NCBI GenBank assembly: GCA_009761415.1 | Contig: QUOL01000007.1 | Span: 1,674,001 to 1,738,000 of the forward strand | DNA: 64,000 nt | Direction: 5' to 3' | Origin: Sarcomyxa edulis | Taxonomy: Eukaryota > Basidiomycota > Agaricomycetes > Agaricales > Mycenaceae | Shown here: piece after piece, positions 1 to 64,000 of the stretch | Position numbering within the stretch: the first letter of the stretch is position 1 | Layout of the letters: each line of letters starts with the position of its first letter | Translations under genes and position numbers: made by a program | The notes under the pieces: generated by a model | The model's database searches: none | Told to the model about the DNA's origin: nothing | The model's input: the letters and a program-made list of their open reading frames with translations, nothing else

Positions 1-229
1 AGGGGGTCGTCGGTGGAGGCAGATCAGAAAATGGTTGTAGTAATCGCCGAATTAGATCCTGTGTACAGCAATGAGTATGTTTTACGAGATAATGTCTAAG
101 TAATGGATCATACATAGTAACTTGCTCTTTGTTTTCCTAGCTCGGTGGCCCATGATGACTTCAAGACGGGCAGTATACCAAAAAACAGCCTGGGGCCGTC
201 GTAAGTGATAAGTTTCGATGGCAGCCAAA

Positions 230-1284
230 AGATCACGCACTTCCAGATTCGTGGACGAAGCCAAGCAGGTTCGTCAGGCACACCTGATAAAAATAAGTCG
301 ATACCGAAACAACCGAGTACACAGGCTTACCGTGTACACATATCCTTCGCAGTCGTGGTAAGTCGACCACGGGTGACGTTTCAGGATCAAGTAGCTCTGA
401 TAGTGGGATTAATCTGAGACAACGTCAGTTCCAAAAACAAAATAGTGAGCAACCAACGGCGAACATGTCTTGTCGGCGAGGCTCTGGTACCCATTTTACA
501 CCGTATGCACGAGATATTCTGACAAGAAGATCGTCCAGTTTAGCAGCAGAAGGAGGTGGAGCCGACAGGGCACGGATAACCTGAGGACAGCTGTCGAAAG
601 TGTTAAATAGTGTCAAGTAGATGTGCTTACTCGCGACGAAACGTGATTGTCACGATTCCCAATGGCTGAGCGTGCAAAGTCTGGGCCAAGACGCTGGATG
701 AGAAGATCGCGAACGATATTGAGCTCTACAAGACAAGTAAGCAAAACAAGACGGAGTCAATGGTACACGACATACCCTTTGACTCCGTATGAGGTGCCGC
801 ATAGATTATACTGGACGCTGCCTAGTTTGGACCTGGTCAATAACTCTCCCTTTATGGAATGTAATATTTAGCACCTCTACTACAACCGGTGTTGGCGAGG
901 CACTGCTGGTTTCTGGTTAGAGTGTTATGTAGTGAACCTTGGAAACGTACTATTACTTTTGATCAATTTCATGAAGGTGCTCGAGAATCAGTCCAACATG
1001 CAGTTCCAGGACTTCCAGCAAGTCCCCTAGTGCGTCCTCTTGAATTAGGTTCTGAGCTTTCGCTCTGGCAAGCCCGACATTTCCCTGCTGCAATAGGGTA
1101 GCGACATCTCTTCTCGTTATGGTGCCTTTCGAATCCTTCTTTTCTTGTAGTTGTCCGAGGCGTTGAGCGGTCAACCTCAGAAGTGCCTGTATCGAATTTC
1201 CTAGTAAGTGGATATCCAAGGACTCGGACGCGATCGAGATGGTTGACGGACCTTGACAGCGGTGGGCTCCCAACTACTGGCCAT
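230..1284 (-). CDS. IST1: IST1-like ESCRT-III regulator
   Basis: Predicted IST1-family (DUF292) protein. The family binds Vps4 and ESCRT-III and acts in multivesicular-body sorting. The first exon reads MASSWEPTAVK (1284-1252). An intron ending in a consensus CAG joins it to ALLRLTAQRLGQLQEKKDSK, which continues through ITRRDVATLLQQG, ARAKAQNLIQED and LLEVLELHVGLILEHL, the typical IST1 N-terminal helices. Later exons give LNIVRDLLIQRLGPDFA and LSAPPPSAAKLDDLLVRIS, matching the second half of the domain. Exons are joined by introns such as GTATGT...TTGTAG. The start is supported by its similarity to IST1 N-termini. The 3' end is uncertain: several splice choices after VKWVPEP are possible, so position 230 is approximate. 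Confidence 0.7.
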
Positions 1285-3108
1285 TTAGAAGAATGAGAGT
1301 GGCAAAGCCAGTATTAGTATGGAGACAAATGCAAGGCCGGTAAGTATTAAGGAGGAGGACAGTGACAGACTACAGCCAGGCTCGGTGGCGGTGCAATTAC
1401 TACACACTGCGCCTGCTAAAATGCTTTTACACGTCGGCGGCTGCGCGGCGTTGCTTTAAAAGGTTTTTGTAAATTTCAAGGTGTTCAATATTCGTTTCAT
1501 ACAGTACTTCATGTGATATACATCTATGGCCAAACTAAAAGAAACTCGACGGTAATCTCTTCGATAACCTTCCGCTGGATTGGCTATCGTCGGACGACCG
1601 TGTATGAACCAAAGGAGGTCTGGTAGAATTTTCGGGGGGATTTCGTACAGGTGCGGTAATGAATGCATTAGGAGGGAAGGTGATAGATGCGGAAGATAGT
1701 GGAGGTTGCATCATAGGCAAAATAGAGCGGCGTCCCATCGCCGTCTCCTCATCCGAGTCAGCATCTGACTTCAGCGACATCACGGTCAAAGATTGACGTG
1801 AGCGACGGTACACCATGAGGGCGAGCCCACAGCAGTATGTTAGGACTACGTCAGATGTCAGTTATACGTCCACATCTCGATTTATGAAGATAAGCTCACG
1901 CAATACGGGAACGACCCAGCTAGCAACCAAGATGTATATGTTGAATAACTTGCAGACACCTTGTTTATCAGCGTCTGCAAACATAAGGGCTCAAACATGC
2001 ATTCCTCTGCAGTGCAAATGGTCTTACTCTGATCTGGACAACTGATTTTCGGATACCAGTACGCAAACGAGGCTGCCGTGCCTGAACATGAGGAGTCAAC
2101 TCCAATATGATTGTTAGCAGTAAGCTTGAAGTACCTATATGTGCCACTAGGAGAAACATGAACCGTGTGGCATCAAGCCATGCTCTGAATGGAAGCAACA
2201 TCCTGCAAACAAGATTTCAGCTACATGCCACACATGAACTCGCGAAAGAAACTGACAGTATAGGCAGCATGATCACCGTCATCGCGTTGGCTAGAAGAAT
2301 GACAACTACTAGAGATCCTGGTTGTGGGTGGCTTCAGCCTTGGAGACTAGGGACCAAAACAGACATGACTGACGTTCGGGACGATCTGAACTATCCCACT
2401 GCACATATATATCGAAACATAGAAATACAATCCAGAGAAAGCTGGTGAACATGATACAAGCTGCACTGGGTCAGACAGAGATGATGGCAAGCAAGTCGAG
2501 CTACTCACAGAATGCGATATTTCTAATTTTTGAAAATACAGTTGAACCTTCCATGATGTCAACGTCGTGTCGACGGTGTCGTGAAATGTCGGATAAAAGT
2601 TACAAGGTGAGGGTCCTAGCCTTTCGATCTACCAGAGAATCGAAATGTGAGGTGGAGGGTCGAAACAAGGTGGACTAAGGCGTTCTCATGGTTATGCATC
2701 CTGGAGAACAAAGACCTCGAGGGCTTTGTGCAACTAAACTCTACTAAACTTCATTGTGGATCGGCAAACGCCGAGGCCGTTGGATATTTGAGAGTCCGCG
2801 GCGTCTACACGCGTACGCGTTCGTCTCCTCAAGAACGAGAATGGGCAATTCTGATTTTGAACTTTCGGGCTCTCAAAAGACCAAGCCATAGAATCAAAAA
2901 TTATGCCATATTGAGAAAACAGAACACAGGACGCTAAGTCTACAAGAGAATTGACGCGTACATATGTCATTTGTGGCTACTACTGGGACTGCTGTGTATT
3001 GTATGGAATATAAAAATCTCTCCCGAACAAAATTCCATTAGAGCGACCATGTCTATACATAGTAACATCAAGCTCCAAATTGCAAAAAGGCGTAGCATGA
3101 ACAGAAAC
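1285..3108. other. Unresolved stretch, possible membrane-protein exons on minus strand
   Basis: No gene model could be built with confidence. Minus-strand open segments contain hydrophobic runs that look like membrane helices: FMFLLVAHIGTSSLLLTII near 2170-2110 and DVVLTYCCGLALMVYRR near 1850-1795. The second is followed by a Ser/Pro-rich tail to about 1535. Candidate splice signals exist (for example a TTTGCAG acceptor near 2203). This could be a multi-exon membrane protein with a disordered C-terminus, or a decayed gene. I recognise no family. Confidence 0.3.
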
Positions 3109-4573
3109 TTACTTGACTTTTAGATGGTTTTGCAATGAGTAACTTGCCATCTTATCGTTGCAGCGCGAACAACACAGAAGCGTGGTATCAGAGTAAAATG
3201 ATGAGTTTGGGATCTGCGGAGGTTTAGAGAGTCCTGTAAGATTTGCTTCGGCCTTTTCTTCGCTGGAAAGTAATGTCCAGGTCATACTGTAACATTTCTC
3301 ATTGAGCATATGTACCATCTTCCAAACATGGACGTGAGTAACATCCCCACAGTTAGATTTGGGTTCATATATCCTACCGCTTTTCTCCATCCCATATAGG
3401 ATGGTTCCAGTGGATGGCGCTCGGTGCATGCTGTACACTCGAGGATCAGATCGGCCTCGTCCATCTCCTGTGGGGTGGCAGTTTTAGGATCGAATCCACA
3501 AGTTTTGATCAACCGTGAAACGTGAGGAAAGTTCTCGAGATCGGGCCAAAAAATGCCATGCCTGTAGTTCCAAGGTACAACTCCCAGCCTTATAAAAGGG
3601 ACTTGATCATCACGAAGTTTGTCTCCGCCCCAACCAAAAGCGTCCTGGAGCGATATTGCACATTCGTGTGTGAGGACTTCAGGGTACGCTATATGCATTG
3701 TGGGACATCCTGAGCAGGTAAAATAAGTGGTTACCAACCAGAGGTGGGATAGGTCCATTTCCAAGTCGGAGAAACGTCTCCGTGCGCGACCGTCATTCCA
3801 GATTTGTACCAGTTCGGCGTCTTTGGATCTACGCCACTCTTGAGCGAGCTGGGGAAGTGTAGCTAACAGCTCGGCGAAGTCGTCGATTGTGACATCTACA
3901 TCTGCAGGGGTGTCTTCGACGATGGACTTGACGTTAGCCATACAATAAATGTCGGCTGCTCGAGGGAGTATTTCGTGGGAATCGAGTCTGGTATCTGCAT
4001 ATTTTTGCAAGATTTGCAACGAGTGCGTTTCTCGATTTGCTCAAGACGCTCATCACAGATACGGCCTGTCTTGATGTTCTCCATAAACTGGATAAGGGTC
4101 GGCTTGATTTTGTTCCATACTACACACACACATGATCAGCAGAGATCAAATAGGTCAGAACAACATGCTTACGCACTTCGAGGTGTGAGATTTTGAGGTT
4201 GGTGAACGAGATCTTGCTTCTCAAAGTCCAGGGGATTCATGAGGGCGAGTTCATCGGCCCATCCTTTCGATACGGGCTTTCAGCAAAGTGCAAAGTGATG
4301 TGCGCACTGTCCGAACATACCAAGCGCTTTTAACCTGTGAATGATACTATTATATGTTAAGGACATGTTTCTGGCATAATACAACATGAGTACTCACGCT
4401 TCTTTTCTCCTTTGTATCACGTCATCTGTATTCTCTACATCTTTAGCACTTGCCGTACTAGGTTTCCTGGGTCTGGAGGTCTTCTTCACTCGGCGCGTAT
4501 TCTTTTGGATGGCGATAGAATCTTGCGAAAGACTATACTTCTGAAGGCGGGCTGATTGTCGTCGAACTGACAT
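3109..4573 (-). CDS. Agaricomycete-expanded zinc-binding/F-box-like family protein
   Basis: Multi-exon gene of unknown function. The ATG at 4573 begins MSVRRQSARLQKYSL, a basic N-terminus of the kind common in this Agaricomycete family. The middle exon carries DERLEQIEKRTRCKSCKNM. The largest exon (4019-3360) contains LAELLATLPQLAQEWRR-like helical sequence, TCGFDPKTATPQEMDEADL and the cysteine pair CTACTERH. The last exon ends in WTLLSSEEK, CSRCNDK and LQNHLKVK. These Cys pairs and the terminal His suggest zinc binding. The junction near 4010-3900 needs either a 42-base or a 53-base intron, or hides a frameshift. The F-box label rests only on general resemblance to Agaricomycete F-box proteins, and no clean F-box was seen. 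Confidence 0.5.
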
Positions 4574-5121
4574 TGGTGTGAACGCGGTTAGACTAGCAAA
4601 AAGACAGACGGACACAAGTGCAGGGAAAAGGAACTTGGCAGAAGCCTGACGCTCATACTGCTAGATATAAGTTCTGTCTGGCTTCTACAACAAAGGGCTA
4701 TTTGTTCCGGCTGTGGGCGACAGTAGCGGCGCGCATAGCCTCATCGAAACAACAATCCTTTGTTTTGAGTAGGATGTTGTCCGAATCCGTGATGGTCATG
4801 AGAAAGGTTTCATCCCACGACACCGACTTGTCCGTACTGTCTTTTTAAAGTAGCAGGTAAGTCAGGTAGACAGCAAGCTACCTCGAATTCCACGGTATCC
4901 TCTGGAGAGCTCCCGAGGAACAAAGATAGACTGCGAGTGCACCAAACGCGCATGTGTTTGAGAAGGACCAAGGCTCGGTAGACGTTGAGACGCGATCAGA
5001 GGGGAGACATTCGCAAAGGATATCTGGACCTGGATGCGCATGAATGACAGACGCAGAATGGGAAGTAATAAGCAGTACAATAGAAATACAACATAATGTG
5101 TCGAGAAGCAAGCGTATGCAC
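4574..5121. other. Intergenic
   Basis: Presumed promoter of the minus-strand gene ending at 3109 and 3' flank of MIS12. Short open frames on both strands have no recognisable content. I see nothing further. Confidence 0.4.
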
Positions 5122-6062
5122 CTAGATCGTCTTCGTTGCTCTTAAATCCATCTTGACACCTTCGGTCAACTCAAGCAGCGCCCTTAGGTCTTCAGCACTT
5201 CCAATCTCTTCTGCCCTTGCACTGACCGAATCTATTCTTGAACCTCCTTCGCCTTGCGCCCTCGACTTTGCTACCAACTGCGCCACGGCCCAATTTAGAT
5301 ATCCAGTCTTGCTGGTCTCCCACTGCCGTTTCCCCGGTTCGGTGAGTTGGAACTGAGTCAGGTTTGTGATAGAGGCTGGGTCGAGAGGTGGTAACGATGC
5401 AATGCCGTCGTACATGGAAAGAAAGGATTCAGGGAGGCGTTCCAGCACGTCCATGCTTGGTGATCGCAGGAAGGAGAGTCGTTCAAGACGTTTTTCGGCG
5501 CGTTCGCGTTTGATGTTAGACTTAGTGAGGGCACGGGAGTACATCCGCTTCAGCCGCCGTTGCTATAAGGTCCAATCAGTCAAAATTACGAAAACAACGA
5601 AAATCAACGCACATTCTCGATCTTCTTTCGCAGTTCTTCAACCTCAAGCATCAGCTGCTGCTCCCTTTCTGGTGTCTGAGTGAGATCTAGCCCCTGTTGA
5701 TGTGGTAAGACAAGAGGCAAATTTGGCGGGATGGCGAATATGTTTCGAAGTGACCAGGCTTCGAAAAAGTCGAAGGCAAAGTCGGTGTGGTATTCGAGAA
5801 GGGTTTGAAAGGCCACTAGACCTTGTTCTACCTCTTGGGTACTATCCCACTCCCCTTCGCCTTCGGGAACAAGGCGTTTCTCGGCCCAACGCTCCACGAA
5901 TCCCTCCATGCCATTCACAGTGTCGGTGACTGCATTATTAGCGATATTGATGATGTCGTCAAGCAGAAGTTGTGGTGAGAATCCAAGGATCTCTGGTAAA
6001 AGAATAGGAGGAACTGGCTGAGAGGGAACCAAGTCCGTGGCAGATTGAGCACTTCCAGTCAT
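5122..6062 (-). CDS. MIS12: Kinetochore protein Mis12/Mtw1
   Basis: Mis12/Mtw1 is a core subunit of the MIND/Mis12 kinetochore complex linking CENP-C to the KNL1 and NDC80 complexes. The first exon (6062-5604) holds the family signature LLPEILGFSPQLLLDDIINI, followed by NAVTDTVNGMEGFVERW and an acidic segment. It ends in a coiled coil (ELRKKIENVR) that continues across one short intron into RRLKRMYSRALTKSNIKRER. The C-terminal exon contains FQLTEPGKRQWETSKTGYLN and coiled-coil sequence. Predicted length is about 295 residues, normal for fungal Mis12. The ATG at 6062 is the only sensible start. Identification rests on the N-terminal motif and the overall helical pattern. Confidence 0.85.
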
Positions 6063-6134
6063 GAGTGAGAATTGAGGCAGCAGGCTAGCCGCTAAAGCCT
6101 ACACTGGCACAGTACACAAACAGTACAAGAGGAG

Positions 6135-6167
6135 GACGTGACAAGGACGTGACTAATCGCGACGTGA
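6135..6167. promoter_or_regulatory. Three direct GACGTGA repeats upstream of MIS12
   Basis: GACGTGA occurs at 6135, 6146 and 6161 within the 186-bp gap between MIS12 and the end of the cystathionine gamma-synthase gene. The first two are 11 bp apart, about one helical turn. They lie 73-105 bp upstream of the MIS12 start codon and could be a bZIP/bHLH-type operator. No function is proven. Confidence 0.35.
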
Positions 6168-6248
6168 AGTCACATGTCGCGTTGCATATCGGAGTCCATT
6201 TATTCTACGTCTCTCCCTTCAGTAGTGCTACCCTCTCCCTCTATTCTA

Positions 6249-8129
6249 TTAACTAGAGTTTTCAGACTCTGCAAAGTCTACAGAACGCCGGAAACACTCT
6301 AATAACGTCTCCCTTGTCTCCATCCCGACGCTGACTCTTACGATGTCCTCACCAACTCCATACTGCTCTGCCCAGTCGAGTTCTTTGAAATGCGCCAAGA
6401 TGGTGTATGGGCACGCCAGTGTAAAGTTTGTTCCCAAGGAAGGGCCTTTCGCACAAGGCAAAGTATCGAAGAAAGTCTCCGCCGCAGTATGAGAGATGAA
6501 CGTGATCGAAAAAAGGGGCCCAAAATTATCGTCCTTTCCGGCACGGCGAACCATGTCAAGATTCCTGCGGGTGACCCACTCGGGATAAAAGACATCCTGA
6601 ATGACAAGACGAGACAGCTCTGATGTAGGCATGCCACTAGCTTCTGCAAACGACCTCGAACGGGAACGCAAAAAATGACAAACCTCTCGCGTGTTTTTAT
6701 TGATAGCGTTCACTCGAGAGGAAAAATTCCTCGAGTTGAGCTCCATTTGTATAGCGTCGGGCGCAAAATAATCGTCAGCGTATGTCGCTTTCATGATAGA
6801 CTTCAGAATATCATAATGATGTGATGCAGGATTAAGTATGAGGCTACGAATCTCATAATCAAAACCGGAAGATGGAGCTGGAGATCATACGTCTGAGACG
6901 TACCTCCCACCCATGACGTCCGCGTTTCCGCTGAAGAGCTTGCTCAAACTGGTTGCAATGATATCGGCGTAATTTGTCAGATCAATATTGACAGAACTGC
7001 CGACCGTGTCATCGACAATTATGAGGAATCCGTAGTCGTTGGCTAATTGGCGCAATCGTACAAGGTCTGATGATTGTAGCAGTGGATTAGATGGGCATTC
7101 GCAATATAATGCTGAGATAGTTTGGGGATTATTTGCGGAGATCAAGAACTCCTCGAATGCGGCAAGGTTTGCGTCCGGATCGTGTCCGTAGAAGTAGCAT
7201 CCTGGGCCCCATTTCTGCAGAATTTTCAGGGTGTCGGTGTACGGGAATCTATGCGGGTTGGGTAGGTTCGGTGTGATATGTAAACCAATAAGACGAGCTC
7301 ACCCGAAACAGACTGACTTGTAGCCTGGCTTCCAAGTCATCGTCAATTGATGTGCATGCCAAATCGCGGACATTCCAGAAGGGTAAAGCCAAACATCGTT
7401 TTGAGAAATGGTCTGGCGGCCTAGATTAGGAATATGACATTCAGGGACCTCCTCTCCGCGGACCGCAAGTGTGGCAATCCTAGCTTTCAACCGAAGTTTC
7501 GCTGCATCGGCCAATTTTTGGCGAGCATGGTGATGTAGAAGCGCTGAATATCATTTCAATTTCTGAAGAAGACCCATTGACACTGTAATTGAATACAAAC
7601 CAGAATCATCATCGGAGGAGATGGCTGAGATACAAGCTTCGGCGTAGCGGCTAGATATGCCCATCCCCGTATTCTGCCAAAACGCCTTGGCAGTACTCCA
7701 GTTTTCAGACGGGAACAGCACACAGTGAAGAGACAGGTGTCTGTTTTCAAGATCTTTGGGTGACACACGGCGATGGAGCTGGCTCGGAGAGTGCTGCTGA
7801 AGAAACAACACGCATTCTTCGGCGATTAACTTTGTAGGGAACAACATACAAAGTTCGCCTATAGTTCCAAACCGTTCCAAGAGGATGCTCGCCAGCTAAA
7901 TAGACCCAGCGTAGTGTCAGTGATGTAGATATCGACTTTGGGGTAGATACAAACGTACCTGTTGTATCAATTTGTGTACGAAGAACCTCGGATATCCAGT
8001 GTCCATTTTCTCGACAGTGTGTCGATCTCCAGACGCCCACCCGATATTATCCTCCCAAGTTGGGAGCGAGACGGAGAGCGCATGTGGGTTCAAAGGAGGG
8101 ATAGACGCACCGAGCGTGGAGGGTAGCAT
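6249..8129 (-). CDS. STR2: Cystathionine gamma-synthase
   Basis: PLP-dependent enzyme of the Cys/Met metabolism family that joins cysteine to an activated homoserine to give cystathionine in methionine synthesis. The N-terminal exon (from the ATG at 8129) reads LPSTLGASIPPLNPHALSVS and continues LPTWEDNIGW, then TGYPRFFVHKLIQQ, typical of the large fungal enzyme. Later exons contain YPSGMSAIWHAHQ (cofactor-binding region), CECPSNPLLQ, DDTVGSS and ATSLSKLFSGNADVMGG. In the last of these the lysine of SLSK is the expected Schiff-base residue. The C-terminal exon (6249-6794 region) carries VGMETRETLLECF. At least five introns are present. The start was chosen by alignment to the conserved N-terminus; the in-frame extension upstream lacks an ATG. 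Confidence 0.9.
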
Positions 8130-8323
8130 TGTTGTCCGGTGGAGAAGGTAGGTGAGATGTGCGTGTATAGATTCTAGAAAGCCGCTGACAGGATTAAATC
8201 GGTATAGCGTGCCCAAGGTAAAAGTTTAGCTGGAGCCTTAGGTTTACATACATGTAATGCTATCCCCGTCGGTAGACTGCGAACTCCGAGTTCATGGAGC
8301 GTACCAAGTCATCCATGGGTGCC

Positions 8324-8841
8324 TTAAAGCCAATCGAGTGCCACGAGCACAGGAATCGTTCCCATTTCTCTTGTTCCTGCTAATCCTCGGAGGAGGTAGA
8401 AAGCTGCAGACCCCATGAGACGTGCACGGCAGGAAGGGTCCTATAGTTCAGTAGCCGTGTCGAACACATCCGGAACCGAATTAGAAAGCCTCGTGGCCTC
8501 AAGATATCTCTCTCTCTAGCGATAATAGAGTGGTCAAGACGTTATTGCCACCAAGGTATGAATGAGAGTGAATGGGAAGAGCTCCGAAATGTGGCGGTGC
8601 TTCGCCAAAAGGAAGCCTCCAGTTGCCGGCGGGTTCCTTCAAGTCCGAGTCTATCACCGTTACGACGAGCTCGACGATCTCTGCTCGTAAATCCGTATGC
8701 TTCGACATTCTCAACGAGCAAAGTCTGGCTGCTAGCTATAAACTGCGTACCTATCGTCACCAAATCTGTGGTCAGCGAAAAATCTCCAATACCAGGACTT
8801 CCAATAGGTCGTGAAGATGCACTGGCGGTTGTCACTGACAT
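8324..8841 (-). CDS. Hypothetical protein
   Basis: The ATG at 8841 begins MSVTTASASSRPIGSPGIGD. Reading frame changes imply at least two introns. Protein-like segments include DLRAEIVELVVTVIDSDLKE, PAGNWRLPFGEAPPHFGALP and a final segment LMGSAAFYLLRGLAGTREMG ending VLVALDWL with a stop at 8324. I do not recognise the family. The gene is divergent from the MFS transporter with under 100 bp between them. Exon boundaries are not settled, and part of the apparent protein may belong to introns. Confidence 0.42.
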
Positions 8842-8928
8842 GTTGCTCTATCGTAGCGAACGCGTGAGTGTCTGTTCATATACACTGCAGAGTTTTCTCC
8901 GAGCCATCTACCGGATTTTTGACCTTGC

Positions 8929-10698
8929 ATGCTCCCTCATAGTCTGTCCGCGGGGGGTATATTCATCTTCCCCATCTTATCGCCGGCGTTGGCCTATCAT
9001 CTGAAACTAACTCAACCGCAACTCACCACGATCGTCTTGGCGTGAGCGTAACCCTTAGTCGTATATATCATGGTATGACACTGATAATGCTCCTGCCAGT
9101 GGGATGGCAGGTCAATATCCGTTCTCAGCCGTGGCTGGTAAAGTCATCGACCGTTATGGACCAGCCGCGTGCTCCTTCATCGCATCTATCTCATTCTTCC
9201 TCTCTTTCGGATTATTCTCCTGGGAGATATCTAAAACACCGGACGACATAACTCAACCTTCACTTTCCTCCTTTCGCCGGCTTACCGTTCTATTTGGGCT
9301 AGCTGGATTGGGAACCGTATTCTCGTGCGTCAAGTCAAGTCACTGCTAGCATGTCTGTGGAATAGCTGTTGACTCTATCTAGATATTTCTCGTTCCTCTT
9401 TTGCGCGTCAAAGAACTTTCCCAAGCACATTGGAATAGCATCTGGTGTCACCATGGCCTTATTCGGTCTTTCGCCGCTGTTCCTGTCACTTATTGCTTCG
9501 AATTTCTTCTCAGATCCTGACACGGGTCTAGAAGTTGTCCGATTTCTTGCTTTCATGGCCATACTCTCCGGCTCGGTTCACGCCTTTGGTGCTCTAAGCT
9601 TGAGAGTCCTTCCTACTACCGCGTTTGATACCATTTCTGGACCGACACTTGCCCCTGACTCTGAGAGACCCATAGAACCTGACGAGCAAACACAGTTATT
9701 ACCCGGGAAACCGCCTGGGGTTGTCCTTGGTGATACCGCACAGGTCGATAGAGTCAACACAACACAGGAAGCAGTCATTACCATTGATACCTCGGGTTCC
9801 TCGTTGGATCTTCTCCGCGATCCATATTTTTGGTTACTATGTGCAACTATGGTGCTCACAGTTGGGGCTGTAAGAAGTCATCTTTCTACGTCTTATTTAG
9901 CTTTTGACCGTTTCCCTTTGCTTCTTAGTGCGAAATGGTCATGTCCAACATTGGCACCATTGTCCTGGCCCTCCCTCCTTCGGGAAATGACCGCGTTCCC
10001 CGAGAGCCGTCCACTGACATAGCGACCTCGACCCAAGTACGATTACTATCTATAGCCAATACTTCGTCTCGAATTCTGGTCGGTCCCCTAGCTGATTTCA
10101 TCTCTCCAATTGCGTCGCATCTTCCAAGTGGGATCGTGAAATTGCATCATAATCATCTCATCAACAGGATGGCATTTATCTCGGCACCTGCAATCTTACT
10201 CTCCATTACATTTTTATGGATAAGCATCGGTGTGAAAACGCAACAAGCAGTGTGGCCTCTGAGGTGTGTCTTCATTCTAGAAACTTAGCTTGAGCACTAC
10301 TCCAACTACATGTATCGTAGCATTGGAACTGGCTTCGGATATGGTGCTATATTTACTGTCCTGTAGGTCCTGATTCTTGTCTACACTTTTTTCTGAATAT
10401 GTGACCTCATGATATTGGCCAAAGCCCAAGCGTTGTTTCATCCGCTTGGGGTTTCCCCAATCTTGGACGAAATTTCGGGATCATCACATATTCCCCTTTC
10501 ATCGGCACGCCTATATTCTCGTACCTCTACGCGTATGTTTCCGCCTACCATACTGGACCATCGGACGGAGTTGGAGCGGGAGGGGTTTGTAAAGGTGTTT
10601 CCTGTTGGCAATTAACATTTGGGCTAAGCTCTGGAGCATCGTTGTTAGCGTTCTGTAGCTCCCTTATTTTATGGAGAGCATGGAGGGGAAAACTCTAG
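8929..10698 (+). CDS. MCH1: MCH1-like MFS transporter
   Basis: Major-facilitator protein of the MCH1/nodulin-like group. Members are predicted membrane carriers related to monocarboxylate transporters, and the substrate is not known. Sequence runs AGGIFIFPILSPALAYHL, LTQPQLTTIVLAGMAGQYPF, AVAGKVIDRYGPAACSF, FPKHIGIASGVTMALFGLSP, a polar loop with EQTQLLPGKPPG, DLLRDPYFWLLCATMVLTVG, SIANTSSRILVGPLADF and SIGTGFGYGAIFTVLPSVVS. It ends CKGVSCWQLTFG and a last helix. Five or more introns are inferred. The ATG at 8929 keeps the frame open, but an out-of-frame upstream segment (FDLACSLIVC, about 8917-8947) looks like the true first helix, so there may be a one-base frameshift or a missed small intron. 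The start is therefore provisional. Confidence 0.75.
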
Positions 10699-10860
10699 AT
10701 ACTGCAGAATGGCTGACTAGTCTACACTTTTCCTGGCATGAGACCGCGTCCATAGCCTTTTGTGGCGTGATGTCATTTGATCTAGTACTCATGTACCGAT
10801 CAAATTTGTTCAAGAACGTCTGAGTCTCCAGCTCGCGTCTACATAAACACTGTCTGCAAT

Positions 10861-11749
10861 ATGTCGTTCCGCCCAAGTGCAGTGTTTTTACACGCGTCCG
10901 CTGCGGCTGTAATGGCCTACGGGTTTAATGCTCTAGGAAGCCTAAACACAGACGAGTATATACGACAACAGACGGGAGGTCACTTCCAATTTTTGACTAT
11001 ACAAGGGTGCGTCAAGTGTCCAGTACGATGTACATATATTCATAAGCCCTTTCATATAGCCTTATCATAGCATGGCTCACTATGGTCAGTAGTCTCGTTG
11101 TAGATCTGTTGCCTTCCTTGACGAGTGAGTGTCACTCTTTCTCGGATGGAGATACTGATGCTCATTCGATTCTTCTCCCCGTAGTACTGCAAAGGACAAA
11201 GCGGATTCTGTTCATGGTGGCGATGCCAGTGAGTTCTGTAATCATGATTTGACACGAGGAATTGTCCCTAATCGTCGTCGCAGGTAGAAGTCGTGGTCTC
11301 GACGGTCTATTGGACATTACTTCTTTCATTCCCGGACTTGATCATTATGCAGAGAGCGCAAAACTCGGTTCCTTCCTCCTCCTCCGAAGTTCCTGTCGAT
11401 TTTCGGATCCCTCTACCAGTTGATCTAGCTCTGCACGCGTCTCCCGCCCTGGCGTTACTGGCGGATTTCGTTCTGTTCGAGCACAAGTACACCGCAAAAG
11501 AAGCCCGATATGGGGCTCCTATAGTGGCTGCTTTGTTCACCTTGTGGTATTCCACCTGGGTCGAATACTTCGGTTCTGTCAACGGGACATGTAAGTCCAT
11601 TGTCTAGGTTATGTTAATGATACTGACCATCTCTAGTCCCTTATCCTTTCCTGACCGAGAATCCTTTTGAGATACGCGTCGGGATTTATTTCGGTGCTGC
11701 TGTTCTGGCCTTGACCTCTTTCTGGACGATCAATAGTTTGCACCGGTAG
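10861..11749 (+). CDS. AIG1/FAR-17a family membrane protein
   Basis: Member of the AIG1/FAR-17a family. These are small multi-pass proteins, and animal members hydrolyse fatty-acid esters of hydroxy fatty acids using conserved Thr and His. Exons give HASAAAVMAYGFNALGSL, HFQFLTIQG, TVYWTLLLSFPDLIIMQ, RIPLPVDLALHASPALALLA, DFVLFEHKYTAKEARYGAPI, TLWYSTWVEYFGSVNGTFPYP and YFGAAVLALTSFWTINSLHR. The order HFQFLT ... DLALHASPALALLADFVLFE ... W.EY.....G..PYPF matches the family. Four introns are inferred. The start ATG at 10861 is good. About 230 residues, the family's usual size. Confidence 0.82.
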
Positions 11750-11952
11750 TGGCGTACGCAATGAGATGATAGATATTATCATGCGGAATTTGCCGCAAAG
11801 GTTGAAAGCCGATAGACAGAAATGGAGTAAATGTATTGTGCGACATGCCTCTATCCATGAGAGTTGAGACGGATAATTGCCAGCAAGTTGCCAGCAGAGT
11901 TAGCAGAATTCTACCGCTCTCGAGGGTCGAGCCTACGATCTTATCTTATCAG

Positions 11953-11959
11953 TGAGTCA
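11953..11959. promoter_or_regulatory. Gcn4/CPC1-type site (TGAGTCA)
   Basis: TGAGTCA, the TGASTCA half-palindrome bound by Gcn4/Cpc1 bZIP activators, lies 85 bp upstream of the asparagine synthetase ATG. The position and target gene (amino-acid synthesis) fit general amino-acid control. Confidence 0.5.
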
Positions 11960-12043
11960 CAAAATTTCCGAGTCATGATCGAAAACTAGAATATATTTTT
12001 GTGACATCTCAATCGATACTATCCTCCCCATTTCTTCCCCATA

Positions 12044-14317
12044 ATGTGTGCCATTCTTGCAGTCAATGGACTTAGAAGCCCAGCTGGTGACAGAGCTCGC
12101 TCTATCGCGATGTCGAAACGACTGCGCCATCGTGGCCCAGATTGGTCCGGATGTTATGTCGGAAAAGATACAATTCTCGTTCACGAAAGACTTGCCATCG
12201 TCGGTGTTGGTCAGTCCCTCTCAAGTCAATTTGCCGTGATAAAATTTTCTGGAACATCCAAAAACAGACAGTGGCGCACAACCTTTGGTCAGTGAGGACG
12301 GTAAAATTATCCTCGCCGTTAACGGAGAGATCTACAACCATATCGCGCTCCGCGAAAGTGTTGGCCCCGATGTAAAATTCAAGACACACTCTGACTGTGA
12401 ACCTATTATCGCCTTGGTATGTAGCTTATTCTGCGCGTAAACTCACGAGACTCATTGTCCGATAGTACCGAAAGTATGATAAGGGCTTGTGCAACCTCCT
12501 CGATGGAATGTTCGCGTTTGTCCTTCTAGACGAGTCCGTTACCCCCGCTCGAGTTATCGCAGCCCGTGACCCCATTGGTGTTGCTACTCTATATCAAGGA
12601 TGGAGCTCCAAACGACCAGGAGTTGTCTACTTCGCCTCTGAACTCAAAGCAATCGTTGATGAATGCGACAAAATCATCTCCTTCCCACCAGGCCATGTCT
12701 ACGACAGTCGTGACGATTCTACTACCCGCTATTACAACCCTACATGGTGGCACGGTGACGATGAAGGTCCTACTGCTACCATTCCCACCAACCCCGCTGA
12801 TCTGACTCTATTGCGCGAATCCCTTGAGGAGGCTGTACGAAAACGGCTCATGTCCGAGGTCCCCTATGGCGTTCTTCTTAGTGGTGGACTCGACAGTAGT
12901 TTGATTGCCGCTATCGCCTCGAGAGAAACAGAAAAGGTCGCTCAAGCCCAATATGAATTACGGAAACGAAAGGCATTGCAGGCAACAAGTGGCCCATCGA
13001 CCCCCACGGGTCTAATTAATGAACAAGGTTCGTGGCTGGGTTTAATACCCGTCTCGTATCTGACTTCTGTTGTGAATAGCTACCCTCGCCGCATGGCCTC
13101 AGTTGCATTCTTTCTCTATAGGTCTCGAGAACTCTCCAGACCTTCTCGCTGCTAGAAAGGTTGCACACTATCTTGGCACGGTTCACCACGAATATGTCTT
13201 CACAGTCCAGGAGGGTCTAGACGCCATTCCCGACGTGATCTATCATCTCGAAACATACGACGTTACCACTGTTCGTGCCAGCACGCCTATGTATCTGCTC
13301 AGCCGCAAGATCAAGGCCATGGGTGTAAAGATGGTGCTGAGTGGAGAAGGAAGTGACGAGATCTTGGGAGGTAATATCACATCAAACCCTTCTTCCGCAA
13401 ACGTTTTTGTAATATATGACCATGCGCAGGCTACCTCTATTTCCATGCTGCTCCCGATGCCACATCGTTCCACCAAGAGACCGTCAAACGAGTCAAGAAC
13501 CTACACACGTCAGATTGTCTCCGTGCCAACAAGTGAGTTTCTCCATCTGAGACGTGTTTTCTGAGCTAATCAAACCAGGTCGACGATGGCATGGGGTCTC
13601 GAAGCCCGCGTTCCGTTCCTCGACAAGGCTTTCCTCGAAGTAGCAATGAACATTGACCCGAAGGAAAAGATGTTCAAGAAAGGTGACGGTCAAGAAGTTG
13701 ATTCCGAAGGCCGCCCTAAGATGGAGAAGGTGTGATAGCTTCCACACTATATTGCTACTTCTCTGACGTTCCGTCCAGTATATCCTCCGGAAAGCATTCG
13801 ACTGTTCTCCGGATGACAAGGTAATGATTGATTATCTCTTTCACTTCAATCTATCTAATCCCTGCTCCCTGATCTTTAGCCATATTTGCCCAGTTCTATC
13901 TTGTGGCGTCAAAAAGAGCAATTTTCCGATGGTGTTGGCTATTCTTGGATTGACGGGTAAAAATAATATTCTAGCATGCAGGAAACCCAGCCTAATATTG
14001 CTTGCTTACAGGATAAAAGACCACGCCGCAACCAGTGTTTCGGATGAGGACTTTGCCAAACGAAGTGAGCGTTGGCCTTCGGAGGTTCCTGACACGAAGG
14101 AGGCATATCTTTTCCGTGAAATCTTCGATGGTGCGTCTTTCATAGGCGGTGTCGTTTCAACTACTGACCTCAAACTCCTGGTTGGATAGGTCTTTTCCCG
14201 ACAGAGGCTGCAGCCAAGACGGCGGTCAGGTGGATACCTCGAGGCGACTGGGGATGTGCTGCTGATCCTAGTGGACGCGCTGTTAGCATTCACAACGCGG
14301 CATACGAGGCAAAGTAG
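12044..14317 (+). CDS. ASN1: Asparagine synthetase (glutamine-hydrolysing)
   Basis: Converts aspartate, glutamine and ATP to asparagine. The N-terminal class-II glutamine amidotransferase domain has the catalytic Cys2 (MCAILAVNG), [22 protein letters not shown], the exon join to [11 protein letters not shown] and AVNGEIYNH. The synthetase domain has [33 protein letters not shown], the ATP-pyrophosphatase P-loop [66 protein letters not shown] and YILRKAFD. At least seven short introns are present, and the first joins GV to DSGAQPL. Residue 3 is alanine where the family normally has glycine (MCGI). The catalytic cysteine is kept. Confidence 0.93.
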
Positions 14318-14661
14318 TTGTATTGATTATCCGCAAGACGCACTGGCAGCATGATGGTACAGCTTAAATCTAGTAGACCAAAAAATAGTAATAGCTGAGA
14401 ATACGAGTTTAAAGAGTGTTTGCAGAGAAGACTGGATGGATGAGGGTATGAGACTGGTACGTGATCGACATGAACTCGGAATGAGAGTGGTTGTGAAGGT
14501 ATCATAAAACAAGTGAACACTATAAATGACACAGCAGAGGGATATGTAAGATGTGAAAAGCATGAGAGGGAGAAAAGACTGGCCATGTTGGGTAAATAAG
14601 TTTGGGGGAGATATTGTAGATGGAGATATAGGTATGATGGCAGCATTAAATGTCTAGGACT
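14318..14661. other. Convergent intergenic region
   Basis: Lies between the 3' ends of asparagine synthetase (+) and the RhoGEF (-). AT-richer than the flanking exons; no coding signal or repeat seen. Confidence 0.5.
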
Positions 14662-17600
14662 TCAAACGCGGTTTAGAGAAGGATCGTGTGCAAGCATCTG
14701 GCGATATAAGCCTACCCCAGAGTCTTCCGAGGGAGCCGGGGATGCTAGTGCTTTGGTGGTGGCCACTCGAGTGGTTGAACCCGTCTGAGACGTATTGCGA
14801 GAACGTTTAGAAGGGGCTGGCGTGGCTAGTTGCGAACGGGTACTGGTGTCCCAAGCAGGTCTCGTGATCGTAGCCTTGGCGTAATTGGGGCCATCCTCCG
14901 AGGCCGATTGCGGTGGGCGCCGCGAGGTTGGGGTGACAGTACGACGGCTAGTACTGGTAGTGGGTCGTGGTGTTGTTGAAGAGCTTTCACCTGAGACCAG
15001 ACGAGTGCCGAATTTGGCATTGGCAGATGATTCTCGGCCGTAAGACGACGAACCTCCGCCTCTCCTGGGCGCGATTGGAGCTCGGCCTTTGATTATGGGT
15101 TTTTGAACGGTGATTTTATCAGCACCCCAGTAAGAGAAGCTCATTTTACTCTTCCTGTCCGAATCATCAGAACTCCCTCCCCCGTCCTCATCGTCGTCTG
15201 GGAGAGGGATGATTCGAGGCTGGGTGGTGTGGACCTGAGCCCGTGATCGAACCACACTGATACACAGAAAATTATCAGGACATCGGCAAGAGCTTGTTAA
15301 TGAATGATATACTCACTCTTCCATCGAGACGACTCCCTCTCGTGGTTGAACGACATCCCCAATTGCCCAGGTCTCGATCTACAAAAGAAGAACAGCAAGA
15401 GATTAGAAAGACCTGTAAGCCGATCGAGGAAACTGAATTACCGACCTTGAGGAATTTATACAGATTGCGAGGTTTTGTATGAGAGTTCCGCCGACCTGTC
15501 GTCGCATACTTTGCTTTGCCTTGCAACTCGGGTAGCGAATTGGTTCTCGAGGTAGTTGCAGCTACTAAAGGCAAAGAAGTCGTCCCCACTCTTTGGCATT
15601 GCAATACGACGTCATTGAAGACTACAAACCACAGATCCTTCTTACCCCCCATGCCCGTTCCCGTATGAAGGACATCACTGAGACGCTTGAAGGAAGACTT
15701 CCCTCTGACACCTTTCCCGTTCGTCACCGGTGGAGGAGAGGAAATTTTTGGAGAAGCGCTGGGTGGACTTGGACTCGGGATACATTGCCGTTCTTCGATA
15801 AGGACCCTTGATGGTTTAGGCAAAGCGAGCTGTCTAACTTTATCGAGACCCTCGATGCGAGCAAAAACATCTCTTGTCTTGTCTCGCTCTTCCTTTTGTA
15901 TCTTCTCGTCTTCAATGCTCCGCACGATGGTTTCCACTTCCGCAACCATCTGCAGAGTGCTTTCATACTCGAAGGTACTCGGGTCCGTATGGAAGAGGAG
16001 ATTTTGGAAAAGAAGAGGGTATTTGAGCAGACGTTGGAACGGCTTTGAAAGCGTGATGGCCAACCCAGTCTCTCCTTTTTCGCATGCATTCTCTTCGAGT
16101 TTTTGCAAGAATTTACACACTCTTTGCCACTCCCCAGCGTCCTGTTTCTTGGGCTTCTTCGTCGTGACGTTGGAAAGAGCGTCGTCTACTTGTTCGAGTG
16201 CTCGTTCAAGGTGTAGCACGTAAGTGGCGTATCCATGGAAGATATCAGACTAGAAACATTATCACTCGCCGCACAACGAATCGGCCAAGAAAAATTACTC
16301 ACGTTTGATACGAAGACGTCTGCGAGAGATCTAACAAGAGGAAACTGCTCGTCATATCTCTTCTTCAAGGCTTCGCATAGTCTTTTATGGCCGTCGAGTA
16401 CGCCGCTATCTACTACTTCTAGACAGATCCGCAGATCCTCGGGTAGTTGATGAGGAGCGAGGGAAGTGCCGAAAACGCTGTCAGAAGATGTCTGACTCTT
16501 CTTGAATTTCCCCAACATACCGGCCTTTTGTTGTGGAGATGGTACACCCTTCGCAGAGGATTGAGTCTGGCTGACATTCCGTTCCCTTTCCCGATCTGCA
16601 ATGGATTGCCGGCCTAGAGATTGTGTAGACGCAGACATGGGATTCGTCCGGGGAGGTGGAGGTAGTGAGTGGTGAGAACGAGAAGGAAATGGGACGGCGG
16701 TTTTGCCTGTAGTTCTCGTGGCTGTAGCACGATAAGGTGAACGAGGGTGGTTGTGCTTGGAAACTTGGTTAGCGGCGTTGGCTGGTCTCTTCGAGGATGA
16801 TGTATATCCCTTCCCAAGCTGATCGTCGCCCTCATCTTCTTCATCTGTTTCCAGAGATTCCGCGTCAATATTAGGTGTTTCCTTATTAATAGAATCTGGA
16901 GGCGGACTAGAAGGAGTCGGGGTCATGAATCTCGCAGCGATAGGAGGTAATTGGTCGGTCGATTCGACTGGAGAGTCTGAACGAAAATAGTCATATTCTA
17001 GGTTAGGCGTAGATGACAATGGGGAACCGGGCGTAGACGCAAAAGGATGCAGGAGGGGATCGATGAAGGTATCTTTCATTTTGATGAGTTCCTGGACGTA
17101 TCTACAGTCTGACATCAACAAAAGGCACGATTACGACTGCAAGGTACTAATCACCTCTCCTCACTGGATATAATTTCGAACAAGACCTCTTGTCGCGTGC
17201 GTTCTCGAGATCCTAGGTTGGACACGAGGTCTTCTTCGGTAACCTCACTCCAGGACGTAGCCGCGAGAATACGACTTCCACTGTTATTCGACATTTGGGA
17301 ATATGGAGTCCCTGACCTAAGAGATGGTAGAGAACCAACGTCACCGTTGCCTCTGTAAGGGGAAACAGTACGTGTAGACGCCGCTTTGGCACTGCTATTG
17401 CCCTTGTGAGTAGATGCGACGTCTACCTTGGATGAAGATGCAGTAGAAGTAGATCCACGAGGTTCCTTGCCATGAGTCGCCTGGAAACGAGACACGGTAG
17501 TTTTCATGGGAGGCGCTGGGGTACCATTACCAGGTGCATCAGGCAAGGCGCGATCGAGAGTTGCAGGTGTTCCTGGTGGAGAAATAAAAGCGACTTTCTT

Positions 17601-18041
17601 ATGATTATCACTTGTAGTAGGTGTGTTAGGGCCCCCGTTCGCGGTCTTGCGAGAACTACGACCGGTAGAGTCTGGCTCTGCACGGGGGGTAGTAGCACGG
17701 GCAACATCCTCAGCAGATGGACCGTCGTGTCGCGTATCAGAAACTGGAGGCGTTGGAGTTGGAGATGAAGGTGTGGGTGTTGAAAGAGTAGAATGAGATG
17801 TAGAATGTTCCTGTGTGGGAGGTAAAGGACGTGGAGGGAGCTGAGCGGAGAGTTGTTCTGGAACGAGCTCTGGAAGAGGTTTAAAGGAAGTAAAAGAGTT
17901 TGGAGTAGAGGTGGCGCGTTGAGATTCCTCTGGAGGCGGCCAACTACGAAGAGGAGGGAACTTTTCCTTCTGTGGTGGGGTGGTGGAATCCTTGTCCTTT
18001 GTACCGCCTCCTACGCGGAGACGCTGAAGAAAGGCCTTCAT
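14662..18041 (-). CDS. Rho guanine nucleotide exchange factor (DH-PH)
   Basis: Dbl-family activator of Rho-type GTPases. From the N-terminus: MKAFLQRLRVGGG, then about 230 residues of Ser/Pro/Thr-rich disordered sequence. The first DH block is RERTRQEVLFEIISSEERYV followed by ELIKMKDTFIDPLLHP. A low-complexity insert of about 200 residues with many SPP/PSS runs follows. DH then resumes with LPEDLRICLEVVDSGVLDGH, FPLVRSLADVF, YVLHLERALEQVDDAL, LAITLSKPFQRLLKYPLLFQ (the most conserved DH helix) and VETIVRSIEDEK. A PH-like region contains GKKDLWFVVFNDVVLQCQR and RNLYKFLKVETWAIGD. The tail is again disordered and ends VGLYRQMLAHDPSLNRV. Introns are few and short. It is divergent from the methyltransferase gene, with 187 bp between starts. 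Confidence 0.88.
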
Positions 18042-18228
18042 GTTGGGTATCTAGAAAACTAAGACGATGATCTGTCCAGTATTCTTGGTAAAAGTCCGCA
18101 GCAAAGAGCGGATTCACAGGACGAAGAGAGAAAACGTGTTGGAAAGACTTGGAGAGTGAACATGCAACATCGGGTCCGTAACCGCGTGTTTGAACTCAAC
18201 CACCAACTATACCCCTCATCTAGGGCGC

Positions 18229-19215
18229 ATGCCCGCTCTGCCAGCTCATCACACAAAACACATTCCAGTCTTGCACTATCCTTTTCAAAATATATCCTTC
18301 CATCTCACTCAACGCGACGACGGCAAGTCAAACGGAACAGCGCTTTGGCTCGGCGCCCAATGTCTATCCGTATACTTGGCCTCCTTATATCGCACATCTC
18401 TCCATTTAGAAACTCGTCCAAAGGTCGTGGAACTAGGCAGTGGTATAGGTCTATCTGCGTGCGAAGTTTCTCTCTAAAATGCAACAAGATTTGAACATTA
18501 ATATTCCAACTCAACCAGCCTTGCCTTGTCTTCTCTTGGTTGGGATGTGTTGGCAACCGACATCCCCACCGTCATATCGACCGTTCTGAGTCACAATATT
18601 ACTACCAACCTCGCCAGTCTTCCACTCAATTCTGGCTTAATTCAAATCCGTCAACTTGACTGGACAATACCTCCAGATCAATGGATATGGCATGACGACA
18701 AGACCATTGCCTCCGAATCGTCGTCTCCCTCCCATCCGTCCAATCCCTCAAAGCTTCTAAACCCACCTTTTGACCTCATCATTAGTGCCGACACCATATA
18801 CACCCCCGCTCTAGTCCAGCCTCTTCTCCGATCCCTGCACGCTCTTTGCACGTTGTCTATAGCTGCCTCACCACCTACTGCGCATCCGCCGCCCGTCTAT
18901 TTATGTATCGAGCGCCGGGATCCCATATTAGTGGACCATGCATTAACGGAAGCAAGAGAAACCTGGAAATTCAACACAGTACGTATTCCTGATCGCAAAG
19001 TGACCAAGGCTATGGAAAAAGGCGGCATCAAATGGCAAAAGAGCGAATGGGAAGGAGTCGAAATTTGGAAGCTGACTCTCGGCCGACAGCAGGAAAAAAA
19101 TGGCACACCTTCGCGTTACCGTGAAGACAACCGGGGAGACGATCCCGTCTCAAGGAACGATACAGCTGCAGTCAATCATAAAATAGTATTCACGACGTCC
19201 ACAGAAACCAATTAA
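18229..19215 (+). CDS. METTL21/Methyltransf_16-type protein methyltransferase
   Basis: Class-I SAM-dependent methyltransferase of the family that modifies lysines of chaperones and translation factors. N-terminal FHLTQRDDGKSNGTALWLGA precedes the SAM-binding motif KVVELGSGIGLSA. One intron with a CAACCAG acceptor follows, and then LSSLGWDVLATDIP, IQIRQLDWT and the family motif DLIISADTIYTPALVQPLL. A C-terminal WEGVEIWKLTL strand and a polar tail complete it. The ATG at 18229 is the first ATG in frame. About 300 residues. The substrate cannot be told from sequence. Confidence 0.85.
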
Positions 19216-19552
19216 ATCATATGTGCATGTACCGTTTTTTTTTGCACGATAAGAATCGAGTAAATTATGTTTTCGATTAGCGGGGCAACCCCGGGTAAAA
19301 CGTGGATTCTACAAGGCAGAGAAGTGGTCATCGATTTGGCCACCTTGCCGCTCGTGGAGTAGTCGTGGGTTATTTCGTGGTGACGTCGGGGTCGTAAAAG
19401 GTATACCTTGATCTGCAACCAGGTATTATATACAATAGTTGTTCGTCGTGGCCGGAGGGTCGATGATTAGGTGGAACGACTTGTTCCATTCGGCTCCGTT
19501 GATCTATAGACGATCAGAACCTGAGGAGCGTGATTCAGAATTTAGATGCGAC
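19216..19552. other. Convergent intergenic region
   Basis: 3' flanks of the methyltransferase (+) and the EF-hand-like gene (-). Contains a T-rich run near 19231 and no coding signal. Confidence 0.5.
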
Positions 19553-20261
19553 TCACGAAAGAGTGTTGGTATTGCTCTCATCTGGTTCTACCTCTTCACG
19601 TCGACTAGAAACTAGCTTCAGGGTCCGATCAAAGCCATGGGTAGACTGTGAAGAGGTAATGTATTCGTCAAGTCCCAAGAAATGTTCTATACGCAACTTA
19701 CCAAATCTCTCCATGTCTCCTCTTCGTCGTTTTCTGTCTGCAATTGATATATTTGCAAGAACCCGTTGAATCTAGAGAGACGGTAAGCAGGTTGCAGGGA
19801 ATGTCGCAAGACAAGTTACACACGTCAGACCACCATCGTCTGTGCAATCCAGAAAATCTATAAGTTCCTCCTTGGTCTCGTCAGAGAACGGGGCCCCATT
19901 GGTGTCACGAGCATATGCGTCGAGTCCTTCTGAAGTGAGTGACGCCCCTTCAGGTGGAGTCAACAGAGCTATGCGTTTATCTTCTGTGGGAGGTTTTGGT
20001 GGCGACGGCACGCAATACTTTGCAAAGATGTGCTTCAAGCACAGTTCTAACTGTAGAATAGATCGCGTTCATTTAGCTCGAGTACTCGTGTTGGGGAATC
20101 GCGAGTGTCTGTCTCACCTGAAGAGAAATGGCGCCGTCATCGTCCAGCAATTGCACACCTGCTTGATAATTTCTATGTCCTTGCCTTGATCCTGGCTCTG
20201 GTGTTTCGGCACGAGGGGACTGCATGCCCGAGTCAAAAGCTTGACGAAGTGAGTATGCCAT
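19553..20261 (-). CDS. Small Miro-like EF-hand-associated domain protein
   Basis: Short protein (about 190 residues, at least four exons). It starts MAYSLRQAFDSGMQSPRAET, followed by LLDDDGAISLQ. After an intron comes LKHIFAKYCVPSPPKPPTED, LTSEGLDAYARDTNG, SDETKEELIDFLDC, then DGGLTFNGFLQIYQLQTEND joined across an intron, EEETWRDL, STHGFDRTLKL and a polar end. The segment GLTFNGFLQIYQL...ETWRDL..HGFDRTLKL closely resembles the EF-hand-associated type-2 module of Miro GTPases (GLT..GFL.L...ETTW..LR.FGYD..L.L). No GTPase domain is present, so this is not Miro itself. A calcium-binding role is possible but the loop is not canonical. Divergent from PRP28 with 168 bp between starts. Confidence 0.62.
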
Positions 20262-20429
20262 TCTGGATTTCAGACTGGTACTGGTACTGAGATAAGATTG
20301 GCACTTGTCTCGAACAGGCCGAGCTGGGGGGGAACGCACGAAACGTCGGGTCAAACACTGAAGGAAAATGTCACGATTTACCGGTAGTGTCACGCTGTGT
20401 CACGAGTGTTTGTGACCTTCATTACCCCC

Positions 20430-23378
20430 ATGGCCTCTAGATCCCAACCACTGTCTATCGAGTCTTTGCTTCAGAAACAGAGACAGGAGAAGGAGGCGGC
20501 TTCAAAGGTGTGTGCGTTCTGTACTGTCCGAATACTGCTAACATATGTGCCCAGCCCAAATTCTTGTCAAAAGAAGAACGAGCTAAACTCGCCATAGCCA
20601 AGCGCGCACAAGAAATTAAGGATCAAAGGGACAAGGACGAAGCTTCCAGACAGGACCGAGAACGTCTTGAAAGAGAGGCGGAAGAGCTCAGGCAAAAGGA
20701 ACGGGGTCAGTCCAACAGGTACGGGGGCGGTGGTGGTGGTCGATGTCAGTCTATTGAAATCTCATCTTCTGCGAATTACAGCCTCGTGACCTCTCTTTAT
20801 TTTGTTTTCTTACAGATGATAATAATCGGTATGCCCATCCTGAACGAGATAGGCATGGTCGAGGGGACCGTCGCGATAATAGAGACAATAGAAGAGGTCC
20901 ACCACCTCCTCAGCAGCAACCTCAGGAGGACCGACGCGGGGCTCCTAGAGAAGGATACCAGAACGTTCCTACAGGTCCTCGAGCAGAACGTAGCAAAGGA
21001 GCTACTCCATCGACGGCTTCACCAGCACCTCCCACACCATCCTCTTCCATGCCCCCACCCCCACCTCCAATTCCCTACTCCGACCCCCTTCCACAGACCC
21101 TCCCAGAACCCACCACTCCATATGTCCCACCAATGACCGAAACCGATCTATCAGCCATCCGCTCACACTATCTCGGGGTCGACAAGAAGAAGCGCAAAAT
21201 CCGGAAGATGAACGACCGAAAATTCGTCTTTGACTGGGATGCCCAGGATGATACGTTCGCAGAAGATTCACCCAACGCAGTGGGTAGTAACCGACAGGGT
21301 GCACAGGTCATGTTTGGCCGTGGCCGTCTAGCAGGGATGGACGATGGTGGTGGAAGTGGACCTCGTAAAATCTCAAACGGTGTTGCTACTGATGCTCACC
21401 TCGCTGACCCGATGGAACGAAGACAAGCTGCGAAAGCAGGCTTGGACGAGAGGCATTGGAGTGAAAAACCTTTGCATGAGATGAAGGAACGTGATTGGCG
21501 TATCTTTCGAGAGGATTTCAGTATTTCTGCGAGAGGTTTGTTGATATGCCTCGTTTCAAGAGGTCTGATCCACTAATATATATCCCTCCTAGGTGGTCAC
21601 ATCCCTCACCCACTTCGATCTTGGTCTGAATCTGATATCCCGGAGACAATCCTGGACTGTATCAATAACATTGGCTACAAAGATCCATCTCCCATCCAAC
21701 GTCAAGCCATACCAATCGGGTTACAAAATCGAGATATCATTGGTATCGCCGAGACAGGTGAGAACAACGCTATATCCATCTAGTTGCCTAGAACTAAATG
21801 AGAACGTTGTTACAGGTTCCGGTAAAACAGCAGCTTTCGTCATCCCAATGTTAGCGTTCATCTCGAGTCTACCACCGTTTACGGACGACAACAGACATCT
21901 AGGACCATACGCACTTATCATGGCACCTACGCGTGAATTGGCGCAACAGATCGAGAGCGAGGCTAGGAAGTTTGCTTCCCCCCTTGGTTTCAAATGTGTT
22001 TCCATAGTCGGAGGGGTGCGTTCCTTTCATCTGAAACAATCATCTGACTGACTGACCAACATATCTCGACTTTGCACAGAGAGCAGTCGAAGAACAACAA
22101 TTCAACCTCCGAGAAGGTGCAGAAATCATCATCGCCACCCCCGGTCGTCTAAAAGACGTCATCGAACGACACGTCCTCGTTCTCTCCCAATGCCGCTACG
22201 TCGTCATGGACGAAGCCGACCGTATGGTCCATCTAGGATTCGAAGTCGATCTGACCTTCATCCTAGATGCACTACCATCGGAGACAATGGAAGGCGAGGA
22301 TATGGGCGACCAGATGGATGTGGACGGTGAGACGATGATCAAGAAAGGTCGTACGCGTGTGACGACGTTGTTCTCGGCTACGATGCCTCCTGCTGTTGAG
22401 AGGTTGGCTAGGAAGTATCTCAGGAAACCGGCTATCATTACGATTGGTGAAGCTGGTCGTGCGGTCGATACTGTGGAACAGCGAGTCGAGTTTGTTACTG
22501 GGGATGAGAAGAAGAAGTACGTCCTCGCATATTTCCTTGCGCCGATCTTACTTACTCTGATTCTGTTCAGACAAAAACTATTGGAGATCCTCAACAGTGG
22601 ACAATACCCCTCGCCTATCATTGTTTTCGTCAACCAAAAGAAGACTGCAGATATGGTCGCCAAAGATTTATCGCGTGCTGGTGTACGTCCCTTTTACCTT
22701 GTCTCTTGGTTTTCTATTCAGATCCCATCGTGATTATTATTGACCCTATTTCCCCTAGTGGAACGCGGCGACCTTGCATTCAGGGAAAAATCAAGAACAG
22801 CGTGAAGCCTCGCTACAATCCCTCCGGAACGGCGAATCCGATGTTTTGGTCGCTACCGATCTTGCGGGACGGGGTATCGACGTACAGGATGTCAGTCTGG
22901 TGATCAACTTCCAGATGGCGAATACTATCGAGGCGTATGTGCATCGTATCGGTGAGTTGCCTTTTCGTTTCTTTTTTGCTTCATGTTTCACCCGCTTGCG
23001 AGGATCAGTACTGATTGACGTGATGGGATGATGTAGGTCGTACGGGACGTGCTGGGAAATTGGGAACTGCAATAACGTTCTTGACGAATGATGACGACGA
23101 AGTGATGTGCGTATTGCTTATCCGTATTCACCTGTGTTTTTTCTGATGATGATCGATTTAACCCGTGTCATTTTCAATAGGTATGATTTGAAGCAAGGTA
23201 CGTTATCGACAGATACGCATATGCATTTTTCCATTGACTGATGATCTCTTGTTTTTGAATAGAAATCTCAAAGAGCCCGGTGAGCAAGGTACCTGTGGAG
23301 TTGGCGAAGCATGAGTCTGCGCAACATCGAGTGACGCGGGAAATGAAACGCAAACGTGATCCGGACGACCAAGGTTAA
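20430..23378 (+). CDS. PRP28: Spliceosomal DEAD-box RNA helicase Prp28 (DDX23)
   Basis: ATP-dependent RNA helicase that swaps U1 for U6 at the 5' splice site during spliceosome activation. The N-terminus is charged coiled coil ([20 protein letters not shown]) followed by an RDR/PQ-rich and Pro-rich region. Then comes [19 protein letters not shown] and FDWDAQDDT, a Prp28 signature, and [15 protein letters not shown]. Helicase motifs in order: SPIQRQAIP (Q), AETGSGKT (I), PTRELAQQ (Ia), TPGRL (Ib), DEADRM (II), SAT (III), [11 protein letters not shown] (IV), [10 protein letters not shown] (V) and HRIGRTGRAG (VI). At least nine introns. The ATG at 20430 fits the conserved N-terminal [15 protein letters not shown]. 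The end is at KRDPDDQG. Confidence 0.95.
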
Positions 23379-25039
23379 AAGACCCAGTTTGTACTCGGTC
23401 GGCGTCGTGTTTGATATGGACAGTGGAGTAGTGGTACCAGTGCTGAACATCTGTTATCGTTTCGTCCCGAGACCCGAGTTATCCGAGGATGTAGACCATG
23501 CCGTCGACTCCACTCTTTGAAAGTTTGAATGTGCACGCGCATGAACGATTGACGTTGCCGTTGAGCAGAACGTTTCCTCCGTCGACGAAAAGGGTGCTGG
23601 CCTCCACCAGCCTCAGCCTCAGTGCATCGGGGCGGGTCCCTCCTAATCCTAAGAGTCCTGCCGCGGCCGGCATCGTAATCGGACCAATCAGCTACGACAA
23701 CGTGGTTCGGATGATCGGATCAAAATTAAATCGACCCGATTAGGATGGGTGAATACGATCGAGTCGTTCATGGAGTTCATTTCTCGGCTTAGATGCCGGG
23801 ATAGGGGTGTTGGCGAGGTACGAGGAACGAACAGTCGGACTGGCGCTGGAGGGAGGGAGGGAGAGGACATTGCATAGTACTGATGTGGTATACTATGCAA
23901 TGACGAGGTCGACGATCTGACCTGGTAATATCATCAGCATGAGGTGTTGATGTTACATATCCATATAGCAGTCAGACTTACGAAAGGATGTAGTATCAGA
24001 AATCGGATGGGAGCTCCGAAGAGGCACTTAGGCTGGGTAGGCTTGATAAATGATAGAGTCCGCGTGCGGCGTGCATGATAGTGCCTACCATTCAATACTA
24101 TTACCATTAAATGCCCGTTGTTCGAATTTCTCAAGTTCGTGGGATGACATCTTTGGACGGACACACGCGAAGGAAGGGAAGGGAAAACGGACGTCGAGGA
24201 AAGTTGAATATTTTCGATTGGACCGGTGGGGCCGGAGTATGGGTGGGTGGGCGTTAACATACATACATACGCTGAGGATCAGCGAACAAGAGACGAAGCA
24301 CAGGTTGATGTATGACGGAGTGTAGGAGGTAGACGCTGTTGCAGGTAGAGACGGCAGTGTAGTGTATGGTGCGCGTGCGATGCGATGCGACGGAGACGTG
24401 CGGTGATAGAGGCAATGGACCAATGATAGTCTTGATATAGTCTTGGACTGCAGCAGCAGTTATCTGATAACACGCGATCAAGACTCGCAATGATCATGAA
24501 CCGGCGGGAGGGGGAGATTTCGGATTCAGATGTGGGATTCGGACTCGGACAGACTCGGCTCGGAGGCTGGGCGTAAAGTGGGTAGCGCACAAAGGAGTTG
24601 GCTGGAGCATACAGGGTGCGGGCGGCAGTCGAGTCTCGGAGGAAAGCAAGTGGTCCTTCATAGTCGGAAGCATAAGTGGTGGTTGCGCCACACGTCGAAG
24701 ATCCAAGAAGGCCAAGGACCCAAGTAAAAGCTAAGTGGAAAGCTAAGTGAATGGGTGAGTAGGATAATGGAAAGCTAGAATGAGAGAGAAGTAGCCAAGT
24801 GAGTGTTGCCAAGGAGTGCAAGGGCGTAGTAGGCTCGTAGCGCCAGCACCAAGTTTGTGAAGCATGGAATGAAGGACGGCGTCGGAGTAATTGGAGTGAG
24901 TGTTGCCGGCGGGTGTTCATTGGCGGAGTATGGTGTACGGCATGTCGGCAGATCGGCATTGTTGCGGATGGAGCGGTGTGATTTGGTAATAGAGTTGGTG
25001 TATAGACTGTCATCCCTCTCTCCTCTTCCTCCTACCAGT
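23379..25039. other. Long non-coding gap upstream of kinase gene
   Basis: 1.66 kb with no supported gene. It probably holds the promoter and long 5' leader of the kinase. It contains a purine-rich GGGAAGG run near 24170 and a short CATACATACATA repeat near 24260. The minus strand carries a long open frame (about 24279-25013), but its composition is Ser/His/Leu-rich without domains and I treat it as chance. Confidence 0.4.
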
Positions 25040-28000
25040 ATGTTATCTGCTCTCCCCGTACATTCTCCTTCCTTCGACCCTCCCCCATCCTCCTCCGAAC
25101 ATCCCCCAATATCCTCCCCATCAACCCCCCCAAGAGCACCTAGCATAAACCTGAACAACATCTCTCCTGACAGACCCCCCATTCATCGTCAGCCTTCATC
25201 CTCTCAAAATCTATTGCCCGTTCCAGACCTAGAGTCATCCGCAAAGGTCCGTCAATTAACCACAATACTAACCCACCTGCTTATATCACAACTACTACAA
25301 GTCAATCGCTGCCTCTCCAACTACACCCACACCTAATTCTCGTTTTCAATTCCCCCCAAGAAAGGCCAGCTTCACAATGCTCTCCGCTTCACCTGCTCCA
25401 CCAGCGACACCCGCAACAACTCCCAGTTCAGATCCTCCACCGTCCATAAATATCAATACTTATAACATACACGGCTCAAATCCTCCCTTGCCTGGCTCGA
25501 TGCCACCATCATCCGCTACCTCCTCAAAACACGGTCCTCTCTTTGATCTGAAGCGCTTTCTAAATCACCATATGCCCCATCACCATCATCCCTCTATCGC
25601 ACGTCCCCCACATAACATATCCCCACCCTCCTCTCCAAACGATCACCGCAAGGGTGCCCACTTTGACGCTAACCTCCCCGATAACTCCCATCCCAATTCC
25701 CCTCCATCAAACGGCTCGCCTCGCAGTCCTTCCCCCTATCCAACCCCCCGTAGCAAGTCTTACATCAGAGAAAGCAAACTCGGAGGCTTCATGCGCAAAG
25801 ACAAGGGTCGCAAAACACCTCCAGGTCTCACAAACGGAACACTCAAGGATCGGCGTACACCTTCCCCTTCGCATTCCTTTGTCAGCACACAGTCGCAATC
25901 GCCAACAGAAACAGAAGAGTCGGAACCCCCGAGTACCAGCCCATCCCATCATCCCTCCAGACCCGCAGGACGCAGCGTATCGCCACCTACACCTCCCCCT
26001 TCCATCATCAGCTCGTACCACCAGCCTATTCTATCTCTACATGACGCTACTCACGCTCATCTCGCTAAAAAGTACGGCAAATGGGGCCGGACCTTGGGTT
26101 CCGGGGCTGGCGGTACCGTCCGTCTCATCAAAGCATCGTCTAAAAATGGAGGCACCATCTACGCTGTGAAGGAGTTCAGACCTAAACGTTCCGGGGAGAG
26201 CGAGAAGGAGTATCAGAAAAAGGTGACCGCTGAATTTTGTGTCGGCTCGACGTTGAAGCACATCAATATCATCGAGACGGTGGATATCGTTAGTGAGAAC
26301 GGACACTACTACGAGGTGCGTGTCCAATTAGCTTGATATCTCGTTCCTACTGACACTTTTATACAGGTGATGGAATACGCCCCCTATGATTTATTCTCCG
26401 TCGTCATGTCCGGAAAGATGTGTCGACCCGAGATTTACTGCGTCTTCCGCCAGATCTGCGACGGTGTAGAATACCTACACGAGATCGGACTTGCCCATCG
26501 AGACTTGAAGCTAGATAACTGCGTTATGACAGCCGATAACATCGTCAAACTCATCGATTTCGGTACAGCTACCGTATTCCACTACCCAGGTGGTCGAGCG
26601 CACACACGCGCGACAGGCGTCGTCGGGAGTGATCCGTATCTTGCGCCAGAGGTGCTAAGCAGCGGGAACGACTCCATCTCTGCTGTCATCAAGAACAAGG
26701 GAAATGGCGTGAACGGTAAAGGGCGTGATGGGAAATCCAAAGAGGGTGAGGAGAGTCCAGAGGCCGGATACGATCCACGCAAGACGGACGTGTGGAGTGT
26801 GGCTATCATCTTCATGTGTATGGTCCTCCGGCGTTTCCCTTGGAAGATCCCTGATCCCAAGGTCGACCCGAGTTTCAGAGCGTTTGTCCATGCTCATCCT
26901 GACTTGTCGGTCAAGGCTGTGCCAAAGGTGCATTCGTCCACGGGTGCGATAGATAAAGCGAAGTTGTCGGCGGAGAGAAAGGCGAAGCGGCAATCTGCTC
27001 GACGGTCGACGAATGGACTGTTGAGTCCTACGAGTGGCGCGAACAGAGCACGGTCGTCTTCGATGTCGCATCCTGCGTTGACGGCTGCTTCGTCGTCGTC
27101 TTCGTTAGCGACGAAAGCGATAGTCCACCACGAACTGGCTATGACCACTATGAGCCTCACAGACGCAGACGACGACGGTGAGACAGACGCCTCGTCGACC
27201 TCACATCCTGCCGTGAGCTCGTCAGCATCCTCCATATCCAAATCCTCCAAAGCCATCATCCACCAATCTCTAACCATGACCACCATCGATCTTACCGACG
27301 ACGACACCGAAGCCGAAGCTGAAGCCGATCGCTCCGAAACGACATCCATACACACAGCTGGGTCTGGCGGTTCATCTGACCATGATACAGGCTCCTCAGC
27401 TATAACCGATCCCCTCTCCCTCTCTGCACAGGCCAGCGACATCGCCGCAGGCATGGACCTCACACCCGAAGAGCTCATCCGCCGAAACCTCCGCGAGGGC
27501 CTTGCAGAAGCACTCGCCGCCGAAAAAGCAAAACACGTCGTCGTCGATCCTCTCTCCACGCACAGTGTCACCCGACTCACGCATAGTACCGCTACCCTTC
27601 CCTTATTCGCCACCGAGAACGAACACGCACCGGCTGGCAATCCCAAGCATCCCACTGCACAGCTTGGGCTGGGATTGGGTGGTACGCAGACGCCTGTGGA
27701 GATGGATCCGAGTGTGTTGAAGTTTGCGAGACCTGGGAATTCGACGGAGAGTTTACCGTTAAGTCCACGGGAGGCGTATGCCAGTAGTAGGCCGTTCCCG
27801 TCGTATACGGGACATCATCATCATTCGCATCATGGGATTGGGAATAGTGCTGTTGTTGGTGCTGCTGGGAGTGTTACCGGGGCTGCTGGCAAGGGCGGAC
27901 AGGGGCTCGCTCAGGGTAGGACGAGAACGAGGGCTAACAATTATAACCCACCGCCCGCAGATTTGCTGGGGGATAAGGAGCCGTTGGAGAAGAAGGTTGA

Positions 28001-28523
28001 GAAGGAGACGGATGTTTCCAAGGAGGAGGACGACGACGATGAGGAAGATGATGAGGAGGATGAGGATGAGGATGAGGATGAGGAAGAGCAGGAGAAGGAG
28101 ACACCGAAACCCGCACCTGCGAAGCCACGACAACGGTCAGACAGTGCTGCTACCTTCCATGGCGGAGGGGCCGAGTCAATATTCCGCCTGCTACCTCGAG
28201 AGACCCGACCAGCCCTGCGTCGGATGCTCTACGTCGAACCTTCCGGCAGATGCACATTGACGGATCTGTTGAAAGGCAGAGGCAAAACCAGCGGTCTTCT
28301 TTGTGGGTGCCGTCGCAACCACGGGGGACCTACAGAGGGTAACGGCAGCGAAGGTGACGGTGGGTACTGTGTGGATCATGATTGCGATCCTGAAGATGAG
28401 GATGACGGAGATGAATGGCTCAGGAGCATCGTCCCGTGTTCGAGGCCTGGTGTCGTCCCGAACCACGTACATACAAAGGTCGCAGTCGAGGAGAAGCAGA
28501 ATAACAAGAGACGGTTCTTTTAG
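25040..28523 (+). CDS. HAL4/HAL5-type Ser/Thr protein kinase
   Basis: Fungal-specific kinase group related to Hal4/Sat4, Hal5 and Npr1, which tune plasma-membrane transporters. About 330 residues of Pro/Ser-rich sequence precede the domain [20 protein letters not shown] (Gly loop), [10 protein letters not shown] (Lys), [41 protein letters not shown] (HRD), VKLIDFGTA (DFG), [13 protein letters not shown] (APE) and [20 protein letters not shown]. An insert of roughly 400 residues then splits the C-lobe. It is Ser-rich, contains two related IDLTDDD-like segments and a Glu/Asp run near 28026-28098. The domain resumes with [20 protein letters not shown] and [12 protein letters not shown]. Two introns: one after LESSAK (ending CTACAAG) and one in the N-lobe near 26314-26367. 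The ATG at 25040 is supported because exon 1 joins in frame; a start at 25377 is the alternative. Confidence 0.9.
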
Positions 28524-29324
28524 GGGGAGAAGAAAGAATCGTGGGTCGCGGTCGCGGCCTCTTGCCTCGTTGCATCCTTTTCTTGTCCCTGCCCCTCTCC
28601 ACTTTCATTTCTAGTTCTTTCTTTTTTTTCATGCATCTCGTGGACAAAAGCTTGTCGGATGGATCTGGGATATTCAATCTTTTTTTGCATGTTTCTCCTC
28701 ATTCCCACTCTTATCTATCTATCTATCTATTCACCCCCTCCCTCACCTCACCCCCGCCCCCACATGTCATCAAATGACTCGTCTTTTCCTCCACATCTGT
28801 ACTTAACGCATCAACCGGCCCCTCTGATCAACTCATCATCCCCCAGAGGACTCACCCGGCCCTTCCATCGGTCTCTGTACATGCCCCTTGTCCTTTTATT
28901 CATTTTTAACGTACATATCATTTTTTTCTTCCTTTCATGTTCATATTATTCCATAGATTTTTTACACGACGCCTCACCGACGCATACATATCCGCTCGGG
29001 CCTTCCACGTCTGCTTTGTTTTCAAGCATTCGGTCACGGTTAGCCGGGTCGTCCGTCCCATCTGACTGTCTAATTTTTATTGGGACGGCAGACATAAAAG
29101 TTTCCTTATCCTTTCCTGTGTGCTCGTATCTTCTTACTCACAATCCATAGAAAGCGTTGCTCAATGTATTAATCTTATTTGCCATAATAATATGGTGGCC
29201 ATTTGATACCTCGACATCTATTAAATCATCTCCTGAAATAGTATGTATCTCAGTGCTTCCCGAGTGCGCTGGAAGGAGAGAGAAATACATATCGATGATG
29301 ATCATATTTACCACCGAACATAAT
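28524..29324. other. Convergent intergenic region
   Basis: 3' flanks of the kinase (+) and YOS9 (-). Pyrimidine-rich on the plus strand, with a TATC microsatellite near 28712-28730. No gene seen. Confidence 0.5.
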
Positions 29325-31325
29325 TTACAGCTCTTGTCGGTATGGATCACCACCATTTCTGTCACCCTTTTTCCTGGTGTTCTTCTCATCCTTCTGGCCA
29401 TCCTTCTTCTTAATCTTCTCCCCTTTGATATCATAGCCAGCAGCCTGAAGCGCTTGCGCGAGCGACTGATGAAGACCCGGCCTTTCGATATCGTCACCCT
29501 CGTACAAAGGAAGGTCGTCGGGATCCAGAACCTCAAGGAAGATCTCACCGTCTTCGGTCACCCCTTCGACCACCACTTTCGGAAATTCACCGTCTTGATC
29601 TCCGTCCTGGAGATCTAAAACCTTCCCGCCCATCAGGGCCTCCAACGCTTTCCGTATGCTGCTAAGCACCTGCACCTGCCCCTTGAGTTTTTCAACCGTC
29701 CCATCAGCACCGGTGGCCGTGGACTTGTCAACAACCGGCGGGGGAATGGGTTTATGGGGTAAAAGCTTGACGGGGTGATCGGTTTCAAGAAGCGAGCCCA
29801 GCTGAGCTTTTGGATCTGTAGTTGAATCGACGATTTCACGGCAACGTATGTATGCCTCCTCGCGTGCATCGAGGCGGGATTTAAATCCAGGCTCTCCGCA
29901 TAGACGTGGCGTATGAATGACCATAACGTACGAACATGTTTTTGCTTCCTTGACGAATAGGATATGGTCCGTCATACTCATCGAACAATGAAACTATAAT
30001 ATGATGAATAATGTATTAGCCGCGCTAGGCCAAGGGAAAATAACGAAGAAAATAATTCATTGATTATGTTTGGGCACTCACCTGGACTTCGATTTCCCGA
30101 GGTTTTCCGGTCTTGTCACAAGTGGTACCATCTCCCCATCGCTGGACAAGGTACCGAGAGCCTGCGCCACGCGCGAGCTCGAGATTGGCTGTGATGGCTG
30201 TTTGTTGAGCGACCGTAAGGTCTGCACCGGGTTCTGGGGTTGCAGGGGCTCGTCCGAGAGTGTACGACTCCCACTGACGGACACGATGACGGTATATATA
30301 TTATTTGGCACGGTGGGAAATTAAAATGGACTCACATCAGGGTCTTCCTCTGGTTTGTAGCCACCTAGTTCGATAAGAAGAAGTATCAGTGATAGTTTGG
30401 GACGTGGTGATTGGGAGGACGGTAATTCCGTATCAGCGAGCCCATGGGGGAAGTGCTCGGAATGATCCTAAATATTGTGTGTGGACTTGACGGAAAGGAT
30501 GATGAAAAGAAGAGTGAAATGTAGCAAGGGTGGATCAAGGGCAAATGAGCGTTGTGTGAAGTATGGTATTTAAGATTGGACGACGCGGAAAATCAAGGGG
30601 CCCGGAGAGAAAGTTTGTTACCTGGCGTATGAATTTGAGTCTGAAATAATTCCTTGAACTGTCGTATTTCTTCGTTGTGACAGTACGAATAAGTAAACCA
30701 TCCTTGTCGTTGCTTGAATATTTAATCTGATTTAATTCATGCGACCGTGAGATTCTGGAACTTCGTTTTCACGCACATAAAGGCAAGTTCCAGTTAACGG
30801 CTGGAGTAGGGACCAACTCCGGACAGGTGTCACGTCGGCGTCCGATTCATCTTCTTGGCTCGGTTGTGGGTTGTCTAGTGGTTTAGGGATGAAGCACAGA
30901 TACGAATCTCGTGGCCCCATCTTCATGTATTGTAGCGAGCTTTTTGGGCTCTGCGAAGCTACTGGCTGCTTCCGCGGGTGATGGATGTCAGTAGTCTACA
31001 ATTTGGAAGGGAGAAGGATAGTACAGACTTGGGTATAATCGCCAGTGGCATCACCACTATCGATCTCCTTTGGGGACGTAGATGGAGTCTCCCAGGCATC
31101 GTCGCTCCACGGTTGTTCCATGAATTCGAGCTCGCCGCCCCGTAAGCCTTCCTTCAACCATCGCTCAGCGGTTTCATTCAAGACGGGTAGAGAGTTCAAG
31201 AACGTGACACGATATTTCGGAAACGCGTAAGTATCTTCGGGGAGGGAGTGCAGCAGACGACCTGCGACTATATGGCAAGTGAAAGCAAGGGTTATAAGTG
31301 CAAACGAGAGCATCGAGGCTCGCAT
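29325..31325 (-). CDS. YOS9: Yos9/OS-9 ER lectin (ER-associated degradation)
   Basis: ER-lumen lectin that reads trimmed N-glycans on misfolded glycoproteins and hands them to the Hrd1 ligase. The ATG at 31325 starts a clear signal peptide (MLSFALITLAFTCHIVAG). The PRKCSH/MRH part is split across exons: KMGPRDSYLCFIP, LTGTCLY, QRQGWFTYSYCHNEEIRQF, YLVQRWGDGTTCDKTGKPRE, IEVQFHCSMSM and MVIHTPRLCGEPGFKSR. This preserves the Q, R, E and Y sugar-binding positions and the paired cysteines. The C-terminal half has LSSIRKALEALMGGKVLDL and a Lys/Asp-rich tail ending RQEL, an HDEL-like retrieval signal. At least five introns. Confidence 0.92.
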
Positions 31326-32105
31326 TTGAGTGAGCTGGACGCCGCTCTGGGTTAGTTATTTATTTCCACGTTGTTCGCGCCAAAGAATTTGGGTTGCCGA
31401 CTTTCAAAGTCAGATTCTCCGCGGCAGCCCCGAAGCTCTGGTACTAATGGACGTCCATGGAATTAATATTGTTTTAATACCATTTCAATGCAGGCGAACA
31501 AGACTCGACCAACATAATGAAGTGCTTGAGAGATGTGCTCTCGGATCAGTTTTTGAAATAGCATTGCTCGAGCTGACATGGTCGAGAAGTCTACTGTTGC
31601 CACTTCTATCGGCGGTTCTGATTTTATTTCCTGGAGTTCCTTGGATTTGGGATGATTGGCGGTAAAATATCAATGGAATACGAGTGATTTCTGGTGATAT
31701 ATTTCTGAGGTGTATTTTCGTAAGGGCATGCTACCATCCATCAAGTGGCATCAAGTACGACGACGGTCTTGCTTAGACGTGGGTGTTATTCCGGCTAAAA
31801 GCTCTAAAAACGATTGAACAGGATCCATATTACGTACAAAGTCCCCCCAAATTATCAGGGGTAAAAAGTGTACGAACACGAAGATGGGATGAATGATAAT
31901 AATAAAACCCGGTTTTGGGTCGCGAATGCACGCGAGAACAATACATTTTCGAATTCTTCTATATTCGGCATGAAATTCATCTTTAAAACCGGAGCACTTC
32001 AGATTTTCCCCCACTTTCTGGTCTCTCTTCTTTCCAACCAGTTACACCCGTACGCGCTCCTTTTCTTACCCCCACTACCCACTTATTCGCGTTTCGCTGG
32101 TCGCA
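31326..32105. other. Divergent promoter region, YOS9 / AT-hook gene
   Basis: 780 bp between two divergent start codons. No additional coding signal. The last 100 bp before 32106 are pyrimidine-rich on the plus strand, as is common just upstream of fungal start sites. Confidence 0.45.
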
Positions 32106-32701
32106 ATGTCGTCCTCTGTGCAGGACCCTCAGGAAGATCCTGTAGCTGAACAGAATGAAGATGAGTTGGAGGAAAATCATCAAGGGGATCAGGAAGAAGT
32201 CGAGGGGGGTGAGCAACCATATTTTCTTATCGTTGGAGTGTCCTGTCCTATCTTTTGCATTATAATAAATTCAGCATTGCTGATTATCCTCGATTAAATG
32301 ATCGAAATCAACAGAAGCTACTGCTGCTCAAACAGTTGTGAAGAGAGGCCGCGGCCGTCCGAAAGGTAGCAAGAACAAGAAACCTGGAATGACCTCCCCT
32401 GGTGCAGCCAGTACGTCGACCATGACCCCCAGGAAGCGCGGAAGACCGCCAAAGGTATGTGGCCATTCAATACAGGTGTTTCCACGCGTTCTCCCCTCTG
32501 ATTCTTTCGCTATTGTCCTCCCTTGTCTACCAGGAAAAGAAACCTGATGATGATGGGACAGATGAGCCTATTCCTAAACGCAAGAGAGGCCGTCCTCCCA
32601 AAAATCCAAAGGCTGAGACTAGCGGAGACGGTGCAACCAGTGGTGACGGTGCAGAGCCCAGTACGAAAAGGAAACGAGGGAGACCACCGAAGAAGACATG
32701 A
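32106..32701 (+). CDS. AT-hook (HMG-I/Y-like) protein
   Basis: Small acidic-then-basic protein of about 140 residues in three exons. Exon 1 is acidic (EDELEENHQGDQEEVEGG). Exon 2 has KRGRGRPKGSKNKK and PRKRGRPPK. Exon 3 has KRKRGRPPKNPK and KRKRGRPPKKT at the very end. The four R-G-R-P cores are AT-hooks, which bind the minor groove of AT-rich DNA. This indicates an architectural chromatin protein. No other domain is present. Confidence 0.85.
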
Positions 32702-33211
32702 ACATAACGTTGTATCCAACATTCCCCTCCCCATTCCTTATTTCTGGCGCTTTATTTTGATACCAACGGTTCCATACCTCTAGTTTTGTATTCCAGGAAA
32801 CTTACGACCGATACGATTTTCCCTTAGGCTATTTGAACAATCGTCTTATTGCATTTTTTTGGTCGTCCACTTGTTTTTTCTTTGCTGTGATTTTATTTAT
32901 GCTGTACGTATCGATACGCTGCTTTGCTAGAAATACAAATAACATTCCATGTACGCACGCAAGGTGTGAGCCTCATGCTACGTCGTTGAAGTTTACTTGT
33001 GATCAACCTCCCGAGGTCATAATGCGCGCGCATGTTGAGAAAAAAAAGAATCAATATGCATAATCTCCGCTACCGTACGGGAACAAATTCTAGGTTTCCC
33101 TGTCACAGTCCAAATTTGCAACAATTTCTCCGGGGAAGAAATTCGCAGGAGAAAAGGGGGTCCACTGTTTTGGGAAAACAAGGTTTGACGTTCTCCTGGT
33201 TTGACGTCCTC
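32702..33211. other. Convergent intergenic region
   Basis: 3' flanks of the AT-hook gene (+) and BNA4 (-). T-rich on the plus strand from 32840 to 32920. No gene seen. Confidence 0.5.
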
Positions 33212-35109
33212 TCATCTGTGGCCCGGCGAGCGATATAACGACGCTGCTATCCACATTATCCATCCACTCGTTGCACCAAGCGCTACCGTGCCGATCCATC
33301 CGAGCGCTGACAAGATGCGGGACTGGTACGCCGCCTTGTTTTTGGCCATAGCATACCCAATGTCAGGTCGAAACGTGACCATATTATACAAGGGAAGCCA
33401 CCCGGTGGGTTTCCCGGGGAAAGCCATATGGGACAAGGTGGGACCTAGAGAAGTAGGCGAAACGACCTGTCTAGAGGTCAGGGAATAAAGTACATTGTCC
33501 ACGGCCTTTCTGAATATGAAGGCTGGGGTCGTGACCGAATGGCGCATCTCGTCACTATAGAACAAAAATATTTCAGGACGCTTTTGGACACGGTAATAAA
33601 ATACCTACTAGTTGGCCATTGCGAGATCACAAATGGCTACTAGATCATCGTGGCGACTGTCCGAGTAACGCGTTAATGCTCGGGCCAGTGGCTGGTATAT
33701 TGTGTCCTCGTTATTATTATGGTGGTCATTAGTTTTAACCGCTGAGATAGTGGCCTCGACTTTTTCCTCACGCAGAAGCGTGTAAAGAACTCTAACGTCC
33801 TCAAGGCCGCAATTTAAGCCTTGGCCATAGAAGGGGACCATAGCATGGGCAGCATCTCCCAGAAGGATCGCGCGGTCCTTGTAATGGTAAGGCTTAGACT
33901 AATCACACGGCAAAAAATCAAGCTTTGAGCACCCTGTAGGGACTAAGGGGATGTGCGTACCTTTGTGCAGATAAGAGCACTGCGTGGATTTTGTGCAAAG
34001 TTCTTTAGAACGTTTTCCTCACCCATCAAAGTCAGGGCGTCAGGAAAATATAATTTGAACCACTCTATAATAATATCTGGAGTGGTCAGGCGGTCGAATT
34101 CGGTGCTTGGCGCAAATAGGGTGCATGTAAAGGTTTGGTCCTGAAATTGAGTTAATTCTGGTGGATAAAATCGGGGAAGGAAGGATAAATTGCCTTGTTT
34201 GGGAGAGCTATGAGCATGAAGGAATGGCGAGGCCATATGTGCAGGTGGTTCGCATCAAGAAGGAAAGTGGGTTGGCCGTGTACGTCTCGGCCTGCCGGCA
34301 TCTTGAGTTCAAGGTATTCGTCCCGCAGGTATTCTTGCTGATAGTCCATTCTGAAGTGTGACAGCAACGAGGGTAATGGGAATGTTAGCATGGATGCTCT
34401 AGAGCGACGAAACCTCTGAACGTACCGTACGACTCTCATCATCTGTCGACGGACGACAGAGTAGGCGCCATCGGCCCCGATGCAGAGGTCAAATTTGACC
34501 TGTAGGTCTTTGGCTGCATTTAGATCTCGAACGATCATACTCTTGCGGTCAAAGTCGATGGATTGTACTTTGTGATCGAAAAAGATGCGGGTGTTTTGAG
34601 CGGTAGAAGCTTCCTCTAATAGGCCTTCATTGAGAAGGCTACGGTCAATGGAATTGATGCACTAGATAATCAATAGGAGATGCCCTGAGACATTATTTCG
34701 ATGTATAAGTAAGGTTGTTTTTGGGCTAACCTGGCCGTCTCTGTCGTATAATTGGCTGTCAAGTTTACCGTTTGAGTGATGAATCATGCGGCCACGCATG
34801 GGAATGACTGTTTGCATGAAACGATCAGCCGCAGCTGGGTCGATGGCATGGATGGCAGCGATTCCACGGGAAGAAATCGCGAGGTTGATAGAACGAAGTA
34901 AAGCAGCAGCTTTTGATGAAGGAAGACGAGCATCTAGAAAGCAAGAAGAGTCAATGCAAAGAAGGGGAAGATTAAAGGGTGGATCTCGATGTACCCGGCC
35001 TGCCCTCGTAGATATCTACCTCCCAACCCTCCTTCGTAAGAGCCATAGCGGCCAGACATCCCACTGGACCCGCACCGACAACTACAGCTTTTCGTAGATG
35101 ATTGTCCAT
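33212..35109 (-). CDS. BNA4: Kynurenine 3-monooxygenase
   Basis: FAD- and NADPH-dependent hydroxylase of the outer mitochondrial membrane that makes 3-hydroxykynurenine. The ATG at 35109 opens [20 protein letters not shown], the FAD-binding GxGxxG. Next come [105 protein letters not shown] and the family signature [25 protein letters not shown]. The C-terminal exon has [37 protein letters not shown] and a hydrophobic helix ([19 protein letters not shown]) that anchors the protein. At least six introns. It shares a 130-bp intergenic region with the divergent kynureninase gene. Confidence 0.95.
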
Positions 35110-35239
35110 AAGTAAGCAAGTAAGTTTACCCCTATCAGAATCTTATCTTTTACCGTATCGAGTTGGTATCGAGTTAGAACTATTTGAGAGAGCATCCGAG
35201 CATCTCGAACTCATTCTCACCTAGACCACATTCGCCATC
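35110..35239. promoter_or_regulatory. Shared divergent promoter BNA4/BNA5
   Basis: Only 130 bp separate the two start codons, so both genes must be driven from this interval or from within each other's leaders. It includes a near-direct repeat TATCGAGTT at about 35156 and 35167. No Gcn4-type site was seen. Confidence 0.55.
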
Positions 35240-37002
35240 ATGTCCCTCTCCACACCCTTGACAGACGATTTTGTCATTCCATCCAACAAAGATATCGGTG
35301 CAAGTCCCAGCTCATTCGATGGTTAGATCTCATCTGCGCTCCTGCATCCGTCAAGTAACCTTCCTTCCTAGCCGACAGGTGCACGTACCTGTGCGGAAAC
35401 TCCCTTGGGCCCTTATCCAAGCGTTCCGAGGCCTTGTTACTACAGGAACTTAGTGTCTGGCGGACCCGGTACGTCGTCCTTAGCTTTTGCCACACCTGCC
35501 ATGACTGACAATTCGGCGCCAACTCGTCTCCAGTGCCGTGGAAGGTCATTTCTCCCATCCGTACGATAGACCATGGGTAAGCGTGTGCGACCACGTAAAC
35601 CCGCTCCTCGCAGAGATAGTCGGCATGTCACCCCATCATTTCTTATGAGAAAGTCAACCTGGATCTCATATGTTTACATTCTCCAGGTGCAAAGGAAAAG
35701 GAAGTAGCTTGCATGGGAACATTGACCACTAATCTGCATCTGATGATGGACACTTTCTATAAGCCGACACCGCAGCGGTTCAAAATTCTATGTGAAGCTA
35801 AAGCATTCCCCTCGGATCAAGTGCGTTTCCCTGACTTTCTTGTCGTAAAAAAAATTGAAATACATGCTCATTCTCTGGATGGAAGTACGCTTTTGCGTCG
35901 CAAGCGCGTGCCCACGGTTTCGATCCCAAGGATGCGATCCTCGAGATGCAGCCTCGAGACGGTGAATACACACTCCGGGAAGAAGACATCCTCGCTACCA
36001 TCGCAAACGAGGGTCGAACAATCGCTCTGGTTCTCTTCAGCGGAGTGCAATATTATACGGGACAGTGGTTCCCGATGCAGTCGATCACCCGTAAAGCGAA
36101 GGAACAGGTGAATTTGGCCTGCCATTACGTTTCGTACCATCTCGTATACTCTTCACAATCTCCGGATCCGTCTCCCTTGTATCTTTCTGGAATAAAGCCT
36201 TTTCTTCGTATGCTCATCTTTTTCTTTCTTTCTCCAGGGTTGCATATGCGGTTGGGATCTAGCGCATGCCGTTGGAAATGTGCCGCTCTCCCTGCACGAA
36301 TGGGACGTCGACTTCGCAGTCTGGTGCACTTACAAATACCTCAATTCCGGTCCAGGGGGCATAGCCGGACTGTATATCCACGAGAAATGGGACAACATTG
36401 AGCGACCAAAGTCAGTCATCCGCTGATTTATCCCCCTCTCCCGCTAATTCTAAAGACTAAATTTCTTACGGCATTCCAGGTATGCGGGATGGTGGGGACA
36501 CGATCCTTCCACGCGCTTCAAAATGCCGTCCGAATTCTCCCCAATTCTAGGCGCACAAGGCTTCCAACAGTCCAACCCTGGTGCTTTGTCCGTAGTGACG
36601 CTACTAGGTGTCCTTCAGATCATCAAGGAGGCAGGCATGATGCCGGCCCTCCGAGAACGATCTCTCGGGCTCACCGGAGCTCTCGAAAAACTCCTCCATC
36701 AATCCAAATTTTTCGTTCCTCTCCATGAGGCCGCAGGCGCACGATCCGCTGGTTTCACCATTATCACCCCGACTGATCCGGAAGCGCGGGGTGCGCAGTT
36801 GTCGTTACTGTTCTTGCCAACGGGCTCGGAAGTGATGAGGACGATGTCTACCATGCTACAGAGTTACGGTGTGATTGGTGACAAGAGGGAACCCGACGTG
36901 ATTAGATTGGCGCCTGCGCCACTCTATAGCTCGTTGAAGGACTGTGAACGAGCTGCATCTTGTTTGGAACAGGCATTCCAAGAAATGGCTAAACTACCAT
37001 AG
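35240..37002 (+). CDS. BNA5: Kynureninase
   Basis: PLP enzyme that cleaves 3-hydroxykynurenine to 3-hydroxyanthranilate and alanine in the cytosol. The ATG at 35240 reads [20 protein letters not shown]. Splicing gives [110 protein letters not shown] and [20 protein letters not shown]. The lysine of [10 protein letters not shown] is the expected Schiff-base residue. The end is [32 protein letters not shown] and [12 protein letters not shown]. Six introns or so. All key family residues are present. Confidence 0.95.
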
Positions 37003-37156
37003 TATTCGAAAACGCAACGAAGAGACCATGTACAACACACACACACATATATATATATATATAAATTCGTGCAGGATCCACGAGAAGTCTTTCCCTGCCT
37101 ATAGTATTGTATACGCAACGAACGGACCATGTATAACATAAAAATCCATGCAAAAT
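37003..37156. repeat. AC/AT microsatellite inside a degenerate tandem duplication
   Basis: Between BNA5 and BNA7 an (AC)n(AT)n run lies at 37035-37062. The blocks ATAGTATT...CGCAACGAA..GACCATGTA.AACA occur twice (near 37000-37035 and 37099-37139). Each is followed by TTC.....GGA....CT.TTTCCTGC-like sequence. This suggests an old tandem duplication of about 95 bp. Confidence 0.55.
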
Positions 37157-38088
37157 TCAGGAGGACTCTTTTCCTGCGAGGACGGATGAGGTTCCGAGTA
37201 TAAATTCACTGACGATGCGAACGTAGTCGTCCCCGGTCAGGATCTCGTTGTGGTCTCCATCTAACACGTCCATATCTTTCTCTACGCAGATATCACTGGT
37301 GTGTGTAATCTGGCGTAGATGTTCATACATGGCCTCGCTCTGAGCCCTGTCTACGAGAGTGTCTCCCTTGGAATGAATGATAAGCCAACGAATATGGCTA
37401 TCGTCGGATCTCAAAGAGAGACGAGTCGTCGAGAAGTCCGCATACGAATCTCGAGGTCCGAACGTGTTCTCGATGAACCAGTCCTTGTACTCAGGAAAGG
37501 TCGAGAGTAGAAGGTCAATGTCATATATCCCTTCAGACATGATGATACCCCGCACAGCCCCAAGTACGGATTCAGATGGGCTAAGTGTGGGTGTTATCGA
37601 AGAGGAGTCGAGAAATATAGATGCAAGCATATGTGCACTGCAGCTGTGACCCATTAAAAATAATTGGGTGGGGTCGTAAGGTGGACCGCCAAGTCCTGAT
37701 GGCCCCGGGTAAGTCAAGAGAAACTGGAGGAACTCCAAGATATCTTCTGAATGTCCAGGGTGAAGAAATGAGTCATCTGGAGTGGGGTGAGAGGGCGTAA
37801 GCCGGTAGTTGGGTACGGCGACGGGAAACCCGGTACGAGCAGCAAGTTTGATAGCAAGACCTCGATGATGCGATTTATCCTCTCTGGTACGAGGGTAGGT
37901 AATTCATCGAGAGTAGATTAACGTGATTATGCTTACGACCTCCATGCTCCTCCATGCAAAAAACATATCAAGGGCAGTGTACGCAGTTCAGGGGAAGTAC
38001 TGGGTGGAACATATAGATCGAACTGGAGGCACTTGTTGGGGACAGGCGTAGTTGTATAAGGAATGTCTAGATACATCGACGCGTCCAT
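37157..38088 (-). CDS. BNA7: Kynurenine formamidase (alpha/beta hydrolase)
   Basis: Predicted to hydrolyse N-formylkynurenine to kynurenine, the step before BNA4. The ATG at 38088 begins MDASMYLDIPYTTTPVPNK, similar to fungal formamidase N-termini. Then come LPLICFLHGGAWRS (oxyanion HGGAW), a short intron, HHRGLAIKLAARTGFPVAVP and NYRLTP, EFLQFLLTYPG, the nucleophile elbow LFLMGHSCSAHMLASI (Ser in GHSCS), GIYDIDLLLSTFPEYKDWFI, LIIHSKGDTLVDRAQSEAM (Asp) and DGDHNEILTGDDYV (His). The catalytic triad is complete. The fold alone could also be another esterase, but the motifs and the neighbours BNA4 and BNA5 favour formamidase. Confidence 0.85.
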
Positions 38089-38223
38089 CGAGAAGGTCGA
38101 TAAGCTCAAACTCGTCGAAGATGGCTCGATGTCGACGCTTTGAGGAAAGCGACGAGATGAGTCGAAGATAAGACAAGCCGAGGACAAGACGCAGCCGAAG
38201 ACCGCACAGCCACTTGCATGTAG

Positions 38224-38266
38224 TCACGTCACAGTTACGTCACCGCGTTTGTGTTACATATATAAA
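38224..38266 (+). promoter_or_regulatory. Two ATF/CREB-like sites and TATA box of PMP3
   Basis: TCACGTCA (38224) and TTACGTCA (38235) are 11 bp apart and precede TATATAAA (38259-38266), which is 85 bp before the PMP3 ATG. ACGTCA cores are bound by fungal Atf1/Sko1-type bZIP factors of stress signalling. Confidence 0.5.
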
Positions 38267-38350
38267 GTTGAACGACAACCCGTTCCTCTCCAGCCTTTTC
38301 TTTCAAAGTCACCCCCAAACCAATCTCTTCCCCTACTTTTCATCTCACAA

Positions 38351-38821
38351 ATGGCGTTCACAGCTTCCGATATTTGCAAGGTACTTTCATTTCATTACTT
38401 TCTAGAAATGAACGTCTGCTAAAATGTTAAACTTAGATCCTGTTAGCAGCCTCGTCGTCTTCGTGCCTCGTTCCTCCAAACTGACCATTTTCCAATTCTA
38501 ACAGTGTCGCCATCTTCCTGCCTCCTCTAGGAGTGTTCTTGGAGCGTGGTTGTGGTGCAGACTTGGTGCGTAGACCCGCCACTTTATCTCCGTGGCTCGA
38601 CGCTAATAATTTACCTGGTCTTCTTTCTAGTTGATCAACATCCTCTTGACCTGTTTGGGTTGGATGTAAGCATATTTCACTTTCTGGTAACTTCTTACTC
38701 TCGACTGACTATTCTCCTTCTACTCTAGTCCCGGAATCATCCATGGTATGCCTACTACACGTCGTTTTGTTCCCTCTTCTGACCGCGACACCCGCAGCAT
38801 TGTACATCATTTTGAAGTACT
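38351..38821 (+). CDS. PMP3: Plasma-membrane proteolipid Pmp3
   Basis: Very small membrane protein (about 58 residues) that affects membrane potential and cation tolerance. It is split by five introns, so no single open frame shows it: MAFTASDICK (38351-38380), ILLAAS, VAIFLPPLGVFLERGCGADL, LINILLTCLGW, IPGIIH and ALYIILKY with stop at 38819-38821. These joined pieces match the Pmp3/UPF0057 family nearly end to end, including the two helices and the central LPPLGVFLERGC motif. The exon of only a few codons before ALYIILKY is supported by GTATGC donor and CGCAG acceptor. Confidence 0.93.
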
Positions 38822-39033
38822 GACACCGTCCAAGATCACCACCCCCGCCATGATACACGATGATTTTTCCGACAGACTCTCTTCTCTTTCTTGGAACGTT
38901 CCAATAGCTTGTACTTATTTTCTAGTAATCTTTTCTGTTTGATACCCATTTGTGGAGATATCGGTTCCACTGAATATCCCGCAGGAATGAATATTAGACG
39001 CGAAATGAAGTTTTCATTTGTCCAATTCTGATT

Positions 39034-41876
39034 CTATTCGCTATCGTCCTCATCCTCGCTCTCACTGTCCTGCTCGTCGAACTGTTGAATCATCTTCGCT
39101 CCGACTAACCAACACTTCTTCATATTCTCGTTCCCATCGCCTTTCGACGCGGGCATTGCATACCACGCACGGATATCGTCTTCTTCCACGATGTCATCTT
39201 GGTATAACGCCGCAAGTATCTGACCAAATAGAGGTAGTCTCTCAGATGACGCGCAGTGCGTCTAAAGACCCAATTAGCGGGATTCGTGTATGTCATGGCA
39301 AACATAAGACTCTTACCTGCAGAATAGATACAGTCTCCACGGCATCCATCCCTCCAATTTTATCAATAAGTTGTCCCCACCGACTAATGACACTGGCGAT
39401 CTCTGCACGCTGCGGGGCGGCGCCGCCTCCCACAATCTTGATACGGTCCACAATAGCCGCAACGACAGCCTCCCTAACGCGCGACAATGGCACATTACTC
39501 GCCATACGCAACGTCTTCAACTCCACAGCAGCATTATCCACAGAATGTCCTTCCGCAAAAGCGCGCTCTAGTGATTGCGTCACTTCGGTTCGGAACTCAG
39601 ATTCTGCCATGAGAGCCACCGAGGGAACATCGAGAGTGGAGACACTCAGTGGGAGGGCAAGGCCACTTGCATCCGAGGTTGGAAGTGTTCCTTCGTCTTC
39701 ATCTGAAGACGATTCGGACTCGCTTTCGGAGGACACCGAGCCAGCGTCAGAGGAATCGAGGTCAGAAGCGTCGTCTCCTGAGAAATACAGACTTCTAGTG
39801 AGTTTGGACGAGCCAAGAGGAAATAAATAATACGAGAACCCCACCTAAACGCATGAACCGCAAGTTCTTGTAATTCTCCATACCTTCTTCATCGTCCTCC
39901 TCGTCAGGTGGTCCCCGTGGCCACACGAGTGCATTTGAATCTTTTCCCAACACTGCCGAGATGGTATCCTGGTCTGTGAACCAATCCGAATGAGATATGA
40001 TCCTGTTGGCCAGTGCGCGATAATGACTCACTAGCTTCAGCCTCCTCCAGATCAGAGTCATCCTCCTCCTCCTCATCGTCAGCTTCATCCTCATCCTCAG
40101 TCTTGTCGCCGACAACACCGTTCGTTCTCGTTCTCCTCCGCGACAACCTCTCAAACGGCTCAAGCAAAGCATGTGGACCCACAACGACCCCATCACCAAT
40201 CAAACACCCCCTCTCAATCCGACTTTTCTCCTTGATACTCACACCCGCCCCAACGATACTACGATCAACGAAACACCCCGCGCCGACGACCGTACCGTCG
40301 AATATATACGAATTTGTGATGGTCGTTCCCGGACCGATGATGCAGTTTTGTCCGATGACGGAAGCGATTATTTCGGCGTTGTCACAGACTTGGGAGGATG
40401 AGCCGATGAGGGTGTTGTTCCCTATTTTACACGTTCTGTGCGGTGGGGCAGGAAGCATCAATGCAGGAAAATACAGAAGAGTCATTGGGCGTACCGAGAT
40501 AGGACGACAGTATTGTATTTGGAGATATATTTGTTACCGCGGAGATGTTCATAGTACTGACCGCCGGGATGGTTATCGTCTGGGACCAAAGGGAACGTCC
40601 AGCGCGAAAGAATATCTTTGCTATAAAGTCGAAAGTCATTCTAGTAAATCACTTTTTAAGATATACACAAGAAGAAGCACCTTATAGAAGCATAACTCTT
40701 CGTATCCGAAACACGAGCAGCATAACCCTCCTTGGCCACATAACAATATATATTCTTCATGAGTAGATCCGACGTAAGAACCCCATGGACGAAATCACGT
40801 CGAATGTCCAGGTAATCAAAGTTATCTTGGAATAACGAGGGTACCTATACAAAAAGAAGAAAGTAACGCGATGAACACCAAAACCCCACGCCCAAAAGTA
40901 AAGTCAAGTTTTAGAAGAACCTCACCTCGACGGAACAAATATCAATACAACAATCAATGAAATCATTCCGAATCTCAACCTCCGAATGCGTCGCCAACAC
41001 CTCCCGGGGGATACTAGCCACATGCGTAGCAGGGTACCCTTGGACGGGTTCGTAATGCAGACATTCCGAGGTTTCTGAATCCAACACGAACACCGCCGAG
41101 TCGCCTTTCGATCTATCACACCCGCCTTCAGTCAATCAATCATCTCCCAAAAGCCCAAACCCAACGAAAGCACAAAATCGGCACACACCTAGTCCGATGC
41201 CCGCCCCCACACTCCTTAACAACAACAGTCATAATCGCATCCTTATTCACCCTCCGTCTCTCCCGATGCACCCTAACCGCCTCATCAATACGTATACTAC
41301 TCACCAAATCCCCCATCACCAACACGAAATCGCTGGTCACTATTCCGCGGGTGTAGATGTCCCGCATGGCGTCGCCGGGGGAGAAGGTTTCTTTGGCGGT
41401 TAGGATGCATTCGATTTTGAGGCCGGAGCCTGGGGAGGACCATTTGGAGTCTCTGCGGGGGGAGGGTCGGTATGGGTATGATGAAGACTTATTGGTGGTG
41501 ACTGAGTACTGCGAGGGAGAACGCACCTAATAGCAGCCTTGATCAACTCAGCATGAGACCGACAAATCACAAAGATCTCCTGTACACCCGCAAGCGCGAG
41601 ACTCTCGAACGTCCAGTCTAGGAGTGGTGCGTTGCAGATCGGGAGTAGGCACTACATAGATAGAAAGGGAGTAGTGTATCATGTTAACAAAACAATATCC
41701 TCTCGCATGCAATATTGAGATTATCAATGAGATGAAGTTCTTACTCTAGGTTTGCGCGTCGTGAGCGGTCTGAATCGTTTATTGAAACTATCAGCCAAGA
41801 TGACGGCTTGTAGAACCTCGTCCTCGTCGGAGACGAGTTTCTCCTTGCCTGTAGAGGTAGATGACTTTGGAGGCAT
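39034..41876 (-). CDS. GCD6: Translation initiation factor eIF2B subunit epsilon
   Basis: Catalytic subunit of the guanine-nucleotide exchange factor for eIF2. The ATG at 41876 reads MPPKSSTSTGKEKLVSDEDE, then LQAVILADSFNKRFRPLT (nucleotidyltransferase-like start). This is followed by LLPICNAPLLDWTFESLALA, FVICRSHAELIKAAI, TSDFVLVMGDLVSS, AIMTVVVKECG, DCCIDICSVEV and IRRDFVHGVL. A left-handed beta-helix of hexapeptides follows (IGNNTLIGSSSQVCDNAEII, VIGQNCIIGPGTTITNSYIF, VVGAGCFVDRSIVGAGVSI). An acidic linker precedes the C-terminal W2/HEAT domain (FAEGHSVDNAAVELKTLRMA; WGQLIDKIGGMDAVETVSIL). The end is a DEDDSE tail. Several introns. Full-length by comparison with the family. Confidence 0.94.
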
Positions 41877-42577
41877 GACGGGGAGCGAGTACCGTATTAA
41901 CGAGCTTATAGTGATAACAATCCAATCCAAACCTCGGATGAAAAATCTATGACTCGATCGATCACACACTCAAAAAAAACCGCACTGTCAGGAAACCAGG
42001 AAATCATTCTCGTCTCGAGCAACGCAACGAAAAATGAATTACAAACGAGGAGAACCTAAATGACATGGCGGGAGAGCACGATCCGTAAAAAAAGAAAGTA
42101 TGGGTATTCAAGGTAGACTAAACCAGGAGGGACAAAAATGGATCGAGAGATTAAAGGTAAGTTTGTTGAAAGGGATCAGGATCAAAAATCAATGGCGTCG
42201 CGTCGCGTCGCGTTATATGTGGTCATATCGTGGAGAGACGAAACGAGACGAGAAACGAGAAACCAGATCCAGATCCGTGCGGCGTAACGTATAGGAGAGA
42301 GATGGAGATGGAGATGGAGTAAGAAGACCAAGGACATAACTCGGGTATGGATCCACGAGGCGTAAGATCATGGGGGGAGGTGTGGGGGGGTAAAAAGGTG
42401 TGGTACACACGAAACGGACCAAGGACAAGACGAACGAGGAATATCAGGAGTAAGAAGAAAAGAAAACTTGAAAGTCAGAGTCAGGAAGAGAGAGATAAAA
42501 AAAGCTCATAAAAGGTCGTTCATTAGAATATAACCGAAACCCTAGATGTGTGTGCGGGATGGGGGGCGAGTAAGAGC
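41877..42577. other. Intergenic with short tandem repeats
   Basis: Upstream of GCD6 and 3' flank of the next minus-strand gene. It contains a GTCGC tandem run near 42193-42210 and a GGAGAT run near 42300-42320. No coding signal. Confidence 0.5.
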
Positions 42578-43873
42578 TTATGCAGCTGCGGTGACGGCAA
42601 GGGGTGTAGCCTTGACCTCCGGAGCTGGGGCATCTACGGGTGCCTCAGCCTCAGCCACCGCGACGGGTGCAGCAGCAGCGGGCTCCGACTCGGAAGGGTT
42701 CTCCAACGGAGCGACGGGAGCAGGCTCCTCGATCTGAGGGGGGTTCTCTTCCACCTTGGGAGGGGTCGACACCTCGTGTTTGGCCTTTGGTTTGAAAAGG
42801 TCGGTGACGCGGGCGGATAGGCGGCGGCTGACTTTGGCGGGTTTCTTGTCTTCCTTCTGGAAAGAGGGTTAGCATGTAGTGATAGTAAGACGGGAGAAGC
42901 GAGACGGCGGACCTTTTCCTCCTTTGGCTCCTCGGTGACGGGAGCAGCCTCGGTTGCGGCCTCTGCAGCAGGTGCGGCTTCGGCAGCGGTTTCACTGGAG
43001 GTGAGGGTTAGTGGGACGTTGGATAGAGAAGTGAAGGCGACTCACGTCTCCTTGACGGGCTCGGCGGCAGCGGGTGCCTCCTCGACCTTGGCTGGCTCAG
43101 CGACGGCGACGGCCTCTGTAGCAGCAGGCGTCTCGACGGCAGCCTCCTCCTTGGCCTCTTCCTTGGCGGGCTCCTCCGTGGCGGGAGCGACCTGCAGCAG
43201 TAAAGCAATGAGAAGGGGACGGTTATTAACGAGGAAAGGCTGCGTACCTCAGGAACAATCTCCTCCTTCTTCTTCTCCTTCTTGGGGCTCTTGGGAGCCT
43301 TGACCTTCTTCTCGATTTTTGCCTTTTCGGATTTGAAAGATCCTAGGATCTTGGCAAGCAAACCGGGGCTCTTGGGGCGGTCATCCTTCTTTGGGGTATC
43401 AGCCTCGGCGGCCTAAAATATGAAGCAATGATGGTTGGTCTTGTGACCTAGCAACAGTATGAGGGGAAATGCAAATAGCTTACAGGTTTAGCCTCGTCCT
43501 TTGCGGCAGCGTCTGCGGACTCTTCAGCGGCAGCGGGCTCAGCAGCGGCGGCAGGCTCGGTAGCGGCGACTTCAGTGGTAGCGGGGGCTTCCTGGAAAAA
43601 CAAGACGCATGATGAGAAAAAAAAAGTTGGAAAAAACTTTTTTGATGGATGAACGAACCTCCGTCTTGGGCTCGTCGACCTTGGTTACCTCCTGGAAGGT
43701 ATGCATGAGCGAGTGATAAGACAAAAAGAGGACGAGGGACGTACTGCAGCGACGGGCTCCTCGACCTTGGGTGCCTCGGCAACGGGGATGGGTTCTGAAG
43801 CGATAACAGCAGGCTCAACGGGCTTGACGTCCTCGACGGGAGCGGGAGCAGCGACGGTCTCTGGGGTGGACAT
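42578..43873 (-). CDS. Ala/Glu/Pro-rich disordered protein
   Basis: About 330 residues spread over roughly eight short exons, each ending near a GTNNG donor. Composition is dominated by A, E, P, V and K (for example VAAPAPVEDVKPVEPAVIAS). Two islands are conserved-looking: RPKSPGLLAKILGSFKSEKA with a following Lys-rich KSPKKEKKKEE, and KVSRRLSARVTDLFKPKAK. These resemble short motifs seen in other fungal low-complexity proteins. No enzyme domain, signal or membrane helix. The function is unknown. The many exons, all in frame, support a real gene. Confidence 0.75.
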
Positions 43874-44840
43874 TACGAAGATGTGACTGGTGGGTGTGGT
43901 CAGCGATAAGGGATATAGAGGAGTAGAATGGAATGGATGCAAGTACAGGGTATTAAGAGACAAAGAGGGAATTGCGTGCTACGCAGGCTGGAGGGTTGAG
44001 ATGAAGAAAGAGAAAGAGGAAGGGTTGAGAGAAAGGTTGAAACAATTTGCGCGCCTTCTTATCCTTGTTTGCACACGTACAAACAACTGCCATCTCGCGT
44101 AGCAGCCTAGGTAGCTGGGGGTATTTCAGGGTCAAATTAACTGGGTAGTAGGGAGACGGGGAGCAGTACAACGGGGACTATGTAGTATAGGTGCTACGAT
44201 ACAACTACTGGGCACTGGGGGGCACTGAGTACTGGTACACTGGGGGACACTCCTTGTACTGGAAGGGATCCCAGAAAGGAAGGCGGCAACGGCATCAAGA
44301 TAGAATGTTCTGCCAATCTACGCCTTGTGGCTAGCAAGACAACCACCGCCTGCGATGCATGGTACCGATGCGACTACCTGCGATGGGTCCTGGACGGAAC
44401 TGCGAGTCAGACTCCATCCCGCATCGCTACCGACAAGACCATCCCAATCAATGACAATTCAATTCAGACGTGATCTGGCGAGAATGTTTCGCCACCAATT
44501 GTCCTTCTCACGCCGTCCGCAACGACGCGACCACCCATCCCGATCGCGGTGATCGACTAGCAGCAGCACCCGACTAGCAGCACCGACTAGCACGACTAGC
44601 AGCACGACTACTAGTAGCACTAGCCGTCGACACCGTTGACAATACTGCCTGGAATACCGCCTGTAGTGCACGACAATAATGGAACAATGACGCGGTATAC
44701 AATACATGGAGCCATGGCTCCAATAACAATGACAAGTGGCCGTTAATGTACCTTGTATAACAATCCCTTAAAGCTGCTCGCCAGCCTACCCACCACCTAC
44801 TCTCCCCCCAAGGCCCATCACCCCAACACTACACCCCGCC
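43874..44840. other. Divergent promoter region with short repeats
   Basis: 967 bp between divergent genes. A cluster of GACTAGCA repeats lies at about 44553-44625, and GGGGCACTG/GGGGACACT runs near 44216-44250. No supported ORF or RNA gene. Confidence 0.5.
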
Positions 44841-45882
44841 ATGCTCGCCATCCTACCCCCAATCCTCCTCTTCACAGCCTTCCTCCTCCTCCTCCTCATA
44901 TCCCTCTCAACCCCCCTCATCAAATCCATCTACCTCTTCCGTCTAGCAGCAAAAGCATCCTCCAGTCTACTCGACGCTAGCGCCAGTGGGAGCGTCAGGT
45001 TTGGCGTGTGGGGGTATTGTACTTCTGCTATTGTTCGGCGTTACTGACGTTGAGATTGATGTTGGGTTGCAGTGTGGTAGGCATAACGAAAAACACGAAC
45101 GGCGCTGAATGCTCCAAACCACATTTGGGTTTCACGTTTGATAGTACAGTCGCAAACGCACTGTAAGCTGTCCCTCCCAAACTTCCGATTTATGATTCTA
45201 ATAACAACCATCCCCGGGTGCAACCAGACACGTAAACGGACTAACAAACCTCATCTCCCGAACCCTCACAGCCGCTCTCGTCCTTCACCCAATCGGTACG
45301 TGTACCCTCCCATTTCGCTTGACTATCCTCACTCAATCCCACTCTCCACCTAACCTGAACTACCCTTTCATTTGTTTTCATTTTCATTTTATTTTGATTC
45401 CTCCTCCAGCCGCAGGCCTAACATTCCTAACCCTCCTCGCCTCCCTCTCCTCCCTCCTCATCCTCCGTCGTAGTCCAAGACGCTCCTCAACCGACACACC
45501 CCAATCGCGCCTCCCCACCCTAATACCCCTAACCCTCACCCTCCTCACCGCACTCCTCACAACCATCGTATTCCTCATCGACGTCATACTCGTCGCCGTC
45601 GTGCGCTCTCGTGTCCACGGGGATCTGAGTCTTGTTTGGGGAAACGCGGTCTGGATGGCTTTAGGCGCGTGTATCGCGCTTTGGGCTGCGTGTGTGGGTG
45701 GGTGTGCGGGGGTGTTTGTTTGTGGACCGAGGGGGTCACGGTGCGTCTTTGCATTTCTTTCATTTCATTCGTTTCATTTCGTTGAATTCCTATCGTATCG
45801 TCGCTTATCAACCTTCAACCTTTGGCTAACGTCCATTCTCGGTTTCCCATTCAGGTATCGCAAGGGCGCTACGACGTACTAG
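44841..45882 (+). CDS. SUR7/PalI-like four-helix membrane protein
   Basis: Resembles the SUR7/PalI family (Rim9/PalI helps alkaline-pH sensing; Sur7 marks eisosomes). The ATG at 44841 gives a first helix, LAILPPILLFTAFLLLLLIS, followed by an extracellular loop with SGSVRFGVWGYC (the family W-G-x-C-like motif). After introns come STVANAL, an in-frame HP[I] to AAGLTFLTLLASLSSLLILR (helix 2), LIPLTLTLLTALLTTIVFLI DVILVAVV (helix 3) and WGNAVWMALGACIALWAACV (helix 4). The C-terminus is short, ending YRKGATTY after the last intron. Short tails like this fit Rim9 rather than long-tailed PalI. Exon joins in the loop are approximate. Confidence 0.72.
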
Positions 45883-46574
45883 AGTCCACTGGCATGCACG
45901 GATCATCATGCACGGATCATCAACATGCCCTCCTGGAACGCTACGCTACGAAAAGCTACGAATCGGACGAAAGGACACGACACGTTACTTGTATACCTAT
46001 GGAAATTCGATACGTTGATCTAGACTCCCCATCTGATGGCTTACAATCTATCTATCGTTTGGCGTCCCCATCGACATGGACGGGCACAATGTTGAACGAA
46101 ACGAGAACGAGACAGTTGAACGTGAACGTGAATGTGTGATACTGATACTGATAGCAAACGCTCATCCGAAGACACCATCATCTCTACAATACTTGACAAA
46201 ACCACCGATACCGTCTGGCGGATACAATACTTGACATGGGCGTGGGCAACCCCAAGGCCTCACGCACACGCTTGGCAATGTATTCTCGGCGCTGTTACAT
46301 GTGTAACAGCGACACGACCACTGTTCAGTGTTTCAAGTAAATTTTTCAAGTTCTCAAAATTTAAACAGTTTCAGAGTCGACATCGACATCGAATCTACTT
46401 AAATTTTCACACAAAAAGACCATGGCCATCCATAGCCATCCATCTGGATCTGTCAATCGCATCGATAATTAGATTTATGGAAAAATGAGGGTGCAAACAT
46501 GCGTGTGATCGAATACATCAAAGAACCTCCCGACGTCAATGAAGAAACGGAAACGGAAGGGGAAACGGGGACGC
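45883..46574. other. Convergent intergenic region with a 20-bp inverted repeat
   Basis: 3' flanks of the SUR7-like gene (+) and NOP2 (-). The perfect 9-bp arms GCTGTTACA/TGTAACAGC around TG lie at 46291-46310. A direct repeat CACGGATCATCA occurs at about 45897-45923. No gene seen. Confidence 0.5.
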
Positions 46575-48928
46575 TCATGCTGCAGCTTTTACTGGTGCTA
46601 CTCTTCCCCGAGGCGGAGGTCTTAGACCTTTTGATTTCATCCATCTTCGTTTGGCCTCTACACGTAAGAAAAAAGAAGAAAAAAATCGGGGACTGTCAGC
46701 ACCGATACCACACATAGTAGGGGGAGACGAACCATCAAGGTAAGGCTTATCCTCATCCGAATCGAACCCAACATCCTCATCCGCCTTATTCTCAACAAGT
46801 TCACCCTTGGAATCCACAACCATCTCATCCCTCTCCCTCTCCTCAACCACCTTCTTCGTCCTCCTCTCCACCTTAAACTTGGCAACATAAAACCCATCCA
46901 TATTATGCACATGCGGATAATACCTCCTCGTCAGACTCAAACTCGGATTGAACGTCTTCCCGCGGTATTGGGTGTACCCCTCCCTCCCGAATGACAGACC
47001 GGTGTCCACGAGTTTGACGTTGGGGCGTTTGCGGAGCGCGTAGTCGACGACGGCTTCGTTTTCGTCGATTGTGACGGAACAGGTTGAGTAGACTATGTAT
47101 CCGCCTGTTTTGGACTCGGGGCTGACGCTGTCGATGGCGCAGAGGATGAGTTGTTTTTGGAGGTGGGAGAGGAGGGTGAAGTCGCGTTCGGACTGGAGGC
47201 AGAGGGAGGGCGTTAGCAATATATCTAAAGGGGCGAATCAGACGCGCATACCTTGTTGATCTTGACACTAGAATCTTTGCTGATCACACCCGTTCCACTA
47301 CAAGGAGCGTCCAACAGTACCCTATCGAATCCTCCCATGACTTTCGGGAACTCCCTTCCATCATAGGAACACACAACGACGTTCTTGCAACCTAGTCGAT
47401 GTACGTTCGCGGTGAGACTCTTCGTCCGGGCCTTGCTCGCGTCGTTCGCGAATACAACACCCGTGTTTTGTAGAAGAGCTGCGATATGTGTTGTTTTACC
47501 ACCTGGGGCCGACGCCATGTCTAGGACACGTTCGTTGGGTTGTGGGGACAGTGCGATGACTGGGAGGAAGGAGGATGCGGCTTGTAGCATGTAGTGTCCT
47601 GCGAGGTATTCGGGAGTTGCACCTGGAAAGGAAAAGGTTGAACATCAAAGCATTACGATAGAGAGAAACGGCTTACCTATTGGAACACTGCTCTCGAACA
47701 CTTGTAGACCGACATTGGTCCATTTGCCAATAGGCTCCAAATTGACGCCTCTGTTGACAAGGGTTTGGGCAAGATCTCGTCGTCTTGTCCGTAGGGTATT
47801 TGTCCGTATGGTCACGGGTCGAGGGACCTCATTGGCTTCGAAGAATTCAATAGCCTTCAAGAGTGGTCAAGATATGTTTATAAAGGAAACCGAGATTGAA
47901 TGTACCTCGGCGACGGGGAAAAGCAAAAACAATTTCTCGGCGAGGAAATCATTGTAGCCGTAATAACTGGCGATATCTGATATTAGCTGATCGGTATATT
48001 CTGAACGCGATCTGCAAGCAAACGAGAGAATAAGTCGAGGGTGCCAGTCAAAGACAGAAAATGATGACCCTTACCGTCCTTCTGCAGCTAACCGCTTGAA
48101 CTTGCCTAATACTCGTACACATTCCCTCATTCGCCGTTGCACAATGTGAAGATCTGGACCGCCAGTTTTTTTCTCCTCGTCTCTTTCTGCTGCAGTCGGT
48201 AGATGGAACGGTTCCGCGTTCATCTCACCGTCAGCATCCGCCTCTCCATCCATGTCGACATCATCATCGTCCTCGTCACTGATAGCTGCCTCTTGCAACT
48301 CCTCGACGTCCAGTTCGGCTTCAGCTGCTGCTTTGGCGTCGAGAGCACGAGAACGGGCCTCCATGTTGGCCATCGTTACGGGCCCATCGTCATCTTCATC
48401 GTCTGAAGCTGAAGAATCGTCTGAACCGGTGGGTATAATTTTGAGTGGCCGTTCGCTTTGTTTGGATTTTTTGGTTTTCGAGGGAAGGGGTTCTGGTTCC
48501 TCGTCGTCTGAGCCGAAATCGAATTCCTGGACAGGGCCTCGGAGCATATCATCACTGTAGAAAAAAAGTCAGATACTCGAGCCAAAACAAACTGAAATCT
48601 TCACATACTCATCATCGTCTCCCACCAGTGAATCTGAATCTAAGCCGCCTTCGCTCTCAACATCTTCCCACCCGTCCCCAGAGTCATCCCCATCAGACAC
48701 CTCTTTGACAGCCTTTTTACCCTTGACTGAAGACTTGGATTTTACGGATGGTTTTGGTTTTACATTCCCGTCAGAGTCCTTTATTTTCTTGGCTGGTCTA
48801 GCACTGGACTTTCCGTCGACATCGACGTCTGCAGCCGCCTTACGCTTTCCAGATTTTTTGGGGGTTGTCCATACTTTAGGTTCGAGAGGATCGGGTGCTC
48901 CCTGCTTGTTTTTCGCGCGACGTCCCAT
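46575..48928 (-). CDS. NOP2: 25S rRNA (cytosine-C5)-methyltransferase Nop2
   Basis: Nucleolar enzyme needed for 60S subunit assembly. The ATG at 48928 starts [20 protein letters not shown] and a long basic/acidic N-terminus. Then come [100 protein letters not shown] (SAM site), [39 protein letters not shown] (catalytic-site Cys), [29 protein letters not shown] (second catalytic Cys) and GFYVAKFKV. The C-terminal exon ends KAAA. About seven introns. All NOL1/NOP2 motifs are intact. Confidence 0.96.
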
Positions 48929-49970
48929 GTTGTGCTAGTTAGTAGTTAGAGGAGCTGACTTGGACAAGGACTCATTGAAAAATTCAGATCGGTCACGGTA
49001 CGAAGACCACACGTGGCGCGACCCAATCAAGTCCCAGCCCGATCGCTAGTCGTCTCATCGTCTTCCGACTCTTCCAGTTTGCTTCCAGTATCTGGTTATC
49101 GTTTGCTACTACTGCCACGACGACGGCTGGCTCTTGGTGGTCTACGTTGCTGATCATACGTCGCAAAACCTTTGCTACTACCTCGGAGATGTCTACCTGC
49201 CGTATATTTAATTGGAGTCTCAGACTGGAACAACGCATCTAGTACAATTGAGCTTGCACTAGTATCCATTGTTACGATAGTATACCATCCGGACGCTCTG
49301 GATACATGCCTGATAGAACGTCTTTTTTGGTCTTCTAGCTCTCGTCGTCCATCTCAAAATTCCGCTCGTCTTCTGTTGGAACTCGGTTTTGATGGTGTCG
49401 TTAGTGTTCGGGAATCAGTATGTTCCCTCATCTACAGAGAAAACTTTCAAGAACTTTGGGGTTAATACTAAAATTGATACAGTGCAATGCGACTCTACCC
49501 GCACCCTGTCAAAAGGAAGTCGTCGTAGGCCGTCATGAAAGTATACCTAAGTTGTCCTGGTCTACGTCGTCCCCCAGAATGAATTGTTCTCCGACGTTTT
49601 TCGCTTGCACTCAGTCTTCGTGTCGTCGAATTATCCATCCCTGCTGTCTGTCTATGTGACTCATCTCCCATAATCGTCTTCCCCCATCCATGAATTGTGT
49701 CAGACTTCGTTTCCTCGCCCTTGATCGGCCCTATCTGGATTGCGAACTTCTGCGGTATTTGCGAGCTCCCGGTTTTCTTCTCAAACGCGTCTAACTCTGT
49801 CTATGTGTACTCGAAGGGTTGGGTGGTTTCAGGTAGAAGACTACTTCCAATATGTTAGTTGATTCCATCATTGTGGCATGCATGTATATTCTTTGTCTCA
49901 CGAACTTCGTCAAGTTATATGTGGACCGAGTTCACGTTATCTTATGTGCCACTTGGCTGCATTTCTACCT
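48929..49970. other. Unresolved gap between NOP2 and FUN14 gene
   Basis: About 1 kb without a supported model. A minus-strand open segment (48993-49238) and a plus-strand one (49172-49465) overlap with no recognisable motif. Plus-strand text such as RPYLDCELLRYLRAPGFLLK (about 49720-49785) looks protein-like but has no clear partners. A small or degenerate gene is possible. Confidence 0.3.
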
Positions 49971-50787
49971 TTACCCTATCCTCAGACCCAACGCCAATCC
50001 GGCAATGAAAGAAGCCCTTGGCTGGAAGTCTGCAGTCAAGAAGCTCACCAACCAAGTCCACAATGAGATGATCGATGGTGCCCGTCTCCTCCCGGTTGCG
50101 TCTACCCTGTAAAACAGGTTCTCAAAACGAGAGCCAACACCGTCCCAGTCCACTCGAATAAGTGAGGCTGATCCGAGATACTAGCATGATCGGTGTTCGC
50201 GTCAAACGCGCGGCAAAGGAAAGGATACTTGAGACTGAGCTCACCTGAAGTAATACAAAGACACCACCTAGGATGAAGGCAAGAGCTTTTGCTCCTTTTT
50301 TGACGAAAATGCCAGCGCAGACCCCACAGACTGTTCCGAAAGACAGTTCGTATAGATTGACAGATGATACGGGAGGAGGAGGGAGGCCTTGCGGGCCGTT
50401 AGGAATCGGGGTGGGTACTGGAGCAGGCGTAGGGACACCCGCAGATTCTATATAATCAAAATCTCAGTCAAACCGCATCCTGAGCCATACTGCATGAGTA
50501 TACATACCATCAGAATAGATCGGGGATCTAACGAATGCAGTAGCGCCTAAACCAATGCTTGCGACCCCTGCTGCTTTGAGCAGGAAGAGGAGACCAGATT
50601 GTGGTGTCGATGGGTAGGTGATACGAGGGCTCTCAAAGGGTGGACTCCGATGTAGTGAGTGTACGCCAAACCGACTAGGGGGAACGTGTAGAGAGCGATA
50701 CTTGGTCAGGTTCAAAGCGAATGGTTGAGGACGGAACTTGGGGCAACATATTTGACGAGGGAAGAGAACAGAGAATGCAGAGGACAT
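49971..50787 (-). CDS. FUN14-domain mitochondrial protein
   Basis: FUN14 family (FUNDC1 relatives; outer mitochondrial membrane, linked to mitophagy in animals). The ATG at 50787 begins MSSAFSVLFPRQICCPKFR, a basic leader that could target mitochondria. Then GLLFLLKAAGVASIGLGATA (helix), a Pro-rich linker (PTPAPVPTPIPNGPQGLPPP), and the FUN14 core LSFGTVCGVCAGIFVKKGAK, ALAFILGGVFVLLQYF with glycine-rich helices. A final exon (50153-49971) has DWDGVGSRFENLFYR and the last helix ASFIAGLALGLRIG. Three introns. No LIR motif (YxxL-type) was obvious in the N-terminus, so a mitophagy role is not shown. Confidence 0.85.
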
Positions 50788-51132
50788 GACTATTCCACAG
50801 TAGGGAGGATACTTGATGCCCGAGCTCCAACCACAGCAGTAGGCAGGAAGAGGAAGAGAGTCAAAGAGAGTTAGAGGAAGCGAAGGAGACAAACTGGAGA
50901 TGACATCACGATTTATATCTCGCCACGTGATGCACCAGACGCGACGCGCGTAAAAACGTTGAAATTATGGAAGTATCGCAAATACTGCAGAAAATTACTT
51001 CGACTATATGTAACCCCATATACCATACGTGAAAAAGTCCTGATAAATACACTTATATAGTGACAGTCATGCGTTGCAGTGTCCGTGCTCAAAGTGTCCA
51101 TTGTCCGAACCCACCCTCATCCCATCGTGATC
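50788..51132. other. Intergenic, upstream of FUN14 gene
   Basis: 345 bp with presumed FUN14 promoter and the 3' flank of the next minus-strand gene. No other signal seen. Confidence 0.5.
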
Positions 51133-52916
51133 TCAGTAACGTTGTCCGTAATTGATAGCGGTGTTACTGGCAGGCCCTGTACCCGAGTAGCCCTGAGCTG
51201 ACGTGTTGGGTGCATATCCGTATGCTTGCATACCAGGAGCGCCTTGTCGCTGTTCATACAGCGCCACAGCGGGACGCGATGGCACTGCATATTGACCCGC
51301 GGTGTTGTAACCTCCAGATGACGGGAGTGGAGGAGCCGACGCGTTCATTGATCTTTCATGCATGTGCAAGCTACCAGCCACAGAATGTATCGAATGTTGT
51401 CCAGGAGACGCCGCACGTTGGCGAGATGGGACATGTGCCCGCACCGGAGACCTCATCGTGAAAGAAGTGTTGGGAGTCACAGGAAGTGAAGGATAGCCAG
51501 ACGTAGCAATGAGAGGTACATTGACGTCCATGTAGGGATTGGGTACTCTGACCTGAGGCGAAGGACGTTGGGGACGTAGCGATGCGGGAACATTGGCTGG
51601 TGATCCACCAAAGGTCAACTGCAAATCGCGTTCAGCTTGGCGTACAATAGGTCTTGGGGGCGCGATCCCGTATTCAGGCGCTCTATTAGTCAAAGCAGGG
51701 CTTTGCGGAGATACGTGCGACACAGCGGACTGTCCACGCGGGAGTGACTCGGGTAGGTTCTGCAGAGTGCGAGGTGGGAACTGTCGGGATGGCTGCAGCG
51801 GCGATGGAACAGGCAGATCGCCAGGGCGATTCAGTGAGCGATCGCTATATGGTGTTTGCAGGGTTCTCGATGAATAGTTCTGTGCAGCACTAGGTCTTCC
51901 GTTCGCGAACATTGGTCCTGGAGGAGCAACTGTTCCATAGCCGCCATTGCGTTGACGAACTGGAGCATATTGCGCTTGGGGTGGTCGCACAGAGAAGGGA
52001 GTAGTGGGACCACGAGACTCCGGTGTGTACAAGGTTTTTTCGCCATCGAGGAGCCCCGTTTGAGAATCAGCACTAGACACGACAGATGCGCGCTTGGAGT
52101 TACCAGGTTTCATTTGATCTTGAACAGTGATGGCCGACTCCGGGTTTGGAGGCGGAGGGGGACGTGGAATGCACGTCATGATACTCAGAACGGCTGCATA
52201 GATCAGAACTTAAACGACTAATGAGCAATAGAAGGGCAAGAGAAAGAAGACGTCTTACGAAGGCCTGTTAACGAGAACAGAGCGATCTCGATTACGAACT
52301 GAATGAGTCTGCACATATTTACGGGACCTGAATGAAAGTCAGACATGCACAGTATATCAGGGATGGTGACTCACCAAAATTGTTACATGGAAATTTTTTG
52401 TTAAACAAAGCGTATACAGCAGCACTTCCTGTGTCATTCGTTGAGGGAGAGGGATACAAAGATATGTCGTAACAGGCTCACCACCGTGGGAGAGCAAGAG
52501 AAACGCTGTGCGAGAAGCGTCTGGCCATATTCGAAATTTGACCACAATCCTATAGAATCCATCAGTTGTAGATCGAGATATAGCGAGAGAGATGCACTCG
52601 AACATTAGATACAGTAGAATAGCGGAGACACCGTCAAGGACTACCAGAATAACCACAATAGCACCTATCATTCGGATTATGTGGTGAGCCAATGAAGGTG
52701 GAATGAACGGAGAAGAGTACACACGCTGAGCACTGTCATAGTAAGACGATTCCCGCGCCAGGAATACAGAGAATGTGATTGCCAGCACAAGACTGAGGAT
52801 AGCGCATAAAGCTTGAAACAAACGTAAGCAAAATTCAACGAGAACAAAGGATACTCACAAAAGATGAGGATGCGAAACACCCGGAAGAAAACCCATGCTT
52901 TCACAGATGCTGACAT
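51133..52916 (-). CDS. Multi-spanning membrane protein with long Pro-rich tail
   Basis: The ATG at 52916 begins MSASVKAWVFFRVFRILIF. Introns separate LCAILSLVLAITFSVFLAR (helix), SLAHHIIRMIGAIVVILVV (helix), VSAILLYLMFECISLAI (helix), FPDASRTAFLLL-like sequence and a short last helix exon (MCRLIQFVIEIALFSLTGL, then AAVLSIMTC). The final exon is a 340-residue cytosolic tail rich in Pro, Ser, Gln and Tyr (for example SVRPPQAQYAPVRQ, MRSPVRAHVPSRQR). It ends with Tyr/Gly-rich sequence to INYGQRY. The arrangement of four helices plus a long tail resembles MARVEL-like fungal membrane proteins. Function unknown. Confidence 0.75.
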
Positions 52917-54104
52917 TGGTCAAAGGAATGTCTAAAAGAACGAACGAAGAAAAGAAAGAAGAAAGGTCCGAACAACTGGAAGGGCGGTCCAAACGAGAGC
53001 TGACCCAGTCAGTAGCGAAGAAGAAAAGAGGGCGGGGGGTGAAGTATCCTGTTCACCGCGTCTGGAAACTTGAAGGCCCAAAGATCACCGAATATTGTCG
53101 CTTCAGTGACTCAGCGACGCAGCATTGACACCTGCCAGAGATCAGAGAGAGAGCCTTTGATACCCAGCCTCAAGCTCGATGTCGATGTTGGTTAGACGTT
53201 GGGCGGTTACGGGAAGACATTTTTGAATGAGAACATTCTTGTTATGATGGCAACCGAATCAAAATAGATTGCTGATGAACAATAATGGACACAGTGTAGA
53301 CATACTTGTATGAGAATCCGACAAACCGCAAGTTGAAGCGAGAAGTCAACGAGAAGTATAGCAAACACCCATCATGGGATAGCGAGCGCCGAGCAACATC
53401 ATGATGTCTCTTGGCAGTGCCCGTCCGAGTCACAAACCTCGTGCAATCCGTGACATTCGGGCTTTGTCTTGGCTTGTCGCGAACTTCGTCGACGCGTCTG
53501 TCGCTCTTTGGTCGCTCTGGTCTCCTCTCTCTCGTTTGCTGCGAAGTACTACGTTTGTCATACGATTGCCAAATGCTTGTCGTTCCCAATCCTTGGATAT
53601 CATCTACTGTCGGAGCAGAGTTGTCGAAATACCGAAGACAGAAGCAAGGACTCGAGGGAAAAATTCGTACATTGGACTATTGAGAGATCTGCACCCGAAA
53701 GATATTGTCGATGACAATGGCACCTGCAGCCAGCTAGTGTAATGGGAGAACGACCGTACATACCAGCTCAACGCCTCTCAACCCATTATACGCCCGGAGA
53801 ATACTTATATCCATTATATACATGCATCCTACAGCTCCTTTCGAAGTGCTTTTATGCGCACTTTGATGTCAAATCCGAAACAAGAACCAATTGCATTCGG
53901 AAGCGACGAATCACGGTTCTTGCGGTGCCATAGGCCCATACGTGAGCTGAATGGATCAGACTATACGATGAGGGCGCATTTGGAAACAAGGCTGAAGCGC
54001 TGAAGCACTGTTCATGAAGAGTGGTGAACGTTTGTAGTAAGAAGCAAATCGATTTGTCGCCGTCACGGCTCGACTGCGGGTGGCAAACTCAGCATCTGGC
54101 CGCC
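52917..54104. other. Gap upstream of the proton-channel gene
   Basis: About 1.2 kb. Two opposite open segments overlap at 53242-53742 without recognisable motifs. Probably promoters of the flanking divergent genes. Nothing else seen. Confidence 0.4.
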
Positions 54105-54890
54105 ATGTCAGACCACGACGAACAGCAACCTCTTCTTCCTGTCCACGACGATCGACGACCAACAGAATCTAAACCTCCAGGGACATATCGTGAGCGAACT
54201 GCTATCTTCCTCGACTCGCCTTCTCTTCACAAAACTGTTATCACTCTGGTGAGTCCTCGTGATTATTTGATTCTCCTCGTCCTCATGACTGCTTTGTGCA
54301 TTAGATCACCATTGATGCTGCGTGTGTCCTCGCCGATCTGGGATACACGTTTTTATCTCCTGGTTGCACACCAATAGGTCCAGAGGCCCCACTGTGGTTA
54401 GACGTGTTATCATACATATCACTTGCGATAACCACGTTCTTTCTCGTCGAAATTCCGCTTTCTCTATGGGCCTTTGGGTCGAGATATTATGATCCTTGGA
54501 ATGGAGTTCCCCATGCTTCCTTGCACTTGTTCGATGCCGTCATCATAGTTACCACTTTCATATTGGAAGTGGTCCTGAGAGGCCGAGAGAGAGAACTTGC
54601 GTCCCTGCTTATCATTCTTCGATTATGGAGGCTTGTAAAACTGGTTGGAGGTACGCCCAGCTTCTACATCTGGTTGTGTAGACGCGTTTACATCAACTTC
54701 ATCAGGTGTCGCGGTGGGTGCAGGTGAACTTGAAGAAGAAAATGCAAAGAGACTAGCAGAAACCCTGGAAGAACTCGAAGAGACCAAAACAAAGCTCTCG
54801 CTCGTTCAGGATGAGAATCGCGAATTTCGACGCAGATTGACTGTCTTGGAAGGGCGAAGAGAAGCTCCCGAGGAGATGTCGGAGGCATGA
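54105..54890 (+). CDS. Voltage-gated proton channel (Hv1-type)
   Basis: Small voltage-sensor-only channel. From the ATG at 54105: MSDHDEQQPLLPVHDD, polar N-terminus, LHKTVITL, then after one intron ITIDAACVLADLGYTF. This is S1, with the Asp of IDAACVLADL at the position of the selectivity-filter Asp of animal Hv1. S2 is LDVLSYISLAITTFFLVEIP LSLWAFG. S3 is LHLFDAVIIVTTFILEVVL (Asp of FDAV). S4 is LASLLIILRLWRLVKLVGG with the R-x-x-R-x-x-K charge ladder and the RLWR signature. A second intron leads to a C-terminal coiled coil (ENAKRLAETLEELEETKTKL), matching the dimerising coil of Hv1. About 220 residues, complete. Expected to release protons from depolarised, acidified cells. Confidence 0.87.
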
Positions 54891-55108
54891 TACCCAGGAC
54901 ATGGAATGACACCAAGAATTATATTACGCTGTGATACATGTACATCTGGCTGGAATTACTATGTGATACAAGTACGCAAACTATAAGCTACAATTAGAGA
55001 TACCAATATTAGTCCCGACTATACCCATGCTCAAGTCCTTGGGTAAGTAAGTGTTCATAATATATCGTAAAATGCCACTCCGCTGTCTCTCCAGTGCATC
55101 GAGCAATC

Positions 55109-56507
55109 TCAAGGACCGTGTGCGAGGGTATGTCCATTGATGCCGAGTATCTGGTCAGCTCGAATCCATTCGGATAAACGAGGAAGCAGAAGAGGCGAAT
55201 CGTAATCCTCGGTCCGGGTCGTCAACCGTGGTCCACTACCCATCGTCGAAGACGATCCTGATGAGAGCGTTGTCGAATTCGATCGAACAATGCTCATCGA
55301 TTCTCGAAATCGTTCAATGAACCTGGACGTCGGTGGACGATCAGACGCAAGACTTTTCTGTATTTTGAGTGGCAGTGGTGGAAGTGCAGCGTTATTTCGA
55401 CTGCTAAAGGATGAGGATGCCGAGTGAGAGTTGGTGCCTGCGCGGGGCGCGAACGGGTTGTCCAAACCACGTCGAACTTTGGAAGTCTCTGCCCAAGGAG
55501 CTTGAGCGCTGTTTGGATTCATGAACTGAGGATGTTTCTGAGTCAACGCTTCGATGTCGTCGGCCTTAATCCTCCCGGTCCACGAGGCCCTATTGGCCCA
55601 ACAATCATCGGCATAACCATCATCATCCACGTCGCCTGCGACCTTGGTGAGTACAGACCCGCAATCTTTGGGCCTTTCCTCCGGTTTGCAAGAATATTGG
55701 TTTTGAGGGTAACAACTGAACCAAGGTACTCTGTAAACGGTGGTGGCCCAGATACCCGGATATCTTTGGACATGCTCGAGCGATGTGAAGAGAAACGTCA
55801 AGCTATATCCTAAGACTGTTTCAGACCAGGAGGTTTTGGAAAGACGTCAGTAAAGGATATCGCTGTTTCCGGTGAATAAGTTTAGCACTGACGCATGAAA
55901 CTACTCAGCCACATGGCAGGTAGGAGGAGTGCCGACGTTGCACATATAGACCAATCAGCTTTAGTAGGGACACGTTAGTGACGATTTGGCTAACAGCATA
56001 TGCGGTCACGTACATGTAGATGGACACATGAGCGCGCCGTTGATTGACCAGCCTAGAGTCGTACCTGCGTAACACAATACCATCAGATTAACGTCGCCAA
56101 GTACATAAGCAGAGAAGCGCACCAAATTGAAACAATGCGAAAACCATGGTCCATGAGCATTCGAATTTGACTTGAGCCGTCAATGCATGTGGATAGACAA
56201 GTTCGGCGAGTCCACTACATGTTGGTGGCTTCAGTCTCATTACCGAAATTCAACCATATCACAACGTACAGAGCGACGAAGAAAAAGACGCCACAACAAT
56301 TGAGTAGAGCGAGGATTGCGGACCCAGGTACTGATAAAGCCAAAGACAGTCAGTTTATTGAAAAGCAAGGTAGAAATGTTACTCACCAGATAGCCCAACA
56401 GACAGTGTCGCATGAATGTTGATAGACATTGCAATGAGTATGAAAATGGTGAGATAAACCAGCAGGGCGAAGAAGACGAATCGGAAGATAAGGAAAGGGC
56501 TGAGCAT
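55109..56507 (-). CDS. MARVEL-like four-helix membrane protein
   Basis: The ATG at 56507 begins MLSPFLIFRFVFFALLVYLT (helix 1). After introns come SAILALLNCCGVFFFVALYV (helix 2), AQVKFECSWTMVFALFQFG (helix 3; E-C-S-W-T..F..F resembles the MARVEL third helix), TTLGWSINGALMCPST and SATSALLLPAMWLSSFM (helix 4). The last exon begins GYSLTFLFTSLEHVQRYPG. The cytosolic tail includes RPKDCGSVLTK, NPFAPRAGTNSHSASSSFSS, a Ser-rich region (SIVRSNSTTLSSGSSSTMGS) and ends NGHTLAHGP. Five introns or so. Function unknown. It lies tail-to-tail with the proton-channel gene. Confidence 0.7.
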
Positions 56508-57385
56508 GATGATGCGTGAATGGTATATTCGTTCGAATTTGTAAAGGAAAGTCTCGATGGTCGTCTAAGATTCTGCGTACGAATCGCGAGTCGAAAAGCG
56601 GATGGTCGAAGTCGTGTCAAAAGGAGCTGCTCCAAGTGTCTAGTGAGCGTTACGGATGCAAGGGATGTCTAGTGGGATGCCAGCAGTCCCCTGGAGTTCG
56701 GGTGAGAGTACTCTGGAAGAAACTTGCTTTTACTTAGGCAGTTTTTCCCATTGTCGAAGACAATAAAAAGAACAATGGCTATATCTTGACAATAATAGTC
56801 AAAATTGATAGGCGGCAGATACTATGACCGAAACTTGGAGACTTTGTCACTTGATTCGGGCGCAGCGCATTGTATTCACGCAGAATCGTGCATGAATGGA
56901 AGGACGCGAAGATGTACGAGGATTCGGAGCAAACGAAGACTCGAAGAGGAGAGGCCGACGACGCGTTCAAAAGCTAGACCTGTAACCGATCTGTCTACTA
57001 GAAGGCAAGCCTGTCGGTAGACAGACCTGTCGATCTGAGTGCCTGGACACTTTAGAGTCCAGGTTCTACCTCATCTGAGACATTTCTAAAAAAGGGAATC
57101 TGGCCAACTTTACTCCGCCCCCCACGTGGTACAACACGTGATTAGCTGCCCCCCTTCTGCAAGAAATTTTCGAGCTGGTCTCCCAAAATGCAGCAGTTCT
57201 TGCTTGATGCAACAAAACTTTTCAGACAAACACAAAAGCAAAAGAGATTCGATTGATTGTCATGAAACTGATACGGCCTACCCCAAGAGATCCTCTTTGT
57301 ACGAACGGTAAAGTAAACCGCATGTTGTCAAGTATATTCCTACCGAAGGATGCGTACTATCGGTCCCTGTTTGACGGGGCGTTCT
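56508..57385. other. Intergenic
   Basis: Upstream of the MARVEL-like gene and 3' of the next minus-strand gene. Short open frames only. The stretch 56990-57060 has a local GACCTGTC/CTGTCGG repeat. A further 3' exon of the next gene might extend to about 57126. Confidence 0.4.
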
Positions 57386-58316
57386 TTAGATCAGGTGGTG
57401 AGTACGTATTACCAGCGCATATACAAGGTAATTCAATGGCGCACCAATAAATACCTCTCGGGAAACGTCGTTCGGAATTGTCCAACAGAGAGGGTCTCCT
57501 GCCCGCCTTGCGACCGTGAGTTCTGTTCCTCTGACTTCGTTATCATCCAATAAATCATACCATCCTGTGTTTCGTAGAAGGGGTCGTATGTGAATATCTC
57601 CGTTTGATACGATGTCTTCTTGAGCGCTGCGAATGTACTTCATAGAAATGAAAGTTGTTCTTGGGAACATTGAGATGGCTCTTCGCGACGTTATGAAGTT
57701 CATAACATTTGCTATCAATGAATCAGTCTGGAGAATAAGGGATATAGCACTACCACTTACTTGTTCCACAAGAAAATAAGAACATCAAAGGGTCTCCTCG
57801 TACGACGTGGACAGCGACTACCCACGGGTAGAGACAGAACTTGCGAAACAGAAACGTGCGAACGTGGAATTCGTTGGAGGGGAAGAATTTCGTCCTGAAA
57901 ATGAAAATGGCGTTGCTCGGGAACCTGTACATTTCCGGTCCCAGGAATCCTAACAATCGGTCTAGTCCTTTTCTCTCTATGCAAATATCCATCGTTCTTG
58001 TAGGGCGGGATGTTCTGTCGAAGAACTGGGATACTAAGGGACCGCAGATGACTGCATTGGTGTCGTTTAGAACGGATAGGAACTCGTCCGGGCGTCTGAA
58101 CCATCTTGCGACCATTGAGCGGGTGTTCCATTGTATAGATATGTACTCTCGAGTGAGGTTCCGCACAGAGAAGTTCGTCATCGATAGGAGAAATATTGAG
58201 GAGGCTGGCCATGCTTCGAAAAACTGGTGTACGAACAAAAAGCCTCCTCGGACGAGGATGTTTTCGAACGCTGACGGATGAGCAAAGTCTGCGTATTGGG
58301 TAGACCTTGTGGACAT
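57386..58316 (-). CDS. Agaricomycete-expanded family protein, nucleotidyltransferase-like motif
   Basis: The ATG at 58316 gives MSTRSTQYADFAHPSAFENI and a long exon with SVRNLTREYISIQWNTRSMV, RPDEFLSVLNDTNAVICGPL, VSQFFDRTSRPTRTMDICIE and EMYRFPSNAIFIFRTKFFPS. One intron (GTAAGT...CTCCAG, near 57768-57735) joins to TDSLIANVMNFITSRRAISM FPRTTF, then DIHIRPLLRNTGWYDLLDDN and RRAGDPLCWTIP. This matches a protein type I know as abundant in Agaricomycetes, with the pattern IS/CGxxxxQFFDR...DxDxxv and a VMNFIT/SxYPRTTF block. The first resembles a divergent nucleotidyltransferase active site (G[S/P]...D.C/D). Function unknown. The 3' end is provisional. Confidence 0.6.
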
Positions 58317-58663
58317 CGTACAAGCTGAGTGTACTGTCGAGTGTCGAGCAATTCTGATGGTCCATGAAGTATCTTAATAGAAATCAACGTATTACTCTCC
58401 CCGGCGACCCCGCGATCTCGGTTACGGACTTGTCCGGAAGCCGATCAATAGCTGAAGCACGATGCTTGGCAAATCCTCGGTTGTCAGAACATACTTGCTT
58501 GTCAGAGCACAATGCTCAATTGTTGACTAATCTCAAATTGACGGGCACTCGAGTAAGTGGGCGTCGTTCTGGGGTAGGTCGACGTTCTCTCACTCGCTCA
58601 CATATAAGGCAAAGTGTCAAGCCGGCTCTCAGACTGCTATTGCCGACCTTGGATTGGGTTTCG

Positions 58664-58825
58664 ATGTCTTCATCTCTCGAGTCTCCTGGCGACTCGCTCG
58701 TTGTGCTTTTCTCTTCTGATAATGTCCGCTTCGAGGTGGAATACGCTATTGCGTATCTTAGTGTATTTCTGCGTGATCTGATACAAGGCGAGCGTCCGAC
58801 AATTCTCAACCGGTTACTTTATTGA
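58664..58825 (+). pseudogene. Truncated SKP1-like fragment
   Basis: An ATG at 58664 opens SLESPGDSLVVLFSSDNVRF EVEYAIAYLSVFLRDLI, the first half of the BTB/POZ fold of Skp1 (compare VxLxSSDNxxFxVExxVAxxSVxLxxxL). It then runs GERPTILNRLLY to a stop at 58823-58825. Skp1 proteins are about 160 residues and this is 53, lacking the F-box-binding C-terminal half. The next kilobase leads into the inverted-repeat element. It could be a duplicate cut off by insertion or rearrangement, or an unspliced 5' exon of a gene I cannot follow. Confidence 0.55.
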
Positions 58826-59121
58826 CAAACCAATTCTAGATCCAAACGTCTGTTTTCATGGCATTTATCTGTCGAACGTATCGTCCACCATATTGGCCAA
58901 GGCATGTACGCCGCATTTCTGTGCCGTTGTGATGAGGACTGCGGTGCTAGGAGTAGATGGGCTAGACTCCTAAGTGTAGTTCGCCTCTAGGGGGTAAGGT
59001 GACGTTTTCTCGGAGGGGATTTTACGTAGCGAGAAATCCTAATGCCCAGTGACTTGTGTTTGGATAATGTGTCCGTAAAACGGTGGTGAGGTGGGTATGA
59101 GATGATGAGGTGTAAGGTAAG
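58826..59121. other. Flank of the repeat element
   Basis: No coding signal. Contains one TGTCCG. The border between host DNA and the element cannot be placed here, because the matching part of the right arm lies outside the window. Confidence 0.3.
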
Positions 59122-59470
59122 CTTCGGACTTGTAGGTTCGTTCTCGGTAGGCCGTTTAGAGGCTTCGGACAGCTATAGGTTCGTTCTTGGAAAACCTACG
59201 AAGGCCTCGGACAGCTTTCGGAGAGCTGATCGATGCTTCGGACGGCTTATAAAACGTCTTCGGAGAGCTATCGAGAGCTTCGGACAGCTATAAGTTCGAT
59301 CTTGGAGAACCCTCGAGGGCTTCGGACAGCTTTTGGTGAGCTGACCGATGCTTTGTATAACTATAAAACGTCTTCGGAGAGCTATCGAAGGTTTCGGACA
59401 GCTCTGAACTGATTTCGGAGAGCTTCGAGGGTTTCGGACAGCTCTGGACTGATTTCGGAGAGCTACCTTT
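59122..59470 (+). repeat. Tandem array of TTCGG(A)CAGCT-type repeats
   Basis: The 11-mer TTCGGACAGCT or close forms (TTCGGAGAGCT, CTCGGACAGCT, TTCGGACGGCT) occurs about a dozen times. The array has a higher-order unit of about 115 bp starting at 59164 and 59279, and a following start at 59393. It then shrinks to a 40-bp unit (59393 and 59433). It lies immediately outside the visible left arm of the inverted repeat. This looks like subterminal repeat arrays of DNA transposons, which bind transposases. Confidence 0.75.
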
Positions 59471-59634
59471 GTTCCGGGGGTGGTACTGCTGGCTGAATCA
59501 AGTCCTTTTCTCTTTGTTTGACCGACTCCTGTAATCGTTTCCTTGTCTCGGTTTCAGAAGTATGAGAAAGGGATAGAATTCCTATAGAGAGTGACTGGGT
59601 AGTTGGTCGATTCGGGTGTGTTCCTCTGGTTCTC

Positions 59635-60675
59635 GTCCACACTTGTTCTATCTACCGTTCTCCGTATCCTATCCTACTTTATATATGAATTCCTTCCCTG
59701 TCCTTGCCTAATTCTTCACCCCGAGTGCCATCCCAAGGTCCCCGAGATCTCCAATGATGAAACAGATCCGGTATTGGTTTTGATGTGTCCGAACCTCGCT
59801 CAGTGTGAAAGGTTAGGGCCTGAGGTGTTTTCTGAAAGCGTTGCAAGGTGAATTTGTGAAGGGATGAAACATGTCCGAGTGAGCAGGATGATGGGGAGCT
59901 TCCGATAGATTTTTCCAAGATGCGACGGCCAAAGTTGTCCGAGAAGAGTGAATTTGATGTGGGTTGCTAGGCGGAAACCTGTAGTGTCTTTGTTAGCGGG
60001 CGATACCTCGCTTACAAGTGCTGTGTCATGTGATAAACACAGAGGGAAGAATATTCCGTAGCACCACTTGGTCAGGGTGGACGGAGGTCTTAATGAGGCG
60101 TCCAGATGCATGGAAAGGTGTGAATTGAGATCGCAATGTAAGGGGAATATGTCCGATTTGATAGGAAGAACAGCTCAGGGCAGCAAGCATCACGTTGGCG
60201 GTATGTCGACTGGTGGCAATGTTTTATCGGTGAAGTATCTCTCGATGAGGTCTTCTAGAGGTGAAAGGGAGCCTGCTGAAACGATTTGGGATCTGTCCGA
60301 AGGATCTAGGGGGCTGCGGAGAGGTGATCGAGTACATTGGGCCTTCGGTCAGGTGAAACGACGATAGGGAATTGGGTTCTGGCGGTAGATTTCCTTCGGA
60401 GAAGTTGTTCGTGTGTGATTTCAGGTATTCCAAAACGTTCTGAGACGTGACCGAAGGCGGGTTAGCGTTTCGTGAGTGGATGAAGAGGCCGCTTTCGGGG
60501 AGGAACCGTCAAGTAGTGGGTACTTGGTGTCTTTCAGTGTCCGGTCATTCGAAAAGTAAGTCGTTTGTGGTAATACCACCAGTATCTCTGTAGTTAGCTA
60601 TGTCTGGGGAGTCGCATAAGAGTAGGTTGTTGTATAGTTGTCGATTCCTTGGCTGGGGATGCTGGCATCCTCACA
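59635..60675 (+). repeat. Left arm of long inverted repeat
   Basis: Pairs with 62960-64000 in reverse complement at about 98% identity (about 21 mismatches by eye, mostly transitions). It contains TGTCCGA at 59786, 59872, 59936, 60150 and 60294. A plus-strand frame with ATG at 60110 runs to 60367, but its conservation in the other arm only reflects the near-identity of the arms. Confidence 0.9.
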
Positions 60676-60782
60676 CTTCCCCCTAACTTTTAAATATCGA
60701 CCGTCCCCGGTCGATCATCCGGAGGGCAAACACAACAACGTGTCCGTGACCGAAACAGGGCAAGGACGACCGGCCAAGGACC

Positions 60783-60788
60783 TATAAA
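60783..60788 (+). promoter_or_regulatory. TATA box of ORF1
   Basis: TATAAA 52 bp upstream of the ORF1 ATG, within the first 110 bp of the unique core. Confidence 0.55.
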
Positions 60789-60834
60789 TTCCAAGGTTAA
60801 GACAGCCAGAGCTTTCCTGAAAGCAACAAGACAA

Positions 60835-61773
60835 ATGGATCCCATAGCAAAAGAACTCTTCTTTACGCGCTGCCTCGATCTAGACGGGATAGATGGCGAT
60901 ATTACGATGGCAACTTTCCTCGGATACCTGCGTAACAATATCCGTCCCATGGTTCACCTAGTTGTTAGCTGCATTTTTCAGGATGCAGTGGCGGACGTTC
61001 TCCTTCCGGGGTTCTCGAGTCACGGTGTATACACGTTGAGAAAGCACGTTAAAATCCTGTGCCAGCACATGGTGAGTGCGTGTGCGCCTTTCAGGGGGTC
61101 CGTGCTAATTGCGAAGGTTAAGGTATTCATGCTCAGACTTAGATGGGTACTGAAGGGGAGGTGCATGGACGATACCACGGAGCCGTTTCCCAAGGAAGCA
61201 GTGACCGCCGTTTACCAGGTGCAGCGATGTGTCCACGTCGTAGGGTTTTCCGGGGATCAGGACGAGGACGAGGCACATAAGATCGACGTTATCTTGTACT
61301 TCATAGAAGAATATGCCCGCCGATCGACATTTGGCGTCGCTTTCGATTACATCGAGGCGGACCCGCGTGGTCGGTTCCATGCGCATGCCGTGTTGAAGAA
61401 GCATCCATACAGCGGTCCCAGGGTACATCGAGATGGTACGATCAGTACGGACAGGGGCAACAGCCTCGAAGGGGAAGAGAATCCTGCTAACAACGAAGAC
61501 GAAGGCATATCCGTCATAAGTATTGCAACGGACGACGAGGACGAAGAAATGGAGGTGGCCGAGGTAGAAAGGGCCTTGTCCGGTAAGAATTCTGACACTT
61601 TAGCGGTGCGGCAACGAGCTGATCGGAGAGGTACAGTCCAGCCACTCGCGAGCTTGGCAACACACGGGGCATTTCGCCTGCTTTTGGAGACGTTATCCGA
61701 AGAGGAGAGGAACGGTTTGATTGGCGGGGCGGCGATTATCGAACAGGGACTAAACAATTTGTCGGGAGCATGA
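60835..61773 (+). CDS. Orphan ORF1 of the inverted-repeat element (312 aa)
   Basis: Intronless frame of 312 residues beginning MDPIAKELFFTRCLDLDGID. The first 200 residues look globular: FLGYLRNNIRPMVHLVVSCI, SSHGVYTLRKHVKILCQHMV, LRLRWVLKGRCMDDTTEPFP, DVILYFIEEYARRSTFGVAF and GRFHAHAVLKKHPYSGP. Then comes a disordered acidic linker (ATDDEDEEMEVAEVE) and a C-terminal helical end FRLLLETLSEEERNGLIGGA. I recognise no family. Codon use is GC-rich and the frame is the longest in the region, with its own TATA box. It may be distantly related to ORF2 through the block around YTL. Confidence 0.7.
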   Translation: MDPIAKELFFTRCLDLDGIDGDITMATFLGYLRNNIRPMVHLVVSCIFQDAVADVLLPGFSSHGVYTLRKHVKILCQHMVSACAPFRGSVLIAKVKVFMLRLRWVLKGRCMDDTTEPFPKEAVTAVYQVQRCVHVVGFSGDQDEDEAHKIDVILYFIEEYARRSTFGVAFDYIEADPRGRFHAHAVLKKHPYSGPRVHRDGTISTDRGNSLEGEENPANNEDEGISVISIATDDEDEEMEVAEVERALSGKNSDTLAVRQRADRRGTVQPLASLATHGAFRLLLETLSEEERNGLIGGAAIIEQGLNNLSGA

Positions 61774-61833
61774 GGCGGCGAGAAGGGGGAAGGGTTCGGA
61801 GAGGTGATCGAGGGCATGCAGTCATCATGTACA

Positions 61834-61839
61834 TATAAA
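61834..61839 (+). promoter_or_regulatory. TATA box of ORF2
   Basis: TATAAA 35 bp before the ORF2 ATG. The 16-mer CGGAGAGGTGATCGAG at 61797-61812, just upstream, also occurs in the left arm at 60317-60332 (and so in the right arm). Confidence 0.55.
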
Positions 61840-61868
61840 CGACGAGTCCTTTCGTGTTGAAAATCGAA

Positions 61869-62453
61869 ATGCCTGCCCGTAGTATGCAAATGGCTCGCGA
61901 GAGGCTCTGCGACTACTTCATGACGCTGAACGTCCCGTCCTTCATTCGACCCGTCTTCTATCCGCACGAGGGCTTCGATGGATTCTTCCGCAAACGCCTT
62001 CGTATGATGTTCGGTGTCATCCAGGCGACGCTTCCCCATAGGGTGACAGCATTTCCCGATGACACCGATAGCGTTATCGGGCAGTATACGCTGTCGAGGC
62101 GGCTTATGCGGTTTTTCGTCGAGAACGTTGTACGGGCTTCCACCGTTTTTCAGCGGGGCAACGCAGAGATACTAAAAAATCCTTCTGCGCAGGAACTCAT
62201 CGTTGCATACCGTCAGCGGGCCAGGACCGATGCCAACGCCGCCGAATTTAAAATTCCTTCAGAGGTATCCCGTATGATGGAGTTCAGTCTTATCGTTTAT
62301 GACAAGGTCGGATTTCACGGGGACTGGGCCCTCAGCAGCGTCGGTCAGAGGAGGGAAATGCTTCAGTCACTAAAAGATGAGGCCGACGTTAACGCTTCAT
62401 TGACTGGCGGGGCAAAGGAGTATCCCGAATTTGAGGACCTGGTGTTCTGGTAA
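61869..62453 (+). CDS. Orphan ORF2 of the inverted-repeat element (194 aa)
   Basis: Intronless frame starting at the ATG 61869 (MPARSMQMARERLCDYFMTL). It contains VPSFIRPVFYPHEGFDGFFR, KRLRMMFGVIQATLPHRVTA, DSVIGQYTLSRRLMRFFVEN, VVRASTVFQRGNAEIL, NAAEFKIPSEVSRMMEFSLI, VYDKVGFHGDWALSSVGQRR and an acidic end EYPEFEDLVFW. It looks fully globular and alpha-rich. No known domain recognised. Same strand as ORF1, 95 bp after it, with a separate TATA box rather than an operon-like overlap. An in-frame extension upstream to 61854 lacks an ATG. Confidence 0.68.
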   Translation: MPARSMQMARERLCDYFMTLNVPSFIRPVFYPHEGFDGFFRKRLRMMFGVIQATLPHRVTAFPDDTDSVIGQYTLSRRLMRFFVENVVRASTVFQRGNAEILKNPSAQELIVAYRQRARTDANAAEFKIPSEVSRMMEFSLIVYDKVGFHGDWALSSVGQRREMLQSLKDEADVNASLTGGAKEYPEFEDLVFW

Positions 62454-62959
62454 GCAGGCGCCGTCGGTCTCGTTCTTTGGGCCCCTCAGAGGGATACTAA
62501 TAGTCGGAAATTCGCATTTCAGAACGCACGCGTAGCGGGGAAGCTTTCCTGGATGTGACCGAGGGGGTTTTTGTCGTCGTTGGTACTTTAATGGGTAAAC
62601 ACTCCTTTCGCGTGCCGTGTTCAGAGATCTTGTAGTTTATGGAATGCACTGTCAGTCCGGAGGGCAACAACGATCTCGGGCAGCCTCCCAACCTCCTTTA
62701 TAAAGGGTACCGATGTCCGATGATTCCACCCGCTGTGCGCAGACATTTGAATCGCGGACAGTTCGTAACTCCGTCAGCGGCTCTTGATGAGAGGAAAGTT
62801 CAGAGGGGAGGCGAGTGAGATGAGAACGGAGAGAGGTTATTAATGCTTTCAGAGCTTTTCTTCTTTACAATTTCGCTATATCGCTCAGTGGCCTGGTCAT
62901 CATTTCGTTCTTCCGTAGCCTCGCAGATATGCGATGTCAGGATGATCTTCTCGTCCCGT
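62454..62959. other. Core region downstream of ORF2 with palindromic TATA
   Basis: 506 bp with no convincing frame. The perfect palindrome CCTTTATAAAGG (62695-62706) contains a TATA box usable on either strand, and TGTCCGA occurs just after it (about 62715). Possibly a promoter reading outward into the right arm. Confidence 0.45.
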
Positions 62960-64000
62960 TGTGAGGATGCCAGCATCCCCAGCCAAGGAATCGACAACTA
63001 TACAACAACCTACTCTTATGCGACTCCTCAGACATAGCTAACTACAGAGATACTGGTGGCATCACCACAAACGACTTACTTTTCGAATGACCGGACACTG
63101 AAAGACACCAAGTACCCGCTACTTGACGGTTTCTCCCCGAAAGCGGCCTCTTCATCCACTCACCAAACGCTAACCCGCCTTCGGTCACGTCTCAGAACGT
63201 TTCGGAATACTTGAAATCACACACGAACAACTTCTCCGAAGGAAATCTACCGCCAGAACCCAATTCCCTATCGTCGTTTCACCTGACCGAAGGCCCAATG
63301 TACTCGATCACCTCTCCGCAGCCCCCTAGATCCTTCGGACAGATCCCAAATCGTTTCAGCAGGTTCCCTTTCACCTCTAGAAGACCTCATCGAGAGATAC
63401 TTCACCGACAAAACATTGCCACCAGTCGACATACCGCCAACGTGATGCTTGCTGCCCTGAGCTGTTCTTCCTATCAAATCGGACATATTCCCTTTACATT
63501 GTGATCTCAATTCACACCTTTCCATGCATCTGGACGCCTCGTTAAGACCTCCGTCCACCCTGACCAAGTGGTGCTACGGAATATTCTTCCCTCTGTGTTT
63601 ATCACATGACACAGCACTTGTAAGCGAGGTATCGCCCGCTAACAAAGACACTACAGGTCTCCGCCTAGCAACCCACATCAAATTCACTCTTCTCGGACAA
63701 CTTTGGCCGTCGCATCTTGGAAAAATCTATCGGAAGCTCCCCATCATCCTGCTCACTCGGACATGTTTCATCCCTTCACAAATTCACCTTGCAACGCTTT
63801 CAGAGAACACCTCAGGCCCTAACCTTTCACACTGAGCGAGGTTCGGACACATCTAAACCAATACCGGATCTGTTTCATCATTGGAGATCACGGGGACCTT
63901 GGGATGGCACTCGGGGTGAAGAATTAGGCAAGGACAGGGAAGGAATTCATATATAAAGTAGGATAGGACATGGAGAACGGTAGATAGAATCAGTGTGGAC
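62960..64000 (-). repeat. Right arm of long inverted repeat (cut by window end)
   Basis: Reverse complement of 59635-60675. The match is still running at base 64000, although mismatches become denser in the last 40 bases (five by eye), so the true arm end may be near or beyond the window edge. Confidence 0.9.

Follow-up and report, generated by a model that had tools for sequence, protein, structure and literature searches.

The last part of the window, the whole 64,000-nucleotide stretch of Sarcomyxa edulis DNA analysed here, carries two near-identical arms in inverted orientation around two genes, raising the question of what kind of element is organized in this way. The best explanation overall is that the locus very probably consists of two opposite-strand copies of a single Ty3/gypsy-type LTR retrotransposon, carrying an array of antisense genes. 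The inverted arms as such are unremarkable, and the novelty lies in the conserved array of antisense genes and the strict choice of CpG targets.

Identification of the inverted arms as LTRs

Upon re-measurement on the sequence, the arms at 59635-60675 and 62960-64000 were, as an earlier note had described, 1,041 nt long, 98% complementary and 2,284 nt apart. The length given there as a minimum holds as such, but was limited solely by the end of the window: the left arm extends back to 58928 and the right one on to window-equivalent position 64707, making each arm 1,748 bp long, with 97.8% identity between the two. These arms are the LTRs of a Ty3/gypsy-type retrotransposon. The LTR ends read TGTGAGG...CATCACA, and a genome search with the two ends, allowing up to 2 mismatches, gave 111 and 85 matches, while the reversed patterns gave 1 and 0, ruling out a chance origin of the arms. 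The proposal of a mobile, multicopy and recently active element is supported.

LTR A (58928..60675, sense strand minus) is the 3' LTR of a resident copy, and includes short tandem repeats of TTCGGACAGCT and TTCGGAGAGCT units at 59217..59465 (strand not assigned). The window segment 58928-62955 corresponds to this 3' LTR and 2.28 kb of the minus-strand copy. Adjoining the LTR at 60676..60688, a polypurine tract (PPT)-like run, AGTTAGGGGGAAG on the minus strand, was recognized by eye. LTR B (62960..64000, continuing to 64707; sense strand plus) is the 5' LTR of a second copy, followed by a PBS-like sequence. Direct LTRs with TG...CA ends and a target-site duplication are thus present, as is the purine run before the 3' LTR, in agreement with a Ty3/gypsy LTR retrotransposon. 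The PBS-like sequence TGGAGCCCACCGCGAGGG follows the 5' LTR in the copies examined; a search with a single tRNA pattern gave 0 matches for a corresponding tRNA.

Arrangement of the two copies

Past the window end the locus forms an inverted composite, in which LTR B is followed by 5.9 kb, LTR C (inverted relative to B), 2.28 kb, 5.9 kb and LTR D. LTRs A and D are 100% identical and B and C 99.9%, while A-B and C-D are about 97.8-97.9% identical. The resident copy is flanked by CCGT on both sides, at 58924..58927 outside LTR A and at C38:1756315-1756318 after LTR D. The second copy, on the plus strand from 62960, is joined at CCGT (62956..62959), a 4-bp site of the type used elsewhere by the element, and its partner at the other internal junction is the reverse complement ACGG (C38:1744607-1744610), located before LTR C.

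This order probably arose in two steps, a nested insertion and then, between the two 5.9-kb segments, a crossover that produced an inversion. The second copy would have integrated on the plus strand at CCGT between ORF2 and ORF3 of the minus-strand resident, so that LTR B, its 5' LTR, came to face LTR A. Such nesting has precedent, because another copy, on C8, lies within an ORF2 of the same family. The same final order could also be reached if the element cDNA attacked itself at CCGT and the resulting inversion circle (LTR, a, inverted LTR, inverted b) recombined into the resident copy. Autointegration of this kind predicts equally the order of parts, the match of LTR A with D and of B with C, and the 4-bp duplication at the internal break; it requires, however, both a circle and its homologous capture, while nesting within the same cargo is observed elsewhere, and we consider it unlikely. 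The haplotypes are mosaic, and their comparison gave no separation of the inverting crossover from an autointegration circle.

Misjoining of repeat copies in inverted order during assembly is much less probable still. Repeats of at least 1.7 kb with 98-100% identity are difficult to assemble, and two runs of C in the C25 copy are short by single bases, resembling a base-calling error, but at the internal junctions there is a target-site duplication of the kind this element produces, something unexpected from a random misjoin. The reading first proposed, a new inverted-terminal-repeat element of at least 4.4 kb with two genes, agrees with the geometry within the window alone and is highly improbable, since no target duplication was found outside both arms, the CCGT of LTR A being shared with the distant LTR D and not with B; since the far end of B continues into PBS-like and further element sequence instead of flanking DNA; and since 21 of the 40 scored arm places are paired on the same strand at a spacing of 9.9-10.05 or 15.6-15.8 kb.

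gag-pol and the gag-pol-less derivatives

The absence of a visible transposase or polymerase, pointed out in the earlier note, is correct for the copies in the window but not for the element, as other copies encode gag and pol. A 17.5-kb copy encodes both, gag with an aspartyl protease and pol with RNase H and an integrase zinc domain, the best relative in PDB being Ty3; the order gag followed by PR-RT-RH-IN was found in the C25 copy. The RT was assigned from PDB matches, the Pfam RT core model giving no match in pol. For a chromodomain at the integrase C terminus, the mark of chromoviruses, no Pfam match was obtained at a maximum E of 10 with filters that remove most weak matches. Stop-free pol was detected at 12 places (query copy counted) among 44 rows, each 98% identical or more across no fewer than 1,265 of the 1,270 residues. 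A linear plasmid was rejected as the origin of the locus, which is an LTR element with gag-pol in other copies.

Among nine stretches compared for gag and pol, six gave no match, including both halves of the window locus; the remaining three retain 50 gag residues (C8), gag with the terminal part of pol (E34L) or both genes (C25). The lack of gag and pol in the window is thus due to the copies there being gag-pol-less derivatives. The LTR pairs of such copies are identical or nearly so, and these copies may move by reverse transcription, with gag-pol provided in trans by full copies.

Target sites of integration

In a total of 39 flank pairs, identical 4-bp duplications were found for 21, two differing outer flanks for 9, and element sequence on one side for another 9. 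All 69 outer flanks examined carry CG at the center of the 4-bp target, the outer bases being variable.

The array of antisense genes

The two ORFs between the arms are present as first described, ORF1 at 60835..61773 (312 aa) and ORF2 at 61869..62453 (194 aa), both on the plus strand and antisense to the resident copy, each with TATAAA upstream as judged by eye. Their description as intronless is probably incorrect: each contains a likely in-phase intron, at 61072-61116 in ORF1 and 62130-62192 in ORF2, with predicted spliced products of 297 and 173 aa, respectively. Both belong to an antisense array, situated between pol and the 3' LTR, of ORF1 to ORF5 plus a Zn-cluster-like gene. The five genes are divergent but mostly detectably related, with putative introns at about the same position in all five; the predicted ORF1 intron ends in AAG as against the usual pyrimidine-AG, and the donor site of ORF3 was picked by eye. 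Owing to their antisense position, the introns would remain unspliced in the sense-strand genomic RNA and thereby persist through every round of reverse transcription. In one of nine copies (C25), ORF1 and ORF2 are broken even if spliced.

When the five ORFs were compared in pairs with 1,000 shuffles, 7 of 10 pairs had four or fewer shuffles reaching the score; the exceptions, without significant similarity, were ORF1-ORF2 (170 shuffles reaching the score), ORF2-ORF4 (288) and ORF4-ORF5 (219). A run of 300 shuffles with ORF1 and ORF2 unspliced gave 2 for ORF1-ORF2 and 148 for ORF2-ORF4. For two Zn-cluster-like sequences against the five array genes, the best result was 12 of 300 shuffles. Exon dN/dS ranged from 0 to 0.21, compared with 0.52-0.97 for intergenic frames, and selection thus appears to maintain the array genes intact. 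A second element family was also identified, with pol about 79% identical and the ORFs about 30-58%; the array order is the same at the one locus read. On these array analyses, ordinary host genes were rejected as the identity of the ORFs.

The earlier assignment of both genes to no recognized family was confirmed: protein database searches gave one match for ORF1, two for ORF2 and four for the alignment, all unnamed, and no Pfam match above the cut-off. One sequence, P0006, is a piece of ORF4. A match of ORF2 to the RavJ peptidase (E 0.0049; 16.9 bits, the cut-off being 26; in 1 of 11 members) was treated as chance; a profile search of solved structures gave two matches alone, with E 0.77. 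Structure prediction gave mostly helices at low confidence for both ORF1 (2 sequences, mean pLDDT 40.9) and ORF2 (11 rows, mean pLDDT 49.0), the models being of insufficient quality for fold comparison.

Possible role and comparison with known elements

The array genes may encode accessory proteins aiding expression of the element or its escape from silencing, the role that we tentatively consider most likely. A more elaborate and rather doubtful proposal is that a fungal Ty3/gypsy lineage evolved its own antisense, intron-bearing array, of five or six tandem paralogs and a rapidly diverging Zn-cluster-like gene. The array would be maintained by purifying selection, retained by gag-pol-less derivatives and active in trans in counter-silencing or copy control, and the integrase would accept only CpG-centered sites, possibly in connection with CpG methylation of host heterochromatin.

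Antisense ORFs next to the 3' LTR are already known from plants and at least one fungus. As described in PMC7264820 and PMC11963269, the plant elements Retand, Grande and RIRE2 have antisense ORFs in the stretch from pol to the 3' LTR, and share with the present element a long pol-3' LTR region and, as reported for Retand, some non-autonomous copies; the likeness is one of layout. In Retand a single domain type, TRP28, is given for 97% of clusters, whereas the fungal element has five mostly related genes and a Zn-cluster-like gene, with predicted introns. Boty/BcGypsy1 of Botrytis cinerea, also an LTR element of a fungus, likewise carries an extra antisense gene (Zhao et al. 2011, as cited in PMC7264820 and PMC8365987), but is set apart by its description, which gives a single gene, brtn, compared with the array of at least five. 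In bdelloid rotifers, LTR elements carrying ORF3, as well as Terminons, have also gained extra ORFs downstream of pol, the ORF3 types being reported as esterase, exonuclease, env-like, transmembrane or coiled-coil (PMC5408684, PMC6431247), while the array here is an antisense tandem family without Pfam match above the cut-off. Among the matches listed in a literature search of titles and abstract openings, most subscription journals being outside its scope, there was no fungal antisense paralog array or CpG-centered LTR target. With its related genes, on which coding constraint can be measured, with two diverged families to compare and with derivatives keeping it without gag and pol, the array makes the role of such antisense genes testable.

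With respect to the target, Drosophila errantiviruses resemble the present element in a 4-bp preference, the palindromes TATA, CGCG and ATAT being given for gypsy, ZAM and Idefix, with CGCG among the three subgroup targets (PMC5408687). In contrast, only the central CG is invariant in the flanks examined here and the outer bases vary, and this invariant CpG provides a sharp handle on site choice by a retroelement integrase.

The inverted arms are long terminal repeats

The inverted arms described in the earlier note at window positions 59635 to 64000 are indeed present, but their extent had been clipped by the window edge. When the window was placed at C38:1674001-1738000 of the assembly (35.6 Mb in 40 contigs), each arm was found to be an LTR of 1,748 bp. 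A genome search with a 601-bp arm piece gave 88 candidates and 40 scored matches, 21 of the latter falling into pairs on one strand with a spacing of 9.9-10.05 or 15.6-15.8 kb. The arm ends (17 and 21 bases) were detected at 111 and 85 genome places with at most two mismatches, counts that partly include a related family sharing the LTR tips, and the reversed patterns at 1 and 0. Short tandem repeats (TTCGGACAGCT-like) within the LTR, at window 59217-59465, form a possible regulatory array.

Self-comparison of C38:1730001-1770000 showed the order LTR A, 2,284 bp, inverted LTR B, 5.9 kb inverted, LTR C, 2,284 bp, 5.9 kb and LTR D. The LTR identities were 100% for A/D, 99.9% for B/C, 97.8% for A/B and 97.9% for C/D. 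CCGT precedes LTR A and follows LTR D; the joint before LTR B is CCGT and that before LTR C is ACGG, its reverse complement. Based on these identities and 4-mers, A-D represents a resident insertion that received another, B-C, in the opposite direction at an internal CCGT. Plain nested insertion is sufficient for everything inside the window, and the C8 copy, which sits within an ORF2 of the same family, provides a precedent for such nesting in the cargo. For the outer structure, part of the locus would have been inverted after the second insertion into A-D, through crossing-over of the two 5.9-kb segments, which are inverted relative to each other. Alternatively, an autointegration circle could have been captured by the resident copy. 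Window-by-window comparison of the locus with seven other copies revealed mosaics, and both routes are still compatible with them.

Coding capacity of the element and its derivatives

The 17.5-kb copy at C25:95784-113285 carries gag and pol frames that run antisense to ORF1 and ORF2, the two genes between LTR A and LTR B, and this orientation fixes the sense strand. Its 878-codon frame includes an aspartyl protease, together with a match to DUF4100 that falls short of the cut-off of that model. RNase H and an integrase zinc domain lie in the 1,270-codon frame, and Ty3 is the best relative in the PDB. A Pfam search for a chromodomain found none. In the sense direction, the 5' LTR is followed by a PBS-like sequence, gag and pol; then come antisense genes over about 6 kb, a PPT-like run and the 3' LTR. 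Of the 44 rows from a pol search of the genome, 12 (with the query copy) lack stop codons and match at 98% identity or more over at least 1,265 of the 1,270 residues; another six, also long, are 77-84% identical. Pol relatives of a third group, at about 29-53% identity, lie on C16, C13, C4, C12, C22 and C21.

Six of nine compared element stretches (CD, AB, E34, C11, C6 and C5) lack both gag and pol, CD and AB being the two halves of the window locus counted separately. The C8 stretch retains 50 residues of gag, E34L retains gag and the end of pol, and C25 holds both. The LTR pairs are identical in E34, E34L, C6 and C5, and agree at 1746/1748 bases in C11 and 1747/1748 in C8, indicating recent movement of these derivatives, for which the enzymes were presumably provided in trans. 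A 14-kb copy at C34:15756-29752, with identical LTRs, gag and only the end of pol, is an intermediate between the full copies and those lacking gag and pol.

Coding constraint in the antisense array

ORF1 gave no Pfam match and ORF2 a single one below the cut-off, in agreement with the earlier note that they belong to no recognised family. The same note took both to be intronless. Among nine aligned copies, the unspliced frame is intact in seven for ORF1 and three for ORF2, but after removal of putative introns both are intact in eight, the exception being C25. In that copy (C25:97001-112000), single C bases are missing from two C runs within ORF2; unpolished base calls on a short contig seem a likelier cause than decay.

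The dN/dS ratio was 0.08 for ORF1 (seven gap-free distinct copies; variable sites by codon position 5/5/28) and 0 for ORF2 (six such copies), where all 12 variable sites are at third positions. Unspliced ORF1 gave about 0.10 (nine distinct among 10 gap-free copies; 12 found). Seven exons of three further array genes gave 0.00-0.21, some from few distinct copies (for ORF4 exon 1, two of nine, with three changes), and six frames of two intergenic stretches gave 0.52-0.97, from four to five distinct copies. The pooled pairwise counts behind these ratios are non-independent. Selection on the array may act on full copies, the derivatives inheriting it.

A further antisense gene shows, by eye, a cysteine pattern resembling that of the fungal Zn2Cys6 cluster (Pfam E 0.028, below the cut-off). 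Its exon 1 was compared across seven non-autonomous rows, in which AB and C11, and E34 and C5, are the same type or nearly so; pairs of distinct types showed pS of 0.21-0.51 and dN/dS of 0.13-0.23. The adjoining cargo is much more alike, 107 of 112 400-base comparisons being at least 96% identical (AB rows, base 1601 to 7200). Since the gene is diverged and yet its neighbours are alike, old alleles were apparently reshuffled between copies that otherwise resemble each other. Against the gag-bearing copies C25 and E34L, the protein is 32-34% identical and synonymous sites are saturated, so that the ratio is uncomputable. Between C25 and E34L there are few changes and the ratio is 0.96, and therefore the gag-bearing version gives no signal of constraint.

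A largely paralogous array in two families

The resemblance among ORF1 to ORF5 is uneven, with z of 16.3 for ORF2-ORF3, 6.6 for ORF1-ORF5 and 5.5 for ORF1-ORF4. For seven of the 10 pairs, at most four of 1,000 shuffles reached the observed score; the other three showed no standout similarity in this test. By eye, the putative introns of ORF1, ORF2, ORF3 and ORF5 fall at one alignment column, and that of ORF4 lies about three columns off, beside a gap.

Genome searches with spliced queries gave 54 rows for ORF1, 79 for ORF2 and 82 for ORF5. By identity, with LTRs checked at some places, these rows split into the main family of the window locus (family A, at least 76%) and a diverged set (family B), and no third class was seen among them. 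The diverged set occupies eight, eight and nine places, with identities of 37-47%, 33-39% and 46-58% (61% for a short piece), respectively. Its matches break at residue 81 of ORF1 and 89 of ORF2, thus within two residues of the putative main-family introns at 79 and 87; the ORF5 matches overlap, and such a clean break is absent. Stop-free rows were 23 of 25 for full-length ORF1 and 31 of 31 for first-exon ORF5 of the main family.

At the one diverged locus read, on C12, matches to all of ORF1, ORF2, ORF3, ORF4 and ORF5 are in the same order and orientation as in the main family, together with extra frames resembling, by eye, a sixth paralog. In the stretch compared, only pieces of 67 and 28 bases resemble a copy of the main family at the DNA level, and the nearby pol is 79% identical. 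The LTR pair of this locus agrees at 1,890 of 1,890 compared bases.

The Boty element of Botrytis reportedly carries an antisense gene, brtn. In the plant elements Retand, Grande and RIRE2, the region separating pol from the 3' LTR is known to hold antisense ORFs (PMC7264820, PMC11963269). In contrast to these elements, the present array is largely paralogous, carries putative introns, is constrained and occurs in two diverged families.

Target sites

Among 39 flank pairs, 21 are identical 4-bp duplications (20 independent, since C21:68649 and C28:26963 have common flanks), nine have two differing outer flanks and nine have element sequence on one side. The differing outer flanks suggest recombination between copies. 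CG is central in every one of the 69 outer flanks (64 of 64 when repeats are counted once) at these places, which were listed by pattern searches and are no random sample; CpG makes up 6.0% of dinucleotides in the window and 7.3% in element copies. Palindromic 4-bp targets, CGCG among them, occur in Drosophila errantiviruses (PMC5408687), whereas in the examined flanks of the present element the CpG centre is invariant. This invariant centre and the largely paralogous, constrained array in two families differ from the known systems.

At C12:984683-1005290, a family B member terminates, by eye, within family A LTR sequence; its outer flanks, ACGG and TCGG, are mismatched, yet both are CG-centred.
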